From an uncultured Alphaproteobacteria bacterium (lineage in GTDB: Bacteria > Pseudomonadota > Alphaproteobacteria > Micropepsales > Micropepsaceae): DNA of 64,000 nt. This document shows, piece by piece, positions 1 to 64,000 of the stretch (position 1 is the stretch's first letter; each line of letters opens with the position of its first letter). The notes beneath the pieces are model-generated. The model was given only the letters and a program-made list of their open reading frames with translations. It ran no database searches and was not told the DNA's origin. The DNA is taken from NCBI GenBank assembly GCA_903897605.1, contig CAIUCH010000059.1, forward strand, positions 1 through 64,000, written 5' to 3'. Position numbers and translations under genes: made by a program.

Positions 1-274
1 TCACCACCGAAGAGCCGGCGGACGAGACAGACGACATCTCCTTGAGACCCGGCATCTGGCCGAACTGGCGTTCCAGGATGGCGGTGACCGAGGTGGTCAT
101 CACATCGGGGCTGGCGCCGGGATAAAAGCTCTGCACCTGGATGGTGGGGTAATCCACTTCCGGCAGCGCCGACAGCGGCAGGAAGCGATAACCCGCCAGG
201 CCGACCAGCGTGATGGCGATCATCAGCAGCGAGGTCGCCACCGGCCTTAAAATAAAGGGTGCTGAAGGATTCAT
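1..274 (-). CDS. RND efflux permease, N-terminal part (cut by window edge)
   Basis: Only the first ~91 residues lie inside the window. The product is the proton-driven inner-membrane permease of a resistance-nodulation-division efflux pump. The visible N-terminus has the usual RND opening: [12 protein letters not shown] entering the first membrane helix, then [22 protein letters not shown] and TAILERQF at the start of the periplasmic porter domain. The style is closer to MdtB/MdtC than to AcrB (inference). The ATG at 274 lies 13 bases after the stop of the adaptor gene, so the two are co-transcribed. Substrates cannot be told from this fragment. Confidence 0.88.
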
Positions 275-287
275 GACCGGCCCCTAA

Positions 288-1772
288 TCAGGGCGCGCCG
301 CCGGTACCGCCACCGGCGCGCCGCTGCGGCAGAGCGGCCTTGCAGCCGGCGGATAGGGAATCGCGATTCTGGAACAGGCAGCGCCTTACGCTGGGACCGG
401 TTTGACCCGCGCAAAGTTTGGTGATGTCGGCGCTGCAGGATTTGGCGATCGCGGCCTGAGTCTTGGCGCGCTGGGCGGCGCGGTCCGCATCCCCCGCCGC
501 GCCCGATGACGGCGCGGCGATTTTCTGTTGCGATGGATTGGGAATGACGATCTCGGAGCCATCGCGCAGACGGTCCGCGCCATCCACCACCACCGTGTCA
601 CCCGGTTTGAGGCCGTCCAGGATGGCAACTTTGTCGCCGTCCTGGATGCCCAGCTTGACGCTGCGCTGGCTCACTGTCTTGTCGGGACTGACGATGAAGA
701 CAAAAGTGCCGCCGGCACCGCGCTGAATCGCCGCCACCGGCACCACGGTCTGATTCTGCAACGTATCCACTAGCAGACGCACATTCACGAACTGGCTGGG
801 AAACAGTTTGTTGTCGGTATTGTCGAACATGGCGCGCAACTTGACCGTGCCGGTGGTGGGATCGACCACATTGTCCACCGTGACCAGCTTGCCGCTGGCG
901 ATCTGGGTGGTCTGGCTGCGGTCCCAGGCATCGACTTCCAGTACCGCACCCTGGGAAACACGACCCATAACCTGGGAAATATTGTCTTCCGGCACGGTGA
1001 AGACCACCGACATGGGCGACAATTCGGTCACCACCACCACGCCCGTGGCCTGGCCTGCCTGCACGATATTGCCGATATCCATCAGATGCAGGCCAGCACG
1101 GCCATCCACCGGCGAGACGATCCGGGTATAGCCAAGATTAATCGCGGCGGTTTCGACCGCGGCCTGGTCGGCTTCGACCACACCGGCATTGGAACGCGCC
1201 AGCGCGCCCTGAGTCGCCAATTGCTGGTTGGAAATCGCATTCTGATTCGCCAGCGCCTGATAGCGGCTCAAATCCAGCTTGGCATTGGTGAGATTGGCCT
1301 GATCGCGGGAAAGCTGCCCCTTGGCCTGATCAAGCGCCGCCTGATAGGGGCGCGGATCGATCTGGGCAAGCGGATCGCCCGCTTTCACCATCTGGCCTTC
1401 GGTGAAATAGAGTTTGGTGAGCAGGCCACCGACTTGCGGCCTGACGGTTGCGGTGGCGAGCGGCGTCACGGTGCCGAGCGCATTGAGGGTAATGCGGATC
1501 GGTCCATTGACGGCGGTGGCGACACCTACCGGCTGCGCCCCTTGATTGAATCGATTGTTCACCACCGGCTTGGGACGAATGGCCCAAACCCCAAGCGCCA
1601 GGATCGCAATCACCAGCGCGATCCACACCGTCCGTGACAAGCGGGGATGGGCGCCGTTCCAACGCTGGATCCGCCCCCAGGTCGTCAGCTCGTCGTCTTG
1701 CGCACCCGCATAGGGGCTGTGGGGCAGGTCCTTGTTGGTGCCTTCAATGCTCATCTGATCCAAATTCCACAT
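288..1772 (-). CDS. RND efflux periplasmic adaptor (MdtA-like) with C-terminal Cys-rich repeat
   Basis: Membrane fusion protein linking the RND permease to an outer-membrane channel. It has a cytoplasmic N-terminus, one membrane helix at about residues 48-65 (WIALVIAILALGVWAI), then barrel-sandwich/lipoyl halves (TVRPQVGGLLTKLYFTEGQ and YTRIVSPVDGRAGL) flanking an alpha-hairpin, and beta-barrel and membrane-proximal domains ending near residue 415. At 494 aa it is longer than MdtA (about 415 aa). The extra tail carries four cysteines (446, 454, 465, 477) in a CSADITKLC...RRCL...GCKAAL pattern, like the bacterial form of the Golgi-type Cys-rich repeat (PF00839), and then a Gly-rich end. ATG at 1754 is an alternative start. 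The permease follows after 13 bases. Confidence 0.92.
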   Translation of the reverse strand: MWNLDQMSIEGTNKDLPHSPYAGAQDDELTTWGRIQRWNGAHPRLSRTVWIALVIAILALGVWAIRPKPVVNNRFNQGAQPVGVATAVNGPIRITLNALGTVTPLATATVRPQVGGLLTKLYFTEGQMVKAGDPLAQIDPRPYQAALDQAKGQLSRDQANLTNAKLDLSRYQALANQNAISNQQLATQGALARSNAGVVEADQAAVETAAINLGYTRIVSPVDGRAGLHLMDIGNIVQAGQATGVVVVTELSPMSVVFTVPEDNISQVMGRVSQGAVLEVDAWDRSQTTQIASGKLVTVDNVVDPTTGTVKLRAMFDNTDNKLFPSQFVNVRLLVDTLQNQTVVPVAAIQRGAGGTFVFIVSPDKTVSQRSVKLGIQDGDKVAILDGLKPGDTVVVDGADRLRDGSEIVIPNPSQQKIAAPSSGAAGDADRAAQRAKTQAAIAKSCSADITKLCAGQTGPSVRRCLFQNRDSLSAGCKAALPQRRAGGGTGGAP

Positions 1773-2039
1773 ATTGGCGGCAGCCTGAGCCGCACCCGAC
1801 CGGCACAGGAATACCGCCTGAAATGAGGCCCGCTCCCAGGCTTACGCGCTATTCTACGCTGCAAGGCATCCATTAGCAGCGACCCCAAGCGTAAATTTGT
1901 CGAAAATGTCGCCAACCGGGAAGCCACTGGTTTCAGGCGGCGGGGCACTGTATGTACCCGCCTCGCTGGGATGCTTTAGTTTCCAGTCCCGGCCATGTCG
2001 CGAATGTCCGCCTTGTCGTGAACAAAAAGGCAAGAATGC

Positions 2040-2585
2040 GTGTTCCACCAGTTTTTCCATTGGTTCTTTCATGAACTGACGCCCTGGGTCACCAGCCTCG
2101 CCCAGGCGCATCCCATCTGGTGTTTCCCGATTGCCTTTGTGGTGGCGTTCTCGGAATCCTTTGTCGGCGTCTCTTTCATCATCCCCGGCACCTTCCTTCT
2201 GATCACCCTGGGCGCGGTGATCGGCGCCAGTCACATCAGCGTCATTCCCGCCTGGGCCGGCGCGGTGATCGGCTCGGTGCTGGGCGACTGGATTTCCTAC
2301 TGGATCGGCTTTCATTATCACCATCAGATCCTGCACATCTGGCCTTTCCGGAATTATGAGAATCACTTGGAGAAGGGCCTGCACTTCTTCCACCGCTTCG
2401 GGACCTGGGCGATTTTCCTGGGCCGTTTCCTGGGCCCTTTTCGCGCCACCGTGCCTTTGGTCGCCGGAATGAGCGAGCTGGAATTCTGGCCGTTCCAGAT
2501 CGCCAATACCGCCTCCGCCCTTCTCTGGGCATTCGCCTTGCTGACGCCGGTGGGCGCTGCGGTCCGCCATCTGATGCCGTCCTAG
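2040..2585 (+). CDS. DedA/VTT-domain integral membrane protein
   Basis: A 181-residue polytopic protein of the DedA (SNARE-associated/VTT) family, members of which act in undecaprenyl-phosphate or phospholipid flipping and membrane homeostasis. Visible family features are an N-terminal re-entrant region with FSESFVGVSFIIPGTFLL, the GD-W-YWIG segment (SVLGDWISYWIGF), the FGRF-like segment AIFLGRFLGPFRATVPLVAG, and a final hydrophobic helix. The start is GTG at 2040; an ATG at 2036 is out of frame. It stands alone between the divergent efflux operon and the polysaccharide locus. Its exact substrate is not inferable. Confidence 0.88.
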   Translation: MFHQFFHWFFHELTPWVTSLAQAHPIWCFPIAFVVAFSESFVGVSFIIPGTFLLITLGAVIGASHISVIPAWAGAVIGSVLGDWISYWIGFHYHHQILHIWPFRNYENHLEKGLHFFHRFGTWAIFLGRFLGPFRATVPLVAGMSELEFWPFQIANTASALLWAFALLTPVGAAVRHLMPS

Positions 2586-2784
2586 GGTAAAGTTTCCGCG
2601 CGGCGGCCGCATTTGGGGATTTCCCAACCTTCAAAGATTGCAGAGTTTTAATCTCAAATTGGGACCGGGCCGCCAAACCGGCTCCGGAACCGGTCGCTTT
2701 GTTCCAAAATGGCACGGAAATCCACCGCCCTGCTGGTCCTGATCCTGCACCCCATTCGCCGTAGCCCTAGCTTCATGGCGGACT

Positions 2785-3453
2785 TTGAGCATTCAGGATC
2801 ATCCGGCGCTGAACGCGGTATTTTCCGCTTCGGGAGGCGTCAGCCTTGCACCCGCGACAAGCGATGGCATTCGCGCCAAGCGGATGCTGGACGTCATCCT
2901 GTCGCTGACGGCAATTCTGGTTTTCTTTCCCATCCTGGTCCTGATCGCCCTGGTGGTGGTGCTGGATTCGAGAGGACCGGCCTTTTTCCGCCAGCGCCGC
3001 GTCGGCCGGTACGGCAAAGTCTTCACCATCTACAAATTCCGCTCCATGCATGTGCAGGAGGACGGCGACCAGGTGATACAGGCGCGCCGGAACGACGCGC
3101 GCATCACCCGCGTCGGGAAATTCCTTCGCGTCACCAGCTTCGATGAACTGCCGCAGCTATTGAATGTTCTGTCGGGCGAGATGTCGCTGGTGGGCCCCAG
3201 GCCGCATGCCATCGCCCATGACGAATATTATGCTGAACGGGTGGTGAATTACCGTCTGCGCCTTCTGGCCAAGCCCGGCATCACTGGCTTGGCTCAAGTG
3301 AACGGCGCGCGCGGCGCCACGCCCCGTATTTCCGACATGCAAACCCGCGTCAATTTCGACCTTCAGTATGTCGCACGGGAAAGCATCTGGCTGGACCTGA
3401 AAATTCTTGCGCGTACCCCGGTCGAGGTTCTGCACCACCGGAATGCGGTCTGA
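2785..3453 (+). CDS. Undecaprenyl-phosphate sugar phosphotransferase (initiating glycosyltransferase)
   Basis: Bacterial sugar transferase (WcaJ/ExoY catalytic-domain type) that moves a sugar-1-phosphate onto undecaprenyl phosphate as the first step of exopolysaccharide repeat-unit assembly. At 222 aa it is the short form with one membrane hairpin (KRMLDVILSLTAILVFFPIL). Catalytic-core motifs are GPAFFRQRRVG, YKFRSMH, TSFDELPQLLNVL, GEMSLVGPRP and KPGITGLAQVNG. The call uses a TTG start at 2785 with no strong Shine-Dalgarno, so the N-terminus is uncertain. The next gene starts inside its stop codon (TGATG), so it opens the polysaccharide operon. Confidence 0.92.
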   Translation: MSIQDHPALNAVFSASGGVSLAPATSDGIRAKRMLDVILSLTAILVFFPILVLIALVVVLDSRGPAFFRQRRVGRYGKVFTIYKFRSMHVQEDGDQVIQARRNDARITRVGKFLRVTSFDELPQLLNVLSGEMSLVGPRPHAIAHDEYYAERVVNYRLRLLAKPGITGLAQVNGARGATPRISDMQTRVNFDLQYVARESIWLDLKILARTPVEVLHHRNAV

Positions 3454-4331
3454 TGCGTTCAGCCCTCAATATTCCCGCCGCTTTCGAGATTCGCCGCGCA
3501 CCGGAAACGCCCGCCAACGACGCCTATGCCGAAGTGCTGGTGGGCGGCATCAAGACCGCTTGCCTGTCGCGCGCCGATTTGACCCGCATGATGCTGGCCG
3601 ACTGTTTCGCCGCCCGCCAGATGGCGTTCGCCAATCCCAAGCTGATATTCGCCATCAATGGCCACGCCATCGCCTTGGCCGCCCAGGATGAGAAATTTCG
3701 CCGCGCCTTTGAAAGCGCCGACATCATTCACGCCGATGGTCAGGCCACGGTGTTTGCCTCACGCCTCCTCACCGGCACGCCGATTCCAGAGCGCAGCGCC
3801 ACCACCGATTTCATTCACGACGCGGCAATAGCCGCCGCCGATCACGGCTTGCGTTTCTTTCTTCTGGGCGCCACCGAAGAGGCGAACGCCAAGGCCGCCA
3901 ACAATCTGCGTCAGGCCTATCCCGGTCTTCAGATCGTGGGACGCCGCCACGGTTATTTCTCCATGCTGGACGAGGATGAAATCTGCGACGAAATCAACCT
4001 CACCCGGCCTGACGTGATCTGGGCAGGACTTTCGGTTCCCCTGGAATATGAATTCGCGGTGCGCAATCGCCGCCGCTTGAATGCGGGTTGGCTGGTGACC
4101 TGCGGCGGCTGCTTCAACTTCATCACCGGCGATCATCCCCGCGCGCCGCGCTGGATGCAGAAGGTGGGCCTGGAATGGCTGCATCGGCTGTGGCGCGAAC
4201 CCAAAAGGCTGTTCTGGCGCTATGCGGCGACCAATCCGCTTGCCTTCTTTCTGCTTCTGACGCGCACCACCGCGATTGCTCCGCAGGCGTCGGCGCCGGC
4301 CCTGATGGTGCCGGTTCGCAACGCGGCGTGA
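3453..4331 (+). CDS. WecG/TagA/CpsF-family (GT26) glycosyltransferase
   Basis: Cytoplasmic glycosyltransferase of the WecG/TagA/CpsF family, which usually adds the second sugar (often a ManNAc-type residue) to the lipid-linked primer. The core is seen in the segments FAINGHAIALAAQDEKFRRAFESA (residues ~68-91), HADGQATVFASRLL, ERSATTDFIHDAA, RFFLLGATEEANAKAA, GYFSMLDEDEI, WAGLSVPLEYEF and GGCFNFITGDHPRAP. The conserved Asp in HADGQ and the GG-F-F segment are intact. Length (292 aa) exceeds the ~240-aa core because of N-terminal (~35 aa) and C-terminal (ALMVPVRNAA end) extensions. It overlaps the initiating transferase stop by one base. Confidence 0.9.
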   Translation: MRSALNIPAAFEIRRAPETPANDAYAEVLVGGIKTACLSRADLTRMMLADCFAARQMAFANPKLIFAINGHAIALAAQDEKFRRAFESADIIHADGQATVFASRLLTGTPIPERSATTDFIHDAAIAAADHGLRFFLLGATEEANAKAANNLRQAYPGLQIVGRRHGYFSMLDEDEICDEINLTRPDVIWAGLSVPLEYEFAVRNRRRLNAGWLVTCGGCFNFITGDHPRAPRWMQKVGLEWLHRLWREPKRLFWRYAATNPLAFFLLLTRTTAIAPQASAPALMVPVRNAA

Positions 4332-4341
4332 AGGATCCGGC

Positions 4342-5628
4342 ATGGCGCAGTCCCTGACCCCGGCGCTTGCGATTTCGCCGCGCGCACCGGGCGGGCTTGC
4401 CGCCGCCTGGCGTTACGGCTTTTCCACCCTTGGGCCGGTCGCCACCTCCGGCGCGCATTTTCTCACATCGCTGCTGTTCGTGCGCAGCCTGCCCTTGTCC
4501 GAATTCGGACTATTCTCGTTTGTGCTGGTGATCGTGCCATTCTGCATGAGCATCATCGCCGCTCTTCTGGCGCTTCCGGTCAATAGCGCGCTGGCGGAAC
4601 CGGCCGAGACGCGGGCGCGCATCGAGGCGGCCTGCCTGAAGATGAATCTGTTGTTGACGGCCCTGGCGGGGATCGTCGTGTTTGGCCTCCTCGCCCTTGC
4701 CCATGCGCCGGCAGTGCCTGCACTGCTGTTGGCCGGGTACGGCACAATCTTTTCGGCGCGCTGGTTCGCGCGCTGCTTTGCCTTCATCAAGGGCCGCACC
4801 AGCGCCGCCATTGCGTCCGATCTTGTTTACGCTGCCACGCTTATCATTGGCCTGGGCCTGCTGGCGGCAAGCCATCATCTGCGATTCATTCCGGGCGCGG
4901 CGCTGTTGCTGGCCGCCGCGTCTCTCAGCCTGCTGCCGTTCGGCGCCGGATTTTTCCGCGACCAGGTCGCGGCCATCTCACGCGGCCGTATCCGCGACTA
5001 TCGCGGCATCTTCCGCGATCTCACCCGCTGGTCTCTGCTGGGCGTGATCCTGACCGAATTCACGGTCAATGCGCATGCCTATCTGGTGACCTTCATCTCC
5101 GGCCCGGGGCCTTTCGCGCTTCTGGCGGTGGGGCAGATTCTGATGCGTCCCGCCTCGCTGGTGCAAAGCGCCCTGCCCGATCTGGAGCGGCCCGGCATGA
5201 CCCGCGCCATCGCCGCCAGGGACCGCGTCAAACCTACGCGCATGTTGCGCGATTTTCGTTGGGCGCTGGTGGCGGTGTGGCTGGTCACGGCAATGCTGGC
5301 GGCGGCAATCTTGACCTGGGCGCCGCATCTGCTGCTGAAGAGGAATTACGCCCTCCACGATGTCGTGCTGGTCACCGCCATCACCGCCGCGATCATGCTG
5401 GTCCGCAGCTTCCGCACCCCGCCGGCTACCTTCATGCAAGCGGCCGGGGAATTCAAAGGACTGGTTTGGATCGGCGTTTATAGCAGCGCGATTTCGATCA
5501 TCCTCACGCTCTTGCTTCTGCTGACATGGGGTCCGATCGCGTCCTTGTTCGGCGTTCTCACCGGCGAAATCGTCATTCTGCTTATGCTGAACCGGATGAT
5601 GTCAGACTGGAAGATGCGTCATGGCTGA
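4342..5628 (+). CDS. Wzx-like oligosaccharide flippase (MATE/MOP superfamily)
   Basis: A 428-residue, strongly hydrophobic protein with about a dozen predicted membrane helices. It fits a polysaccharide-type flippase of the MOP superfamily, which moves lipid-linked repeat units to the periplasmic face. The N-terminal helix pair (TLGPVATSGAHFLTSLLFVR, then SEFGLFSFVLVIVPFCMSII) resembles the PST/Wzx opening. There are no catalytic residues to check, so the role rests on topology and on position between the WecG-type transferase and a GT2. It follows the preceding gene by 10 bases and overlaps the next by 8. Confidence 0.82.
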   Translation: MAQSLTPALAISPRAPGGLAAAWRYGFSTLGPVATSGAHFLTSLLFVRSLPLSEFGLFSFVLVIVPFCMSIIAALLALPVNSALAEPAETRARIEAACLKMNLLLTALAGIVVFGLLALAHAPAVPALLLAGYGTIFSARWFARCFAFIKGRTSAAIASDLVYAATLIIGLGLLAASHHLRFIPGAALLLAAASLSLLPFGAGFFRDQVAAISRGRIRDYRGIFRDLTRWSLLGVILTEFTVNAHAYLVTFISGPGPFALLAVGQILMRPASLVQSALPDLERPGMTRAIAARDRVKPTRMLRDFRWALVAVWLVTAMLAAAILTWAPHLLLKRNYALHDVVLVTAITAAIMLVRSFRTPPATFMQAAGEFKGLVWIGVYSSAISIILTLLLLLTWGPIASLFGVLTGEIVILLMLNRMMSDWKMRHG

Positions 5629-6529
5629 GCGCGTCGTCATCGCCATCCCCACCTACAAGAGGCCCCGGAGCTTGGCCCGGTTGCTGGATGCCATCGCCGG
5701 CCTTCGAACCGATGCCGAGATCACCGTCCTGGTCGCCGACAATGATGCCCAGCAGCATCAGGGCTTCAATCTATGCGGCCGACTGACGCCGCTCTATCGC
5801 TGGCCCTTGCGCGCGGTGATGGAACGCGACCGCGGCATTGCCCAGGCGCGCAACCGGCTGGTGGCGGAAGCGCTCAAGACCGATGCGCAATTCATCGCCA
5901 TGATTGACGACGATGAATGGCCCGATGCGGATTGGATTTCGGCATTTCTCGACGCCCAGCGGACGACCGGCGCGGATGTGCTGCAGGGCTCGATCCTGTT
6001 CATCCATGAGGAGACCGGACCCAAACCCGTACCGGACATTCGCCATCCCACCGGCGCGGCGGACATGCTGCAAGGCGCGGGCAATCTTTTGATCTGCCGG
6101 CGGGTGCTGCAGGACATGGCGGCCCCCTGGTTCGATACCGCCTTCGCGCTGACCGGCGGGGAAGATCTGGATTTCTTCCTGCGCCTCAAGCGGGCCGGTT
6201 ATCGCTTCGGCTGGGCGGACGAGGCCCGGGCATTTGGCGGCGTGGCGCCACTTAGGCATGATCTCGGCTGGATCATGAAACGGGCCTATTCCAACGGCAA
6301 TTCCGACATGCGGGTGCTGCTCAAGCATCGCCCCGGTCCCGCATTGATTGCCCGCGAAAGTTTGAAAATCCTGGGGGCGCTCTTGTTGTCGCTGCCGCTG
6401 GCGCTCATCCTTGGCTTCAGCGCGAATCATCGGCGCGCGCCGCTTGCCAAAATCTGCCGGGCGATCGGCAAGCTGACGGCAATGGCGGGCGCGCAATACA
6501 ACGAGTATGCCGTGGTCCATGGCGAATGA
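5621..6529 (+). CDS. Family 2 glycosyltransferase
   Basis: GT-A fold inverting glycosyltransferase. N-terminal nucleotide-sugar binding part: IAIPTYKRPRSLARLLDAI (residues 6-24) and VLVADND. Acceptor-side signature: ERDRGIAQARNRLV. Metal-binding Asp cluster: MIDDDEWPD (around residues 91-99). The later region has FALTGGEDLDFFLRLKRAGY with the catalytic-base-like ED. A C-terminal hydrophobic stretch (ALLLSLPLALILGF) probably anchors it to the inner membrane. It overlaps the flippase by 8 bases and the polymerase gene by ~20, indicating translational coupling. The transferred sugar is unknown. Confidence 0.9.
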   Translation: MAERVVIAIPTYKRPRSLARLLDAIAGLRTDAEITVLVADNDAQQHQGFNLCGRLTPLYRWPLRAVMERDRGIAQARNRLVAEALKTDAQFIAMIDDDEWPDADWISAFLDAQRTTGADVLQGSILFIHEETGPKPVPDIRHPTGAADMLQGAGNLLICRRVLQDMAAPWFDTAFALTGGEDLDFFLRLKRAGYRFGWADEARAFGGVAPLRHDLGWIMKRAYSNGNSDMRVLLKHRPGPALIARESLKILGALLLSLPLALILGFSANHRRAPLAKICRAIGKLTAMAGAQYNEYAVVHGE

Positions 6530-7802
6530 GAGTTTTGCCCTAGGCTATGCACCACCGCGTGATGCTTCGCGCAGTGTGATCGCCGAGATCGCCTTTGTCG
6601 CCCTTCTGCTGATGATGTTCGTGGGGATGACGCCATTCGCGCCACCGGTCTTGCCGGTTTCGGCGGAGGCGCCGGGCGACAGTTTGCGGCAGATTCTTTA
6701 TCTCTCGATTTTCTTCCCGATACTCTTGGCGGCGGCGCTTCAACGCGGCGGCAGCGCCCTGCGCGTCATACCGTGGACGATGGCCGCGATGCTGACCTGG
6801 TGCTTTTTTTCCATCGCCTGGTCCGCCGTACCTGACGTGACCCTCAGGCGCGCGGCGCTGGCCGCCATTCTGGTGATTTCGACCATGCTCGGCGTCGATG
6901 TGATCGGATCTTCACGCACCTTTTTTCTGTGGCGGGTGAGTCTGGCGATCATTCTGGCCGTCAATTGGCTTTCCATTCCCCTGATCCCGACGGCTGTTCA
7001 TCTGCCGGGCGAAATTGATTCCAGCCTGATCGGCGATTGGCGCGGACTCTATGCCCAAAAGAATACAGCGGGCGCGGTCTGCGTGATGACGGCGCTGCTG
7101 TTCCTGTTCAGTCGCAACGGCCGGAGCAACTGGATCGGCTGGCTGGTCGCGGCCGCGGCAACCGGCTTTCTGGTCATGACCCGGTCCAAGACCTCGCTGG
7201 CGCTGTTCCCGGTGGCGCCGCTGGCGGGCGTGCTGTACCGGATTTCCTGGCGCGACAATCTCAGCCGCGCGATCTTTCTGTGTGGCGCGATCCTGGTCCT
7301 GGTGCTGGCTGCCATCATAGCGATCTTCAATTGGGACGCGATTGGCCAGCTTCTCAGCGATCCCGCCGGGCTGACTGGCCGTGCCGAAATCTGGCAGGCG
7401 ATATGGGCCTATATGCGCGATCACCCCCTGCTGGGCGCGGGTTTTGGCACCATCGCCCATACCGGCGCCTTGTCGCCGCTGCACAATTATGCCCGCGCCG
7501 ATTGGGTAGAGGCCATCGCCGACAGCCACAATGGCTATCTGCAGGTCCTGATCACCACCGGCGGCATCGGCCTGGCGCTGGCTTTGCTGGCCATGGTGGC
7601 CGATCCGCTCTTGCGCTTCTGGCGGCTCGATCCTACCCGCGCGGACTTCCGGGCGCTGCTCTTTGCGCTTTTCGTCTTTGTGCTGCTGCACAATTTCCTG
7701 GAGACAGATTTCCTGGAAAGCGACAACAGCGTCTGGTTCGCCTTTCTGGTGATGCTGGCAAGCCTTCGGAGCCGCGATGATTCCTTAACCCTGCGACCCT
7801 AG
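6507..7802 (+). CDS. O-antigen ligase/polymerase-family membrane protein (Wzy/WaaL type)
   Basis: A 431-aa protein with 10-12 membrane helices and a large periplasmic loop of the O-antigen ligase/Wzy superfamily. Typical features are the segment LFSRNGRSNWIGWLVAAAAT, then TRSKTSLALFP, and the loop signature LTGRAEIWQAIWAYMRDHPLLGAGFG followed by ADSHNGYLQVLITTGGIGLAL (His in SHNGYLQ). Families with this signature polymerise lipid-linked repeats or ligate glycans. Beside a flippase and a Wzc-like protein, polymerase is the better guess. ATG at 6519 (MANESF) is an equally good start. Confidence 0.88.
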   Translation: MPWSMANESFALGYAPPRDASRSVIAEIAFVALLLMMFVGMTPFAPPVLPVSAEAPGDSLRQILYLSIFFPILLAAALQRGGSALRVIPWTMAAMLTWCFFSIAWSAVPDVTLRRAALAAILVISTMLGVDVIGSSRTFFLWRVSLAIILAVNWLSIPLIPTAVHLPGEIDSSLIGDWRGLYAQKNTAGAVCVMTALLFLFSRNGRSNWIGWLVAAAATGFLVMTRSKTSLALFPVAPLAGVLYRISWRDNLSRAIFLCGAILVLVLAAIIAIFNWDAIGQLLSDPAGLTGRAEIWQAIWAYMRDHPLLGAGFGTIAHTGALSPLHNYARADWVEAIADSHNGYLQVLITTGGIGLALALLAMVADPLLRFWRLDPTRADFRALLFALFVFVLLHNFLETDFLESDNSVWFAFLVMLASLRSRDDSLTLRP

Positions 7803-7813
7803 AATCGCGGGCC

Positions 7814-8776
7814 ATGGCGACGCCTTTCTTTTCCGTGATCGTGCCGGTTTACAACCGTGCTTCCCTATTGGGAGCGGCGCTCGGCTCGGTGCTGGCCCAG
7901 ACCTGCCAGGATTTCGAGATCGTGGTGGTCGATGACGGCTCCATCGACAATCCGCGCGCCGTGATCGAGACATTCCACGATTCCCGCATCCGGTTCATAC
8001 GCCAGGAAAATCAGGGCGGCGGCACCGCCCGCAACACCGGCATCAATGCCGCGCAAGGCCGCTTCATCGCGCCGCTGGATTCCGATGACAGGTTTTTGCC
8101 CCATCATCTGGAAAGCATGAAGGCATTGCTGGACGGCACCCATGGCGTGGTCGGTTATGCCCGCGTCCTGGTCGATCGCGGCGATGGCCGCGTGTTTGCG
8201 AAGCCGCCGCGCGCCATCGGCGCCGAGGAAGACATGGGCGAATATGTCCTGTGCGAGCGCGGCTTCGTGCCCACCATCACCACCGTGGTCGAACGCGAGA
8301 TGGCGCAGCGTGTCCGCTATCATCCGAAATTGCGCGCCGCCGAAGATGTCGACTTCGCCATTCGGTTGGCGCTGGAAGGCTGCAAATTCCGGATGTTGGA
8401 GCAGCCCGGCGCCGTCTGGAACGATCATGACGATTCGGGCCGCGCCTCGGCGCGCAACCGGGCGGAAGAATTTGAGGCCTGGCTGTCGCAAATGCGTCCG
8501 CATCTCACCGCCCATGCCTGGCACGGTGGCCGCGGCTGGCCTTACGCAAAGCTGCTGGCGCACAATGGCCGCAAGCTGGATGCCTTGCGTCTCTATCTGA
8601 CGGCGGTTTTGCATGGCTGCTATCGCCCACGCTTGAGCGTGATCATTTTTCTGCAGATTTTCATGAACGCGAAGAATTACCGTGCCCTGGCGGACATGGT
8701 GATCGGTTGGCTGCACATGAAACGCCGGGAAACCGGAGAGCCAAACCACCCGGCCAATCCTTTCAAGGCCGCATGA
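7814..8776 (+). CDS. Family 2 glycosyltransferase
   Basis: A 320-aa GT2 enzyme starting directly with the GT-A nucleotide-binding strand (FFSVIVPVYNRASLLGAAL), then VVVDDGSIDNP, the acceptor/ribose segment RQENQGGGTARNTGIN and the DxD-type PLDSDDRFLPHH. The C-terminal third lacks obvious catalytic motifs and has a weakly hydrophobic helix (VIIFLQIFMNAKNY). It lies 11 bases after the polymerase, and its stop overlaps the start of the GH10 gene (ATGA), so all three should be one transcript. Sugar specificity cannot be read from sequence. Confidence 0.9.
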   Translation: MATPFFSVIVPVYNRASLLGAALGSVLAQTCQDFEIVVVDDGSIDNPRAVIETFHDSRIRFIRQENQGGGTARNTGINAAQGRFIAPLDSDDRFLPHHLESMKALLDGTHGVVGYARVLVDRGDGRVFAKPPRAIGAEEDMGEYVLCERGFVPTITTVVEREMAQRVRYHPKLRAAEDVDFAIRLALEGCKFRMLEQPGAVWNDHDDSGRASARNRAEEFEAWLSQMRPHLTAHAWHGGRGWPYAKLLAHNGRKLDALRLYLTAVLHGCYRPRLSVIIFLQIFMNAKNYRALADMVIGWLHMKRRETGEPNHPANPFKAA

Positions 8777-9858
8777 TCACCCGCCGCGCGGCGCTGATTT
8801 CGGGCGCGGCGGCGCTGACGGTGCCTGCTTATGCAGACGATCAATCCTTGCGCGCGCTGGCCGCCGCCAAAGGCATCATCTTCGGCAGCGCGGCCGCCAC
8901 CTATGAACTCCGGGATGCGGATTTCAGCAGCCTGTTGGCACGCGAAGCGGCCATTGTGGCTCCCGAATATGAAATGAAGCGCGATGTGACCGAGCCCAGG
9001 CCGGGTGACTATGATTTCTCCGCTTGCGATGCGCTGATGAATTTCTCCCGCAGCCATGACATGCGGATGCGCGGTCATCCACTGGTCTGGCATTACGCCA
9101 ATCCGTCCTGGTTGGAAGATGCGGTCCGCACCCGCCGCGATCCGCGATTGCTGACGGACTATGTTTCGCAGCTGGTGCGGCGCTATCGCGGCCGGATGCA
9201 TTCTTATGACGTGGTCAATGAAGCGCTGGTGCCGCCCGACGAAGGGGCCACAGGCTGGCGGCCCTGTTTCTGGCGGGATGCGTTCGGACCGGCCTATCTC
9301 GATCTGGCCTTTCGGGCCGCGCATGAGGCCGATCCCGCCGCGCTGCTGACCTATAATGATTTTGGCTGCGAGCAGGGCGCGCCGGCCAATGACCGCTTCC
9401 GCAAGCACACGCTGGAATTGCTGGATGGCCTGCTGAAGCGGGGCGTGCCGGTGCAGGCCTTGGGACTGCAGGGACATCTCGCCGCCTTCGGTCCAAAGGT
9501 GGATCAGCAAAAGCTTCGGGCTTTCCTGGCGCAAATCGCGGCGCGGGGGCTCGCTATCCTGGTAACCGAACTTGACGTGGATGACCAAGGCGGCCCCGGT
9601 GACATGGCCTTGCGCGACCGGGCCGTGGCGGACGAAGCCCGCCGGTTCCTGGATGTGGTGCTGGACAGTTCCGCCATCCGGGCGGTGCTGACCTGGGGCC
9701 TGACCGACCGCTATCTTGATCCGCCCCAATCCTGGCGGCGGAAATTGTCGGGGTGGCAGGACCGCCGCCTGCCGTTTGACAGGGCCTTGGCCGCCAAACC
9801 GCTCCGGGCCGCCCTGGCCCAGGCCTTCCGGGATGCCCGGCCTCGCCCAGGCCGTTAA
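8773..9858 (+). CDS. Glycoside hydrolase family 10 (endo-beta-1,4-xylanase-like), exported
   Basis: A (beta/alpha)8 retaining glycosidase of family GH10, 361 aa from ATG 8773. The N-terminus MITRRAALISGAAALTVPAYA is an export signal with a twin-Arg-like RR. GH10 markers in order are FGSAAATYELRD, EYEMKRDVTEP, GHPLVWHYANP, YDVVNEAL with the acid/base Glu150, GLQGHL, LVTELDVDD with the nucleophile Glu266, and a WGLTDRY C-terminal strand. All key residues are present. ATG 8773 is preferred over an in-frame ATG at 8707 because it removes a non-signal extension and gives a 4-base overlap with the upstream gene. Context suggests it trims or edits the cluster's own polysaccharide rather than plant xylan (inference). 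Confidence 0.9.
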   Translation: MITRRAALISGAAALTVPAYADDQSLRALAAAKGIIFGSAAATYELRDADFSSLLAREAAIVAPEYEMKRDVTEPRPGDYDFSACDALMNFSRSHDMRMRGHPLVWHYANPSWLEDAVRTRRDPRLLTDYVSQLVRRYRGRMHSYDVVNEALVPPDEGATGWRPCFWRDAFGPAYLDLAFRAAHEADPAALLTYNDFGCEQGAPANDRFRKHTLELLDGLLKRGVPVQALGLQGHLAAFGPKVDQQKLRAFLAQIAARGLAILVTELDVDDQGGPGDMALRDRAVADEARRFLDVVLDSSAIRAVLTWGLTDRYLDPPQSWRRKLSGWQDRRLPFDRALAAKPLRAALAQAFRDARPRPGR

Positions 9859-9970
9859 GAAAAGCTTGCCGTTAACCATTCGTCAGGCAGCGAGCCTTAA
9901 ATTTCTCCTGATTTGTGGGGGGCTTGGCGCCTTTCCCGCAAAATCCGCGCGGGGAAGGCTTTTAAGGTTC

Positions 9971-12148
9971 ATGACCTATTACCGGCCCATGACAGGTTAT
10001 GCCCCGGAGACGCCGGCATTCCAGGTCGAGGATTTTGTCCGCCTGCTTCAGGCGCGGCAGGGGCTGATACTACGCATCGCTGCCGGCACCGTGCTGGCCG
10101 CCATCCTGATCGCGCTGCTCTTGCCCACCGTCTATGGCAGTTCGGCGGTGGTGATGCTCGATCCCCGCAAGAACAATGTCACCGACGCCTCGGCCGTGCT
10201 GGCGCAGATCGACAGCGATCCGGCTTCGCTGCAAAACCAGATTCAACTTCTCACTTCGCGCGACCTGGCATCGCGCGTGGTCGCCAAGCTGCGGCTTGAG
10301 GATGACCCGGAATTCAATCCCGCATTGGCGCGGCCGGGCGCCGGACAATTGATCGCCGACCTAACCGCGACCTTCAATCCCCGAAACTGGCTCGGCGACG
10401 ATACCGAAAATGGCGCCCAGCGCCTGCGCGACCGCGTCCTGGACAATTTTCAAAAGCATGTCGGTGCCGGCGCCAATGGGCTTTCCACCGCCATCACGGT
10501 GACCGCGACATCGCGCGATGCCGCCAAGGCCGCCCGCATCGCCAACATCATCGTGAACACTTATATCGCCGATCAGGTCGCGGCCAAACGCAATGCCGGC
10601 AGCGGCGCCACCGCCTGGCTCAACCAGCGCATCCGCGATCTCAGCGAACAGCTGCAGGAACAGCAATCTTCCATCGCCGCCTACAAGGCGGTGCATGGCC
10701 TGAACGATTCCGCGCCGGGTTCGTCCTTGGTGGACCAGCAGATGGGAGCCATCAACGCCCAGATCGTGCAGGCACGCTCCGACCTGGCGGAGAAACAGGC
10801 GCAGAATGATCGCGTCCAGGCGCTGATGCGCACCGGCAATGGCGCGGACGTGGCCCAGGTGATCTCCTCGCCGTTGATCGTGCAGCTTCGCACCCAACAG
10901 GCGGAACTGATCCGCCAGGAAGGCGAGTTTTCCACCCAATACGGCCCGCTCCATCCCAAGATGAAGGCGCTGGAAGCGGAGAAGAGCGATCTCGATCAGA
11001 AGATCGCCCAGGAAGTGAGCCGGCTCGCCGGTTCCATGGCCAGCGATGTCGGCGTGGCGCGGGCGCATGTCGGTTCACTGGAAGCAAGCCTGAAGGGCGT
11101 GGTCTATCAGCAGACCGCCCAGAACATGGCACGGGTGCAACTGGACGCATTGCAAGCCAATGCCGCCTCGACCCGGACGCAATATGAAGCCTTTGTCGGC
11201 CGCCTGCGTCAGACCCAGGACCAGGATAGCGCGGTGGCGGACAGCAGGGTGATCTCCACCGCTTCGCCGCCGACATCGCCGTCTTCGCCCAGGCGATCCT
11301 TGATCGTGCTGGCTTCGGTTCCCCTGGGATTGCTGCTCGGTATCCTGGTGGCGCTGCTCGGCGAGCGCTTCGGTCCATTCCTTCCGACGCAACCCATGAC
11401 CACCCTTGCGGCGCCGGCTCGGGCCCCGCTTCCAGCCCAATCGGCCCGCGCCAAACCCGCTTCGATTTTCCCACCGCCGCGGAAGACGCAGCCCGCGCCG
11501 GTGCGCCCACCGGTGGTGGCGGACATTCTCGATGCCATTTCCCTGAATGCCGGCGATGCGATGATGGATCATCCGTCCAGTCCCTATGCCTATCGCATGG
11601 CGGCGCTGGTGCGGCGGCTTCAATCCCATAGCGGCGCGGCGGTGGTGGCGATGACCAGCGCCGCATCCGACGAGGGCAAGAGCGCCATCGGCATCTCGCT
11701 GGCGCGCGCCGCCGCCAGCATGGGCAAGAAAGTCGTGCTGCTGGATTGCGATCCGTCCCAGGTCGCCAACCGCGCCATGCATGTCGCCTCGACCGGCGGC
11801 ATTTATGACGTGCTGTCGGGCCTCATTCCCTTGAACAAAGTGCTGGCGCGCGATCCGCGCAGCAACGCCTTTGTGCTGACGATGCGGCGCCAGCCGCCCA
11901 ACATGGCCACCATGTTCGCTTCCCAGCAGATGAAAAAGCTGATCCGGCTGCTGCGCGACAATTGCGACATGGTGATTCTGGACTGCGCCCGCGCCGCCGC
12001 GCCGGAAACCTGGCTGCTGGCGCGGCTGTGCGATACCACTTTGCTGGTGTCGCGCAAGACCGGACTCGCCACGCCCGGCATGACCAAGTCGGTCGATATC
12101 CTCAACGCGGCGAAAGTGTCGCCGCTGGGATTGATTCTCACCAGATAA
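9971..12148 (+). CDS. Wzc/ExoP-like polysaccharide co-polymerase fused to a BY-kinase-type ATPase domain
   Basis: Chain-length/export co-polymerase, 725 aa from ATG 9971. An N-terminal Wzz domain (FVRLLQARQGLILRIAAGTV, first membrane helix), a long periplasmic coiled coil (residues ~200-410), a second membrane helix (LIVLASVPLGLLLGILVALLG), a Pro-rich linker, and a C-terminal P-loop domain. Walker A is AASDEGKSA (residues 564-572, Lys570), Walker A-prime KVVLLDCDP, Walker B DMVILDCA. The usual PGEGKST-type loop is altered, and the protein ends directly after the GLILTR strand with no C-terminal Tyr cluster, so autophosphorylating kinase activity is doubtful. An open extension to 9716 overlaps the GH10 gene and is not needed. 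Confidence 0.9.
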   Translation: MTYYRPMTGYAPETPAFQVEDFVRLLQARQGLILRIAAGTVLAAILIALLLPTVYGSSAVVMLDPRKNNVTDASAVLAQIDSDPASLQNQIQLLTSRDLASRVVAKLRLEDDPEFNPALARPGAGQLIADLTATFNPRNWLGDDTENGAQRLRDRVLDNFQKHVGAGANGLSTAITVTATSRDAAKAARIANIIVNTYIADQVAAKRNAGSGATAWLNQRIRDLSEQLQEQQSSIAAYKAVHGLNDSAPGSSLVDQQMGAINAQIVQARSDLAEKQAQNDRVQALMRTGNGADVAQVISSPLIVQLRTQQAELIRQEGEFSTQYGPLHPKMKALEAEKSDLDQKIAQEVSRLAGSMASDVGVARAHVGSLEASLKGVVYQQTAQNMARVQLDALQANAASTRTQYEAFVGRLRQTQDQDSAVADSRVISTASPPTSPSSPRRSLIVLASVPLGLLLGILVALLGERFGPFLPTQPMTTLAAPARAPLPAQSARAKPASIFPPPRKTQPAPVRPPVVADILDAISLNAGDAMMDHPSSPYAYRMAALVRRLQSHSGAAVVAMTSAASDEGKSAIGISLARAAASMGKKVVLLDCDPSQVANRAMHVASTGGIYDVLSGLIPLNKVLARDPRSNAFVLTMRRQPPNMATMFASQQMKKLIRLLRDNCDMVILDCARAAAPETWLLARLCDTTLLVSRKTGLATPGMTKSVDILNAAKVSPLGLILTR

Positions 12149-12170
12149 GTCTGAAGGATTCACGGACCCG

Positions 12171-12232
12171 CCTCCCCTGCGCACGCGAAGCGTGCTGGCG
12201 GGGGAGGTGCCGTAGCTGGCCCTCGGGCCAGC
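12171..12232. terminator. Double hairpin between convergent genes
   Basis: Between the convergent co-polymerase and gltD. The first stem is CCTCCCC (12171-12177) with GGGGAGG (12201-12207), enclosing GCACGC/GCGTGC with a GAA loop. The second is GCTGGCCC (12215-12222), a TC loop, then GGGCCAGC (12225-12232). There is no T-run, so factor-independent termination is not assured; the element also resembles dispersed intergenic repeats common in alphaproteobacteria. Confidence 0.5.
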
Positions 12233-12249
12233 GAAGGCGGAGGGGGAAA

Positions 12250-13701
12250 CTAACGCGGCAGTTCCGACGAACCCATCAGAAACTCATCCACGCCCCGCGC
12301 GCATTGCCGGCCTTCGCGGATCGCCCACACCACCAAGGATTGACCCCGGCGCATGTCGCCGCAGGAAAAAATCTTGGCGGCGCTGGTCTTGTAGCTTTTG
12401 GTGTCGGCCTTGACGTTGCCGCGCACATCCAGCGCCACACCTGCCTGTTCCAGCAGACCTTGCTTGCGCGGACCCAGAAATCCCATCGCCAGCAGCACCA
12501 ATTCGGCTTTCAGGACGAATTCACTGCCCGCGACTTCGACCAAATTCATCTTGCCGCCATCGCCCAGCTTCCATTCGACCCGGACGCATTCCAAGCCGGC
12601 GAGCTTGCCGTCTTCGACGATGGCGCGCCTGGTCTGCACCGACCAGTCGCGCGCCACGCCCTCTTCCTGCGACGAAGAGGTGCGCAGCTTGAGCGGCCAA
12701 TCGGGCCACACCAGCGGCTTGTTTTCCTTCACCGGCGGTTTGGTCAGGATTTCCAGCTGGGTCACCGAAAGCGCGCCCTGCCGGTTTGAGGTGCCGATGC
12801 AATCTGAACCAGTATCGCCGCCGCCGATCACCACCACATGTTTGCCTTTAGCGGTCAGCGTACCTTTGGGCGCGGCCTTGTCTTCGCCGTCACCCGCAAC
12901 CCGTTTGTTCTGCTGGGTGAGGAAATCCATCGCAAAATGAATGCCGTCAATCTCGCGTCCCTGAACCGGCAGGTCGCGTGGCGCTTCGGCGCCGCCGGAC
13001 AGCACTACCGCGTCGTAATCGGTGAGCAGCATCGCCATCGAAATGTTTACGCCGACTTCGACTCCCGTGCGGAAGGCCACGCCTTCGGCTTCCATCTGGC
13101 GGATGCGGCGGTCGATCAGATGCTTTTCCATCTTGAAGTCGGGAATGCCGTAACGCAGCAATCCGCCGATGCGGTCGGCCTTTTCGAACAAGGTCACGGA
13201 ATGACCGGCGCGCGCCAGTTGCTGGGCGGCCGCCAGGCCCGCCGGGCCCGAACCCACCACTGCCACGGTCTTGCCGGTCTTCCTGGCGGCGATCTGCGGA
13301 CGGATCCAGCCTTCTTCCCAGCCGCGATCCACGATCTGGCATTCGATCGTCTTGATGGTGACCGGATTGTCCTGGATGTTGAGGGTGCAGGATGCCTCGC
13401 ATGGCGCCGGGCAGACGCGGCCGGTGAATTCGGGAAAATTGTTGGTGGAGTGCAGCGTGTCCGACGCGCTGTGCCATTGGTCGCGATAGACCAGATTGTT
13501 CCAATCGGGAATCAGATTGTTGACCGGACAGCCCTGGTGGCAGAATGGAATGCCGCAATCCATGCAGCGCGCCGCCTGTTTGCCGACATCGGCATAAGGC
13601 AGCGGATGGACAAATTCCTTGTAGTTATGGACGCGCGTTTCCGGCGCCTCATAGCCGCGGTCCTGACGCTCGATTTCCAGAAAGCCGGTGACTTTTCCCA
13701 T
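12250..13701 (-). CDS. gltD: Glutamate synthase (NADPH) small subunit
   Basis: Beta subunit of NADPH-GOGAT; it passes electrons from NADPH through FAD and 4Fe-4S clusters to the large subunit. 483 aa, normal length. N-terminal Fe-S cysteines in [19 protein letters not shown] and [12 protein letters not shown]-binding [19 protein letters not shown] (residues ~149-167); NADPH-binding [17 protein letters not shown]-terminal FAD closing segment [18 protein letters not shown]. It sits 38 bases after the gltB stop on the same strand. That gap holds a 26-base palindrome (13712-13737) that is repeated before bolA. Confidence 0.97.
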
Positions 13702-13711
13702 AACTTCTCTT

Positions 13712-13737
13712 GCCCTACCGCTTCGCTACTTGAGGGC
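13712..13737. repeat. 26-base palindromic repeat, copy 1 (gltB-gltD gap)
   Basis: Outer arms GCCCT (13712-13716) and AGGGC (13733-13737) enclose a core containing CGCTTCGCTACTTG. The same core recurs at 54503-54528 with outer arms GTCCT/AGGAC; 23 of 26 positions match, and positions 2 and 25 change together (C-G to T-A). Confidence 0.7.
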
Positions 13738-13739
13738 GG

Positions 13740-18371
<4,632 letters not shown>

Positions 18372-18517
18372 CGCCAGACATTTCCATATTTCGCTGCACC
18401 CAAGCGGCCTGCCGCTTCCAAGACAAGGAAAAAACAGGCGCTCCATTGCTTTTTGCACACCTGCGCCACAGGGACTAGCTGCAGCGCGACATGGCGGCCG
18501 CGATCCAATTGCCGCAC

Positions 18518-18545
18518 TTGACTCCCGGCGAGGCAAGGATAGTCT
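18518..18545 (+). promoter_or_regulatory. Candidate sigma-70 promoter of imuA-imuB-dnaE2
   Basis: TTGACT (18518-18523), a 16-base spacer and TAGTCT (18540-18545). The expected transcription start falls at about 18551-18556, on or just before the imuA ATG, which implies a leaderless or nearly leaderless mRNA. The LexA box lies directly downstream. Confidence 0.5.
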
Positions 18546-18546
18546 G

Positions 18547-18561
18547 GAACATAACATGAAC
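18547..18561. promoter_or_regulatory. LexA (SOS) box overlapping the imuA start codon
   Basis: GAAC (18547-18550), seven bases, GAAC (18558-18561): an exact match to the alphaproteobacterial LexA direct repeat (GTTC-N7-GTTC on the other strand). It spans the predicted transcription start and the ATG at 18556. LexA bound here would block initiation of the mutagenesis cassette, in line with known SOS control of imuAB-dnaE2 in Caulobacter. Confidence 0.85.
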
Positions 18562-19308
18562 AAAAGTGAAAAACTGGCAGATTTGCGCCATTTCCTCGCG
18601 CGCTACAGCCTGCCCCCCGACCGGCCGGCAATCTCGCTGGGATTTCCGGCAGCCGACGCGGTGCTGGGCGGAGGGCTCAGGCGCGGCGCCTTGCATGAAG
18701 TCTTCGCAAGCGATTGGGGCGCAAGCGGGTTCGCCGCCTGCCTCGCCATCCTGGCCGCCGGGAACAAACCGCTCTTCTGGATCCGACCGGATTATGAGGC
18801 ACTGGAATATGGCACCCTGTCGGCCACAGGTCTGCTGGAATTGGGCGGTGATCCCCGAAATCTTTTCCTGCTCCGCGCGCCCGATGCCGGCGACGCCCTG
18901 TGTGCCACCGCCGACATATTGGCCTGTCCCCATGTGGGGGCGGTGGTGCTGGAGCTTTCCGGCGCCCCCCGCTGCCTCGACCTGGTGGCAAGCCGCAGGC
19001 TGGCGCTGCTGGCGGAGGAAAGCGGCGTCACTTTATTTTTGCTGCGCGAAGGGGCGATGCCTCAGCCCAGCGCCGCCGCCACGCGCTGGCAGGTGCACAG
19101 CCGGTCCTCGCATCCGCAGAATGACGATTGGGGTGCGCCGCGCTTTGGCGCGCAACTGACCCGTCATCGCCTGGGCGCGCTCAGCGACTTCATTCTGGAA
19201 TGGGACAGCGAAAATGGAATCTTTCACGAGGCGGCGGCGCATTCTGGCGCTGTGGTTGCCGCGCCTGCCGACCGACCGGCTGACGCGTCGCGCCAAAGGC
19301 GCGCATGA
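18556..19308 (+). CDS. imuA: ImuA, RecA-like accessory factor of SOS mutagenesis
   Basis: First gene of the damage-inducible mutasome (ImuA, ImuB, DnaE2). 250 aa with a RecA-like core: [26 protein letters not shown] (residues ~26-51), then [20 protein letters not shown] and the strand [10 protein letters not shown]. The [11 protein letters not shown] segment matches SulA/ImuA-type proteins; a canonical Walker A GKT is absent, as usual for ImuA. The C-terminal tail is disordered. Its start codon lies inside a LexA box, and imuB starts 95 bases before its stop, so translation is coupled. Confidence 0.88.
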
Positions 19309-20866
19309 ACCAAACGCGGCCGCGCCTAAGACAGACGTCAAGGAAGCGCCGCTGGTCATCGCCGGCCGCGCCAGCAACGCGCTTTATGTTCATGCCCTGA
19401 ACCGGAGCGCCCAACGGCTGGGTCTGCATCCCGGCCAACCGCTCGCCAATGCCCGCGCCATGATCGAAGGGCTTGCGGTCGTGCCCGCTGATGAAAAAGC
19501 GGATCTGGAATTGTTGGAAACCATCGCCGACTGGTGCGACCGCTTCACGCCGTTGGTGGCGGGCGACCCGCCCGATGGCCTGCTGCTGGACATTACCGGC
19601 GTCGCGCATCTGTTTGGCGGCGAAGTGGCGATGCTCAACCATGTGCGCGAGAAGATCGCGGCCCAGGGCTTTGCCGTGCAGGCCGCCATCGCGGGCACCT
19701 CGCTGGCGGCGCGGGCGCTGGCCCGCTACGCCAACGGCACCATCGCACTGCCCGGCGCAGAAGCGATGAGTTTGGCGCCGCTTCCCATCGCGGCGCTGGA
19801 TTGCGGAGAGGAAAAATTGCGGGCGCTGAAACGCGCCGGCCTCAAAACCTTTGCCCAGGTCGCGGACCGTGGCCGCGCCGAGCTGGCCGCGCGGCTGGGC
19901 GCCGATTTCCTCACCCGCCTGCATGTGATGCTGGGTGCGGAGGAAAAACCGTTGACGCCACGGCGGCCCCTGCCCGATCTCAGTGCCGCGCAACGCTTTG
20001 CCGAGCCGGTGGTCACACAGGAGGTGATCGCCAAAAGCCTTCACGCACTCGCCACCGCCTTGAGCGAGATCCTGGAACGCCAGGGCCAGGGCTTGCGACT
20101 TCTGGAAGCGGTGTTCTTTCGCGCCGACGGCAAGGTGGAGCGCATTACGGTGCGGACCGGTGCACCCTTGCGCGATCCGGCCGTGATGCTGCGGCTTCTC
20201 AATCAGCGGCTGGAGGCCTTGGCCGATCCGCTGGATCCCGGTTTCGGTTTCGACCTGATCCGGCTGGAAGCGCGCCTGGCCGAGGAAACCCATCCCGCCG
20301 AAGCCAGCTTCGACACCGATGAGAATGCCCGCTGGCAGATCGCCTTTCTGGCGGATCGCCTCTCTGCGCGTTTCGGCGAACATCGGATGCAGCGTTTCGT
20401 GCCCCAGGACACCCATATCCCCGAAGCGCAAAGCGTGGCGATACCCGCCCAGGATCGCGATTTCGAGGGAAACTGGACACGCAAGCGCCGCGAAAACGAT
20501 CCGCCATTGCGGCCTTTGCGGATGATGGAAAAGCCGGAAGAAATTAAAGATGGGCTTCCCGTGGCGCCCGACGGACCGCCAAAATTCTTTCATTGGCGGC
20601 AATGCAAATACGACGTCGTTCGTGCCGAAGGCCCGGAACGGATCGCGCTGGAATGGTGGAAGGAAGATCTGCGTCGGCGCCTGATTCCGCACCGTGAACA
20701 AAAGCGGAGGATCAGGCTCGGCGTGGCGCCAAAACTGTTACCTCCCAGTCGGGACTATTTCCGCGTCGAGACCCACCAAGGGTTGCGCTTCTGGCTTTAT
20801 CGCGACGGGCAATATCAGCACAACGGCCTTGCTCCACGCTGGTACATGCACGGTGTGTTTGCATGA
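19214..20866 (+). CDS. imuB: ImuB, Y-family polymerase-like mutasome scaffold
   Basis: A 550-aa Y-family polymerase homologue that in characterised systems lacks polymerase activity and bridges the beta clamp to DnaE2. N-terminal palm/finger part: [52 protein letters not shown] (the DITG strand without the acidic pair of active polymerases), AIAGTSLAARALARY. Little-finger and C-terminal regions follow, ending in RDYFRVETHQGLRFWLYRDG and PRWYMHGVFA, typical of ImuB tails. It overlaps imuA by 95 bases and dnaE2 by 4 (ATGA). Confidence 0.93.
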   Translation: MESFTRRRRILALWLPRLPTDRLTRRAKGAHEPNAAAPKTDVKEAPLVIAGRASNALYVHALNRSAQRLGLHPGQPLANARAMIEGLAVVPADEKADLELLETIADWCDRFTPLVAGDPPDGLLLDITGVAHLFGGEVAMLNHVREKIAAQGFAVQAAIAGTSLAARALARYANGTIALPGAEAMSLAPLPIAALDCGEEKLRALKRAGLKTFAQVADRGRAELAARLGADFLTRLHVMLGAEEKPLTPRRPLPDLSAAQRFAEPVVTQEVIAKSLHALATALSEILERQGQGLRLLEAVFFRADGKVERITVRTGAPLRDPAVMLRLLNQRLEALADPLDPGFGFDLIRLEARLAEETHPAEASFDTDENARWQIAFLADRLSARFGEHRMQRFVPQDTHIPEAQSVAIPAQDRDFEGNWTRKRRENDPPLRPLRMMEKPEEIKDGLPVAPDGPPKFFHWRQCKYDVVRAEGPERIALEWWKEDLRRRLIPHREQKRRIRLGVAPKLLPPSRDYFRVETHQGLRFWLYRDGQYQHNGLAPRWYMHGVFA

Positions 20867-23800
20867 GATATGCGGAACTGGCCGTCACCACCAATTATTC
20901 CTTTCTGCGCGGCGCATCGCATCCTGGTCAGTTTGTCGAAGAGGCAAATACCCTGGGCTACGCCGCCATCGGGATCGCCGATCGCAACAGCTTGGCTGGC
21001 ATCGTGCGAGCTTATGAAGCCGGGTTGAAGTTGAGGCCGGGCACCCCGCCGCGCCTTCTGGTAGGCGCGCGACTTGTCTTTCGGGACGGCACACCCGACA
21101 TCCTGGCCTATCCGCGGGATCGGGCCGCTTATGGGCGGCTGTGCCAACTACTTTCGCTTGGCAAATCGAGGGCGCCGAAAGGCGAATGTTTTCTCGATCT
21201 GACCGACTTCATGAAGTTCCGGGAAAATTTGCTCGCAATCGTAATGCCTTCAACGCAAATCGAGAACGCGCGAGCCGTACTGAGGCAATTCGACGGCACG
21301 GCGTGGTTGGCCGCTTCGATGCTGTATGACGGCGAGGATCGTCGTCGCCTTAGGGCGTTACAAAAGCTCGCGCAAGAAACGGGCACGCGCCTGATCGCAG
21401 TCAACGATACGCTATACCACAACGTCAAGCAGCGAGAATTGCAAGATGTCGTCACCTGTATCCGCGAACACACCACGCTGACTGCTGCGGGGAAGCGGCT
21501 TAAGGCCAATGCGGAACGGCATCTGAAGCTCCCCACGGAAATGGCGCGCCTGTTTCGTGCCGCGCCCGCAGCGATCGCAGAAACGATCCAGTTTGCGGAC
21601 AGAATCAGCTTCTCCCTCGATCAGATCAAACAGAATTATCCGCACGAGCCTGTGCCGCCCGGCAAGACGGCCGACGGACATCTTCGGGATCTGACCAAAA
21701 AGGGTCTCAAGCGCCGCTATCCCGAAAAAACACCTTTCAAGGTCGCACGTCAGGCTGTGAAAGAATTGCGCTTCATCGCCGGACATGAGATCGCCCATTA
21801 CTTCCTGACCGTGCATGACATCGTGAAATATGCAGAAAGCCGAGACATCCTCTGCCAGGGGCGAGGCTCCGCGGCAAACTCCACGGTTTGTTATCTTCTG
21901 GGCGTCACCGCTATCGATCCTAATAAATTCGAAGTGTTGTTCGAGCGTTTTCTCAGCGCCGAACGGCGCGAACCACCCGACATCGACGTGGATTTCGAGC
22001 ATGAGCGGCGCGAAGAAGTCATCCAGCATATTTATCGGCGTTATACGCGACGGCGTGCCGCGCTGACAGCAACCGTCATCAGCTACCGTTCCCGAAGCGC
22101 CATTCGTGAAGTGGGTAAGGTCTTCGGTCTGACCGATGACGTCACCGGCAAACTGGCAGATACCGTGTGGGGACATCATGGAGATGGTTTAGAAGAGCAT
22201 CAGGTACGGCAGGGCGGGTGGGATCCTGGAAACGCGACCGTTGCGCGCGCCGTCTATTTCGCCGGAGAGTTGACAGGGTTTCCCCGGCACCTGTCGCAGC
22301 ATGTCGGCGGCTTTGTGCTGACGGAAGACAGTCTCGATACCATCGTTCCCATTGGTCCCGCAGCGATGGAAGACCGGAGCTTCATTGAATGGGACAAGGA
22401 CGATCTCGACACGTTGCGCATCATGAAGGTGGATGTGCTGGCGTTGGGCATGCTCACCTGCATTCGCAAGGCCTTCCGGCTGATCGATTCCTACGCCTAT
22501 GGCGGCGCGACGCCGTTGGAATTGGCAACAGTCCCGAAAGAAGACGAGCGTGTCTACGACATGCTGTGCAAGGCCGATGCTATCGGCGTCTTTCAGGTGG
22601 AAAGCCGCGCCCAGATGAACATGCTACCGCGCCTGCGTCCGCGCAAATTCTACGATCTGGTAGTGGAAGTGGCGATCGTGCGTCCCGGCCCGATTCAGGG
22701 CGGCATGGTGCATCCCTATCTCAAGCGCCGGAAAGATCCATCGCTGATCAAATTTCCTGCGCCGCATCCTGACCATGGCAGGCCCGATGAGCTGTACGGC
22801 GTTCTGGAAAAAACCATGGGTGTCCCACTGTTCCAGGAACAGGCGATGCGGCTCGCCATCGTGGCCGCAAAATTCACCGCCGACGAGGCCAACGGCCTGC
22901 GCCGCGCCATGGCCACCTTCCGCCATCTCGGCACCATCGGAACCTTCCGGGAGAAATTCGTCAGCCGCATGATTGCGCGCGGCTATGACGAGGAATTCGT
23001 CCTTTCTTGTTTTGAGCAGATCAAGGGTTTCGGCTCTTACGGCTTTCCCGAAAGCCATGCCGCCAGCTTCGCGCTGCTGGTCTACATCTCCGCCTGGATC
23101 AAAAAATTCCACCCCGTTGCCTTCGCAGCTGCCTTGCTCAATTCCCAGCCTATGGGATTTTATGCACCTGCCGAAATCGTGCGCGACGCCCGCGAACATC
23201 AAGTGACGATCCTGGCGCCCGACGCCGCTTTCAGCGATTGGGATTCGACCTTGGAGCGCGACGGCAAAGGCGAGATATGCCTGCGCCTGGGCCTGCGCCA
23301 GGTCGATGGAATCAAGGAAGCGGAAGCCGGCGCGATCATGGACAATCGCGGGTACGGCTATCGCGACTTCGCCGACTTCGCGCGCCGCACATCGCTATCA
23401 AAGCGCGCACTGGTGATCCTGGCCGAGGCCGATGCCTTTCGCGGTTTCGGTCTGGGCCGCCGCGAAGGCTTGTGGGCGGTGCGCCGCCTGCCGGACGACA
23501 AGCCGCTGCCTTTGTTCGCGCGGCTGGCGGCGCCGGACCAAGGTGCGGAAAGCATCGCGCCCCTGCCGGCGATGGCGTTGTCGGAACATGTTCTCACCGA
23601 CTATCAGACCATCCGGCTGTCGCTGAAAGGCTATCCCACCCAATTCCTGCGTTCACGGTTTGACGAAGAAGGCATCACGTCTTGCAAAGGCGTGGGCGAC
23701 CTCGCCGACGGCGCCCCGGTCCGCTGCGCCGGCGTGGTGCTGGTGCGCCAGCGTCCCGGCGAAGGCACCGCCATCTTCGTCACCCTGTCCGACGAAACCG

Positions 23801-24054
23801 GGGTCTGCAATGTCGTGATCTGGGAGCGGATGTTCAAACAGTATCGCAAGGAAGTGATGGGCGCGCGCCTGCTCATGGCGGAAGGCAAGGTCCAGAAAAG
23901 TCCGGAAGGCGTGGTGCATCTGATGGCGACACGATTGATCGATCGCAGCCGGGACTTGAATCTCTTATCCGGCGACGTGCTGCCTCCCACGCCGCCCACG
24001 CATCGTCATCCCCGCAATGTACGGGTGCTGCCGCCCAGCCGCGATTTTCACTAG
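20863..24054 (+). CDS. dnaE2: Error-prone DNA polymerase III alpha subunit
   Basis: Translesion C-family polymerase, 1063 aa, the usual DnaE2 length. An N-terminal PHP domain (YAELAVTTNYSFLRGASHPGQ) is followed by palm motifs CQGRGSAANSTVCYLLG and PPDIDVDFEHERREEV (catalytic Asp375 and Asp377), fingers with QVESRAQMNMLPRLRP and RPGPIQGGMVHPYL, a helix-hairpin-helix region and a C-terminal OB fold (GVVLVRQRPGEGTAIFVTLSDE). It ends with LPPSRDFH. It overlaps imuB by 4 bases. The 5-prime ~1.8 kb is clearly less GC-rich than the 3-prime part (rows at 47-48% against 68%), suggesting a mosaic gene. Confidence 0.96.
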   Translation: MRYAELAVTTNYSFLRGASHPGQFVEEANTLGYAAIGIADRNSLAGIVRAYEAGLKLRPGTPPRLLVGARLVFRDGTPDILAYPRDRAAYGRLCQLLSLGKSRAPKGECFLDLTDFMKFRENLLAIVMPSTQIENARAVLRQFDGTAWLAASMLYDGEDRRRLRALQKLAQETGTRLIAVNDTLYHNVKQRELQDVVTCIREHTTLTAAGKRLKANAERHLKLPTEMARLFRAAPAAIAETIQFADRISFSLDQIKQNYPHEPVPPGKTADGHLRDLTKKGLKRRYPEKTPFKVARQAVKELRFIAGHEIAHYFLTVHDIVKYAESRDILCQGRGSAANSTVCYLLGVTAIDPNKFEVLFERFLSAERREPPDIDVDFEHERREEVIQHIYRRYTRRRAALTATVISYRSRSAIREVGKVFGLTDDVTGKLADTVWGHHGDGLEEHQVRQGGWDPGNATVARAVYFAGELTGFPRHLSQHVGGFVLTEDSLDTIVPIGPAAMEDRSFIEWDKDDLDTLRIMKVDVLALGMLTCIRKAFRLIDSYAYGGATPLELATVPKEDERVYDMLCKADAIGVFQVESRAQMNMLPRLRPRKFYDLVVEVAIVRPGPIQGGMVHPYLKRRKDPSLIKFPAPHPDHGRPDELYGVLEKTMGVPLFQEQAMRLAIVAAKFTADEANGLRRAMATFRHLGTIGTFREKFVSRMIARGYDEEFVLSCFEQIKGFGSYGFPESHAASFALLVYISAWIKKFHPVAFAAALLNSQPMGFYAPAEIVRDAREHQVTILAPDAAFSDWDSTLERDGKGEICLRLGLRQVDGIKEAEAGAIMDNRGYGYRDFADFARRTSLSKRALVILAEADAFRGFGLGRREGLWAVRRLPDDKPLPLFARLAAPDQGAESIAPLPAMALSEHVLTDYQTIRLSLKGYPTQFLRSRFDEEGITSCKGVGDLADGAPVRCAGVVLVRQRPGEGTAIFVTLSDETGVCNVVIWERMFKQYRKEVMGARLLMAEGKVQKSPEGVVHLMATRLIDRSRDLNLLSGDVLPPTPPTHRHPRNVRVLPPSRDFH

Positions 24055-24064
24055 AGCGATCGCG

Positions 24065-27000
24065 TCAAGCGCTGTTGCGCGCCGCCGGCCCGGTCTTGAC
24101 CGTGCCATGCCGTTCCAGCTTGCCCCAGCCGACAAAGGGTCCGCGGATCGCGGTGGCGATGGAGCGCAGCACCACATAATACATCAACTGGCGATAGCCG
24201 AACCGCTGCAGCGGCAGCCAGAGCAGCAGCTTCCAGTCTTCGTGGCGGTCGATCAAAAAGCCCACCATCGCCGCCAGAAGATCGACCACGATGAAAACGA
24301 TATAATAGACGCCGATCAGCTTGAGATCGGTGTCGGTGAATTCCGTGCCATGCTGTTTGTAGGCGATCCATTGCCCGACCAGCTGCCACACCACCAAAAG
24401 ATCCGCGACCGGCGCCAAGGTGGTGAGGATGATCTGGAACAACCAGACCTGCGGCAATGCCACCATGCCGAGTTCGCCATATTGGGGATTGAAGGTGATG
24501 CAGCGATATTTCCACAGGCATTGCAAGGTGCCGAACGACCAGCGGAACCGCTGCTTGCCCAGTCCTCCGAAGGTCGCCGGCGCTTCCGTCCAGGCGATGG
24601 CGGTGGGATCGAAGATCGCGCGATAGCCATTGGTCTGGATGGCGATGGTGAGGTCCTGGTCCTCCGCCAGAGTGTCGGCGGGAAAGCCACCCATATCCAC
24701 CAGTGCTTCGCGCCGCCAGGCGCCCACCGCGCCCGGAACCACGGTCAACGTGTCCAGCACCGACAGCGCACGGCGTTCCAGATTCTGCGCCACGATATAT
24801 TCCAGCGCCTGCCAGCGCGTAATCATGTTGATGCGGTTGCCCACTTTGGCATTGCCCGCCACCGCGCCGATCTGCGGATCCGCGAACCAGCGCACCAGCC
24901 GTGAGATCGTGTCCGGATTGAACTGGGTGTCGGCATCCAGCGCCACCACCACCGTGCCCGTGGCCTGGCGCAAGGCGACGTTGAGAGCATTGGCCTTGCC
25001 GCCATTGGGAATGGAAATCAGGGTGACGCGTTTTTCGTCCGCGAAGCGATGCCGGATCACTTCCGCTGTGTGGTCGGCCGAGCCGTCATCGATCACCAGC
25101 ACTTCCAGATTGCGGTAATCGCTGGACAGGATGCGATCCACCGTCAGGGCAATCACTTTTTCTTCATTGTAAGCGGGGATCAGCACCGACACCGTCTCGC
25201 CGTTATTCGCCACCGCCGGCACCGGCGTATTGCGCTTCAGGAAACGGTTCAGCAACGCCAGACCGCACAATACCAGCAGCCGCGCCACACCCAGGACGAT
25301 GGCCCCGATGAAACAGTAGTAAAGAAACTGCCCGATAAAAGAGAGGGCCAGAAAGACAATGCGATCGGCGTAGAGCATTACCGTCAGCGGCAATCTGGGC
25401 ATCACCTGGTCATAGGTGAACCCCCCAAGCTGCGAGACCGGCACGAAGCTGTAGCCTTCCGCCCGCATGCGGTCGATCAGGACGGGAAGCAGCTTGATGG
25501 TCTGGGTGCGGTCGCCGCCGGAATCGTGCATCAAGATGATGTTGCCGCGCAGATCCGGATTGGGATCATGCACTTCCTTCTCGACCAGCTTCATCATCTG
25601 GTCGACCGGCAGCTCCTGCCAGTCCAGCGTGTCGACATGGGTGCCGACAGTGACATAACCCAGCTTCTGCGCCTCCACGATCGGCACGATCTCGTCCGCG
25701 TCGCTGGGCTCCGCATCGCCCAGATAAGGCGGCCGCAGCATGCGCATCGAACGGCCGGTCAATGCCTCGAACAGACGCTGAGTGGCGTTCAATTCCAGCC
25801 GCACCGCCGCCAGCGGCGTGTCGGCGAGATTGGGATGGGTGAAGGTGTGATTGCCCACCTCATGGCCCTCGGCCAAGATGCGCTGCACCAGCCCCGGATG
25901 CGCTTCCATGTTCGCGCCGATGACGAAGAAGCTGGCCTGGACATGCTTGGCTCTCAGGATATCGAGAATCGCCGGCGTCCAGGCCGGATCTGGTCCATCG
26001 TCAAATGTCAGCGACAATTTCTTGGCGGCCTGGCCGACGCGATGGATGACGAACCCGGTCGGCAGGCTGCGATATTTCTCGTTGATGATGTCGCCGGTGT
26101 CTTTTTCGATCTCCAGATCGCGGAATCCGGGTTGCGGATTGGCTTCCACCCGAAGAATTTCGCCTTCGGTGCCGTCGAGATCGACATCCTCGGTATCGGC
26201 GGCAATGTATTTCAGGTTCGCCGGCGCGGGAAGATTGTAGCGCTGTCCCATCAGGGGCAGCACGGTGGGATCCTCGGCGCCCAGCCGCCACAAAGCATAG
26301 CCGGCAGGCTGGTAATGATCGGCGGCATGAATCTGGTTGAATACCGTTACCGCGTCGAGGAACCAGACATTGTGGCTGGTGCCGTCGCTTTCGCGATATC
26401 CGAAATGCGGATTGTTGGTGGCGTCGTCGAACTGGACAGTGGCGCCGGCATCGCGTGCCGCGCCCATCGCATCATGGAAGTCCAGCACATTGGCGTGTCC
26501 ATTATTCACCCAGTCATAGGCATAGGAACCAAGCGCGACGATGGTGGAATCGGCGGGCAGTTCGCGCATCCGCCGGTCGAGAATTTTTTCGTACCAGCCC
26601 TGACCGGCGATAGAGCCCGCTGGACTGGAATCATCATGCTCGTCATAGGCCATCAGCATCGTGTAATCGACAATCTGCGAATAGGCCCGGTATGGCCAAT
26701 CGCCGTCATCGAAGGGCACTGCCTGCACGATGATCCAGCCATGCGGCGCGAAAATCTGGGACAGCCGCGCCAGAAAAATTTCCAGATTTGGGTGCGCCGC
26801 TTTGGGAATATCCTCAAAATCGATGGTGATGCCTTGCAGCTTGTTTGCCGCCAAGACGCTGACGATATCGTTCGCCAATTTTTCGCGGCGGTCTGGATCG
26901 GCCAGGAGCTTGGTCAGACCCGGCCCGTCCCATTTTCCCTGGGTGATGTTCTGCACCGTGGGCAGGATCGCAACGTCCGGCTTGTGAGCCCGCATATAGT

Positions 27001-27514
27001 TCAGCGAGCGGCGATCCAGATTGATCTTGAAGTCGAGATTGGGACCGGTCAGTCCCAGCCAGCTGGGGATGACCCAATCCAGTTTGGGAAGCGATCGCTT
27101 CAGGGAATCATAGCTGGCGCCGCCCGATGCCGTATCCCAGTTGACATAGAAGCCGATCGACAGCGAACGGCCCTTTTGGGGCTGCAGGATCGTCGGCAGC
27201 ACGCGCGAGGCCTGGCTGGCGCGCAGGCGCCGAAGACGCCTTGCCTCCAGTCTGCGGTTCTGCGCTTCGGTCGCCAGCCGTACGGCCTGGCGGAGCAATC
27301 CGGGTGCGACCGCCTTCTTCACCAGGTCGGGAGGCGCGGTGGAATAGGTGCGGCTGGGGAAGTCGACCGTGGCCACCGGCCTGGCCACGATCAGGCTTGT
27401 GACAAAGCCGATTGCCAGCACGGTGCCGAGCAGCGCCGCAGCCCACCCCAAAGCGGTAAAGCGCGCCGCACGCCGGCCCGTGGCATCAAAGAAAACCGGC
27501 TTTTTACTGGTCAT
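24065..27514 (-). CDS. Tripartite GH18-like / polysaccharide deacetylase / GT2 membrane protein
   Basis: An 1149-aa multidomain envelope protein. Residues ~20-45 form a membrane helix; ~118-430 a GH18-type barrel with GITIDFEDIP (Asp232, Glu234) and MLMAYDEHD; ~490-700 a NodB deacetylase with LTFDDGPDPAW (residues 502-512), the metal-binding HTFTH (556-560), RPPYLGD and ILMHDSGG; membrane helices ~710-756; ~774-1000 a processive GT2 with LIPAYNEE, VIDDGS, ALDADTQF, EDQDLT and QRFRW (988-992); then further membrane helices. All three active sites look intact. The order suggests synthesis of a GlcNAc-type polymer inside and deacetylation/cleavage outside, like PgaC and PgaB in one chain (inference). 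It is convergent with dnaE2. Confidence 0.9.
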   Translation of the reverse strand: MTSKKPVFFDATGRRAARFTALGWAAALLGTVLAIGFVTSLIVARPVATVDFPSRTYSTAPPDLVKKAVAPGLLRQAVRLATEAQNRRLEARRLRRLRASQASRVLPTILQPQKGRSLSIGFYVNWDTASGGASYDSLKRSLPKLDWVIPSWLGLTGPNLDFKINLDRRSLNYMRAHKPDVAILPTVQNITQGKWDGPGLTKLLADPDRREKLANDIVSVLAANKLQGITIDFEDIPKAAHPNLEIFLARLSQIFAPHGWIIVQAVPFDDGDWPYRAYSQIVDYTMLMAYDEHDDSSPAGSIAGQGWYEKILDRRMRELPADSTIVALGSYAYDWVNNGHANVLDFHDAMGAARDAGATVQFDDATNNPHFGYRESDGTSHNVWFLDAVTVFNQIHAADHYQPAGYALWRLGAEDPTVLPLMGQRYNLPAPANLKYIAADTEDVDLDGTEGEILRVEANPQPGFRDLEIEKDTGDIINEKYRSLPTGFVIHRVGQAAKKLSLTFDDGPDPAWTPAILDILRAKHVQASFFVIGANMEAHPGLVQRILAEGHEVGNHTFTHPNLADTPLAAVRLELNATQRLFEALTGRSMRMLRPPYLGDAEPSDADEIVPIVEAQKLGYVTVGTHVDTLDWQELPVDQMMKLVEKEVHDPNPDLRGNIILMHDSGGDRTQTIKLLPVLIDRMRAEGYSFVPVSQLGGFTYDQVMPRLPLTVMLYADRIVFLALSFIGQFLYYCFIGAIVLGVARLLVLCGLALLNRFLKRNTPVPAVANNGETVSVLIPAYNEEKVIALTVDRILSSDYRNLEVLVIDDGSADHTAEVIRHRFADEKRVTLISIPNGGKANALNVALRQATGTVVVALDADTQFNPDTISRLVRWFADPQIGAVAGNAKVGNRINMITRWQALEYIVAQNLERRALSVLDTLTVVPGAVGAWRREALVDMGGFPADTLAEDQDLTIAIQTNGYRAIFDPTAIAWTEAPATFGGLGKQRFRWSFGTLQCLWKYRCITFNPQYGELGMVALPQVWLFQIILTTLAPVADLLVVWQLVGQWIAYKQHGTEFTDTDLKLIGVYYIVFIVVDLLAAMVGFLIDRHEDWKLLLWLPLQRFGYRQLMYYVVLRSIATAIRGPFVGWGKLERHGTVKTGPAARNSA

Positions 27515-27715
27515 CTGTCGCTGTCATGCATGAGACCGGGTTCCCGGCCCTGCAACTATACGCCAAACCGGCGTCTGGAAAGACTGCCATCCGGCAATAC
27601 CAACATGGTCCTGTGGCAAAAATCCGGCGGGATTGGCGACAAATTCCTTGCACGGCCGCTCAAACTTCGTGCTATCGCTTGCCCCCTTCACGCAACTTGT
27701 CGGCTCGAGAGCACT

Positions 27716-28081
27716 GTGGCGGCTTATAATTGTTCAAAATGTCCGGGTTATTGCTGTTCCTATCCCCTCATCCCGTTGAACAGCCGCGACGTCGACCGCC
27801 TGGCTAGGCATTTCGGCCTGGGTTTTGAAGCCGCGCGCAAGAAATTCACCAAAAAGGATGGCGACCAGCCCTATGCCATGCGGCGCAAGGCGGATGAACA
27901 TTTCGGCCGCGTCTGCCGCTTCTTCGACACCGACAAGCGCCGCTGCACCATCTATGAGGCGCGGCCGGAAATCTGCCGCACCTATCCGGGCGGCAATGGC
28001 TGCGGCTATTACGATTTCCTGGTGTCGGAACGCGAAGCCCAAAAAGACAAGACCCACATCGCCACGACGTGGAATAAGTGA
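27716..28081 (+). CDS. YkgJ-family Cys-cluster (putative Zn/Fe-chelating) protein
   Basis: A 121-aa protein from GTG 27716. It opens with NCSKCPGYCCSYPLIPL, the CxxCxxxCC cluster of the YkgJ family, and carries further cysteines in GRVCRFFDTDKRRCTIYEARPEICRTYP. The family is thought to bind Zn or an Fe-S cluster, but its biochemical role is unsettled. The GTG start is chosen because it lies just before the cluster; no strong Shine-Dalgarno is visible, and a much longer open frame upstream is antisense to the tripartite gene. Two palindromic repeat units follow its stop. Confidence 0.8.
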   Translation: MAAYNCSKCPGYCCSYPLIPLNSRDVDRLARHFGLGFEAARKKFTKKDGDQPYAMRRKADEHFGRVCRFFDTDKRRCTIYEARPEICRTYPGGNGCGYYDFLVSEREAQKDKTHIATTWNK

Positions 28082-28087
28082 GAGGCA

Positions 28088-28161
28088 GTTCGCGATAGCG
28101 AACGAAATGGTCCGGTGGACCATTTCGAGCCTCGAACGCCCTGAGCGTAAGCGAGGGGCAG
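28088..28161. repeat. Palindromic intergenic repeat unit A
   Basis: GTTCGC/GCGAAC mini-hairpin (28088-28103), then a perfect 10-bp stem GAAATGGTCC (28104-28113), loop GGT, GGACCATTTC (28117-28126), then the conserved tail CTCGAACGCCCTGAGC and GCGAGGGGCAG. It is directly followed by unit B. Confidence 0.75.
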
Positions 28162-28166
28162 GCGAC

Positions 28167-28238
28167 GGCCGAAGGCCGGCAAAACGGTTCAGTGAACCGT
28201 TTTGAGTTGCGAACGCCCTGAGCACGAGCGAAGGGCAG
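28167..28238. repeat. Palindromic intergenic repeat unit B
   Basis: GGCC-GAA-GGCC mini-hairpin, then a perfect 10-bp stem AAAACGGTTC (28181-28190), loop AGT, GAACCGTTTT (28194-28203), then the tail GCGAACGCCCTGAGC and GCGAAGGGCAG. The stem sequence differs from unit A while pairing stays perfect; the tail is nearly identical. Confidence 0.75.
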
Positions 28239-28271
28239 CAGCAACATTCGCCGCGTTCAGTCGGAAAACCT

Positions 28272-30374
28272 CTAATTCGGCAATCCCCGATGCGCCAGCA
28301 TGGGCCCGATATCCGGGTCCTTGCCGTAAAAGGCGCGAAACATCGGCCCATAATCCAGCGTATGTCCCCGCGACAGAATAAGATCGCGCAGGCGCTGACC
28401 ATTCGCCCGGGTCAGTCCGCCATGATGGGCGAACCAGTCGAAAATATCGTCGTCCAGCATCTCGGTCCACAGATAGGCGTAATAGCCCGCCGAATAGCCA
28501 TTGGCCCAGATATGCAGGAAATAGCTGGAGCGATAGCGCGGCGGCACGTCGGTGGTATCCAGCCCCATCGCGGCCAGCGCCTTGGTTTCGAACGCATCCA
28601 CATCCTGGCGCGGCGCATTCGCGGCAAGCGCATGCCAGCGCATATCGAGCTCGGCCGACGCCAGCAGCTCGCCCAGGGCATAGCCCTGGTTGAAGGTCTG
28701 GGATTTGCGGATCTTGTCGGCCAACGCTTTGGGCATGGGCTGGCGGGTCTGGTAGTGAACCGCGTAATGCGCCAGCACTTCGGGATCCAGCGCCCAATGT
28801 TCGTTGAACTGCGACGGGAACTCGACAAAGTCGCGCGCCACCGCCGTGCCTGACAAGGTGGGATAATCCTGGTTGGCGAAGAAACCATGAAGGGCATGGC
28901 CGAATTCATGGAACATGGTGGTGACGTCATCGAAACTGATCAGCGCCGGCTGACCGGGCGCGGGCTTGGTGAAATTGCCGACATTGAAAATCACCGGTTG
29001 GTTACCGAGCAGATTTGACTGCTCCACCAGATTGCTCATCCAAGCGCCGCCCGCCTTGTTGTCGCGCTTGAAATAATCGAAATACATCAGACCCAGCGGC
29101 TTGCCGTTGGCATCGATCACGTCGAACACGCGCACGTCCGGCTGCCAGACCGGAATGTCCTTGCGCTCCTTGAAGGTGAGACCGTAAAGGCGATTGGCGG
29201 CAAAGAAGACGCCGTTCTTCAAAACATTGTCGAGCTCGAAATAAGGCTTGAGCTGATCCTCATCCAGATCGTAGCGAGCCTTGCGCACCTGCTGCGCATA
29301 ATGATCCCAGTCCCAAGGCTTCAGCTGGAAATGGCCGCCGGACTTGTCGATCACCGCCTGCACGTCCGTGGCTTCACGTTTTTCCTGGGCCGCGGTAGCG
29401 GGCACCATGCGGCTGAGAAATTTCTCGACCGCTTCGGGCGTCTCGGCCATCTGATCGAACAATGTGTAGGCGGCATAGTTGGGATACCCCAGCAGCGCAG
29501 CCTTCCGGGCTCGGAGCTGGGCGATTTCCGAAATCGTGGCGCGGGTGTCGTTGGCGTCGCCCTTCTCGGTCGCGGTCCAGCGCTGGTTGAAGAGCTTTTC
29601 GCGGACCGCGCGATCGTTCAGCGACAATAGATCGGGCTGCAAGGTGGTGTTCTGTAGCGGGATCACCCATTTGCCGGCAAGCTTGCGGCCTTTGGCGTCA
29701 TTGGCGGCGGCAGCAATCTTTTCGGCGCTGAGCCCATCCAACTGCTTCACATTGTCCACCACCAGCGCCCCAGCCTTGGTGCCGGCCAGCAGCCGATGTT
29801 CGAACTGTGTTTCCAAGCTGGATTCGCGGGTATTGATGGCGCGCAGCTTCGCCTTGTCCGCGTCCGACAATTTCGCGCCGGAATGGATGAATTGCTGATA
29901 ATAGACCTTTACCAGCTGCAGCGCTTCACCGTCCAGATGCAGCCGGTCGCGCTGGTCATAGACCGCCTTCACCCGGGCGAAGAGCTTGGGATCCATGTAG
30001 ATCGCGTCATGATGCGCGGCCAGGCGCGGCGTCTCCTTGGCCTCCACTTTCTGCAGCATGCCGTCGGTATTGGCCTGGGTGAGATCGAAAAAGACATCCG
30101 AAACCCGGGTCAGCATCTGGCCGCTGCGTTCCAGCGCCACGATGGTGTTGTCGAAGCTGGGCGGCGCGGGATCGGCAGCGATCGCATTCACCTCGGCCCG
30201 CTGGCGTTTCATGCCTTCCTCGATCGCGGGCTCGAAATCGCTGTTCCTGATCTTGGAGAAATCCGGCGCGTGAAAAGGCAGTGGGCTAGGCTCCCTGAAG
30301 ACATCGCCCGGCGCGGCGATTGCCGGGGTGCTTAACAGAAAAGGCAGCATCCAGACCGAGAGCCTTGCCCGCAT
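28272..30374 (-). CDS. M3-family metallopeptidase (peptidyl-dipeptidase Dcp-like), exported
   Basis: Zinc oligopeptidase of family M3 that removes dipeptides from short peptides. 700 aa from ATG 30374, starting with a clear signal peptide (MRARLSVWMLPFLLSTPAIA, then APGD), so it is probably periplasmic. The zinc site is TTMFHEFGHALHGFF (HEFGH, about residue 487), with the third ligand Glu in the downstream SQFNEHW region. The C-terminal GYSAGYYAYLW and GLTRANGQRLRDLILSRG segments are typical of Dcp. An upstream in-frame ATG at 30497 would add 41 residues that hide the signal and reach into the dmeF start region. Confidence 0.93.
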   Translation of the reverse strand: MRARLSVWMLPFLLSTPAIAAPGDVFREPSPLPFHAPDFSKIRNSDFEPAIEEGMKRQRAEVNAIAADPAPPSFDNTIVALERSGQMLTRVSDVFFDLTQANTDGMLQKVEAKETPRLAAHHDAIYMDPKLFARVKAVYDQRDRLHLDGEALQLVKVYYQQFIHSGAKLSDADKAKLRAINTRESSLETQFEHRLLAGTKAGALVVDNVKQLDGLSAEKIAAAANDAKGRKLAGKWVIPLQNTTLQPDLLSLNDRAVREKLFNQRWTATEKGDANDTRATISEIAQLRARKAALLGYPNYAAYTLFDQMAETPEAVEKFLSRMVPATAAQEKREATDVQAVIDKSGGHFQLKPWDWDHYAQQVRKARYDLDEDQLKPYFELDNVLKNGVFFAANRLYGLTFKERKDIPVWQPDVRVFDVIDANGKPLGLMYFDYFKRDNKAGGAWMSNLVEQSNLLGNQPVIFNVGNFTKPAPGQPALISFDDVTTMFHEFGHALHGFFANQDYPTLSGTAVARDFVEFPSQFNEHWALDPEVLAHYAVHYQTRQPMPKALADKIRKSQTFNQGYALGELLASAELDMRWHALAANAPRQDVDAFETKALAAMGLDTTDVPPRYRSSYFLHIWANGYSAGYYAYLWTEMLDDDIFDWFAHHGGLTRANGQRLRDLILSRGHTLDYGPMFRAFYGKDPDIGPMLAHRGLPN

Positions 30375-30495
30375 CGTTGCAAATCCTTCAAGCCACATGG
30401 CAGCCTTGCCCGGCGGCATTCGCATTTCAAGAGATGACAAGTGAGCAATGCGCAAACGGCTTTCGCATTGCGCCCCGGGGCGGTACAATCGGCGC

Positions 30496-31485
30496 ATGGC
30501 TCACGATCACGCCCATCCCGGTGCTCACGACCACAGCCCGCACAATCACGGCGTCTGGACCCATGGCCATGTCTTTCTGGGCCGCTCCCACGACCGAGCG
30601 GAAGCACGCGCCAAGCTGGCGGCTCTGGTCACTGCCGTTTTCATGGTGGTGGAGATCGGCGCAGGCTTTCTCTACGGCTCCATGGCGCTGCTGGCCGACG
30701 GCGTTCACATGGCGACCCATGTGGGGGCGCTGGGGCTGGCGGCGGGCGCCTATTGGCTGGCCCGGCGCCATGCCGCCAATGCCCGCTTCAGCTTCGGGTC
30801 CGGCAAGTTTGGCGATCTGGCGGCCTTTTCCAGCGCCATTGTGCTGGGCCTTACCGCCGTCGCGGTGGCGGGTGAATCCATCGCCCGGCCGATCGATCCC
30901 GCCAAGGTCGCCTATGGCGACGCGCTGCTGATCGCGGCGATCGGGCTTTGCGTCAATCTGGTCAGCGCCTTCATCCTGAAGGACGATCATGGCCATGACC
31001 ACGCGCATGACAATCACAGTCAGGCCCGTCATGCGCATGATCATGGCGGGCACGACAACAATATGCGCGCCGCCTATGTGCATGTGCTGGCCGACGCCGC
31101 CACCAGCCTTCTCGCCATCGTGGCGCTGGCTTGCGGTTATTATTTCGGCTTGGGCTTCCTGGACCCGGTGGCGGCGCTGGTTGGCGCCTTTGTCATCGCC
31201 TCCTGGGCCTATGGGCTGATCAAGGACAGCGCCATGATGCTGCTGGACGCCGACGCCGATCCCGAACTGTCGGGCGCCATCAAATCCACCATCGAGGATG
31301 ATTTGGGCGCGCGGGTCGCCGACCTGCATCTGTGGCGGCTGGGGCCGGGCCACCACGGGCTGATCGTGTCGCTGATCTCGCCCGATCCCACCACGGCGGA
31401 ACAGATCAAGGCTTCGTTGCGTCAGCGCTATCCCGATCTCAGCCACGTGACGGTGGAAGTGGCGGTCTGCGCGGATTGCACCTGA
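30496..31485 (+). CDS. dmeF: DmeF-like cation diffusion facilitator (Co/Ni/Zn efflux)
   Basis: Proton-coupled divalent-metal exporter of the CDF family, 329 aa. The N-terminus is His-rich (MAHDHAHPGAHDHSPHNHG) and is followed by VWTHGHVFLG, a DmeF hallmark. Six membrane helices with the metal-site motifs LLADGVHMATHVGALG (D-H in TM2) and HVLADAATSLLAIVAL (H-D in TM5), separated by a second His/Asp-rich loop (residues ~170-200). The C-terminal cytoplasmic domain has DLHLWRLGPGHHGLIV. Resemblance to DmeF suggests Co/Ni preference. No RcnR/FrmR-type regulator is adjacent. Divergent from the M3 peptidase. Confidence 0.88.
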   Translation: MAHDHAHPGAHDHSPHNHGVWTHGHVFLGRSHDRAEARAKLAALVTAVFMVVEIGAGFLYGSMALLADGVHMATHVGALGLAAGAYWLARRHAANARFSFGSGKFGDLAAFSSAIVLGLTAVAVAGESIARPIDPAKVAYGDALLIAAIGLCVNLVSAFILKDDHGHDHAHDNHSQARHAHDHGGHDNNMRAAYVHVLADAATSLLAIVALACGYYFGLGFLDPVAALVGAFVIASWAYGLIKDSAMMLLDADADPELSGAIKSTIEDDLGARVADLHLWRLGPGHHGLIVSLISPDPTTAEQIKASLRQRYPDLSHVTVEVAVCADCT

Positions 31486-32277
31486 CTAATTTGCGCGGCG
31501 TATCCCGGCGTAAAGCCAGGAAGCGAGCGCAGCGGTGAGCAGCACCAAAACATTTTGCGCGAATGCGTCTAACACGTTTACGCCCAGAGATGTCGCACCA
31601 GAATCGTCAAATTTCGCGGTGCCGAGGAACTTCAAAGCCACCTCGAGGGGGGCAAAAACAAGTCCGATCGGGAGAGCTATAAGAATATAGCCTCGAACAA
31701 ATAGCCAGAAACGCCCGCGCATCTGATCCCAGCTTGCTTCGATTCGATCCCGCCAACCCGCGGACGGGACTTCCGTTGCGATTGCTGGAAATATCAATAC
31801 CAGTCTTATTGCGCCGGCAGCGCCGGCCAGCACGATGGCTATTGATGGGATGGCGCTTCCGGGCCAAAGCGCATCAACTAGCCCCACAAGTGCACCGGCA
31901 AAAATGAGCAGCAGATTGAAACCAAGAAACCACAAGATGAACGACCGCTCATAGGACTCTTTCATGAGAGCGGCGGAGGACGTGGCCCGGTCGAGCAGTA
32001 TGAACCGGTGCAACGCGATCATGGCCGGGGCCACGATGATCGCCAGCAAAAAAATTTGAGGCAAAGTCAGCAGCAGCGCAACCATGCCTTGGACCGGATC
32101 ACGGCTCCGCGTCAGCTCGCCGGAAGCATAGGAAAAGATTGCCGCGACGATCATGGAAAAAACCATCACGCCGCCAAACAGCAATTTCATTTTGCCGGAT
32201 GCGGCCCAGAGGCTTGTCCAAGCGAGCTTCGCTAGCCCCATGCCCGTCGATGCCGCCAATTCGTCTGCCGGTGTCAT
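31486..32277 (-). CDS. Predicted six-helix membrane protein of unknown function
   Basis: A 263-aa protein, not assigned to a named family here. About six hydrophobic helices: LLFGGVMVFSMIVAAIFSYA, ALLLTLPQIFLLAIIVAPAM, FILWFLGFNLLLIFAGALVG, SIAIVLAGAAGAIRLVLIF, LFVRGYILIALPIGLVF and a final one near VLVLLTAALASWLYAGI. The loops are moderately charged. Its stop abuts the dmeF stop (convergent, no gap). GC looks slightly below the flanks. A general membrane role is all that can be said. Confidence 0.7.
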   Translation of the reverse strand: MTPADELAASTGMGLAKLAWTSLWAASGKMKLLFGGVMVFSMIVAAIFSYASGELTRSRDPVQGMVALLLTLPQIFLLAIIVAPAMIALHRFILLDRATSSAALMKESYERSFILWFLGFNLLLIFAGALVGLVDALWPGSAIPSIAIVLAGAAGAIRLVLIFPAIATEVPSAGWRDRIEASWDQMRGRFWLFVRGYILIALPIGLVFAPLEVALKFLGTAKFDDSGATSLGVNVLDAFAQNVLVLLTAALASWLYAGIRRAN

Positions 32278-32321
32278 GCGCGCGCCCTGCCCCGCGCAAG
32301 CTTATTCGACCCCATGGCAAC

Positions 32322-32358
32322 AAAAAAGCCGCCCCGCCAGGGGCGGAGCGGCTTTTTT
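32322..32358. terminator. Strong bidirectional rho-independent terminator
   Basis: AAAAAAGCCGC (32322-32332) pairs with GCGGCTTTTTT (32348-32358), with an inner CCGCC/GGCGG stem. A- and T-runs on both sides allow use in either direction. It lies just downstream of rpsU (minus strand). Confidence 0.9.
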
Positions 32359-32377
32359 AAATTCCATTCCAACCAAA

Positions 32378-32590
32378 CTAGCGGGGGATCAGCCCTTCGC
32401 GCTGGGCGCGCTTTCGCTGCAGCTTGCGGTAGCGGCGGACAGCTTCGGCGCGTTCGCGGGCGCGCTTTTCGGAAGGCTTCTCATAAGCGCCGCGCAGCTT
32501 CATCTCCCGGAAGATGCCTTCACGCTGCATCTTCTTCTTCAGCGCCTTGAGCGCCTGGTCGATATTGTTGTCGCGGACGATGATCTGCAA
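32378..32590 (-). CDS. rpsU: 30S ribosomal protein S21
   Basis: Small basic ribosomal protein of the 30S platform, near the 3-prime end of 16S rRNA. The core [20 protein letters not shown], then [20 protein letters not shown], is unmistakable, with a Lys/Arg-rich C-terminal helix. The homologous start is a TTG at 32590 (TTG CAG ATC), preceded by GGAG with a 7-base spacing. The longer ATG-started frame from 32659 adds 23 residues foreign to S21. With TTG the length is 70 aa, normal for alphaproteobacteria. A rare start codon on a ribosomal protein suggests tuned translation. A strong terminator lies downstream. Confidence 0.95.
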
Positions 32591-32711
32591 AGCCGAAGCT
32601 CCGTTTTTGGAAGGCGCGGTAGATAACAGAAGGCTTTTGCCCTGTCCACCTGCGGCCATTAACGCATTTCAGCCTTTGACCGGCCCACGCCGCCGTCCCA
32701 TATTTCGGGCC

Positions 32712-33257
32712 ATGATCCTGAAGATCGCCCGCATGGGCCACCCCGTTCTGAACCAGATCGCCGCCCCGGTTCCCAACCCCCAGGCCCCGGAAATCCAGCG
32801 CCTGATCAATGACATGATCGAAACCATGATCGACGCCAATGGGGCCGGGCTGGCCGCCCCCCAGGTGCATGTGCCGCTGCGGCTGGTGGTGTTCCAGGCG
32901 CCGGGCGAGCGCGCCGATCCCGGCCTGGCGGAAGATGAACGCTTCGACCATACCGCCCCCCTCACCGTCCTCATAAACCCCGAAATCACCGCCCTGGATG
33001 GGGAAACCGAAGGCGGCTGGGAAGGCTGCCTGTCGGTACCGGGCCTGCGCGGCTGGGTCGAACGGCCCGCCCATATCCGCTATCGCGGCCTGGCGCCGGA
33101 CGGCCAGCTGATCGAGCGGACCGCGCGCGGTTTTCATGCCCGTGTCGTTCAGCATGAGGTAGACCATCTGGACGGGCGGCTCTATCCCGGCCGTATGGAT
33201 GATCTGTCGAAGCTGATCTTCGAATCGGAAATCCGCCATTTCGCGACGGCAGGGTGA
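32712..33257 (+). CDS. def: Peptide deformylase
   Basis: Metalloenzyme removing the formyl group from nascent proteins; 181 aa from ATG 32712 (MILKIARMGHPVL). All three motifs are present: GAGLAAPQV (residues ~50), EGCLSVPG (metal-binding Cys), and QHEVDHLDG (HExxH). An insert between motifs 1 and 2 (APGERADPGLAEDERFDHTA) makes it a little long. A further in-frame start at 32514 would run across rpsU and is rejected. coq9 begins one base after its stop. Confidence 0.95.
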   Translation: MILKIARMGHPVLNQIAAPVPNPQAPEIQRLINDMIETMIDANGAGLAAPQVHVPLRLVVFQAPGERADPGLAEDERFDHTAPLTVLINPEITALDGETEGGWEGCLSVPGLRGWVERPAHIRYRGLAPDGQLIERTARGFHARVVQHEVDHLDGRLYPGRMDDLSKLIFESEIRHFATAG

Positions 33258-33258
33258 C

Positions 33259-33942
33259 ATGACCGACAAACCCGCACCCAAAAAGAAAAAAGCCGCTCCC
33301 AAATCGGACGAGCCGAAATCCGACAACGTCTTGAAGCAAGCCATCCTGAAAGATGTCTTAAAGGATGCTGCCTTCGACGGTTTCACCGACTCTGCGCTGG
33401 CCAAGGCCGGAAAAAAAGCCGGCACGGACAAGGCGGCCCTGGCCCGGCTGTTTCCGGAAGGCGCCCTGTCGTTGATCGAATTCTTTTCCGCCTCGATGGA
33501 CGAGGACATGGAAAACAAGCTGCGGGCCATTGATCTTTCCAAGCGCAAGATACGCGAACGCATCAAGCTGGCGGTCCTCACCCGGTTGGCGCTGCTGGCG
33601 CCCAACAAGGAAGCGGCGCGGCGGGCGGCGGCCAGCCTGACCCTGCCGATGCATGCCGGGCGCGGCGCCAAGCTGATGTACCGCACGGTGGATGCGATGT
33701 GGCGCGCGGCAGGCGACACGTCCACCGATTTCAATTTCTACACCAAGCGCGGCATCCTGGCCGGCGTATATGGCTCGGTGCTGGTGCATTGGTTCAACGA
33801 CACCGGCGAAGACGATACCGCCACCGAAGCTTTCCTCGACGCCCGCATCGAAAACGTGATGCAGTTCGAGAAATTCAAGGCGAAGGCGAAGCAAGCCCTT
33901 TCAAACTTCCCCGCCTTCACCGCCTGGGCGAAACCGAAATAA
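33259..33942 (+). CDS. COQ9-family ubiquinone biosynthesis protein
   Basis: A 227-aa helical protein of the COQ9 family, which binds lipid/isoprene intermediates and assists COQ7-type hydroxylation in ubiquinone synthesis. A Lys-rich low-complexity N-terminus (PAPKKKKAAPKSDEP) precedes a TetR-like helical region (FDGFTDSALAKAGKKAGTDK, residues ~39-58) and the typical MYRTVDAMWRAAGDTSTDFN, then YTKRGILAGVYGSVLVHW and FLDARIENVMQFEKFKAKAK. COQ9 is essentially confined to alphaproteobacteria and mitochondria, supporting the taxonomic call. It probably shares a transcript with def. Confidence 0.93.
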   Translation: MTDKPAPKKKKAAPKSDEPKSDNVLKQAILKDVLKDAAFDGFTDSALAKAGKKAGTDKAALARLFPEGALSLIEFFSASMDEDMENKLRAIDLSKRKIRERIKLAVLTRLALLAPNKEAARRAAASLTLPMHAGRGAKLMYRTVDAMWRAAGDTSTDFNFYTKRGILAGVYGSVLVHWFNDTGEDDTATEAFLDARIENVMQFEKFKAKAKQALSNFPAFTAWAKPK

Positions 33943-33965
33943 CACTCCGACTTTCTTCCCCGTGA

Positions 33966-34028
33966 GACCGATCAGCGAAAGCTCCAGTGGAGCTTTTGCC
34001 GGTCGAACGCCCGCGCAGCGGGCAGCAG
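33966..34028. repeat. Palindromic intergenic repeat unit C
   Basis: Outer GACCG/CGGTC pair, inner stem AAAGCTCC (33978-33985), loop AGT, GGAGCTTT (33989-33996), then the tail TCGAACGCCCGC-GCA-GCGGGCAGCAG. Third member of the family at 28088-28238: same loop, same CGAACGCCC tail, different but fully paired stem. It lies between the convergent coq9 and asd. Confidence 0.7.
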
Positions 34029-34032
34029 ATCC

Positions 34033-35037
34033 TTAAAGCAACTCCGCGATCTGGACGGCGTTGAGCGCCGCACCTTTCAACAATTGATCCGCTGCGACAA
34101 ACATTGAAATCGCCTTGCCGCTCTTGTCCGACAGATCGCGGCGAATACGGCCCGCCAGCACATCGCCTTGGCATGACGCATCCTTGGGCATGGGGAAATA
34201 ATTATTGGCCCAATCGTCCACCAGCTTTACGCCCGGCGCTTTCGCCAGCAACGCCCGCACCTCTTGCGGCGTGATCGGCCGCTCGCATTCAAATGTGATC
34301 GAGACCGAATGGGCCCTGAGCACCGGCACCCGGATACAGGTGGCGTTGATGGCAATATCGTCATCTTCGAGAATTTTCTTCGTCTCGTTGATGACCTTGG
34401 TCTCTTCGTCGTTATAGCCGGTCGCCATGTCGATGGCGGTGTTGTGGCTGAAAAGATTGAAGGCATAGGGATACTTCACCACCTTGGGCGCATAGTCCCT
34501 GCCGTCCAGATAGGCGCGGGTGGATTCTTCCAGCTCCTCCATCAGCGCCGCGCCGCCGCCCGAGGCCGCCTGATAGGTCGACACTATCAGCCGCTTCACC
34601 GGATTGACTTGATGGATCGGCCAAAGCGGCACCAAGGTGGTGATCGCCGAGCAATTGGGATTGGCGATGATCCCCTTATGATCGGCGATGCGCCGGGCAT
34701 TGATTTCGGGCACCACCAGCGGCACGCCGGGATCGGCGCGAAAGGCGGAGCTGTTGTCCACCACCACGGCACCGGCCTTCACCGCGATCGGGGCATATTG
34801 CTTGGAAATGCTGCTGCCGGCGGAGAACAGCGCGATATCCACGCCGCCAAACGAATTCTCCGTCAATTCCTCGACAATGAGATCCTTGCCCCGGAACGGA
34901 GCGATCTTGCCCGCCGACCGTGCCGACGCCAGCAGCTTGAGCCCTTTCAGCTCCAGCCCGCGACTTTCGATGCAGCCAATGAATTCGCGGCCCACGGCAC
35001 CAGTGGCCCCGACGATTGCTACAGTCTTGTTACGCAC
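34033..35037 (-). CDS. asd: Aspartate-semialdehyde dehydrogenase
   Basis: Reduces aspartyl phosphate with NADPH to aspartate semialdehyde, the branch point to Lys, Thr, Met, Ile and diaminopimelate. NADP-binding VAIVGATGAVGREF at the N-terminus; active-site Cys in NPNCSAITTLVPL; dimerisation/active-site region with TYQAASGGGAALMEEL; C-terminal His in RVPVLRAHSVSI. The likely start is GTG at 35037, because AAGGAG (35046-35051) sits 8 bases upstream; an ATG at 35058 lies directly against the T-run of a terminator and would give 341 aa. The preceding 190 bases hold a promoter, a Thr/Lys-rich leader frame and the terminator, so attenuation control is proposed. Confidence 0.95.
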   Translation of the reverse strand: MRNKTVAIVGATGAVGREFIGCIESRGLELKGLKLLASARSAGKIAPFRGKDLIVEELTENSFGGVDIALFSAGSSISKQYAPIAVKAGAVVVDNSSAFRADPGVPLVVPEINARRIADHKGIIANPNCSAITTLVPLWPIHQVNPVKRLIVSTYQAASGGGAALMEELEESTRAYLDGRDYAPKVVKYPYAFNLFSHNTAIDMATGYNDEETKVINETKKILEDDDIAINATCIRVPVLRAHSVSITFECERPITPQEVRALLAKAPGVKLVDDWANNYFPMPKDASCQGDVLAGRIRRDLSDKSGKAISMFVAADQLLKGAALNAVQIAELL

Positions 35038-35058
35038 ACGGTCTTCTCCTTCGAGCAT

Positions 35059-35091
35059 AAAAAAAGCCCCGTCCGGATTGGAGCGGGGCTT
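35059..35091 (-). terminator. Rho-independent terminator/attenuator before asd
   Basis: On the minus strand AAGCCCCG (35091-35084) and CGGGGCTT (35071-35064) form an 8-bp stem around a 12-base loop, followed by a T-run to 35059. It ends one base before the ATG at 35058 and 13 bases from AAGGAG of asd. Its 5-prime arm can pair instead with 35142-35134. Confidence 0.85.
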
Positions 35092-35153
35092 GGGTGTTTC
35101 GCTTTCGCTGAATTCTCAGTCGCGCGCGCCACGCCCAGCCCCATAAGGCTTGG
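35084..35153 (-). promoter_or_regulatory. Candidate antiterminator/protector pairings of the asd attenuator
   Basis: Minus-strand segments: region 1 CCAAGCC (35153-35147, over Thr-Lys-Pro codons), region 2 GGGGCTGGG (35142-35134), region 3 CCCAAGCCCC (35094-35085). Region 2 pairs with region 3 (9 bp, one bulged A), which destroys the terminator; region 1 imitates region 3 and can pair with region 2 around TTATGG. This is the 1:2 / 2:3 / 3:4 logic of amino-acid attenuators. Confidence 0.6.
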
Positions 35154-35190
35154 TCGTCTTGGTCGTGGTGGTTTTGCGCGCCATTGTCAT
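35116..35190 (-). CDS. Putative Thr/Lys leader peptide upstream of asd
   Basis: A 24-codon frame beginning MTMARKTTTTKTTKP and ending GAGRGARD. It has seven Thr codons (one ACA, four ACC, two ACG) and three Lys codons in the first 14 positions. No Shine-Dalgarno is visible, but the ATG at 35190 lies 8 bases after the -10 of a near-consensus promoter, so the RNA would start at or next to the AUG, as in the leaderless trpL of Sinorhizobium. A terminator follows 25 bases after its TGA and then asd. By analogy with thrL it would sense charged Thr/Lys tRNA. It could instead be a small basic protein or a chance frame. Confidence 0.6.
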   Translation of the reverse strand: MTMARKTTTTKTTKPYGAGRGARD

Positions 35191-35198
35191 GGGGCGGG

Positions 35199-35227
35199 AA
35201 CCTATGGGCGGGCAATCATTTCGTCAA
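35199..35227 (-). promoter_or_regulatory. Candidate promoter of the asd leader
   Basis: Minus strand: TTGACG (35227-35222), a 17-base spacer, TAGGTT (35204-35199). The -35 overlaps the last codons of purK. The expected start is at about 35190, the A of the leader ATG. Confidence 0.6.
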
Positions 35228-36307
35228 CGGCTTTAATCGCGTCATATGACCCATCTTCCGGCCCAGCCGGGCCTCGCGCTTACCATAAAGATGCAGCGCG
35301 CCCGAGCGGGCCAGGCTTTCCCAGGCATCGGCTTCGGCGCCGATAACATTCTCCATCACCGCATCGGCGTGACGGGCAGGATCGCCCAGGGGCCAGCCTG
35401 CCACGGCACGGATATGCTGTTCGAACTGCGAACAGGCGCAGGCTTCGATGGTCCAGTGGCCGCTGTTATGCACCCTGGGCGCGATCTCATTGATGGCCAG
35501 CGAACCGTCCTTGCCGACGAACAATTCCACCGCCAGCACACCGACATAATCCAGCGCGTCGGCGATGGCTTTGGCGATCGCTTTGGCTTCATCACTCTGC
35601 GCCTTGCTCAGCCGTCCGGGCACGATGGAGCGGCGCAGGATGTGGTTCTCGTGAATATTCTCCGGCGGATCGAAGGCCGCGAAACTGCCGTCCGCCGCGC
35701 GCGCTGCCACCACCGACGCTTCAAACGCGAAATCGACAAAGCCTTCCAGGATGGACGGCGCGCCCTTGAAGTGCTGAAAAGCCGCCTGCGCTTCCGCGCC
35801 GCTCGTAACCTTGGACTGGCCCTTGCCGTCATATCCCAACCGGCGCGTCTTCAGAATCGCCGCGCCGTCCATTTGCGCAAATGCCGTCGCCGCATCCTGC
35901 ACCGAAGTCACCGCGACAAATGGGGCGGTCTTCAATCCCAGCGACTGCACAAAACTTTTCTCGCTGAAACGGTCCTGGGTGATTTCCAACGCCCGCTGTC
36001 CCGGCCGCACTGGCTTCAGGCTGGCGAGATGCGCGATGGCGTCGGATGGCAGATTCTCGAATTCAAACGTGATGACGTCGCAGATCTCGGCAAAGCCGGT
36101 CAGCATGTTGCGGTCGTCATAGGGCGCGGCGATCTGCAGCGGCGTCACCTGAAACGCGGGGGCGTGATTTTCGTCGTTATAGACCGCCGCCTTCAAACCC
36201 AGCCGCGCCGCCGCCATCGCCAGCATGCGGCCCAATTGGCCACCACCGATAATGCCGATGACGCCGCCGGGCGGGACGGGCTTGGTCAGCGTCTTGATCT
36301 CGCTCAT
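35216..36307 (-). CDS. purK: N5-carboxyaminoimidazole ribonucleotide synthase
   Basis: ATP-grasp enzyme of purine synthesis that carboxylates AIR with ATP and bicarbonate to N5-CAIR, the substrate of PurE. 363 aa. N-terminal [23 protein letters not shown]-grasp segments [27 protein letters not shown], and [20 protein letters not shown] with the metal-binding Glu/Asn; substrate-side [13 protein letters not shown]. It starts inside the purE stop (4-base overlap). Its stop codon lies inside the predicted asd-leader promoter. Confidence 0.97.
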
Positions 36308-36789
36308 TTCGGGGACTTGTTGACCGATTTGGTCTGTTTGGCGCGCCAGGCTTTCAGCCGCTTGTCCAGCTTGGCATCGCTCAGCGCCAGGATGGCGGCG
36401 GCATGCAGGGCCGCGTTCTTCGCCCCCGCTTCGCCGATCGCGAAGGTCGCCACCGGCACGCCGCCCGGCATCTGGGCAATCGAAAGAAGCGAATCGAGCC
36501 CTTTCAGCGCCCGGCTTTCCACCGGCACACCCAGAACGGGCAATGTCGTCATGCTGGCCACCATGCCGGGCAAGTGCGCCGCCCCGCCCGCGCCCGCGAT
36601 GATGGCCTTCAATCCCCGGGCATCCGCACCCTTGGCATAATCGGCCATGCGGTCTGGGGTGCGGTGGGCGGAGACGATGCGCGTCTCATAACCGACGCCC
36701 AGTGCGTCCAGCATGTCGGCCGCCGCCTTAAGGGTCGGCCAGTCGGACTGGCTGCCCATGATAATGCCGATTAAGGGTCGGGAGGCCAT
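36304..36789 (-). CDS. purE: N5-carboxyaminoimidazole ribonucleotide mutase (class I PurE)
   Basis: Converts N5-CAIR to CAIR. 161 aa, normal for class I. Signature [17 protein letters not shown] at the N-terminus (phosphate-binding GSQSD), [10 protein letters not shown] with the catalytic His, [13 protein letters not shown] and [17 protein letters not shown]. The C-terminal ~30 residues are basic ([20 protein letters not shown]). It is transcribed towards purK with a 4-base overlap, the classic purEK pair. The upstream gap holds the divergent diguanylate cyclase promoter. Confidence 0.97.
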
Positions 36790-36945
36790 GCTTCGAATCG
36801 CCTTATCGCGGCCGGTTCAGAAAGCGGCGCAGTATAGGGGGCAAAAGCCCCAAGGAAAGGGGCGGCATTTAACCTTCATTAACCATTCCGCTACACTCAT
36901 GAACACTAGATTAAGGCACCGGCTGCAAGGGTGGGACCGTCCGTC

Positions 36946-37668
36946 ATGAAGATCGAGCGCCCTTCTTCCGTCAGGCCCGCCCGCAGCGTCGCAGCCGCTT
37001 ATGGCCGCCGCGTCGAGCCCGCATCGTCTCCCGACGCCGTCGATGCCGTGCTGCCCGCCAGCGTGCTGGGCATTCCCGAAGCCGAATTCACTCCCCGGGT
37101 GCGCGACGCCATCATGGGATTGATGAGCGAAGTGGACAGTCTGCGCCGCGAACTGTCCCAGACCCGCGCCCGGCTGGATGAAGCCGAAAAAACCGCCGAC
37201 CAGGATCATATGTTGCCACTGCTCAACCGCCGCGCCTTCGTCCGCGAGTTGACGCGCTATATTGCCTTCACCGGCCGCTACAACACGCCCGCCTCGCTGA
37301 TTTATTTCGATCTCAATCATCTGAAGACCACCAATGACACCTTGGGTCATGCCGCCGGCGATGCGGTCTTGACGCAATTCTCCAAAGTGCTTTTGGCGCA
37401 TGTGCGCGAAAGCGATTGCGTCGGGCGATTGGGCGGCGACGAATTCGCCATCCTGCTGTCGCACGCCACCCAGGAACATGCCTTGAAAAAAGCCGATGTG
37501 CTGGCCAATGCGGTTCAGGCGCAGCCCGCCGAATGGAACGGCCACCTTATTCCCGTCAGCTTCGCCTATGGCGCCTTCGAGCTGAAATCCGGCGACAATG
37601 CCGACGCCGCCATCGCCCGCGCCGATGAGGCGATGTATGCGCAGAAACGCGCCAGCAAGGCCCCGTAA
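36946..37668 (+). CDS. Diguanylate cyclase (coiled coil plus GGDEF)
   Basis: Makes cyclic di-GMP from GTP. 240 aa from ATG 36946. A disordered N-terminus precedes a short helix/coiled-coil (VRDAIMGLMSEVDSLRRELS, then QTRARLDEAEKTADQD) and a GGDEF domain with YFDLNHLKTTNDTLGHAAGD and RLGGDEFAILL. An inhibitory I-site RESD sits five residues before GGDEF, so product feedback is expected. There is no membrane segment or receiver domain; the layout resembles Caulobacter DgcB. A GTG at 36931 would add five residues. A polysaccharide locus elsewhere in the window is a possible downstream process (speculative). Confidence 0.93.
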   Translation: MKIERPSSVRPARSVAAAYGRRVEPASSPDAVDAVLPASVLGIPEAEFTPRVRDAIMGLMSEVDSLRRELSQTRARLDEAEKTADQDHMLPLLNRRAFVRELTRYIAFTGRYNTPASLIYFDLNHLKTTNDTLGHAAGDAVLTQFSKVLLAHVRESDCVGRLGGDEFAILLSHATQEHALKKADVLANAVQAQPAEWNGHLIPVSFAYGAFELKSGDNADAAIARADEAMYAQKRASKAP

Positions 37669-37698
37669 AAAAGCCGGACCTCACGGCCCGGCCTTTTT
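37667..37698. terminator. Bidirectional rho-independent terminator
   Basis: AAAAA (37667-37671) and GCCGG (37673-37677) pair with CCGGC (37688-37692) and TTTTT (37694-37698), with one mismatch. It sits directly at the stop of the diguanylate cyclase and before convergent icd. Confidence 0.8.
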
Positions 37699-37719
37699 CA
37701 ACGCACGCGGCGCGAGGGA

Positions 37720-37797
37720 TTTTGCGGCTTGGGCAGGAGCGTCGCGCGGAGCGTGCGAATAGCACGTGAGCACGCGCGACGAACCCAAGACGCAAAA
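37720..37797. repeat. 78-base nested inverted repeat
   Basis: The outer arms 37720-37733 (TTTTGCGGCTTGGG) and 37784-37797 pair with one mismatch. The inner arms GTCGCGCG (37741-37748) and CGCGCGAC (37773-37780) pair perfectly. The innermost CGTGC (37752-37756) and GCACG (37762-37766) form the tip with a GAATA loop. It lies in the gap between convergent genes, after a terminator. Confidence 0.75.
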
Positions 37798-37808
37798 GAA
37801 CCGCGCCC

Positions 37809-39020
37809 CTACCCCATAGCGCGCTGAAGATTCTCGTCGACCTTGTCGAGGAAACCTTCGGTGGTCAGCCACTTCTGATCGGGACCAATCAGCAGCGCCA
37901 GATCCTTGGTCATGTCTCCGGCTTCGACGGTATCGACACAGACTTTTTCCAACGTGTTGGCGAAATTCGCCAGCTTGGCGTTGCCGTCCAGCTTGGCGCG
38001 GTGCGCCAGGCCCCGCGTCCAGGCGAAGATCGAGGCAATGGAGTTGGTCGAAGTGGATTTGCCTTTCTGATGCTCGCGGTAATGGCGCGTCACCGTGCCG
38101 TGCGCGGCTTCGGCCTCCACTGTCTTGCCATCCGGCGTCATCAGCACGCTGGTCATCAGGCCCAGCGAACCGAAGCCCTGCGCCACCGTGTCGGACTGCA
38201 CGTCGCCGTCGTAATTCTTGCAGGCCCAGACATAGCCGCCGCTCCATTTCATCGCCGAAGCCACCATGTCGTCGATCAGGCGGTGTTCATAGACGATGCC
38301 TGCGGCCTTGAACTTTGCAGCGAATTCCGCCTCGAACACTTCCTGGAACAGATCCTTGAAGCGGCCGTCATAGGCTTTCAGGATGGTGTTCTTGGTCGAC
38401 AGATAGACTGGATATTTGCGGTTGAGGCCGTAATTCATCGAGGCCCGGGCGAAATCGCGGATGCTGTCGTCCAGATTGTACATCGCCATGGCGACACCGG
38501 AACCGGGCGACTTGAACACTTCATGCTCGATGACCTTGCCGTCCTCGCCGACGAATTTGATGGTCAAGACGCCCTTGCCGGGGAAGCGGAAATCGGTGGC
38601 GCGATACTGGTCGCCATAGGCATGACGGCCGATCACGATCGGCTGGGTCCAGCCCGGCACCAGACGCGGCACATTCCGGCAGATGATGGGCTCGCGGAAG
38701 ATCACCCCGCCCAGGATGTTGCGGATGGTGCCGTTGGGCGACTTCCACATCTTCTTGAGCTTGAATTCTTCCACCCGCGCTTCGTCGGGGGTGATGGTGG
38801 CGCATTTGACGCCGACGCCGTATTTCTTGATCGCTTCGGCACTGTCGATGGTCACCTGGTCGTTGGTGGCGTCGCGATTCTCGACCGAAAGATCATAATA
38901 ATGCAGGTCCACGTCCAGATAGGGCAGGATCAGCTTCTTCTTGATGAGGTCCCAGATGATGCGGGTCATCTCGTCGCCATCAAGCTCGACGACCGGGTTG
39001 GCGACCTTAATCTTGTCCAT
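37809..39020 (-). CDS. icd: Isocitrate dehydrogenase, NADP-dependent (monocistronic)
   Basis: TCA-cycle enzyme converting isocitrate to 2-oxoglutarate with NADPH. 403 aa from ATG 39020 ([20 protein letters not shown]), the eukaryote-like subfamily II typical of alphaproteobacteria. Motifs: [13 protein letters not shown] (substrate Ser and Arg), [33 protein letters not shown] with metal-binding Asp, and [13 protein letters not shown] for NADP. A 22-residue upstream extension to 39086 is not conserved in this family. Product 2-oxoglutarate feeds GOGAT (gltBD, same window). Confidence 0.97.
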
Positions 39021-39091
39021 GAAAAGAACCTCGGAATGGAGTGGGAAACGGGATATAGCGGGGGACGGGCGAGCCGTCAAAGGCATGAAAA

Positions 39092-39685
39092 ATGGGCAAA
39101 TTATTTCGAAATCGGCGGTGGGCTATCGCGCTAGCCAGCTGTCTCCTTGCTGCCGTTTTTAACGTTAGCCTCACGGTATTCGGAACTCAAATTTCCACGA
39201 CTTACTGCGACGATCATGTGATGACTCGAGGACCGGAAGGCAATCCGATCATACCTTTCGGGTTTAATGTTGCCGATACTTTCTGCGCACGCTTCGGGTC
39301 TGAACCCAAGCCAGACCCGCATCAAATGGTGGCGGCTTTCGCCACAACTTCGGGGCTATTCGCTCGTCAGCCCGAAAATCGGCGACTTGGGCTTGTCGGA
39401 GGGATCATCGCTCCACTCTTTTTGATTTTATTTGGTACCTATGTTGCGTCCCCTAGCAGGCGGCCGTTGATACACATCGCTGCAATTATGAGTTTTTTGA
39501 CTGGTACTGTGTTTAGTGTGCTGTTTGTTTTCTTTCTCCTGGGCGATCCAATGCTAATTGCTCGCCCCGCCCAGAAGATCAACTTAGAGGAACTTTCTCT
39601 GAGTCTGATATTCTTGGTTCCTGCGGCGATATTTATAGCGGGCGGCATTCCTCTTTGGCGGATATCGATCCGCCCTAAGCTGTGA
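39092..39685 (+). CDS. AT-rich predicted membrane protein of unknown function
   Basis: A 197-aa protein with no recognised domain. An N-terminal hydrophobic segment ([20 protein letters not shown]), a Cys-containing outward loop (TTYCDDHVM ... ADTFCARFG, a possible disulfide pair), then three hydrophobic stretches: [40 protein letters not shown] and [20 protein letters not shown]. Base use is unlike the neighbours: row 39481-39540 is 21/60 GC and 39181-39240 is 31/60, with many T-rich codons, suggesting recent acquisition. Its stop overlaps the GTG start of trmJ. Confidence 0.68.
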
Positions 39686-40416
39686 CCGCTCCCGCCATCA
39701 TTCTTAGCCGCCCTCAGTTGGGCGAAAATATCGGCTCCGCTGCCCGGGCGATGAAGAATTTCGGCCTGAGTGACCTCAGGCTGATCGCGCCCCAATGTAG
39801 CTGGCCCAACGACCGGGCCATGGTGCTGGCCTCGGGCGCGGGCGACATCATCGAAGGGGCGCGGGTGTTCCAAACCGCCGCCGAGGCGCTGGCCGATATC
39901 CGCGTCCTGTTCGCCACCACCGCGCGGGGGCGCGACGTACTGCGCGAGATCCTTACCCCGGAGGCCGCGGCCACCAGGCTGCGCACCGCCGCTTTGGAAG
40001 GATTGAAGACCGCCATCCTGTTTGGGAGCGAGCGGGCCGGGCTGGACAATGACGAGATGTCGCTGGCCGATGCCGCGATCACCATCCCCACGGCGGAATT
40101 TCCGTCCCTCAATCTGGGCCAGGCGGTGCTGTTGATCGGCTATGAATGGCTGAAATCCACCGATGCGACGCCGGCGACCCGCACCCGCAAGACCGTCGCG
40201 GTGCCGTCCTCCCGGGCCGACCTGATCGACCTGTTCGAGCATCTGGAGCGCGAATTGGACGCAGCCAAATTCTTCTATCCGTCCGAGAAGAAAGAAGCGA
40301 TGGTGCGTAATATTCGCGCCATGATTCTGCGGTCGCGGCTGAGCGACCAGGAAGTGCGCACCATCCGCGGCATGATCGTGGCGCTGGTGCGAAACAAATA
40401 TCGGGGCGCGTCGTGA
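39682..40416 (+). CDS. trmJ: tRNA (cytidine/uridine-32-2-prime-O)-methyltransferase TrmJ-like
   Basis: SPOUT-fold methyltransferase placing a 2-prime-O-methyl group at tRNA position 32. 244 aa, GTG start at 39682. N-terminal ILSRPQLGENIGSAARAMKN; knot region with TAILFGSERAGLDNDEMSLA, ITIPTAEFPSLNLGQAVLLI (catalytic/SAM-binding trefoil). The C-terminal extension LFEHLERELDAAKFFYPSEK is typical of TrmJ rather than TrmL. The GTG overlaps the stop of the upstream AT-rich gene, and its own stop overlaps the next gene by 4 bases. Confidence 0.92.
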   Translation: MTAPAIILSRPQLGENIGSAARAMKNFGLSDLRLIAPQCSWPNDRAMVLASGAGDIIEGARVFQTAAEALADIRVLFATTARGRDVLREILTPEAAATRLRTAALEGLKTAILFGSERAGLDNDEMSLADAAITIPTAEFPSLNLGQAVLLIGYEWLKSTDATPATRTRKTVAVPSSRADLIDLFEHLERELDAAKFFYPSEKKEAMVRNIRAMILRSRLSDQEVRTIRGMIVALVRNKYRGAS

Positions 40417-41342
40417 CTGCGGTTCTTATTCTGGTCCTGATCGCGGTGGTGCTGGCGGCGATCGCATTCGCCGTCGCTCCGCTATGGCGGGCCCAGGAGC
40501 ATCGGCCAGGCGAAGTGGAGGCCGGTTCGCCGTCCGGCCGTGCGACCCAACAAAAAGGCCGCGGCGTGCTCGCGGGCGCGGTCACTCTGTTTCTGCTGGG
40601 CGTAGGCGGCGGCACCTATTGGATGCTGGGTCAGCCCTATCTGGCCTGGCGCGCCGCCCAAGGTGTGAACACCCGCGACGTCAATGGCCTGATTACGCTT
40701 CTGGTGCAGCGGGTGCGAACCGCGCCTGGCGATCTTCAAGCCTGGGTCTATCTGGGCCGCGGCTATATGGGCGCGGGCGATGCCGGCGACGCCGCCAAGG
40801 CCTATGGCCGCGCCGTGGCCTTGGCCAACAATAGCGGCCATCCCGATCCCGGCCTGGACGCGCTTTATGGCGAAGCACTGGTGGCTGAGGCGAATGGCGG
40901 CATCAGCGAGGAAGCCGAAGCGGTATTCCGCGCCGCCCTGAAACTCGACCCCAAGCAACAGGTGGCGCGCTTTTTTATCGGCCAGGTCCTGGCGGTTCGC
41001 GGCGACAAGCCGGGCGCGCTTGAGTTGTGGAACGGTCTGCTGGCGGAAGCGCCGCCCAACTCGCCGATGCATCAGACCCTGATCGATCGCATCGCCTTGA
41101 TGAGCGCGCAAGGCGGCGGCGCGGCGCCCGATCCCAAGGCGATGGTGGCGGGACTGGCGGCGCGCCTTAAGGACAATCCCAATGACGCCGCCGGCTGGCA
41201 GCGGTTGATCCGCGCCTATAGCGTGCTGAATCAACGGGCACAGGCGCAGGATGCGCTCGCTACCGCGCGCAAGACGTTTACGGGCCAGCGCGATGTTCTG
41301 GCGGCGCTGGAAGCGCAGGCCAAGGAACTCAAGCTGAATTGA
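40413..41342 (+). CDS. CcmI/CycH-like TPR membrane protein
   Basis: A 309-aa protein with an N-terminal helix (VLILVLIAVVLAAIAFAV), a second helix at ~51-70 (GVLAGAVTLFLLGVGGGTYW) and a periplasmic TPR domain (DLQAWVYLGRGYMGAGDAGD, then KQQVARFFIGQVLAVRGDKP). The C-terminal half matches CcmI, the apocytochrome c chaperone of system I maturation. The loop between the two helices is only ~28 residues and lacks the usual YRDQLAEL-type leucine-zipper segment, and no other ccm gene is nearby. It could have a different assembly role. GTG start at 40413, 4-base overlap with trmJ. Confidence 0.72.
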   Translation: MTAVLILVLIAVVLAAIAFAVAPLWRAQEHRPGEVEAGSPSGRATQQKGRGVLAGAVTLFLLGVGGGTYWMLGQPYLAWRAAQGVNTRDVNGLITLLVQRVRTAPGDLQAWVYLGRGYMGAGDAGDAAKAYGRAVALANNSGHPDPGLDALYGEALVAEANGGISEEAEAVFRAALKLDPKQQVARFFIGQVLAVRGDKPGALELWNGLLAEAPPNSPMHQTLIDRIALMSAQGGGAAPDPKAMVAGLAARLKDNPNDAAGWQRLIRAYSVLNQRAQAQDALATARKTFTGQRDVLAALEAQAKELKLN

Positions 41343-42078
41343 CCCGCTCGGGCGTCGCGCCCAGCTGTGTGATCATGGCTTCGATGGCTTGGGCGGCGGC
41401 TTCCGCCGCATCCGCATCGCGCGAGCGCGCCACCAGTTGGGCGCCGAAACGGCCGTCACGGTACCAGGGATAAGAGCCGATCGCGGTTTGCGGATATGCT
41501 TTCTGGATGTCCGCAAGACCTTGGGCGATGGTGCCTTCGGCAAGCTCCACCGACACCGTGATCGATGTCACCGCCACGCCGCGCGGCAGCCGGGTGAGGA
41601 CCTCTTCCATCATCGCCCGCATCACCATCGGCACGCCTGCCATCACAAAAACATTGCCGATCTGGAATCCCGGCGCCACCGAGGCGTTGTTCTTGATTAG
41701 GGTGCCGCCATCGGGAACGCGGGCCATGCGCTTGCGCATATCGTTGAATTCGCCCTTGGGGTAACGCGCCTCCAGCAGCGCATAGGCCTCCGGGTGATAG
41801 CCGATGCCGACCCCAAACGCCTTGGCCACCGCATCGGCGGTAATGTCGTCATGGGTGGGGCCGATGCCCCCGGTGGTGAAGACAAAATCATACCGGGTCC
41901 GAAGCGCGTTCAGGGCGGCCACAATTTCAGCCTCGCTATCGCCCACCACCCGGATTTCCCGCAAATCGATCCCCAAGGTTGCAAGCTGGCGGGCGACATA
42001 GTTGCCGTTGCTGTCGGGGGTGCGGCCCGACAGGATTTCGTCGCCGATCACCAGCATGGCGGCGGTGGAAACAGTCAT
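41329..42078 (-). CDS. CinA N-terminal-type (MoCF-biosynthesis/ADP-ribose pyrophosphatase fold) protein
   Basis: A 249-aa stand-alone domain with the molybdopterin-binding fold of the CinA N-terminus (COG1058). Motifs: VIGDEILSGRTPDSNGNYVA, VGDSEAEIVAALNALR, FTTGGIGPTHDDITADAVAK, GFQIGNVFVMAGVPMVM. Characterised relatives act in nucleotide (NMN/ADP-ribose) clean-up. The C-terminal nicotinamide-mononucleotide deamidase half of full CinA is missing. It overlaps the 3-prime end of the CcmI-like gene by 14 bases on the opposite strand and is divergent from map. Confidence 0.9.
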   Translation of the reverse strand: MTVSTAAMLVIGDEILSGRTPDSNGNYVARQLATLGIDLREIRVVGDSEAEIVAALNALRTRYDFVFTTGGIGPTHDDITADAVAKAFGVGIGYHPEAYALLEARYPKGEFNDMRKRMARVPDGGTLIKNNASVAPGFQIGNVFVMAGVPMVMRAMMEEVLTRLPRGVAVTSITVSVELAEGTIAQGLADIQKAYPQTAIGSYPWYRDGRFGAQLVARSRDADAAEAAAQAIEAMITQLGATPERVNSA

Positions 42079-42141
42079 GAAACACTTTCCTGCTAGGCTT
42101 GGGCCTAGAAAAACCCCAGCTTTTGCCTATATTCAAGCCCG

Positions 42142-42975
42142 ATGACCGTAGCTCCCGACACTGACACGTTTGAGGCCGCGCGAAAGGCCCATTTCGCGGT
42201 GATGCTGCACAGCCCATCGGATTTCGAGGGCATGCGCCGGGCTGGCCGCTTGGCCGCCGAGGTGCTGGACCTTTTGGTGCCGCTGGTGAAGCCGGGCGTC
42301 ACCACGGCGGCGCTGGACAAGGTCGCTTACGACTACATCGTCGCAAATGGCGCGGTCCCGGCCTGCCTGGGCTATCGCGGTTATCGCCACACGGTCTGTA
42401 CCTCGATCAATCATGTCGTCTGTCACGGCATCCCGGGCGACAAGCCGCTGCGCGATGGCGATATCGTGAACATCGATGTCACCGTGATCCTGGATGGCTG
42501 GCATGGCGACACCAGCCGGATGTATCCGGTGGGCGACGTCAAGCTGAAGCCGGCGCGGCTGGTGGACATCACTTATGAATCGATGATGCGCGGCATCGCG
42601 GCGGTGAAACCGGGCGCCACCACCGGCGATATCGGCCATGCGATTCAAAATTATGCCGAAGGCGAGGAACGTTGCGCCGTGGTGCGCGATTTCTGCGGCC
42701 ATGGGCTGGGGCGCATTTTCCACGCCCTTCCCAACATCGTGCATTATGGCCGGCCGGGGCACGGCCTGGCCCTGAAGCCGGGCATGTTCTTCACGGTCGA
42801 GCCGATGATCAATCTGGGCAATTACGGCGTCAAAGTTCTCGGCGATGGCTGGACCGCGGTGACGCGCGACCGCTCATTGTCGGCGCAGTTCGAACATTCG
42901 GTGGGGGTTACGGACAATGGGGTCGAAATCTTCACCCTCTCGCCCAAGGGCTGGCACAAGCCGCCCTATATCTGA
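42142..42975 (+). CDS. map: Methionine aminopeptidase, type I
   Basis: Removes N-terminal Met from nascent proteins, acting after Def. 277 aa, with ~25 extra N-terminal residues. All metal ligands are visible: Asp pair in [18 protein letters not shown], His in [10 protein letters not shown], Glu in [11 protein letters not shown], Glu in [12 protein letters not shown]. The substrate loop [18 protein letters not shown] is typical of type I. The 3-prime end overlaps radC by 59 bases in another frame. Upstream is the cinA-like divergent gap with a CTAGGC/GCCTAG hairpin. Confidence 0.97.
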
Positions 42976-43681
42976 GAGTTCCGAATCTTCGGAATCTTCG
43001 CCCAAGACGCCCAATCCCGATGCCGGTCATCGCGAGCGCTTGCGGGCGCGGTTCGTCAAAGGCGGCGCCGCCGCGATGCCCGACTACGAGCTGCTGGAAC
43101 TTGTCCTGTTTTCCGCGCTGCCGCGCAAGGACACCAAGCCCTTGGCCAAAACGCTGCTCAAGCGGTTTGGCAGCTTCGCCGAAGTAATTGCCGCGCCGCG
43201 CGAACGGCTATTGGAAATTCCCGGTGTCGGCGAGGCAGTTGTGAACCAGCTCAAGATTGTGGAGGCCGCCGCCACCCGCCTGGCGCAGACCCGCGTGATC
43301 GGACGGCCGGCGCTGTCGTCATGGCCGGCGCTCTTGGATTACTGCATGGCGGCGATGGCGCGGGCGCCGGCGGAAGAATTCCGCGTGTTGTTCCTGGACC
43401 GCAAGAATGTCCTGATCGCCGACGAAGTGCAGGCGCGCGGCACCGTGGATCATACGCCGGTCTATCCCCGCGAAATCGTCAAGCGGGCGCTGGAGCATAG
43501 CGCTTCGGCAATCATCCTGGTGCACAATCATCCCAGCGGCGATCCCACGCCATCCAAGGCCGATATCGAAATGACGCGCGAGATCGCGGCGGCGGCCAAG
43601 GCGCTCAAGATCGCGATCCACGACCATCTGGTGATCAGCCGGAGCGGCCATGCCAGCTTCAAGAGCCTGGGCCTGCTTTGA
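42917..43681 (+). CDS. radC: RadC-family JAB/MPN-domain protein
   Basis: A 254-aa RadC protein (the name is historical; no proven repair role). A Ser-rich N-terminus, HhH-like region ([35 protein letters not shown]), then the JAMM metalloprotease-like domain with [24 protein letters not shown] and the zinc motif [14 protein letters not shown]. The metal-binding pattern H-x-H-x10-D is complete. ATG 42917 lies inside map; starts further down near 43018 are possible, so the Ser-rich part is uncertain. Confidence 0.93.
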
Positions 43682-43707
43682 TCCGGTCGTCGCCGCCGCG
43701 ACTGAAT

Positions 43708-43917
43708 CTAGGCCGATTTATTCCAAACCAGCAGACGAACGACATGGCCTTTCCACATCCAAAGGCCTGAAAGCACCATCGCCGGAAAGAAAACAAATCG
43801 CGTGGCAGGGGCATAATTCGGAATCACGTCAAACGGACTATAGATATACCCGATGATCGGAATGCTGAGGACCAAGTGAATCGAGCGAAAGATCAAACGT
43901 CTGGTGGTCTCTTTCAT
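43708..43917 (-). CDS. Small two-helix membrane protein
   Basis: 69 aa: HLVLSIPIIGYIYSPFDVIP, then FVFFPAMVLSGLWMWKGHVV, so two membrane helices with a short Pro/Asn loop (NYAP). Similar small proteins near DUF1801 genes are known in several phyla, with no assigned function. Its ATG overlaps the DUF1801 stop by 4 bases, making it the last gene of the arsR-SRPBCC-DUF1801 operon. Confidence 0.75.
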   Translation of the reverse strand: MKETTRRLIFRSIHLVLSIPIIGYIYSPFDVIPNYAPATRFVFFPAMVLSGLWMWKGHVVRLLVWNKSA

Positions 43918-44318
43918 GATTCGCGCTTCACCTTGGATGTGTTCAAGGTCATGGCGGCGCGAATAAGAGTCTTGAGCGCCTTCTCATTTATCTTTTCGCC
44001 CTCGCGAAAGTCGATCGCCCGCCTTGTGTTTCCTTCAAGACTTGAGTTGAAGAGGCTCGATGGATCTTTCAGTGCCGCCCCCCTGGCGAAGGTCATCTTC
44101 ACGACGGCTTTGTAAGTCTCGCCGGTGCAGATAATTCCATCATGCGACCACACCGGCACGCCTCTCCACTTCCATTCTTCGATGACATCCGGATCGGCTT
44201 GCTTGATCAGGACGCGCAGCCGGCCGAGCATCTCGCCCCGCCAGTCGCCCAACTCCTCGATTCGCGCGTCGATCAGCTTGGAAGCAGATTTGTTGCCCTT
44301 TGGTGCGCTTTTTGCCAT
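43914..44318 (-). CDS. DUF1801 (YdhG/YobT-like) protein
   Basis: 134 aa, soluble. The DUF1801 core is visible: RLRVLIKQADPDVIEEWKWR, VPVWSHDGIICTGETYKAVV, KMTFARGAALKDPSSLFNSS and a Lys-rich C-terminal helix (INEKALKTLIRAAMTL). The family resembles the iron-chaperone YdhG/frataxin-like fold, but its function is not established. Third gene of the operon after arsR and SRPBCC (31-base gap), followed by a coupled two-helix membrane protein. Confidence 0.88.
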   Translation of the reverse strand: MAKSAPKGNKSASKLIDARIEELGDWRGEMLGRLRVLIKQADPDVIEEWKWRGVPVWSHDGIICTGETYKAVVKMTFARGAALKDPSSLFNSSLEGNTRRAIDFREGEKINEKALKTLIRAAMTLNTSKVKRES

Positions 44319-44349
44319 GGCTGTTTCTCCTTCCCGGTCGTTTTAATTC

Positions 44350-44754
44350 TCATTCGGTCCGCGCCAACACCTGTTCCAGTTTTCCGAGGAACCGCTGCCA
44401 TCCAAACTTGGCGCCCTGGTAGGCCTTCTGCTGATCCGGCTTGAAGCCCGAATGCTCCATCCGCAGATGGGTGCCCGTGCCGGTTGGCGTCAGCGTCCAG
44501 GTCACCACACTCTCATGGCCCATCGCCGCCCAAGTATAAGACAAGATCTTGTTCGGCTCGGCGGCCAGAACCTGACAATCGACGGAGCCCCAGTCCGCGC
44601 TATATTTAAAACGATGGTCCAGCGCAGGCTTGAAGTCGTTCTTCATCAGCCATTCTTCAATCAGGTGTGGTTGGGTGAGCGCGCGCCAGATTTTCTCCGG
44701 CGGAAAAGCCACCTCCCGTTCGATGATGACGGAGCGCGTTTCAGTCGGGCTCAT
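44350..44754 (-). CDS. SRPBCC (AHSA1-type) ligand-binding protein
   Basis: 134 aa with the START/SRPBCC helix-grip fold: VIIEREVAFPPEKIWRALTQ, LIEEWLMKNDFKPALDHRF, ILSYTWAAMGHESVVTWTL and HLRMEHSGF. Such proteins bind hydrophobic ligands. They are very often paired with an ArsR regulator as here; the ATG overlaps the arsR stop by 4 bases. The ligand is unknown. Confidence 0.92.
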   Translation of the reverse strand: MSPTETRSVIIEREVAFPPEKIWRALTQPHLIEEWLMKNDFKPALDHRFKYSADWGSVDCQVLAAEPNKILSYTWAAMGHESVVTWTLTPTGTGTHLRMEHSGFKPDQQKAYQGAKFGWQRFLGKLEQVLARTE

Positions 44755-45074
44755 TGATCCATCCTTTTCAGCAGATCTTCGAGCTGGTCAAACCGGCTTT
44801 GCCAAAAGCCTGCCATCTGGCTTGTCCAGTCGATTAGCGGGGCCAGGGCGCCAAGTTGCGCGCTATAATGGGTTTGGCGGCCTTCATGGCGGTCACGCAC
44901 CAGCCTGGCCTGTTTCAGAACCCCAAGATGTTTTGAAACCGCCGGTTGCGAAACCCCGGACCGGGCCGTCAGAGCCCCGACTGTCTGCTCTCCCTCGCGG
45001 CACAGCCGCTCGAAGATGGCGCGCCGGGTCGGATCGGCGAGGGTTCTGAAAAGCAGATTGTGGTCGTTCGGCAT
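44751..45074 (-). CDS. ArsR-family winged-helix repressor
   Basis: 107 aa. Winged-helix core: LLFRTLADPTRRAIFERLCR, TVGALTARSGVSQPAVSKHL (recognition helix), GVLKQARLVRDRHEGRQTHY (wing). No CxC-type metal site of ArsR/SmtB is present, so it belongs to the SRPBCC-linked, non-metal subgroup. It probably represses its own operon through the inverted repeat at 45079-45130, which lies across its promoter. Confidence 0.93.
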   Translation of the reverse strand: MPNDHNLLFRTLADPTRRAIFERLCREGEQTVGALTARSGVSQPAVSKHLGVLKQARLVRDRHEGRQTHYSAQLGALAPLIDWTSQMAGFWQSRFDQLEDLLKRMDQ

Positions 45075-45078
45075 GGGA

Positions 45079-45130
45079 AACCCATAACCCGGTGGCTATC
45101 GATCATCATATAACCACCGGGATATGGGTT
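45079..45130. promoter_or_regulatory. ArsR operator: long inverted repeat
   Basis: Left arm 45079-45099 and right arm 45110-45130 are reverse complements apart from two or three positions: AACCCATA-N-CCCGGTGG-N-TAT on each arm, separated by ~10 bases. The right arm covers the spacer and -10 of the arsR promoter; the left arm covers the early transcribed region just before the ATG at 45074. Confidence 0.8.
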
Positions 45131-45136
45131 GGTCAA
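45108..45136 (-). promoter_or_regulatory. Candidate arsR promoter
   Basis: Minus strand TTGACC (45136-45131), a 17-base spacer, TTATAT (45113-45108). It is overlapped by the right operator arm, as expected for autorepression. Confidence 0.6.
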
Positions 45137-45141
45137 GCAGG

Positions 45142-45180
45142 GCGGCAAGGCCAGGATCTGCTTGATCCAGGCCTTGCCGC
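45142..45180. other. Long intergenic hairpin without T-run
   Basis: GCGGCAAGGCC (45142-45152) and GGCCTTGCCGC (45170-45180) pair perfectly; inside, after an A-A mismatch, GGATC (45154-45158) pairs with GATCC (45164-45168). It lies between the arsR promoter and the methyltransferase stop. A role as an RNA 3-prime end stabiliser or protein site is possible. Confidence 0.7.
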
Positions 45181-45192
45181 TGGTATGCCCGG

Positions 45193-45996
45193 TCATTTTA
45201 TCGTCACCACCACTTCGAGATATTCGCTGGGCACGATCAGTGTCTTGCTGCCACCGCGATTGAGCCGCCCAAGCAGTTCCAGAATATCCGCTTCAAGCGC
45301 GGCCTGTTTTTCCACATCGAGCGCCGCAAAGGCGCGATTGGTGGGACCGTAGAATTTCTTGAAGATCTCGACCCAATGACCGGGCGATTTATAGCGAAAA
45401 TTGAAGATCTGCTTTGTCGCCGTGACCTGATGGCCAGAGAAAAGTTCGCCCAGGCGTTCTTCGCTGCCCCACAGCGCGGGGGATTTGACGCCTGCCGGCG
45501 GCGGCACATGCTTGCCAATGATCTTGAACAGCTGACCGATAAAGCCATCCGGCGTCCAATTGGCCAGGCCGATCCTCCCGCCCTTGCGGACCACCCGCGC
45601 CAATTCCGCGGCGGACTTCACCTGGTCCGGTGCGAACATCACGCCGAAGGTCGATAATGCGACGTCGAAGCTGCCATCGGCGAACGGAAGCGCCTCGGCG
45701 TCCGCCACCTGGAAAGTAACAGGCAAATGCTCCGCCGCGGCGCGCGCCTTGCCGCCATCGAGTAAGGCAGCAACATAGTCGGTCGAAGTCACTTCGGCGA
45801 AGCGGCGCGCGGCCGCCAGCGTGGCATTGCCGTTGCCTGCCGCGACATCGAGCACGCGTTCGCCGGCGCAAAGATCGACGGCTTCGCAAATGCGCTCGCC
45901 CACAAGCTGCAAGGTGGTGCCGACCACGGCATAGTCACCGCTGGCCCATGTCGCCTGCTGGCGCTGCTTGATGGCTACATAATCAGGATTGGTCAT
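45193..45996 (-). CDS. Class I SAM-dependent methyltransferase
   Basis: 267 aa from ATG 45996 (MTNPDYVAIKQRQQATWASG), preceded by AAGGAA. UbiE/COQ5-like Rossmann motifs: motif I VLDVAAGNGNATLAAARR, VTSTDYVAALLDGG, VADAEALPFADGSFDVALS, LARVVRKGGRIGLANWTPDG. The substrate is unknown; the WTPDGFIGQLFKIIG region is typical of a widespread uncharacterised group. An open extension to 46224 adds 76 residues with no family match and is rejected. It is transcribed separately from the downstream arsR operon. Confidence 0.9.
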   Translation of the reverse strand: MTNPDYVAIKQRQQATWASGDYAVVGTTLQLVGERICEAVDLCAGERVLDVAAGNGNATLAAARRFAEVTSTDYVAALLDGGKARAAAEHLPVTFQVADAEALPFADGSFDVALSTFGVMFAPDQVKSAAELARVVRKGGRIGLANWTPDGFIGQLFKIIGKHVPPPAGVKSPALWGSEERLGELFSGHQVTATKQIFNFRYKSPGHWVEIFKKFYGPTNRAFAALDVEKQAALEADILELLGRLNRGGSKTLIVPSEYLEVVVTIK

Positions 45997-46121
45997 GACG
46001 GATTCCTTTTCATAGAGTCCCCGCCAATCATGGACGAGGTTTGGAGGGAGGCCGATTGCGGCGCGCCGTATATAGATTTCGGCAATACCGGACCGAATGA
46101 TCGGCCGGCCGGAATATCTGA

Positions 46122-46580
46122 CTATTCGTCCAAATCTGAGCAATCGCTGGCAATTCTGGTGTGCAAGGTCGCAAGCCGATAATCCTTTCGGGGCCCGGTC
46201 ACCTGCCACACTGTGATGAAGCAACTCTCGTGAAAAGCGCGATACCTTCCGCGATAATAGTCGCGTGCGCAGTGATGCAGGATATTGGCCGTGCCGGACG
46301 CAAGATCGAGTTCGTGAAATCTGGTTCCGTCCGCATGACGCATCTCTCCGGCTGTCGGCCGATCGATCACAAGATGATAACGGCGAATTGCATGACCCAG
46401 ATAAGATCCGAACCGCAAATCGCCACTCTCATCATAAGCCAGGCCATCCGTCGCCGGCGCGAATGTCGCGTATCCCGTCAGCCGGCCGATGATACCGAGC
46501 CGGACATCGCCGATCCGCCGCGAGATGCGCCATCTTCCGGCTAGGAATGCGCGAAGATTGGCGACGGGGTAGGGCATCAC
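46122..46580 (-). CDS. DUF6314 family protein
   Basis: 152 aa, soluble, lipocalin-like beta-rich protein of DUF6314: NLRAFLAGRWRISRRIGDVR, GYATFAPATDGLAYDESGDL, FHELDLASGTANILHHCARD, ITVWQVTGPRKDYRLATLHT. The WQVTGPRKDY segment is the family hallmark, common in alphaproteobacteria and actinobacteria. Function is unknown. It is divergent from the FAD oxidase across a ~130-base gap. Confidence 0.85.
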   Translation of the reverse strand: MMPYPVANLRAFLAGRWRISRRIGDVRLGIIGRLTGYATFAPATDGLAYDESGDLRFGSYLGHAIRRYHLVIDRPTAGEMRHADGTRFHELDLASGTANILHHCARDYYRGRYRAFHESCFITVWQVTGPRKDYRLATLHTRIASDCSDLDE

Positions 46581-46710
46581 AATACCTGAACCAAGCCGCT
46601 GGACGGGCCCGCGATGATTCCATACCCGCCTCCTCTTCGCTGGACAATTGCGATCGGATCGGAAGTGGTTCTAGTGTGGCCACAGAGACATATCGAACCG
46701 GATCGCGGAC

Positions 46711-48495
46711 ATGAGACTGAGCCGGCGGAAATTGTTGCAAGGCGCGGCGGTCTTGTCGGTCATGCCGGTTCTGCCCGCAGGCGCGGCTCCCTTTCGCCGC
46801 GTGCGCCCAGGCGAGGCGGCGTGGCCGATGGCCCAGCAATGGGATGCGCTGAATAGCCAGGTCGGCGGCAATCTGGTGAAACCTGCCCATCTTTTCGGCG
46901 CCTGTAAGATCAATGACGGGGGAACCGATTGCGCGGCGGCGACCGGACAACTCGCCAATCCCTATTTCATCGGCGATCAAGCGGGCGGCACGCAGGTTTC
47001 GGGCTGGTTGGGTGCCTGGTCGCCAACGCCATCCGTCTATGCGGTGGCCGCGCGCAACGCCCAGGATGTCGTGGCGGCGGTCAATTTCGCCCGCGACCAC
47101 AAGCTTCGCCTGGTGGTCAAAGGCGGCGGTCATTCCTATCAGGGTACCTCCAATGCGCCGGACTCCCTGCTGGTGTGGACACGCCCGATGCACGCCATCA
47201 CCCTGCACGACCAGTTCGTGCCGCAAGGCAGCGGCGCCGCGGCGGCGCCCGCCGTCACCATCGAAGCGGGCGCGATGTGGGTGGATGCCTATGACGCGGT
47301 GACGACCAAGGCGCATCGCTATGTCCAGGGCGGCGGCTGCATGACGGTGGGCGTGGCGGGATTGATCCAGAGCGGCGGTTTCGGCTCCTTCTCCAAACGC
47401 TACGGCTCGGCAGCGGCAAATCTGCTGGAAGCCGAAATCGTCACCGCCGACGGCAAGCGGCGCACCGTCAACGCGGCGCAAGATGCCGACCTGTTCTGGG
47501 GCCTGAAAGGCGGTGGCGGCGGCAGTTTGGGCGCGGTCACCAAGGTTGCCTTGCGGACGCACGATCTGCCGGAATATTTCGGCTATGTCGCATGCCAGAT
47601 CCGCGCCAATTCACCGGAGGATTTCCGCAAACTGCTGGCAAATTTTGTGGATTTCTATGCCGGCAATTTGTTCAACCCGCATTGGGGCGAAGGCATCACC
47701 ATCTCGTCCGAGAATATTCTCGACATCTCGATGGCATCGCAGGGGCTGAATACAGAGGAAGCGCGCGCAACCTGGAAACCATTCCTGGATTGGGTCGCGG
47801 CGCAAGGAACATCATTCTCCGCAACGCCGCGGATCGGCAGCGACACCGCATTCAGCTATTGGGATGTCCAGGCGATGCGCAAGGCGGGCTCGCATGCAAT
47901 CCAATTGGACAATCGTCCCGGTGCCAATCCCGCCCATGGCTGGTGGGCCGGCGATGAGGGGCAGGTTGGCGCGTTTCTCTATGGCTATGACTCGCTCTGG
48001 CTGCCGAAATCCCTGCTCGAACCGGCGGCGCGGCCAAAGTTGGCCGAGGCATTGTTCGCCGCCAGCCGCGACATGATCATTCGTCTTCATTTCAACAAGG
48101 GACTTGCCGGCGCGCCGTCCGAAGCCATCGCGCGGGCGCGCGACACGGCCACCAATCCCAAGGTGCTGGATGCCTTCTGCCTTGCCATCATCGCCACCGG
48201 CGGCGCGCCGCGTTATCCAGGCCTGAAGCCGCCTGACGACTCGGCAAAAGCCGCAAGCGACGCCAAGGACGTGGATCGGGCCACCGAGATCCTCCGGGCC
48301 ATCGCGCCGGACGCCGGCTCTTATGTTTCGGAAAGCAATTTCTTCAACGCCAACTGGCGCCAGGAATTCTGGGGCGGCAATTACCGCAAGCTCGCGGCGG
48401 TCAAGGCCAAGTACGACCCCGGCGGTCTCTTCACCGTCCATCACGGCGTCGGCAGCGAAGCCTGGAGCGATGACGGCTTCACGCGGCGCGCCTGA
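46711..48495 (+). CDS. Secreted FAD-dependent oxidase of the VAO/BBE family (probably bicovalent flavin)
   Basis: 594 aa with a Tat signal (LSRRKLLQGAAVLSVMPVLPA). FAD-binding PCMH domain: DVVAAVNFARDHKLRLVVKG, GGGHSYQGTSN with the His that carries 8-alpha-histidyl FAD, and later GGGCMTVGVAGLIQSGGFGS, whose Cys is positioned for a 6-S-cysteinyl link, then LLEAEIVTADGKRRTVNAAQ. The C-terminal BBE segment is FNANWRQEFWGGNYRKLAAV, followed by KYDPGGLFTVHHGVG. Relatives oxidise sugars or alcohols and release hydrogen peroxide. The substrate is unknown. Single gene, divergent from DUF6314 and upstream of purB by 36 bases. Confidence 0.9.
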   Translation: MRLSRRKLLQGAAVLSVMPVLPAGAAPFRRVRPGEAAWPMAQQWDALNSQVGGNLVKPAHLFGACKINDGGTDCAAATGQLANPYFIGDQAGGTQVSGWLGAWSPTPSVYAVAARNAQDVVAAVNFARDHKLRLVVKGGGHSYQGTSNAPDSLLVWTRPMHAITLHDQFVPQGSGAAAAPAVTIEAGAMWVDAYDAVTTKAHRYVQGGGCMTVGVAGLIQSGGFGSFSKRYGSAAANLLEAEIVTADGKRRTVNAAQDADLFWGLKGGGGGSLGAVTKVALRTHDLPEYFGYVACQIRANSPEDFRKLLANFVDFYAGNLFNPHWGEGITISSENILDISMASQGLNTEEARATWKPFLDWVAAQGTSFSATPRIGSDTAFSYWDVQAMRKAGSHAIQLDNRPGANPAHGWWAGDEGQVGAFLYGYDSLWLPKSLLEPAARPKLAEALFAASRDMIIRLHFNKGLAGAPSEAIARARDTATNPKVLDAFCLAIIATGGAPRYPGLKPPDDSAKAASDAKDVDRATEILRAIAPDAGSYVSESNFFNANWRQEFWGGNYRKLAAVKAKYDPGGLFTVHHGVGSEAWSDDGFTRRA

Positions 48496-48531
48496 CGGTC
48501 TAAAAGCCTCCCGCAACAGACGGACATTCCC

Positions 48532-49836
48532 ATGATCCCCCGCTATGCCCGCGAACAGATGGTTTCGATCTGGTCGCCCGAAACCAAATTCCGCATCTGG
48601 TTCGAGATCGAGGCCCATGCCACCGACGCCTTGGCCGAGTTGGGCGTGGTGCCCAAGGAAGCCGCCGCCAAGGTCTGGGAAAAAGGCCGCAACGCCAAAT
48701 TCGATGTGGCGCGGATCGACGAGATCGAGCGCGAGGTCAAGCACGACGTCATCGCCTTTCTCACCCATCTGTCCGAGATCGTGGGCCCGGAAGCGCGCTT
48801 TGTGCATCAGGGCATGACGTCATCGGATGTGCTGGACACTTGCCTGAACGTCCAGTTGATGCGCGCCGCGGACCTGCTGATCGAGGATACCGACGCTCTG
48901 CTGGCGGCGTTGAAAAAGCGCGCCTTTGAATACAAGACCACGCCCACGATCGGGCGCAGTCATGGCATCCATGCCGAGCCCACCACCTTCGGCATCAAGC
49001 TGGCCACCTATTTCGCGGAATTCACCCGCGCCCGGCAACGCCTGGTGACGGCACGGGCGGAAATCGCCACCTGCGCCATTTCCGGCGCCGTCGGCACCTT
49101 CGCCAATATCGATCCCAAGGTCGAAGAGTATGTCGCCAAAATGATGGGTCTTTCGGTCGAGCCGATCTCGACTCAAATCATTCCGCGCGACCGCCATGCC
49201 GCCTATTTCGCGGCACTGGGCGTGGTGGCGTCGTCGCTGGAGCGGCTGGCGATCGAAATCCGCCATCTGCAGCGCACCGAAGTGCTGGAAGCGGAGGAAT
49301 ATTTCTCGCCGGGGCAGAAAGGCTCCAGCGCCATGCCGCACAAGCGCAATCCAGTGCTGACGGAAAACGTCACCGGTCTGGCCCGCATGGTGCGCGCCTA
49401 TGCCCTGCCCGCGATGGAGAATGTGGCGCTGTGGCACGAGCGCGACATCTCCCACTCCTCGGTCGAACGTTATATCGGCCCCGACGCCACCATCACTTTG
49501 GACTTTGCGCTCGCCCGCATGACCGGCGTGGTCCAGAAGCTGGTGGTCTATCCCGTCCGCATGCAGGAAAATCTCGACCGCACCCATGGCCTGGTCCACA
49601 GCCAGCGGGTGATGCTGGCGCTGACCCAGGCGGGCGTTTCGCGCGAGGATAGCTACCGGATGGTGCAGCGGAACGCGATGCGGGCCTGGAACGGCGAAGG
49701 CAACCTGCTGGACCTGCTGAAGGCGGATCCCGACGTCGCCAAGGCGTTGCCGGCGCCGCAACTGGAGGCGATGTTCGACCTCGGCTACCATTTGAAACAG
49801 GTGGACACCATCTTCGCTCGGGTGTTCGGAAGCTAA
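48532..49836 (+). CDS. purB: Adenylosuccinate lyase
   Basis: Cleaves SAICAR to AICAR and adenylosuccinate to AMP. 434 aa, normal. N-terminal [52 protein letters not shown] with the catalytic His; signature [20 protein letters not shown] (residues ~264-283) with the catalytic Ser. It starts 36 bases after the oxidase stop and opens the purine block, though a structured 172-base gap separates it from purC. Confidence 0.97.
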
Positions 49837-49856
49837 GTCTCTGTAATAGATGATAT

Positions 49857-49993
49857 TTCCCGACTCCTGTGGACGGGAAGCCGCTATGCGGGCCTGCGGC
49901 TCCGCGAATCATTGCCCCGGGGCCCTCGCGTCCCTAAATTCCAGCCACGCCTGACGGTTAGGCGCAGTTGGTTTGGCCGCGCCTTTTGGCGCG
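49857..49993. other. Structured purB-purC intergenic region
   Basis: Three hairpins without a T-run: TTCCCG/CGGGAA (49857-49879), AGCCGC/GCGGCT (49879-49901) and CGCGCC-TTTT-GGCGCG (49978-49993). The last ends just before the purC ribosome site GAGGA (49996-50000). No known purine or PRPP riboswitch fold was recognised; it may hold the purC promoter. Confidence 0.45.
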
Positions 49994-50008
49994 ACGAGGA
50001 CATTCCCC

Positions 50009-50769
<761 letters not shown>

Positions 50770-50773
<4 letters not shown>

Positions 50774-51009
50774 AGGCGCGTGTTTTTGTGACGTTAAAGA
50801 ACGGCGTTCTGGATCCGCAAGGCAAGGCGATCGGTCATGCCCTCAATGGCCTGGGCTTCGGCGCGGTCGGCGAAGTGCGCCAAGGCAAGGTGATCGACCT
50901 GGATCTTGCCGAGACCGATGCGGCCAAAGCCAAGCTCTCGCTGAAGGAGATGTGCGAAAAGCTGCTCGCCAACACCGTGATCGAGAAATACGAAATCGAG
51001 ATCAGATAG
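50770..51009 (+). CDS. purS: FGAM synthase subunit PurS
   Basis: 79-aa subunit joining PurQ and PurL in the three-part formylglycinamidine ribonucleotide synthase. Core: [55 protein letters not shown]. It overlaps purC by 4 bases. Unusually, a DUF2059 gene rather than purQ follows, after 11 bases. Confidence 0.96.
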
Positions 51010-51020
51010 GCGTTTCGTCC

Positions 51021-51569
51021 ATGTTCAAGGCCGCGCAGCTTGTCGGTGTTCCGGTTCTGCTTCTGCTTGCCCTGCGCCCGTCCCTTGCCCAGACCATGAC
51101 GGAGCAATTGCTGGCGCAGTCGCCAGAACAAGTGGCGGCGCTGAAGAGCGATCCCCATGTCGCCAAAGCGATGAAGCTTCTCGAAGTCTCGGATTCCCGC
51201 GCCGGAATTTTGAAGAAAGCCGATGGCGTGCTGGACGCCGTGGTCCAGTCCGAGCAGCATGAGCATCCCGGACAGAATGCGCTGTTCTGGAATGCCTTTC
51301 GCGACCGGGTGCGGGTCCAGATCCAGGATGAGACCGACGCGTTCGTGCTTCTTTCCGCCCAGCTTTATGCCACCCGCTTCACGGATGGCGAACTCGACCA
51401 GCTGATCGCTTTTTATTCCACCGGCATCGGCGCCAAATATTTCAAGGAACGCGCCGCCCTCGATCGCCAGGAAATCGATCTGGCCTCGGCCTGGAGCGAG
51501 CGGGTTACACCGAGAGTGTTGGAGAAGGTACGCGCGAGCATGAATGCCGGCAAAGGAAAGGCGCAATGA
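51021..51569 (+). CDS. Secreted DUF2059 protein inside the pur operon
   Basis: 182 aa from ATG 51021 with a signal peptide ([23 protein letters not shown] cleavage). It is helical throughout; the C-terminal region [20 protein letters not shown] is the DUF2059 signature (F..P.G). The family has no proven function. The gene sits between purS and purQ, and its stop overlaps the purQ ATG by 4 bases, so it is translationally coupled to purine synthesis although its product is exported. Confidence 0.88.
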
Positions 51570-52228
51570 AATCCGCCGTGATTGTGTTTCCCGCTTCCAA
51601 CTGCGACCGCGATGCGGCGACAGCGCTGGAAGAGATGACCGGCCAGAAAGCCGCCATGGTCTGGCATCAGGACAGCGAATTGCCGGAGGTCGATCTGGTG
51701 GTGCTGCCGGGCGGCTTTTCCTATGGCGATTATCTGCGCTGCGGCGCCATGGCCAACCAGTCCGCCGTGATGAAGGCGGTCAAGGCGCATGCCCAAAGAG
51801 GCGGCGCGGTGCTGGGCATTTGCAACGGCTTTCAGGTGCTGACGGAATCGGGCCTGTTGCCCGGTGCCTTGATGCGCAATGCCGGTCTCAAATTCGTCTG
51901 CAAGCCCGTGACCTTGTCGGTGGAGGAAACCCAATCCGCCTTTACCCGCAAATATGACAAGGGCCAGAATGTGAGTTTTCCCGTCGCCCATGGCGAAGGC
52001 AATTACTATGCTGATGACGAGACCTTGAACCGGCTGGAAGGCGAAGGCCGGGTGATGTTCCGCTACCGGGACAATCCCAACGGCTCGGCCCGTGACATCG
52101 CCGGCATCCTCAACGAAAAGCGCAATGTGTTGGGCCTGATGCCCCATCCCGAGCGCGTCGTCGATCCCCTCACCGGCGGCACCGACGGCCGCGCCCTGTT
52201 CCAGAGTTTGATCGAAGCGCTCTCATGA
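51566..52228 (+). CDS. purQ: FGAM synthase glutaminase subunit PurQ
   Basis: Class I glutamine amidotransferase supplying ammonia to PurL. 220 aa. [40 protein letters not shown], nucleophile Cys in [19 protein letters not shown], catalytic His/Glu in [15 protein letters not shown]. It starts inside the DUF2059 stop and is followed by purL after 13 bases. Confidence 0.97.
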
Positions 52229-52241
52229 TTAAGAAGTTGGC

Positions 52242-54439
<2,198 letters not shown>

Positions 54440-54446
<7 letters not shown>

Positions 54447-54488
54447 TGGGGCAAATTGATGGGCAAATTGATGAGGGCGAATTGAGGA
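54440..54488. repeat. Short degenerate tandem repeat over the purL stop
   Basis: Four copies of AATTGATGGGGCA-like units starting at 54441, 54454, 54466 and 54480, period about 12-14 bases. Each carries an in-frame-looking TGA. Probably replication slippage. Confidence 0.6.
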
Positions 54489-54502
54489 CGACTTTTTCTA
54501 AT

Positions 54503-54528
54503 GTCCTATCGCTTCGCTACTTGAGGAC
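54503..54528. repeat. 26-base palindromic repeat, copy 2 (before bolA)
   Basis: Outer arms GTCCT (54503-54507) and AGGAC (54524-54528), core CGCTTCGCTACTTG. The 3-prime arm contains the bolA ribosome site GAGGA (54523-54527), so folding would hide it. Copy 1 is at 13712-13737. Confidence 0.7.
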
Positions 54529-54534
54529 CAAGCC

Positions 54535-54768
54535 ATGGGCATGAAGGCAAGTGAGATCGAGGCTTACATTAAGGAGGCGTTTCCCGACGCCGATATCAAG
54601 ATTAAGGATCTGGCGGGTGATGACAATCATTTCGCCGCCGTGATTTCCTCTGCCGCCTTCAAGGGCAAGAGCCGTGTCGCCCAGCATCAGATGGTCTATG
54701 CCGCGCTCAAGGGTCATATGGGCGGCACCTTGCACGCCCTACAATTGCAGACCACCGCCAAGGACTAG
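54535..54768 (+). CDS. BolA-family protein
   Basis: 77-aa BolA/IbaG-like protein. Core KASEIEAYIKEAFPDADIKI, then DNHFAAVISSAAFKGKSRVA with the conserved His region and QHQMVYAALKGHMGGTLHAL. BolA proteins form Fe-S bridged dimers with CGFS glutaredoxins; such a partner (grxD) is encoded ~1 kb downstream. Start ATG 54535, with ATG 54541 as an alternative; GAGGA lies 7 bases upstream, inside a palindrome. Confidence 0.95.
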   Translation: MGMKASEIEAYIKEAFPDADIKIKDLAGDDNHFAAVISSAAFKGKSRVAQHQMVYAALKGHMGGTLHALQLQTTAKD

Positions 54769-54778
54769 GCACCACGGT

Positions 54779-55705
54779 CTAGAACAGGTCGCCCCAATCA
54801 TTCTTGCGCGCCTGCCGGAATGCATCCTTCTCGCGGCGGGGAACAAATTGGTCGCGCAGGCCCGGCGCCGCGCACAAGGACAGGGTCATGCCGGGTTTGG
54901 TCTCGACCGGCGGCTTGATGATCCGCGCAACCGCGCCCCGTTTCACCGGCAGGCGCGACACCGCGACATAGGCATAGCGCTCGTCCTCAAACGGCACGCG
55001 CGCGCCCTTGGCGATCATGTGATCGCGCGAGCGCGGCAGCCTTTGCGAGAAGTGACACCAATCGGGCGGATCGAGCGGACATTCCTTGTCATGGGTGCAG
55101 GGCGCGGCCACATTCCCGCCTGCTTCGATCAACGCCGCCCGCGCGGCGCGGATGCGGGCGAACCCCGCCGGCGTGCCGGGCTCGATCAGAACCAGCATGC
55201 CGTCCGCCGCTTCCCATAAGCCGCGCGCCGCCCGCGCGGCCTGGCCTTCGGGCAATTCGGCCAGCACATAGCTGGCCGTCACCAGATCGGCGTTCGGCTT
55301 GGCAGCCTCCAGATTGCCGACGATGATCCTGGTGTCCGGCATCAGCTTTGCCGCCAGGTCGCGGAAAACCGCATTGGGTTCGATCAGGGTGATCGCGCCA
55401 AGCGCGGGCCAGATATCGCGCGCCGCCCAGGCGAGGGTGCCCGGACCTGCCCCGACATCGAGCAGGTTTGCGGGTGAATATTCCGGGAGGACCTCCATCA
55501 CCCGTTCCAGAACGGCATGGCCCGCGGCATAGGTGGCGGGACAGCGCGTCACCAGATAGGCCAGCGCATCGGCATGGGTGGCAATACCCGCCGAGGTTCC
55601 GCCGCTGCGATAAATGCTGGTTAACTTGGCGGCGCGCTGCTCCAGCTCCTTGCGCGAAACCCCTTCCAGCAGCATGGCAATTGCGGCATTCCGCGCCGGG
55701 GTCAT
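54779..55705 (-). CDS. Rsm22-like small-subunit rRNA methyltransferase-family protein
   Basis: 308 aa, homologous to mitochondrial Rsm22/METTL17. SAM-binding-type DVGAGPGTLAWAARDIWPAL (residues ~90-109), VTASYVLAELPEGQ, LVLIEPGTPAGFARIRAARA, and the Fe-S-type Cys cluster in APCTHDKECPLDPPDWCHFS. METTL17/Rsm22 is linked to small-ribosomal-subunit assembly; the bacterial role is less clear. It lies opposite and between bolA and grxD; the Cys pattern suggests an Fe-S protein beside Fe-S delivery genes. Confidence 0.9.
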   Translation of the reverse strand: MTPARNAAIAMLLEGVSRKELEQRAAKLTSIYRSGGTSAGIATHADALAYLVTRCPATYAAGHAVLERVMEVLPEYSPANLLDVGAGPGTLAWAARDIWPALGAITLIEPNAVFRDLAAKLMPDTRIIVGNLEAAKPNADLVTASYVLAELPEGQAARAARGLWEAADGMLVLIEPGTPAGFARIRAARAALIEAGGNVAAPCTHDKECPLDPPDWCHFSQRLPRSRDHMIAKGARVPFEDERYAYVAVSRLPVKRGAVARIIKPPVETKPGMTLSLCAAPGLRDQFVPRREKDAFRQARKNDWGDLF

Positions 55706-55770
55706 GGCGCCGCCTTGACCCTTGACGGGGTGGTGCTTAGATCATGTCGGCTTTTCAAAGGGTCCGTCCC

Positions 55771-56106
55771 ATGTCCGATATTCAGGCGCGCATTGCCGAA
55801 GATGTGAAGAACAATGACGTGCTGCTCTACATGAAGGGCACGCCGGTGTTTCCGCAATGCGGATTCTCGTCCATGACGGTGCAGATTCTTTCCCATCTGG
55901 GCGTGAAGTTCAAAGCCGTGGACGTTCTGGCCAACCCGGAGATCCGCCAGGGGATCAAGGAATTCTCCAACTGGCCCACTGTCCCGCAGCTCTATGTGAA
56001 GGGCGAATTTGTCGGCGGCGCCGATATTCTGCGCGAGATGTTCGAGGCCGAAGAACTGGGCCCCTTCCTGGCCGAACGCGGCGTTGCGCTGGAGCCGACA
56101 GCTTAG
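55771..56106 (+). CDS. grxD: Monothiol (CGFS) glutaredoxin
   Basis: 111 aa from ATG 55771 (MSDIQARIAEDVKNNDVLLY); an ATG at 55744 would add nine residues. Active site PQCGFSSM (CGFS, Fe-S carrier type), glutathione site SNWPTVPQLYVKGEFVGGAD. It delivers Fe-S clusters and pairs with BolA proteins; bolA is upstream across the opposed Rsm22 gene. Confidence 0.96.
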   Translation: MSDIQARIAEDVKNNDVLLYMKGTPVFPQCGFSSMTVQILSHLGVKFKAVDVLANPEIRQGIKEFSNWPTVPQLYVKGEFVGGADILREMFEAEELGPFLAERGVALEPTA

Positions 56107-56159
56107 TTTTAATGGTCGCGCGGCCGGACGGAAAACCGATCGCCCGCTGACGCAGGCTT

Positions 56160-56804
56160 TCACTTTTCCTGGCCGTCGCTCCGATCGAAATGCCGTGCCC
56201 AGACCGGCGCGATGGCCGGCCGTTTTGACACGGCCGCCGCAAGACCGGTGAGGCGCGGCAGATTTGCTTCCCGCCACTCCGAACCGATGCTCCAGCGCGA
56301 AAACATCGCGGCATAGATGTCGAGCAGCGAAAAACCACCCGGCAGCAGGAACGGCCCCGCCAGCACCCGCTCGATCAACAGCAGGCGTTCACGGATGCGC
56401 GAGATCGCGACCTCGCGCAGGGCATCGGCGGCCTCGCCTTCCTGTGCGAACCGCGCGGGATAATCGGCGATTTCGACGAAGGGATAGATTTCGCTGGCCA
56501 TGAAGGCCAGCCAGCGATAGGCGGCGGCGCGGGCCGGCGCGGCCTGCGCCGGCAGCAATCCGCTCTGGGGAAAATGATCCGCCAGGGTGAGCAGGATGGC
56601 CAAGGACTCAGTGACGATCTCGCCTTCCGGCAGGCGCAGTGCCGGAATCTTGCCGCTGGGATTGAGGCTGAGAAAGCGCGGCGCTTTCTGTTCGCCCCGC
56701 TCCAACGAAATCAATTCGAATTCATACGGCGCACCGGCCTCGGCCAGCGCCGCTTCGGCGGAAAAAGCGCCCGATCCCAGATCGCCGTAAAGCCTGTAGG
56801 TCAT
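56160..56804 (-). CDS. Glutathione S-transferase family protein
   Basis: 214 aa from ATG 56804 (MTYRLYGDLGSGAFSAEAAL). N-terminal thioredoxin-like domain with NPSGKIPALRLPEGEIVTES (glutathione-binding cis-Pro and Glu-Ser); C-terminal all-helical domain with FLLPGGFSLLDIYAAMFSRW. The upstream 15-residue extension to 56849 is not GST-like. The substrate is unknown. It lies downstream of rpsD on the same strand, after a terminator. Confidence 0.92.
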   Translation of the reverse strand: MTYRLYGDLGSGAFSAEAALAEAGAPYEFELISLERGEQKAPRFLSLNPSGKIPALRLPEGEIVTESLAILLTLADHFPQSGLLPAQAAPARAAAYRWLAFMASEIYPFVEIADYPARFAQEGEAADALREVAISRIRERLLLIERVLAGPFLLPGGFSLLDIYAAMFSRWSIGSEWREANLPRLTGLAAAVSKRPAIAPVWARHFDRSDGQEK

Positions 56805-56852
56805 GTCTGACCCTTCCCTGTGCACCACCAGACTATCGCGAAGGCGCAAAAG

Positions 56853-56885
56853 AAAAAGTCCGCAAGCGGTACTTGCGGGCTTTGC
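56853..56885 (-). terminator. Rho-independent terminator of rpsD
   Basis: Minus strand: CCGCAAG (56878-56872) pairs with CTTGCGG (56866-56860) around a 5-base loop, followed by a T-run near 56857-56853. Confidence 0.85.
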
Positions 56886-56904
56886 GTTTTGATCTATCCA
56901 CGCG

Positions 56905-57522
56905 CTAGCGCGAGTAGAATTCCACGATCAGATGCGGATGCATCTGCACCGCATACGGCACGTCTGCCAGCTTGGGGGTGCGCAGCAGCTTGGCGGTCAT
57001 CTTGCCGTGATCGACTTCGACATAATCGGGGGTGTCGCGCTCGGCGCTCTTGGAGGCTTCCAGCACCAGCGCCATTTCCTTGGCCTTGGGCGAAAGCTCC
57101 AACGTGTCGGTCGCCTTGACCTGGTACGAAGCGATGGTGACGCGGCGGCCATTCACCCGCACATGGCCATGGCTGACCAGCTGGCGGGCGGCGAACGGTG
57201 TCGGCACGAATTTGGAACGATAGACCACGGTGTCGAGACGGGTCTCGAGCAGACCGATCATGTTCTCGCCGGTATCGCCGGGACGGCGCGAAGCATCGGT
57301 GTAATATTTGCGGAACTGCCGCTCGGTGATGTTGCCGTAATAGCCCTTGAGCTTTTGTTTGGCCTGCAGCTGCGTGCCATAGTCGGAAAGCTTCTTGGCG
57401 CGGCGCTGGCCGTGCTGGCCCGGACCGTAGGAGCGCTTGTTGACCGGGCTTTTCGGGCGGGCCCAGATATTCTCGCCCATGCGGCGGTCAAGTTTGTACT
57501 TGGAATTTTGGCGCTTGGTCAT
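56905..57522 (-). CDS. rpsD: 30S ribosomal protein S4
   Basis: Primary 16S rRNA-binding protein of the 30S body and translational repressor in many bacteria. 205 aa from ATG 57522 ([20 protein letters not shown]), exactly the S4 length. [41 protein letters not shown]4 RNA-binding domain [20 protein letters not shown] and [20 protein letters not shown]. The Zn-type Cys set is absent (C-minus form). The 23-residue upstream extension is not S4. It is monocistronic with its own terminator. Confidence 0.97.
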
Positions 57523-57741
57523 CGGTCTCTTTCGGGTTTCGTCGGCCAGGGATCTGGAAAGGCGGCGCACTATATGCGGCAAGCCCCCCAAGTCAAACGA
57601 TCACAATCACCGGTTGAGCGTCGCTTTCCTCTCCATGCAAAAACAATGGCTTAGCGATGCCCGCGCCCGCCTTCGGGCACTGGTGCAGTTTGAAAAATAG
57701 CTGTGATTGAAGGGAGGCGGGACCGGGACTAGCATTCCGAT

Positions 57742-57939
57742 ATGGCTACGTTTCGTGTTGTCCAAGTCAGTCAGACCAAGGATTTGAAGCCTGGCGAATT
57801 TTCGGAAGGATGGGCTGTCGAACGGACGGACCCTGACGAAAAGCCGTATATCGTCAGCCGCCTATATCCAACCGAACAAGCCGCCCAGGCGTGCGCCGAA
57901 AAGCGGACGGCACAAGAAATTGATAAGGCCACAGATTAG
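57742..57939 (+). CDS. Small hypothetical protein (65 aa)
   Basis: Not recognised. 65 aa, acidic/polar, FRVVQVSQTKDLKPGEFSEG, then WAVERTDPDEKPYIVSRLYP and a short Ala/Gln/Lys helix. No signal or membrane segment. It is followed directly by a 15-codon frame that looks like a truncated small gene and by decayed mobile-element remnants. Confidence 0.55.
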   Translation: MATFRVVQVSQTKDLKPGEFSEGWAVERTDPDEKPYIVSRLYPTEQAAQACAEKRTAQEIDKATD

Positions 57940-58232
57940 ATGCCCAAAGGACCCCAAGGCCAGAAGCGCCCCACCGATTTGGCGTAATTTCACCGGATCA
58001 ACCAGGCCGCCCGAATATCTCCGCTATGGCAGCACACCTAACGGATCGGCTTCGGGACATTGGTGATATCGTGAAGCTGATCGAGGAATGGGAGGCAGCA
58101 GAATGAAGCGAACAGCAAACACTCGCGTCCCATTTTCTGTTTGGCTGCTTATTGCCGTATTTGGGGCGGCCTTGGAACATTAGCGATATCATGAACCTGG
58201 TCGAGCTATGGGAACAAGGTGAAATCCGATGA
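57940..58232 (+). pseudogene. Gene graveyard: truncated small gene plus two paralogous C-terminal remnants
   Basis: 57940-57987 reads MPKGPQGQKRPTDLA then stop, like the start of a common small alphaproteobacterial protein that normally runs to 35-60 aa. 58026-58106 reads MAAHLTDRLRDIGDIVKLIE and on to WEAAE-stop; 58173-58232 reads WNISDIMNLVELWEQGEIR-stop. The latter two align with each other (DI.DI..L.E.WE) and resemble the tails of IS1-type DDE transposases (TPAMAAGLTDR...DIV.LIE). The rest of any transposase is missing. The identification is tentative; the internal similarity is direct. Confidence 0.4.
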
Positions 58233-58636
58233 TCGAGGGCGCGTGTCATTGCGGCGCTGTCCGCTGGACGTTCGATGTGGCGCCAGATAGTGCCACTACC
58301 TGTAACTGCACCATCTGCCGCCGCTATGGCGTGCTCTGGGCTTATGACCTGCAAGGTGACCGGACCCAGTTTTCCGGTCCCACGCGCACCTATGTCCGAA
58401 CCACCGATACGCGGTACGAACCCAGCGTCGCCTTTCATTTTTGTGCCGATTGCGGCTGCGTTACCCATTACCGAGCCCTCAAAGCGGACTCGGAAGGCCG
58501 TATTCGTACCGCCGTCAACCTTCGGATGGCCGAGCCAGGCGTCGTAGTCCACCTCCCGGTTGTCCACTGGGAAGGCCTGGAGACCTTTACCAGTCTCGGT
58601 CAGGACGGACGGTGCGCGGCGGATATGTGGTTTTAG
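58229..58636 (+). CDS. GFA (glutathione-dependent formaldehyde-activating)/CENP-V family protein
   Basis: 135 aa with the zinc-binding Cys pattern of the GFA fold: GACHCGAVRW, TTCNCTICRRYG and FHFCADCGCVTHY. It begins within the stop of the remnant frame (ATGA). Family enzymes may bind glutathione adducts; most members are uncharacterised. Confidence 0.92.
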   Translation: MIEGACHCGAVRWTFDVAPDSATTCNCTICRRYGVLWAYDLQGDRTQFSGPTRTYVRTTDTRYEPSVAFHFCADCGCVTHYRALKADSEGRIRTAVNLRMAEPGVVVHLPVVHWEGLETFTSLGQDGRCAADMWF

Positions 58637-58664
58637 GAAAACGTCCGCAACGCGAGGCCAAACC

Positions 58665-58811
58665 ATGCATCATAATGTCCTGTCGATAGGGCGTATTGTG
58701 ATCCTGGTGCTGATCGCCGTCATTCTGTTCGGCGGCGGCGGGCGCATCTGGCCCGGCGGCGGCTCGCGGCCCCCTGGCTCCAGATTTAACCCTCGAAAAA
58801 AGCGCCTTTGA
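58665..58811 (+). CDS. Small single-helix membrane protein
   Basis: 48 aa: MHHNVLSIGRIVILVLIAVI, then LFGGGGRIWPGGG and a basic Pro/Arg-rich tail ending RKKRL. One membrane helix followed by a Gly hinge, superficially like the TatA/E N-terminus (helix then FG hinge) but with no amphipathic helix after it. It lies 28 bases after the GFA gene. Coding is plausible but unproven. Confidence 0.5.
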   Translation: MHHNVLSIGRIVILVLIAVILFGGGGRIWPGGGSRPPGSRFNPRKKRL

Positions 58812-58880
58812 GCGGGATTGCGGACCGGGCGGTTATTCCAAATCAATGTCAGAGGACTTGTCCGGCGCATATCTTGCGCC

Positions 58881-59063
58881 ATGCTTCTGTACCGCGCCTG
58901 TTTTGTCACCCATGCCAACCAGCAGTTCGGCCTCGAATATTTCGAGGCCCCTGATGACGAAACCGCGATTGATTATGCCCATCGGAATCTCCAATCCCCT
59001 TGGGGAAAAGGCCATGAGATTTGGCGGGATGGACACCTGATCTACACGGACGTTTACCACTAG
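58881..59063 (+). CDS. Small conserved-looking soluble protein (60 aa)
   Basis: 60 aa from ATG 58881 (MLLYRACFVTHANQQFGLEY, then FEAPDDETAIDYAHRNLQ and GHEIWRDGHLIYTDVY). The pattern of an ATA-x-DE-AI-AH helix followed by an IW-x-G-R-L strand is typical of small alphaproteobacterial proteins of unknown function. An in-frame start at 58818 would add 21 residues. Confidence 0.6.
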   Translation: MLLYRACFVTHANQQFGLEYFEAPDDETAIDYAHRNLQSPWGKGHEIWRDGHLIYTDVYH

Positions 59064-59100
59064 CCGTGCCGGAAGGAGCCCAGAAACGCCTCGCCTGACT

Positions 59101-60861
59101 TCAGGGCGCGTTTGGCAGCAATCCCGCTTCCACCAGCACCGGCGGATGGCGATGATGCGTCGCCTGCTCCCAGCCATAGGCGATGCCCATCAGATCGCCG
59201 TCCTTCCAGGGCCGTCCGGAGAATTCCAAACCCACCGGCAAGCCGCCCGGATAAAAACCGCCCGACACCACGATGGAAGGAACGCCCAGCATGTTGACCC
59301 AGCCGGTATCCGAATGCGGCCCGCCACTGACCTCGCCATTTTGCGGCATGGTCTCGTCCGGCGGCGGCATCTGGATCGCGGGATAGACGTAAGCGTCCAG
59401 GTGCAGCCGATCCAAGGTCTCCAGATACATCGCCATGGCGCGGCGGCGGGGGCCGGAATAATTCGCCTCGGCCTCCGGGTCGCTCTCGATCTTGCGCTGA
59501 TAGATTATGGTGTCGCCGATATGGGTGTTGGAGTTGCCCTCGCCGATGGGATTGGAACTGATCGGCACGCCCACCACACGGGCAAAGTCGGCCGCAGAAT
59601 GATATTGCGCCGGCCCGAAATCGGTCAGGAACTTGTCCATCCCTTCGCGCACATAGGGATAAGTGGCGATGCGGGTGGCGATGATGGCGAATTCGTCGGG
59701 CAGGATAGTGTCGTCGATCACCACCGTGGCGCCGGCGGCGCGCAGCTCCTCGACATTTTTCAGGAAGGCGGCGCGGGTGCGCTGATCAAGCGGAATGGCC
59801 TCGTCTATCGCCCGCCTGCGAGCTTCCAGATCAGGGACCGCGGCGGGCACGCCATGGAACGGCGTTCCCGTCCCTTTCAGCATGAAGGCCGGCACACCGA
59901 AACGCTTGCCCTTCAAGGAACCGGGCTTGAGATATTGCGAATAAGAACCGATCTGCGCATCCGCGGGAATATGGTCGATCACCGGATTGAGCGGATCGGG
60001 GCCCGCCATCACCGACAGCGCGATCGCCGCGTCGGTCACAGTGCGGGCGATCGGGCCGGTATTGTCCAGCATCCAATCGAGCGGCGCGATGCCCGCGATG
60101 CTGACCAGCCCCCGGGTCGGGAAGACGCCGATCACCGCGCTGGTGGCGGCAGGCATGCGGATCGAATTGGCCGTGTCGGTGCCGGTGCCCAAGAGCGCCA
60201 TGTTCGCGGTCACCGCCGTGACCGTGCCGCCCGACGAGCCGCCCGGCGAAAAGCGCACGTCATAGGCATTGCCGGTGCGGCCAAACGAGCTTGAGCGGTT
60301 GGTGTCGGAATTGGCGAAGTCGGGCATGTTGCTATGCCCGATCAATACGGCGCCGGCGGCGCGCAGCCTGGCGACAATGGTGGCGTCGCGCGGCGCGATC
60401 AGTTCATGGCCGGGAATCGCGAACCCTTCCCAGCCATCGGTGGTCACTTGTCCGGCGATGCTGGTGTTGGCCTTGATCACCATCGGCACGCCCCAGAGCG
60501 GGCCATGCGTGGCCGCGGTGGCTTCGCCATCCTCGCGGGCGGCGACGGCCAGGGCATCCTTGGCCATCACCGTTTCGACGGCGCGATAGACGCCGTTGTA
60601 GCGATCCATACGGGCCAGATACCACTGCACCACCTGGGTGACGGTGTATTTGTGCTGGGCATAGTAGCGTTCGAGCTGCGGGATCGTGACCTCCATCAGG
60701 TCGCGGTCGATCTGCGACGGCGCCGACGGCTGGGCGAAGGCCGAAGTCGAAAGCGAGCCAAGCCCGAATACGATCACGAACAGAAAAGTGGATTTTCGCC
60801 GGACCAATTGTTTCAGCCCGAATAGACCCACCCGCATCGCGACACGCACTGGATTGACCAT
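59101..60861 (-). CDS. Exported amidase (amidase-signature family)
   Basis: 586 aa with a signal peptide (STFLFVIVFGLGSLSTSAFA, cleavage before QPSAPS). Amidase-signature triad: Lys in PMVIKANTSIAGQ, cis-Ser in SPGGSSGGTVTAVTANM, nucleophile Ser in GTDTANSIRMPAATSAVIG. The C-terminal half has GEVSGGPHSDTGWVNMLGVP and IAYGWEQATHHRHPPV, typical of large secreted amidases. Hydrolyses an amide/peptide of unknown identity, probably in the periplasm. An internal ATG near the signal may be the true start. Confidence 0.92.
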   Translation of the reverse strand: MVNPVRVAMRVGLFGLKQLVRRKSTFLFVIVFGLGSLSTSAFAQPSAPSQIDRDLMEVTIPQLERYYAQHKYTVTQVVQWYLARMDRYNGVYRAVETVMAKDALAVAAREDGEATAATHGPLWGVPMVIKANTSIAGQVTTDGWEGFAIPGHELIAPRDATIVARLRAAGAVLIGHSNMPDFANSDTNRSSSFGRTGNAYDVRFSPGGSSGGTVTAVTANMALLGTGTDTANSIRMPAATSAVIGVFPTRGLVSIAGIAPLDWMLDNTGPIARTVTDAAIALSVMAGPDPLNPVIDHIPADAQIGSYSQYLKPGSLKGKRFGVPAFMLKGTGTPFHGVPAAVPDLEARRRAIDEAIPLDQRTRAAFLKNVEELRAAGATVVIDDTILPDEFAIIATRIATYPYVREGMDKFLTDFGPAQYHSAADFARVVGVPISSNPIGEGNSNTHIGDTIIYQRKIESDPEAEANYSGPRRRAMAMYLETLDRLHLDAYVYPAIQMPPPDETMPQNGEVSGGPHSDTGWVNMLGVPSIVVSGGFYPGGLPVGLEFSGRPWKDGDLMGIAYGWEQATHHRHPPVLVEAGLLPNAP

Positions 60862-61024
60862 GGCCCCGCCTCATCTGCCCACCCGCTGTTTGTAGCAGAT
60901 TTGGATGCGGGATGGCTGCACCCGGCGGCTATCCCGCCCGGTAGCTCGGGCCAGCGGGGGTTTCCAAATTGGATTTAACCTGGGAAGGGGTTGAAAGATA
61001 ACCATTTGGCCCAAGAATGCGCCT

Positions 61025-61798
61025 ATGACCGAACCACGCTCCCAGAACAACCCGTCGTCATTGCTGAACAGACTCTATGTTTGGCTGTCCGAGCCTCTCG
61101 CCATCGTCATCCTGATGTTCTGCACCACCACGGCGATTGCCCAGCCCTTTTATATTCCCACCGGGTCGATGGAGCCCACCTTGCAGATCGGCGATGCGCT
61201 GATCGGGAGCAAATTCGCCTATGGCTATAGCCGCTATTCCATGCCTTTGGCTTTGGGACCTAAGTCGGAAACTCGATTGCTGGGCCGGTTGCCCAATCGC
61301 GGCGATGTGGTGGTGTTCCGTCTGCCACGCGATCCCAAAGTGGTCTATGTGAAGCGTGTTGTCGGCCTGCCGGGCGATCGCTTGCGCATGGTGCATGGCC
61401 ATCTGGTGATAAACGGCAGCGTGTTGTCTCTAACTCCTGCCGGAACGGGCTCGGACGAAGCTGGCAATGGCGACGGCGTAACGTCCGCCAAGTTCACCGA
61501 GACCCTGCCGGGCGGCGTCCGGCATCCGATCTTCAAATGGAGCTGGGATGGCCCGTTGGACAATACCCAGACCTTTGTCGTGCCGCGCGGTCATCTCTTC
61601 ATGATGGGCGACAATCGCGACAATTCCCTGGATAGCAGGGTCGCAGCGGCGGATGGCGGTGTCGGATATGTGCCGGTGGAAAATCTGATGGCGCGGGCCG
61701 ACCTTGTCCTGGGCTCCTACGATTTTCTCAATATGCGCGGCGTGAGGAGTTGGCCCGGGCTGGTGCGGCTGTCACGCTTCTTCCACAGCGTGACCTGA
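61025..61798 (+). CDS. lepB: Signal peptidase I
   Basis: Membrane serine protease that removes Sec and Tat signal peptides. 257 aa with one N-terminal helix (LAIVILMFCTTTAIAQPFYI). Box B PTGSMEPTLQIGD with catalytic Ser, box D VVYVKRVVGLPGDR with catalytic Lys, box E MMGDNRDNSLDSRV. All catalytic elements are intact. A weak promoter-like pair (TTGAAA 60991, AGAATG 61014) precedes it. Confidence 0.96.
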   Translation: MTEPRSQNNPSSLLNRLYVWLSEPLAIVILMFCTTTAIAQPFYIPTGSMEPTLQIGDALIGSKFAYGYSRYSMPLALGPKSETRLLGRLPNRGDVVVFRLPRDPKVVYVKRVVGLPGDRLRMVHGHLVINGSVLSLTPAGTGSDEAGNGDGVTSAKFTETLPGGVRHPIFKWSWDGPLDNTQTFVVPRGHLFMMGDNRDNSLDSRVAAADGGVGYVPVENLMARADLVLGSYDFLNMRGVRSWPGLVRLSRFFHSVT

Positions 61799-61831
61799 CC
61801 TTCCGCAGATGCACGGGCGCGCATACGGCTT

Positions 61832-62206
61832 CTAGGGCGCGGTACCTTCGACGATAAAGAATCGCCCGGTCGATGCGCGTTGGCGGATGGGCGCGACCTT
61901 GAGATATTCCGGCGAGGATTCAAACGCCTGTGCCGCAACCAGGCTGGGAAATTGAATCAAGACGATGCGGCCGGCAGGCGGAGCACCTTCGAGCGGCGCG
62001 GTGCGCCCGCCGCGCGCGATATAGATGCCGCCGAATTTCGCCACGAGGGGCGTAGCCGCGGCAATATAGGTCTTGTATTCCTTGGGGTCGGTCACATTCA
62101 CTTCGCCGATGACATAGGCCTTGGGCGTGTCGGCTGCCTGGGCGCCGCCCGCCGCAAATGCCGCCGCAACGATCAGTCCCGCCAGAACCGCATTTCGCAT
62201 GATCAT
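61832..62206 (-). CDS. Exported DUF1330 protein
   Basis: 124 aa with a signal peptide (MRNAVLAGLIVAAAFAAGGA, then QAAD). Dimeric alpha-beta-barrel DUF1330 domain: AYVIGEVNVTDPKEYKTYIA, YIARGGRTAPLEGAPPAGRI, VLIQFPSLVAAQAFESSPEY. The family is uncharacterised. Convergent with lepB and divergent from the esterase. Confidence 0.92.
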   Translation of the reverse strand: MIMRNAVLAGLIVAAAFAAGGAQAADTPKAYVIGEVNVTDPKEYKTYIAAATPLVAKFGGIYIARGGRTAPLEGAPPAGRIVLIQFPSLVAAQAFESSPEYLKVAPIRQRASTGRFFIVEGTAP

Positions 62207-62336
62207 CTCCCGGTTGCGGCAAGACTTGTCCCGCCCTGCCCTTCAAGTCAAACCACCGGGTTTGTGATCGCCGTTTGTGATCGCCGCCGGATTCGGCTTA
62301 ATCTTGGCGATACCAAAAATCTTCGGGGGACGGGCC

Positions 62337-64000
62337 ATGCATCAGAACATCCGGGTCGCTTGCGCGGCAATGCTGGCGGCGCTGGGCGCCGGTGTCGTCC
62401 TGCAAAACGCCAATGGCGCAACGCCATCGGATCAACCGCCTTCGCTGGTGACCATAGCCGATGGACAACTCAAAGGCGCCGTTGCCGGCGACGTTGTCAG
62501 CTTCAAGGCCGTGCCCTTCGCGGCGCCGCCGGTCGGCCCCCTGCGCTGGCGCGAGCCCGCGCCGGTCAAGCCCTGGGCAAGCGCGCGTGACGCCTCGCAA
62601 TTCGGCGCGCCCTGCGCCCAGGCTGATCTCGACTGGAACAAAAGCACCGCCGCCAAAAGCAGCGAAGACTGCCTCACGCTTAATGTCTGGACGCCATTGC
62701 GTCACGACAAAGCGTTGCCGGTGATGATCTTCTTTCCCGGCGGCGCCTATCATGGCGGCGGCTCCAAGGGTGCCAACGAGATCGAGCCTTCCTATGACGG
62801 CGGCAGGCTGGCCAAGCGCGGCGTCATCGTGGTGACGGCGAATTACCGCTTGGGTCTGTTCGGCTTCCTGGCGCATCCCGAGCTTTCCGCCGAATCGCCG
62901 CACCATGTCTCCGGCAATTATGCGCTCTTGGACCAGATCGCGGCGATGAACTGGGTCAAGGCCAACATCGCCAAGTTCGGCGGCGATCCCGCCAATGTCA
63001 CCATCTCCGGCCAGTCGGCGGGCTCCTACAGTGTGGGCTTTCTGATGACGTCGCCGCTGGCCAAGGGATTGTTCGCCAAAGCCATCGGATTCAGCGGCTC
63101 GGTCGCGGATTATCGTCTGGGCGCGGGCGACTTGAAAGGCGCCGAAGCCAAAGGCGCGACCTTCATCAAAGGCTTCGGCGACAAGACCGGCATCGCGGCT
63201 TTGCGCGCCAAACCGGCGGCGGACGTCTTCAAGATCATGATGGCGGACGCGAAGCTGCACGCGATCGAGCCGCGCGGCCCGGTGGTGGATGGCTATGTCT
63301 TCCCCGAACAACCCGCATTGGTGTTCAAACAGGGCCATGAGGCACAAGTGCCCTTCATCATCGGCAATACCGCGCGCGACGGCGATGTCGACAGCATGGG
63401 CGTTTCTGGAACGCCCAAGTCGGCGGCAACCCTGGCCGACAAGTCGCGGCCGCTGGTGGCAACGCACAAGGTCGCGGCCCTGGGCCCCGATGGCGTCAAA
63501 CAGATCGAAGATTATTACGCGGCCAACAAGGATTTGGCGCAGCAAGCGGTGAAACTTTATGGCGATAAATCCGGCGCCAATCCCGCCGATGGCGACGTCA
63601 TCACCGTTTTCAACACCGACATCGATTTTCGTTGCGGTGCGGGTCTTACGGCGCATTGGCACGCCCGCACTGCGCCGGCCTGGCGCTACCAATTCTCCCA
63701 CGGCTATGAACCCTTGGGGGGAGTACATCTGTGGGACATGATGTACGTGTTCGGCTGGACGCAAGGAGCCGCCGATCAACCCCGCGACGCCAAACTGGTC
63801 GATCAGGAGCAGCGTTATCTGTTGAACTTTGCAACCAGGGGCGATCCCAACGGCCCCGGTCTTCCTGCCTGGAACAAGAGCGGACCACAGGATGCCTATA
63901 TGGATTTCACCTCGGACGGCGCTATGGGCAAGACGGGATTGCGAACTGCCGCCTGCAATATCTACGCGCAAAGAATCGATCGGGGCATGGCCGCGCTGAC
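62337..64000 (+). CDS. Type-B carboxylesterase, 3-prime end cut by window
   Basis: Alpha/beta-hydrolase of the carboxylesterase/cholinesterase family; 554 codons visible from ATG 62337, no stop before the window ends. Signal peptide (CAAMLAALGAGVVLQNANGA). Motifs: VSFKAVPFAAPPVGPLRWRE, SEDCLTLNVWTP, FFPGGAYHGGGSK (oxyanion hole), nucleophile Ser227 in VTISGQSAGSY, and GGVHLWDMMYVFG with the likely catalytic His. Nearly full length by family standards. Probably exported; the substrate is unknown. Confidence 0.93.
   Translation, partial: MHQNIRVACAAMLAALGAGVVLQNANGATPSDQPPSLVTIADGQLKGAVAGDVVSFKAVPFAAPPVGPLRWREPAPVKPWASARDASQFGAPCAQADLDWNKSTAAKSSEDCLTLNVWTPLRHDKALPVMIFFPGGAYHGGGSKGANEIEPSYDGGRLAKRGVIVVTANYRLGLFGFLAHPELSAESPHHVSGNYALLDQIAAMNWVKANIAKFGGDPANVTISGQSAGSYSVGFLMTSPLAKGLFAKAIGFSGSVADYRLGAGDLKGAEAKGATFIKGFGDKTGIAALRAKPAADVFKIMMADAKLHAIEPRGPVVDGYVFPEQPALVFKQGHEAQVPFIIGNTARDGDVDSMGVSGTPKSAATLADKSRPLVATHKVAALGPDGVKQIEDYYAANKDLAQQAVKLYGDKSGANPADGDVITVFNTDIDFRCGAGLTAHWHARTAPAWRYQFSHGYEPLGGVHLWDMMYVFGWTQGAADQPRDAKLVDQEQRYLLNFATRGDPNGPGLPAWNKSGPQDAYMDFTSDGAMGKTGLRTAACNIYAQRIDRGMAAL

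Follow-up and report, generated by a model that had tools for sequence, protein, structure and literature searches.

A putative LexA operator spanning the start codon of imuA and a predicted near-leaderless mutasome mRNA in an alphaproteobacterial clade

In the 64,000-nt stretch of DNA analyzed here (the window, from an uncultured alphaproteobacterium of the family Micropepsaceae), the start codon of imuA lies inside a LexA-type operator that directly follows a −35/−10 pair, and this arrangement is conserved across a clade of relatives. We assign a probability of roughly 80% to the whole account, in which a LexA-operated promoter with the start codon in its operator gives rise to a near-leaderless mutasome mRNA. 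A σ70-type promoter, TTGACT-N16-TAGTCT, would drive the SOS mutasome operon imuA-imuB-dnaE2, with the LexA operator placed directly 3′ of the −10 element and over the transcription start, where bound LexA would cover transcription start and initiation codon together. Upon DNA damage, RecA-stimulated cleavage of LexA would free the promoter, and the mRNA would begin about 3 to 5 nt before the AUG. As such a leader offers no space for a Shine-Dalgarno sequence, translation would probably follow the leaderless route, with 70S ribosomes initiating at the 5′ AUG.

Layout of the imuA promoter and its operon

The features of the region are as follows.
18518..18523, plus strand: −35 element TTGACT, within the clade-conserved TTGACTC (from the sequence and the clade alignment)
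18540..18545, plus strand: −10 element TAGTCT, where most relatives have CATTAT or similar (from the sequence and the clade alignment)
18547..18561, plus strand: LexA operator GAACATAACATGAAC, GAAC-N7-GAAC, of the alphaproteobacterial type (from conservation, the boxes at lexA, the literature, and its breakage in degenerate copies)
18551..18553, plus strand: predicted transcription start region, within the operator (from the position of the −10 element)
18556..19308, plus strand: imuA, start codon in the operator (from the ImuA_translesion profile, the neighboring genes, and codon periodicity)
19214..20866, plus strand: imuB, Y-family polymerase-like (from the Pfam IMS domain)
20863..24054, plus strand: dnaE2, error-prone DNA polymerase (PRK05672, 1371.6 bits against a cutoff of 939)
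13740..18371, minus strand: divergent gltB-like gene, likely start ATG at 18371

The original prediction placed GAAC-N7-GAAC across the ATG of imuA and TTGACT-16-TAGTCT directly 5′ of it. In the window, TTGACT (18518 to 18523), a 16-nt spacer, TAGTCT (18540 to 18545), GAAC-N7-GAAC (18547 to 18561), and the ATG (18556 to 18558) follow one another so that the placement of the box is correct to the base, and the promoter coordinates agree as well, with both elements conserved in the clade. The second half-site of the operator supplies the G of the ATG and the entire second codon (AAC, Asn). Since TAGTCT matches TATAAT at only three of six positions and a mechanical σ70 scan returned no promoter at imuA, the promoter assignment rests on conservation.

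Downstream, the ImuA, ImuB, and DnaE2 families occur in sequence, which is the order of the imuA-imuB-dnaE2 cassette. DnaE2 is the one member that passes its NCBIfam curated cutoff; ImuA is identified by a subthreshold match to ImuA_translesion (E value of 3.6e-11 and 43.3 bits, under the curated cutoff of 150 bits) together with its neighbors, and ImuB by its Pfam IMS domain. If imuB uses its first ATG, its coding region shares 95 nt (19214 to 19308) with imuA in a different frame, and the imuB stop and dnaE2 start overlap as ATGA (20863 to 20866). On the other side, the divergent gene, which we take to be gltB-like and to encode the large subunit of glutamate synthase, is present at all 17 clade loci checked, its likely ATG being about 184 nt from imuA. 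A TTG start for this gene at 18563 on the minus strand, across the imuA promoter, was rejected as an artifact of the ORF caller, the conserved protein starting at 18371. In part of the clade (L013 to L020 and L030), a block like ATGCAATTTGAGAATGATTCACAACAA is conserved 5′ of the −35 element, about −75 to −50 from imuA, and may serve the divergent gene as a promoter element.

Operator conservation and probable LexA control

ImuA was found in 81 of the 96 genomes of the window's family, and the clade set comprises 23 intact imuA loci from 22 genomes in a gap-free alignment anchored on the ATG. In the ImuA tree, the proteins from these 22 genomes group together as a single clade with an SH-aLRT support of 100 (22 rows in the tree, L077, the second locus of G077, being left out). 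Both GAAC half-sites and the ATG, at box positions 10 to 12, are present at 23/23 loci, as is AAC at codon 2. The promoter is held at a constant position, with TTGACTC at −38 to −32 and the −10 element at −16 to −11: the C at the seventh position of the former and A2 and T6 of the latter are each found at all 23 loci, and TTGACT is in register at 19 of the 23 at its weakest columns, most of the rest being shifted by one base. Three further copies of imuA in this group are degenerate, one with in-frame stops (L061), one with an early stop in the frame of the operator ATG (L325), and one with an in-frame stop (L326). Each has retained the ATG and has one broken half-site (AAAC, AAAC, and GAAT, respectively), so that the box is intact in 23/23 intact genes versus 0/3 degenerate ones; by hand arithmetic, this split would arise once in 2600 if the copies were independent, a figure limited by the half-site change that L061 and L325 share, possibly through one origin.

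The box agrees with what is known of LexA in this class. The literature gives GTTC-N7-GTTC, which is GAAC-N7-GAAC on the other strand, as the alphaproteobacterial LexA motif and describes the mutagenesis cassette as persistently LexA regulated (PMC3323433); it also places imuA of Caulobacter crescentus under LexA control (PMC12907096), with induction early in the SOS response (PMC12907096, PMC12700426). With the imuA-imuB-dnaE2 cassette of C. crescentus, the window shares the operon, the operator type, and the expected SOS control; in the window, the operator overlies the initiation codon. Within the window's family, the lexA promoters carry the box shortly upstream of the gene at 10/10 loci examined. 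SOS control of imuAB-dnaE2, which the original prediction took as established, is supported by the motif match, by the boxes at lexA, and by the cassette literature cited above.

The box by itself is weak as a search pattern. It occurs once in the window versus a mean of 1.26 in shuffled sequences (at least one match in 72 of 100 shuffles), and the genome scan proposed earlier as a way of defining the regulon found no enrichment, with 59 matches in the window's own genome versus 85 for the reversed control. As evidence, the box alone is no better than chance, and its enrichment as proof of a regulon is ruled out by the same counts. The composite of promoter, box, and ATG is beyond chance: TTGAC-N20-27-GAACNNANCATGAAC has one match in the own genome and no control match, and it is found in 17 of 385 genomes of the class, where the reversed control gave 0 in all. 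Among the own-genome boxes inspected, two more lie at plausible SOS genes, namely GAACATAATAGGAAC, with TTGACT upstream, at L108 and GAACGGGTTAGGAAC at L117; from their sequences, we take these genes to be ssb-like and recA-like, respectively. In another family, the ATG of a composite match (L219) opens a long ORF, presumably the ParE subunit of topoisomerase IV.

These background counts, and the fact that no recognizable lexA was found in the own draft genome, are what could be said for a chance match and for an imuA free of LexA control in this organism. We regard that reading as exceedingly improbable in view of the conservation of the box in all 23 clade loci, its breakage in all three degenerate copies, the same box in front of lexA, and the presence of an exact box, whichever its orientation, at 79 of the 84 ImuA loci surveyed across the class. 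We take the missing lexA to be a gap in the draft, since the gene is present in 87 of the 96 family genomes, among them the three closest sisters (G073, G033, and G032); on the same count, we reject lexA loss as a trait of the lineage.

Start codon and predicted leader of imuA

In the window, there is no in-frame ATG, GTG, or TTG 5′ of 18556 back to the upstream stop. Across the clade loci, variation at codon positions 1, 2, and 3 is 0.206, 0.239, and 0.435 for codons 3 to 9 and 0.135, 0.110, and 0.406 for codons 10 to 20, while pseudocodons at −60 to −40 vary evenly (∼0.65). Periodicity from codon 3 onward means that translation begins before codon 3. This bears on the proposal that the true start is a downstream TTG at codon 10, present in 18 of the 23 loci, and that the ATG is mere operator sequence, as it is in most Bradyrhizobium and Afipia loci, where imuA does not start at the operator ATG. 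With coding periodicity already seen across the preceding codons 3 to 9, with residue K6 retained in the clade, and with the TTG lacking, as read from the sequence, a recognizable Shine-Dalgarno sequence at the usual distance, we consider such a start very unlikely, and the ATG claimed by the original prediction withstands this challenge. Some relatives have upstream in-frame starts within or above the promoter, for example, an ATG at −75, and could in principle make a longer ImuA.

Transcription usually starts about 7 nt (±1) past the 3′ end of the −10 element, which predicts an imuA 5′ end at −5 to −3 (18551 to 18553), inside the operator. The transcript had been proposed to be leaderless; the 5′ end close to the ATG stands as a prediction from the position of the −10 element, and the leader comes out at 3 to 5 nt rather than zero, which would make the mRNA near leaderless rather than proven leaderless. 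No Shine-Dalgarno sequence was seen in the predicted transcript when clade loci were scanned for anti-Shine-Dalgarno energy: the clade mean is −3.2 over −20 to −4, compared to −2.5 for 2000 random 17-mers of the window, and −0.6 over −12 to −4. The corresponding mean is −6.5 over the 51 of 61 loci L158 to L218 in which an ATG was found, mostly from Bradyrhizobium and Afipia, and 7 of 11 loci with an inverted box score −6 or lower.

An alternative is that the operon is LexA controlled and its main transcript comes from farther upstream, leaving the ATG behind a conventional leader. The purines that could speak for it, GG at −20/−19 in 20 of the 23 clade loci and AAGGA at 18535 to 18539 in the window, form a run that stops some 16 nt short of the ATG, which is farther than usual for a Shine-Dalgarno sequence, and that sits within the promoter spacer. 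Upstream in-frame starts in some relatives would also fit a leader, but the conserved feature is the −35/−10 pair at a fixed distance from the box, and the clade energy is near background, whereas values between −6 and −9 are the rule among leadered relatives. We therefore judge a leadered mRNA to be unlikely and favor the near-leaderless one, which has the AUG start expected of leaderless mRNAs at 23/23 clade loci. The leaderless route is available, as such mRNAs are common in Alphaproteobacteria, with 375 reported in C. crescentus (PMC4117421) and 171 in Sinorhizobium meliloti (PMC3616915). Those transcripts, likewise alphaproteobacterial, begin at the start codon, with leaders that were mapped and are 0 nt by definition, whereas the leader of the window's imuA is predicted and 3 to 5 nt long. 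The elements behind the original proposal that LexA would cover transcription start and start codon at once, namely the LexA box, the promoter, and the start codon inside the operator, are each supported comparatively by clade conservation, the lexA boxes, codon periodicity, and the degenerate copies.

Relatives, origin, and meaning of the layout

A nearly identical module, TTGACTC followed by GAACATATCATGAACAA, stands in front of imuA in Bradyrhizobium and Afipia and is shared with the window; there, the box is a few bases farther from the −35 element, and at most loci imuA starts about 80 to 100 nt downstream, behind a strong, AAGGAGCGGCGCATG-like Shine-Dalgarno sequence. The operator ATG is kept nonetheless and opens a mini-ORF, mostly ATGAACAAATGA (MNK-stop), at the predicted 5′ end (L161 to L218), and at 4 of 46 loci (L183, L184, L195, and L217) it is in frame with imuA with no intervening stop. 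Hence, conservation of the ATG alone is no proof of a start codon; the ATG is a feature of the operator itself, and so it would have been captured as the imuA start codon. Selection for the mini-ORF was considered and rejected: that it ends at codon 3 or 4 at most of the 46 loci looks striking, but TRR is the usual fourth codon and stands for a stop in three of its four forms, which by our reasoning leaves no case for selection.

Elsewhere in the window's family, imuA may start just after the box (one base past it in L032 and L037), may have an inverted box beside the −35 element with a leader, or may lie behind a DNA glycosylase gene and have no box of its own. In the sister lineages of this last kind, an HhH-GPD base-excision DNA glycosylase ends just 5′ of imuA (L177, 4248 to 4973, Pfam E value of 1.5e-11), with similar upstream ORF ends in L035, L036, L041, L043, L045, L158, L160, L163, L170, and L175, which suggests a glycosylase-imuA-imuB-dnaE2 operon. 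No relative was found on viral contigs, and plasmids hold distant ImuA relatives only.

Beyond these groups, 84 further ImuA loci of the class, chosen from the 183 of 387 genomes with an ImuA match so that most families contribute one or a few, comprise 68 with a same-orientation box, 4 with an in-frame ATG inside the box (one of them, L302, doubtful because of later in-frame starts), 7 with an inverted box, and 5 with none. Five changes are required to account for the in-box state on a tree built from 104 ImuA proteins. Where class-wide boxes contain an ATG, it is in frame with imuA in 5 of 12 cases (among them L253, which stops at codon 4), near the third expected by chance; outside the clade, operator ATGs are thus not enriched for the imuA frame, and recurrent captures can be explained without selection. 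Capture is easy, and what is notable is that the clade has retained it over the full span of its ImuA divergence. It is possible, though rather unlikely in our view, that a CATGAAC-type operator just 3′ of the −10 element had its ATG captured repeatedly and that the fusion persisted in the clade because an operon that must be silent until DNA damage is well served by near-leaderless translation. If true, a single 15-bp element would combine the repressor site, the start of transcription, and the initiation codon, and operator mutations would also alter the start of the protein.

As an SOS switch, the arrangement is ordinary except for its unusual compactness. It gives a known SOS promoter a new layout without amounting to a new system, and as a variant of known SOS control it is real and modest. 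Judging by titles and the beginnings of abstracts, we found no description in the literature of a LexA operator that spans the start codon of imuA. The case shows how a repressor operator can be fused with a start codon and ties codon 2 of ImuA (Asn, 23/23) to the operator sequence rather than to a need of the protein. Starts in the box, starts just after it, inverted boxes with a Shine-Dalgarno sequence, and long leaders together make up a natural series that could be used to measure how loss of the leader affects mutasome expression. Our results also suggest that the position of the operator should be used when imuA start sites are called across Alphaproteobacteria.
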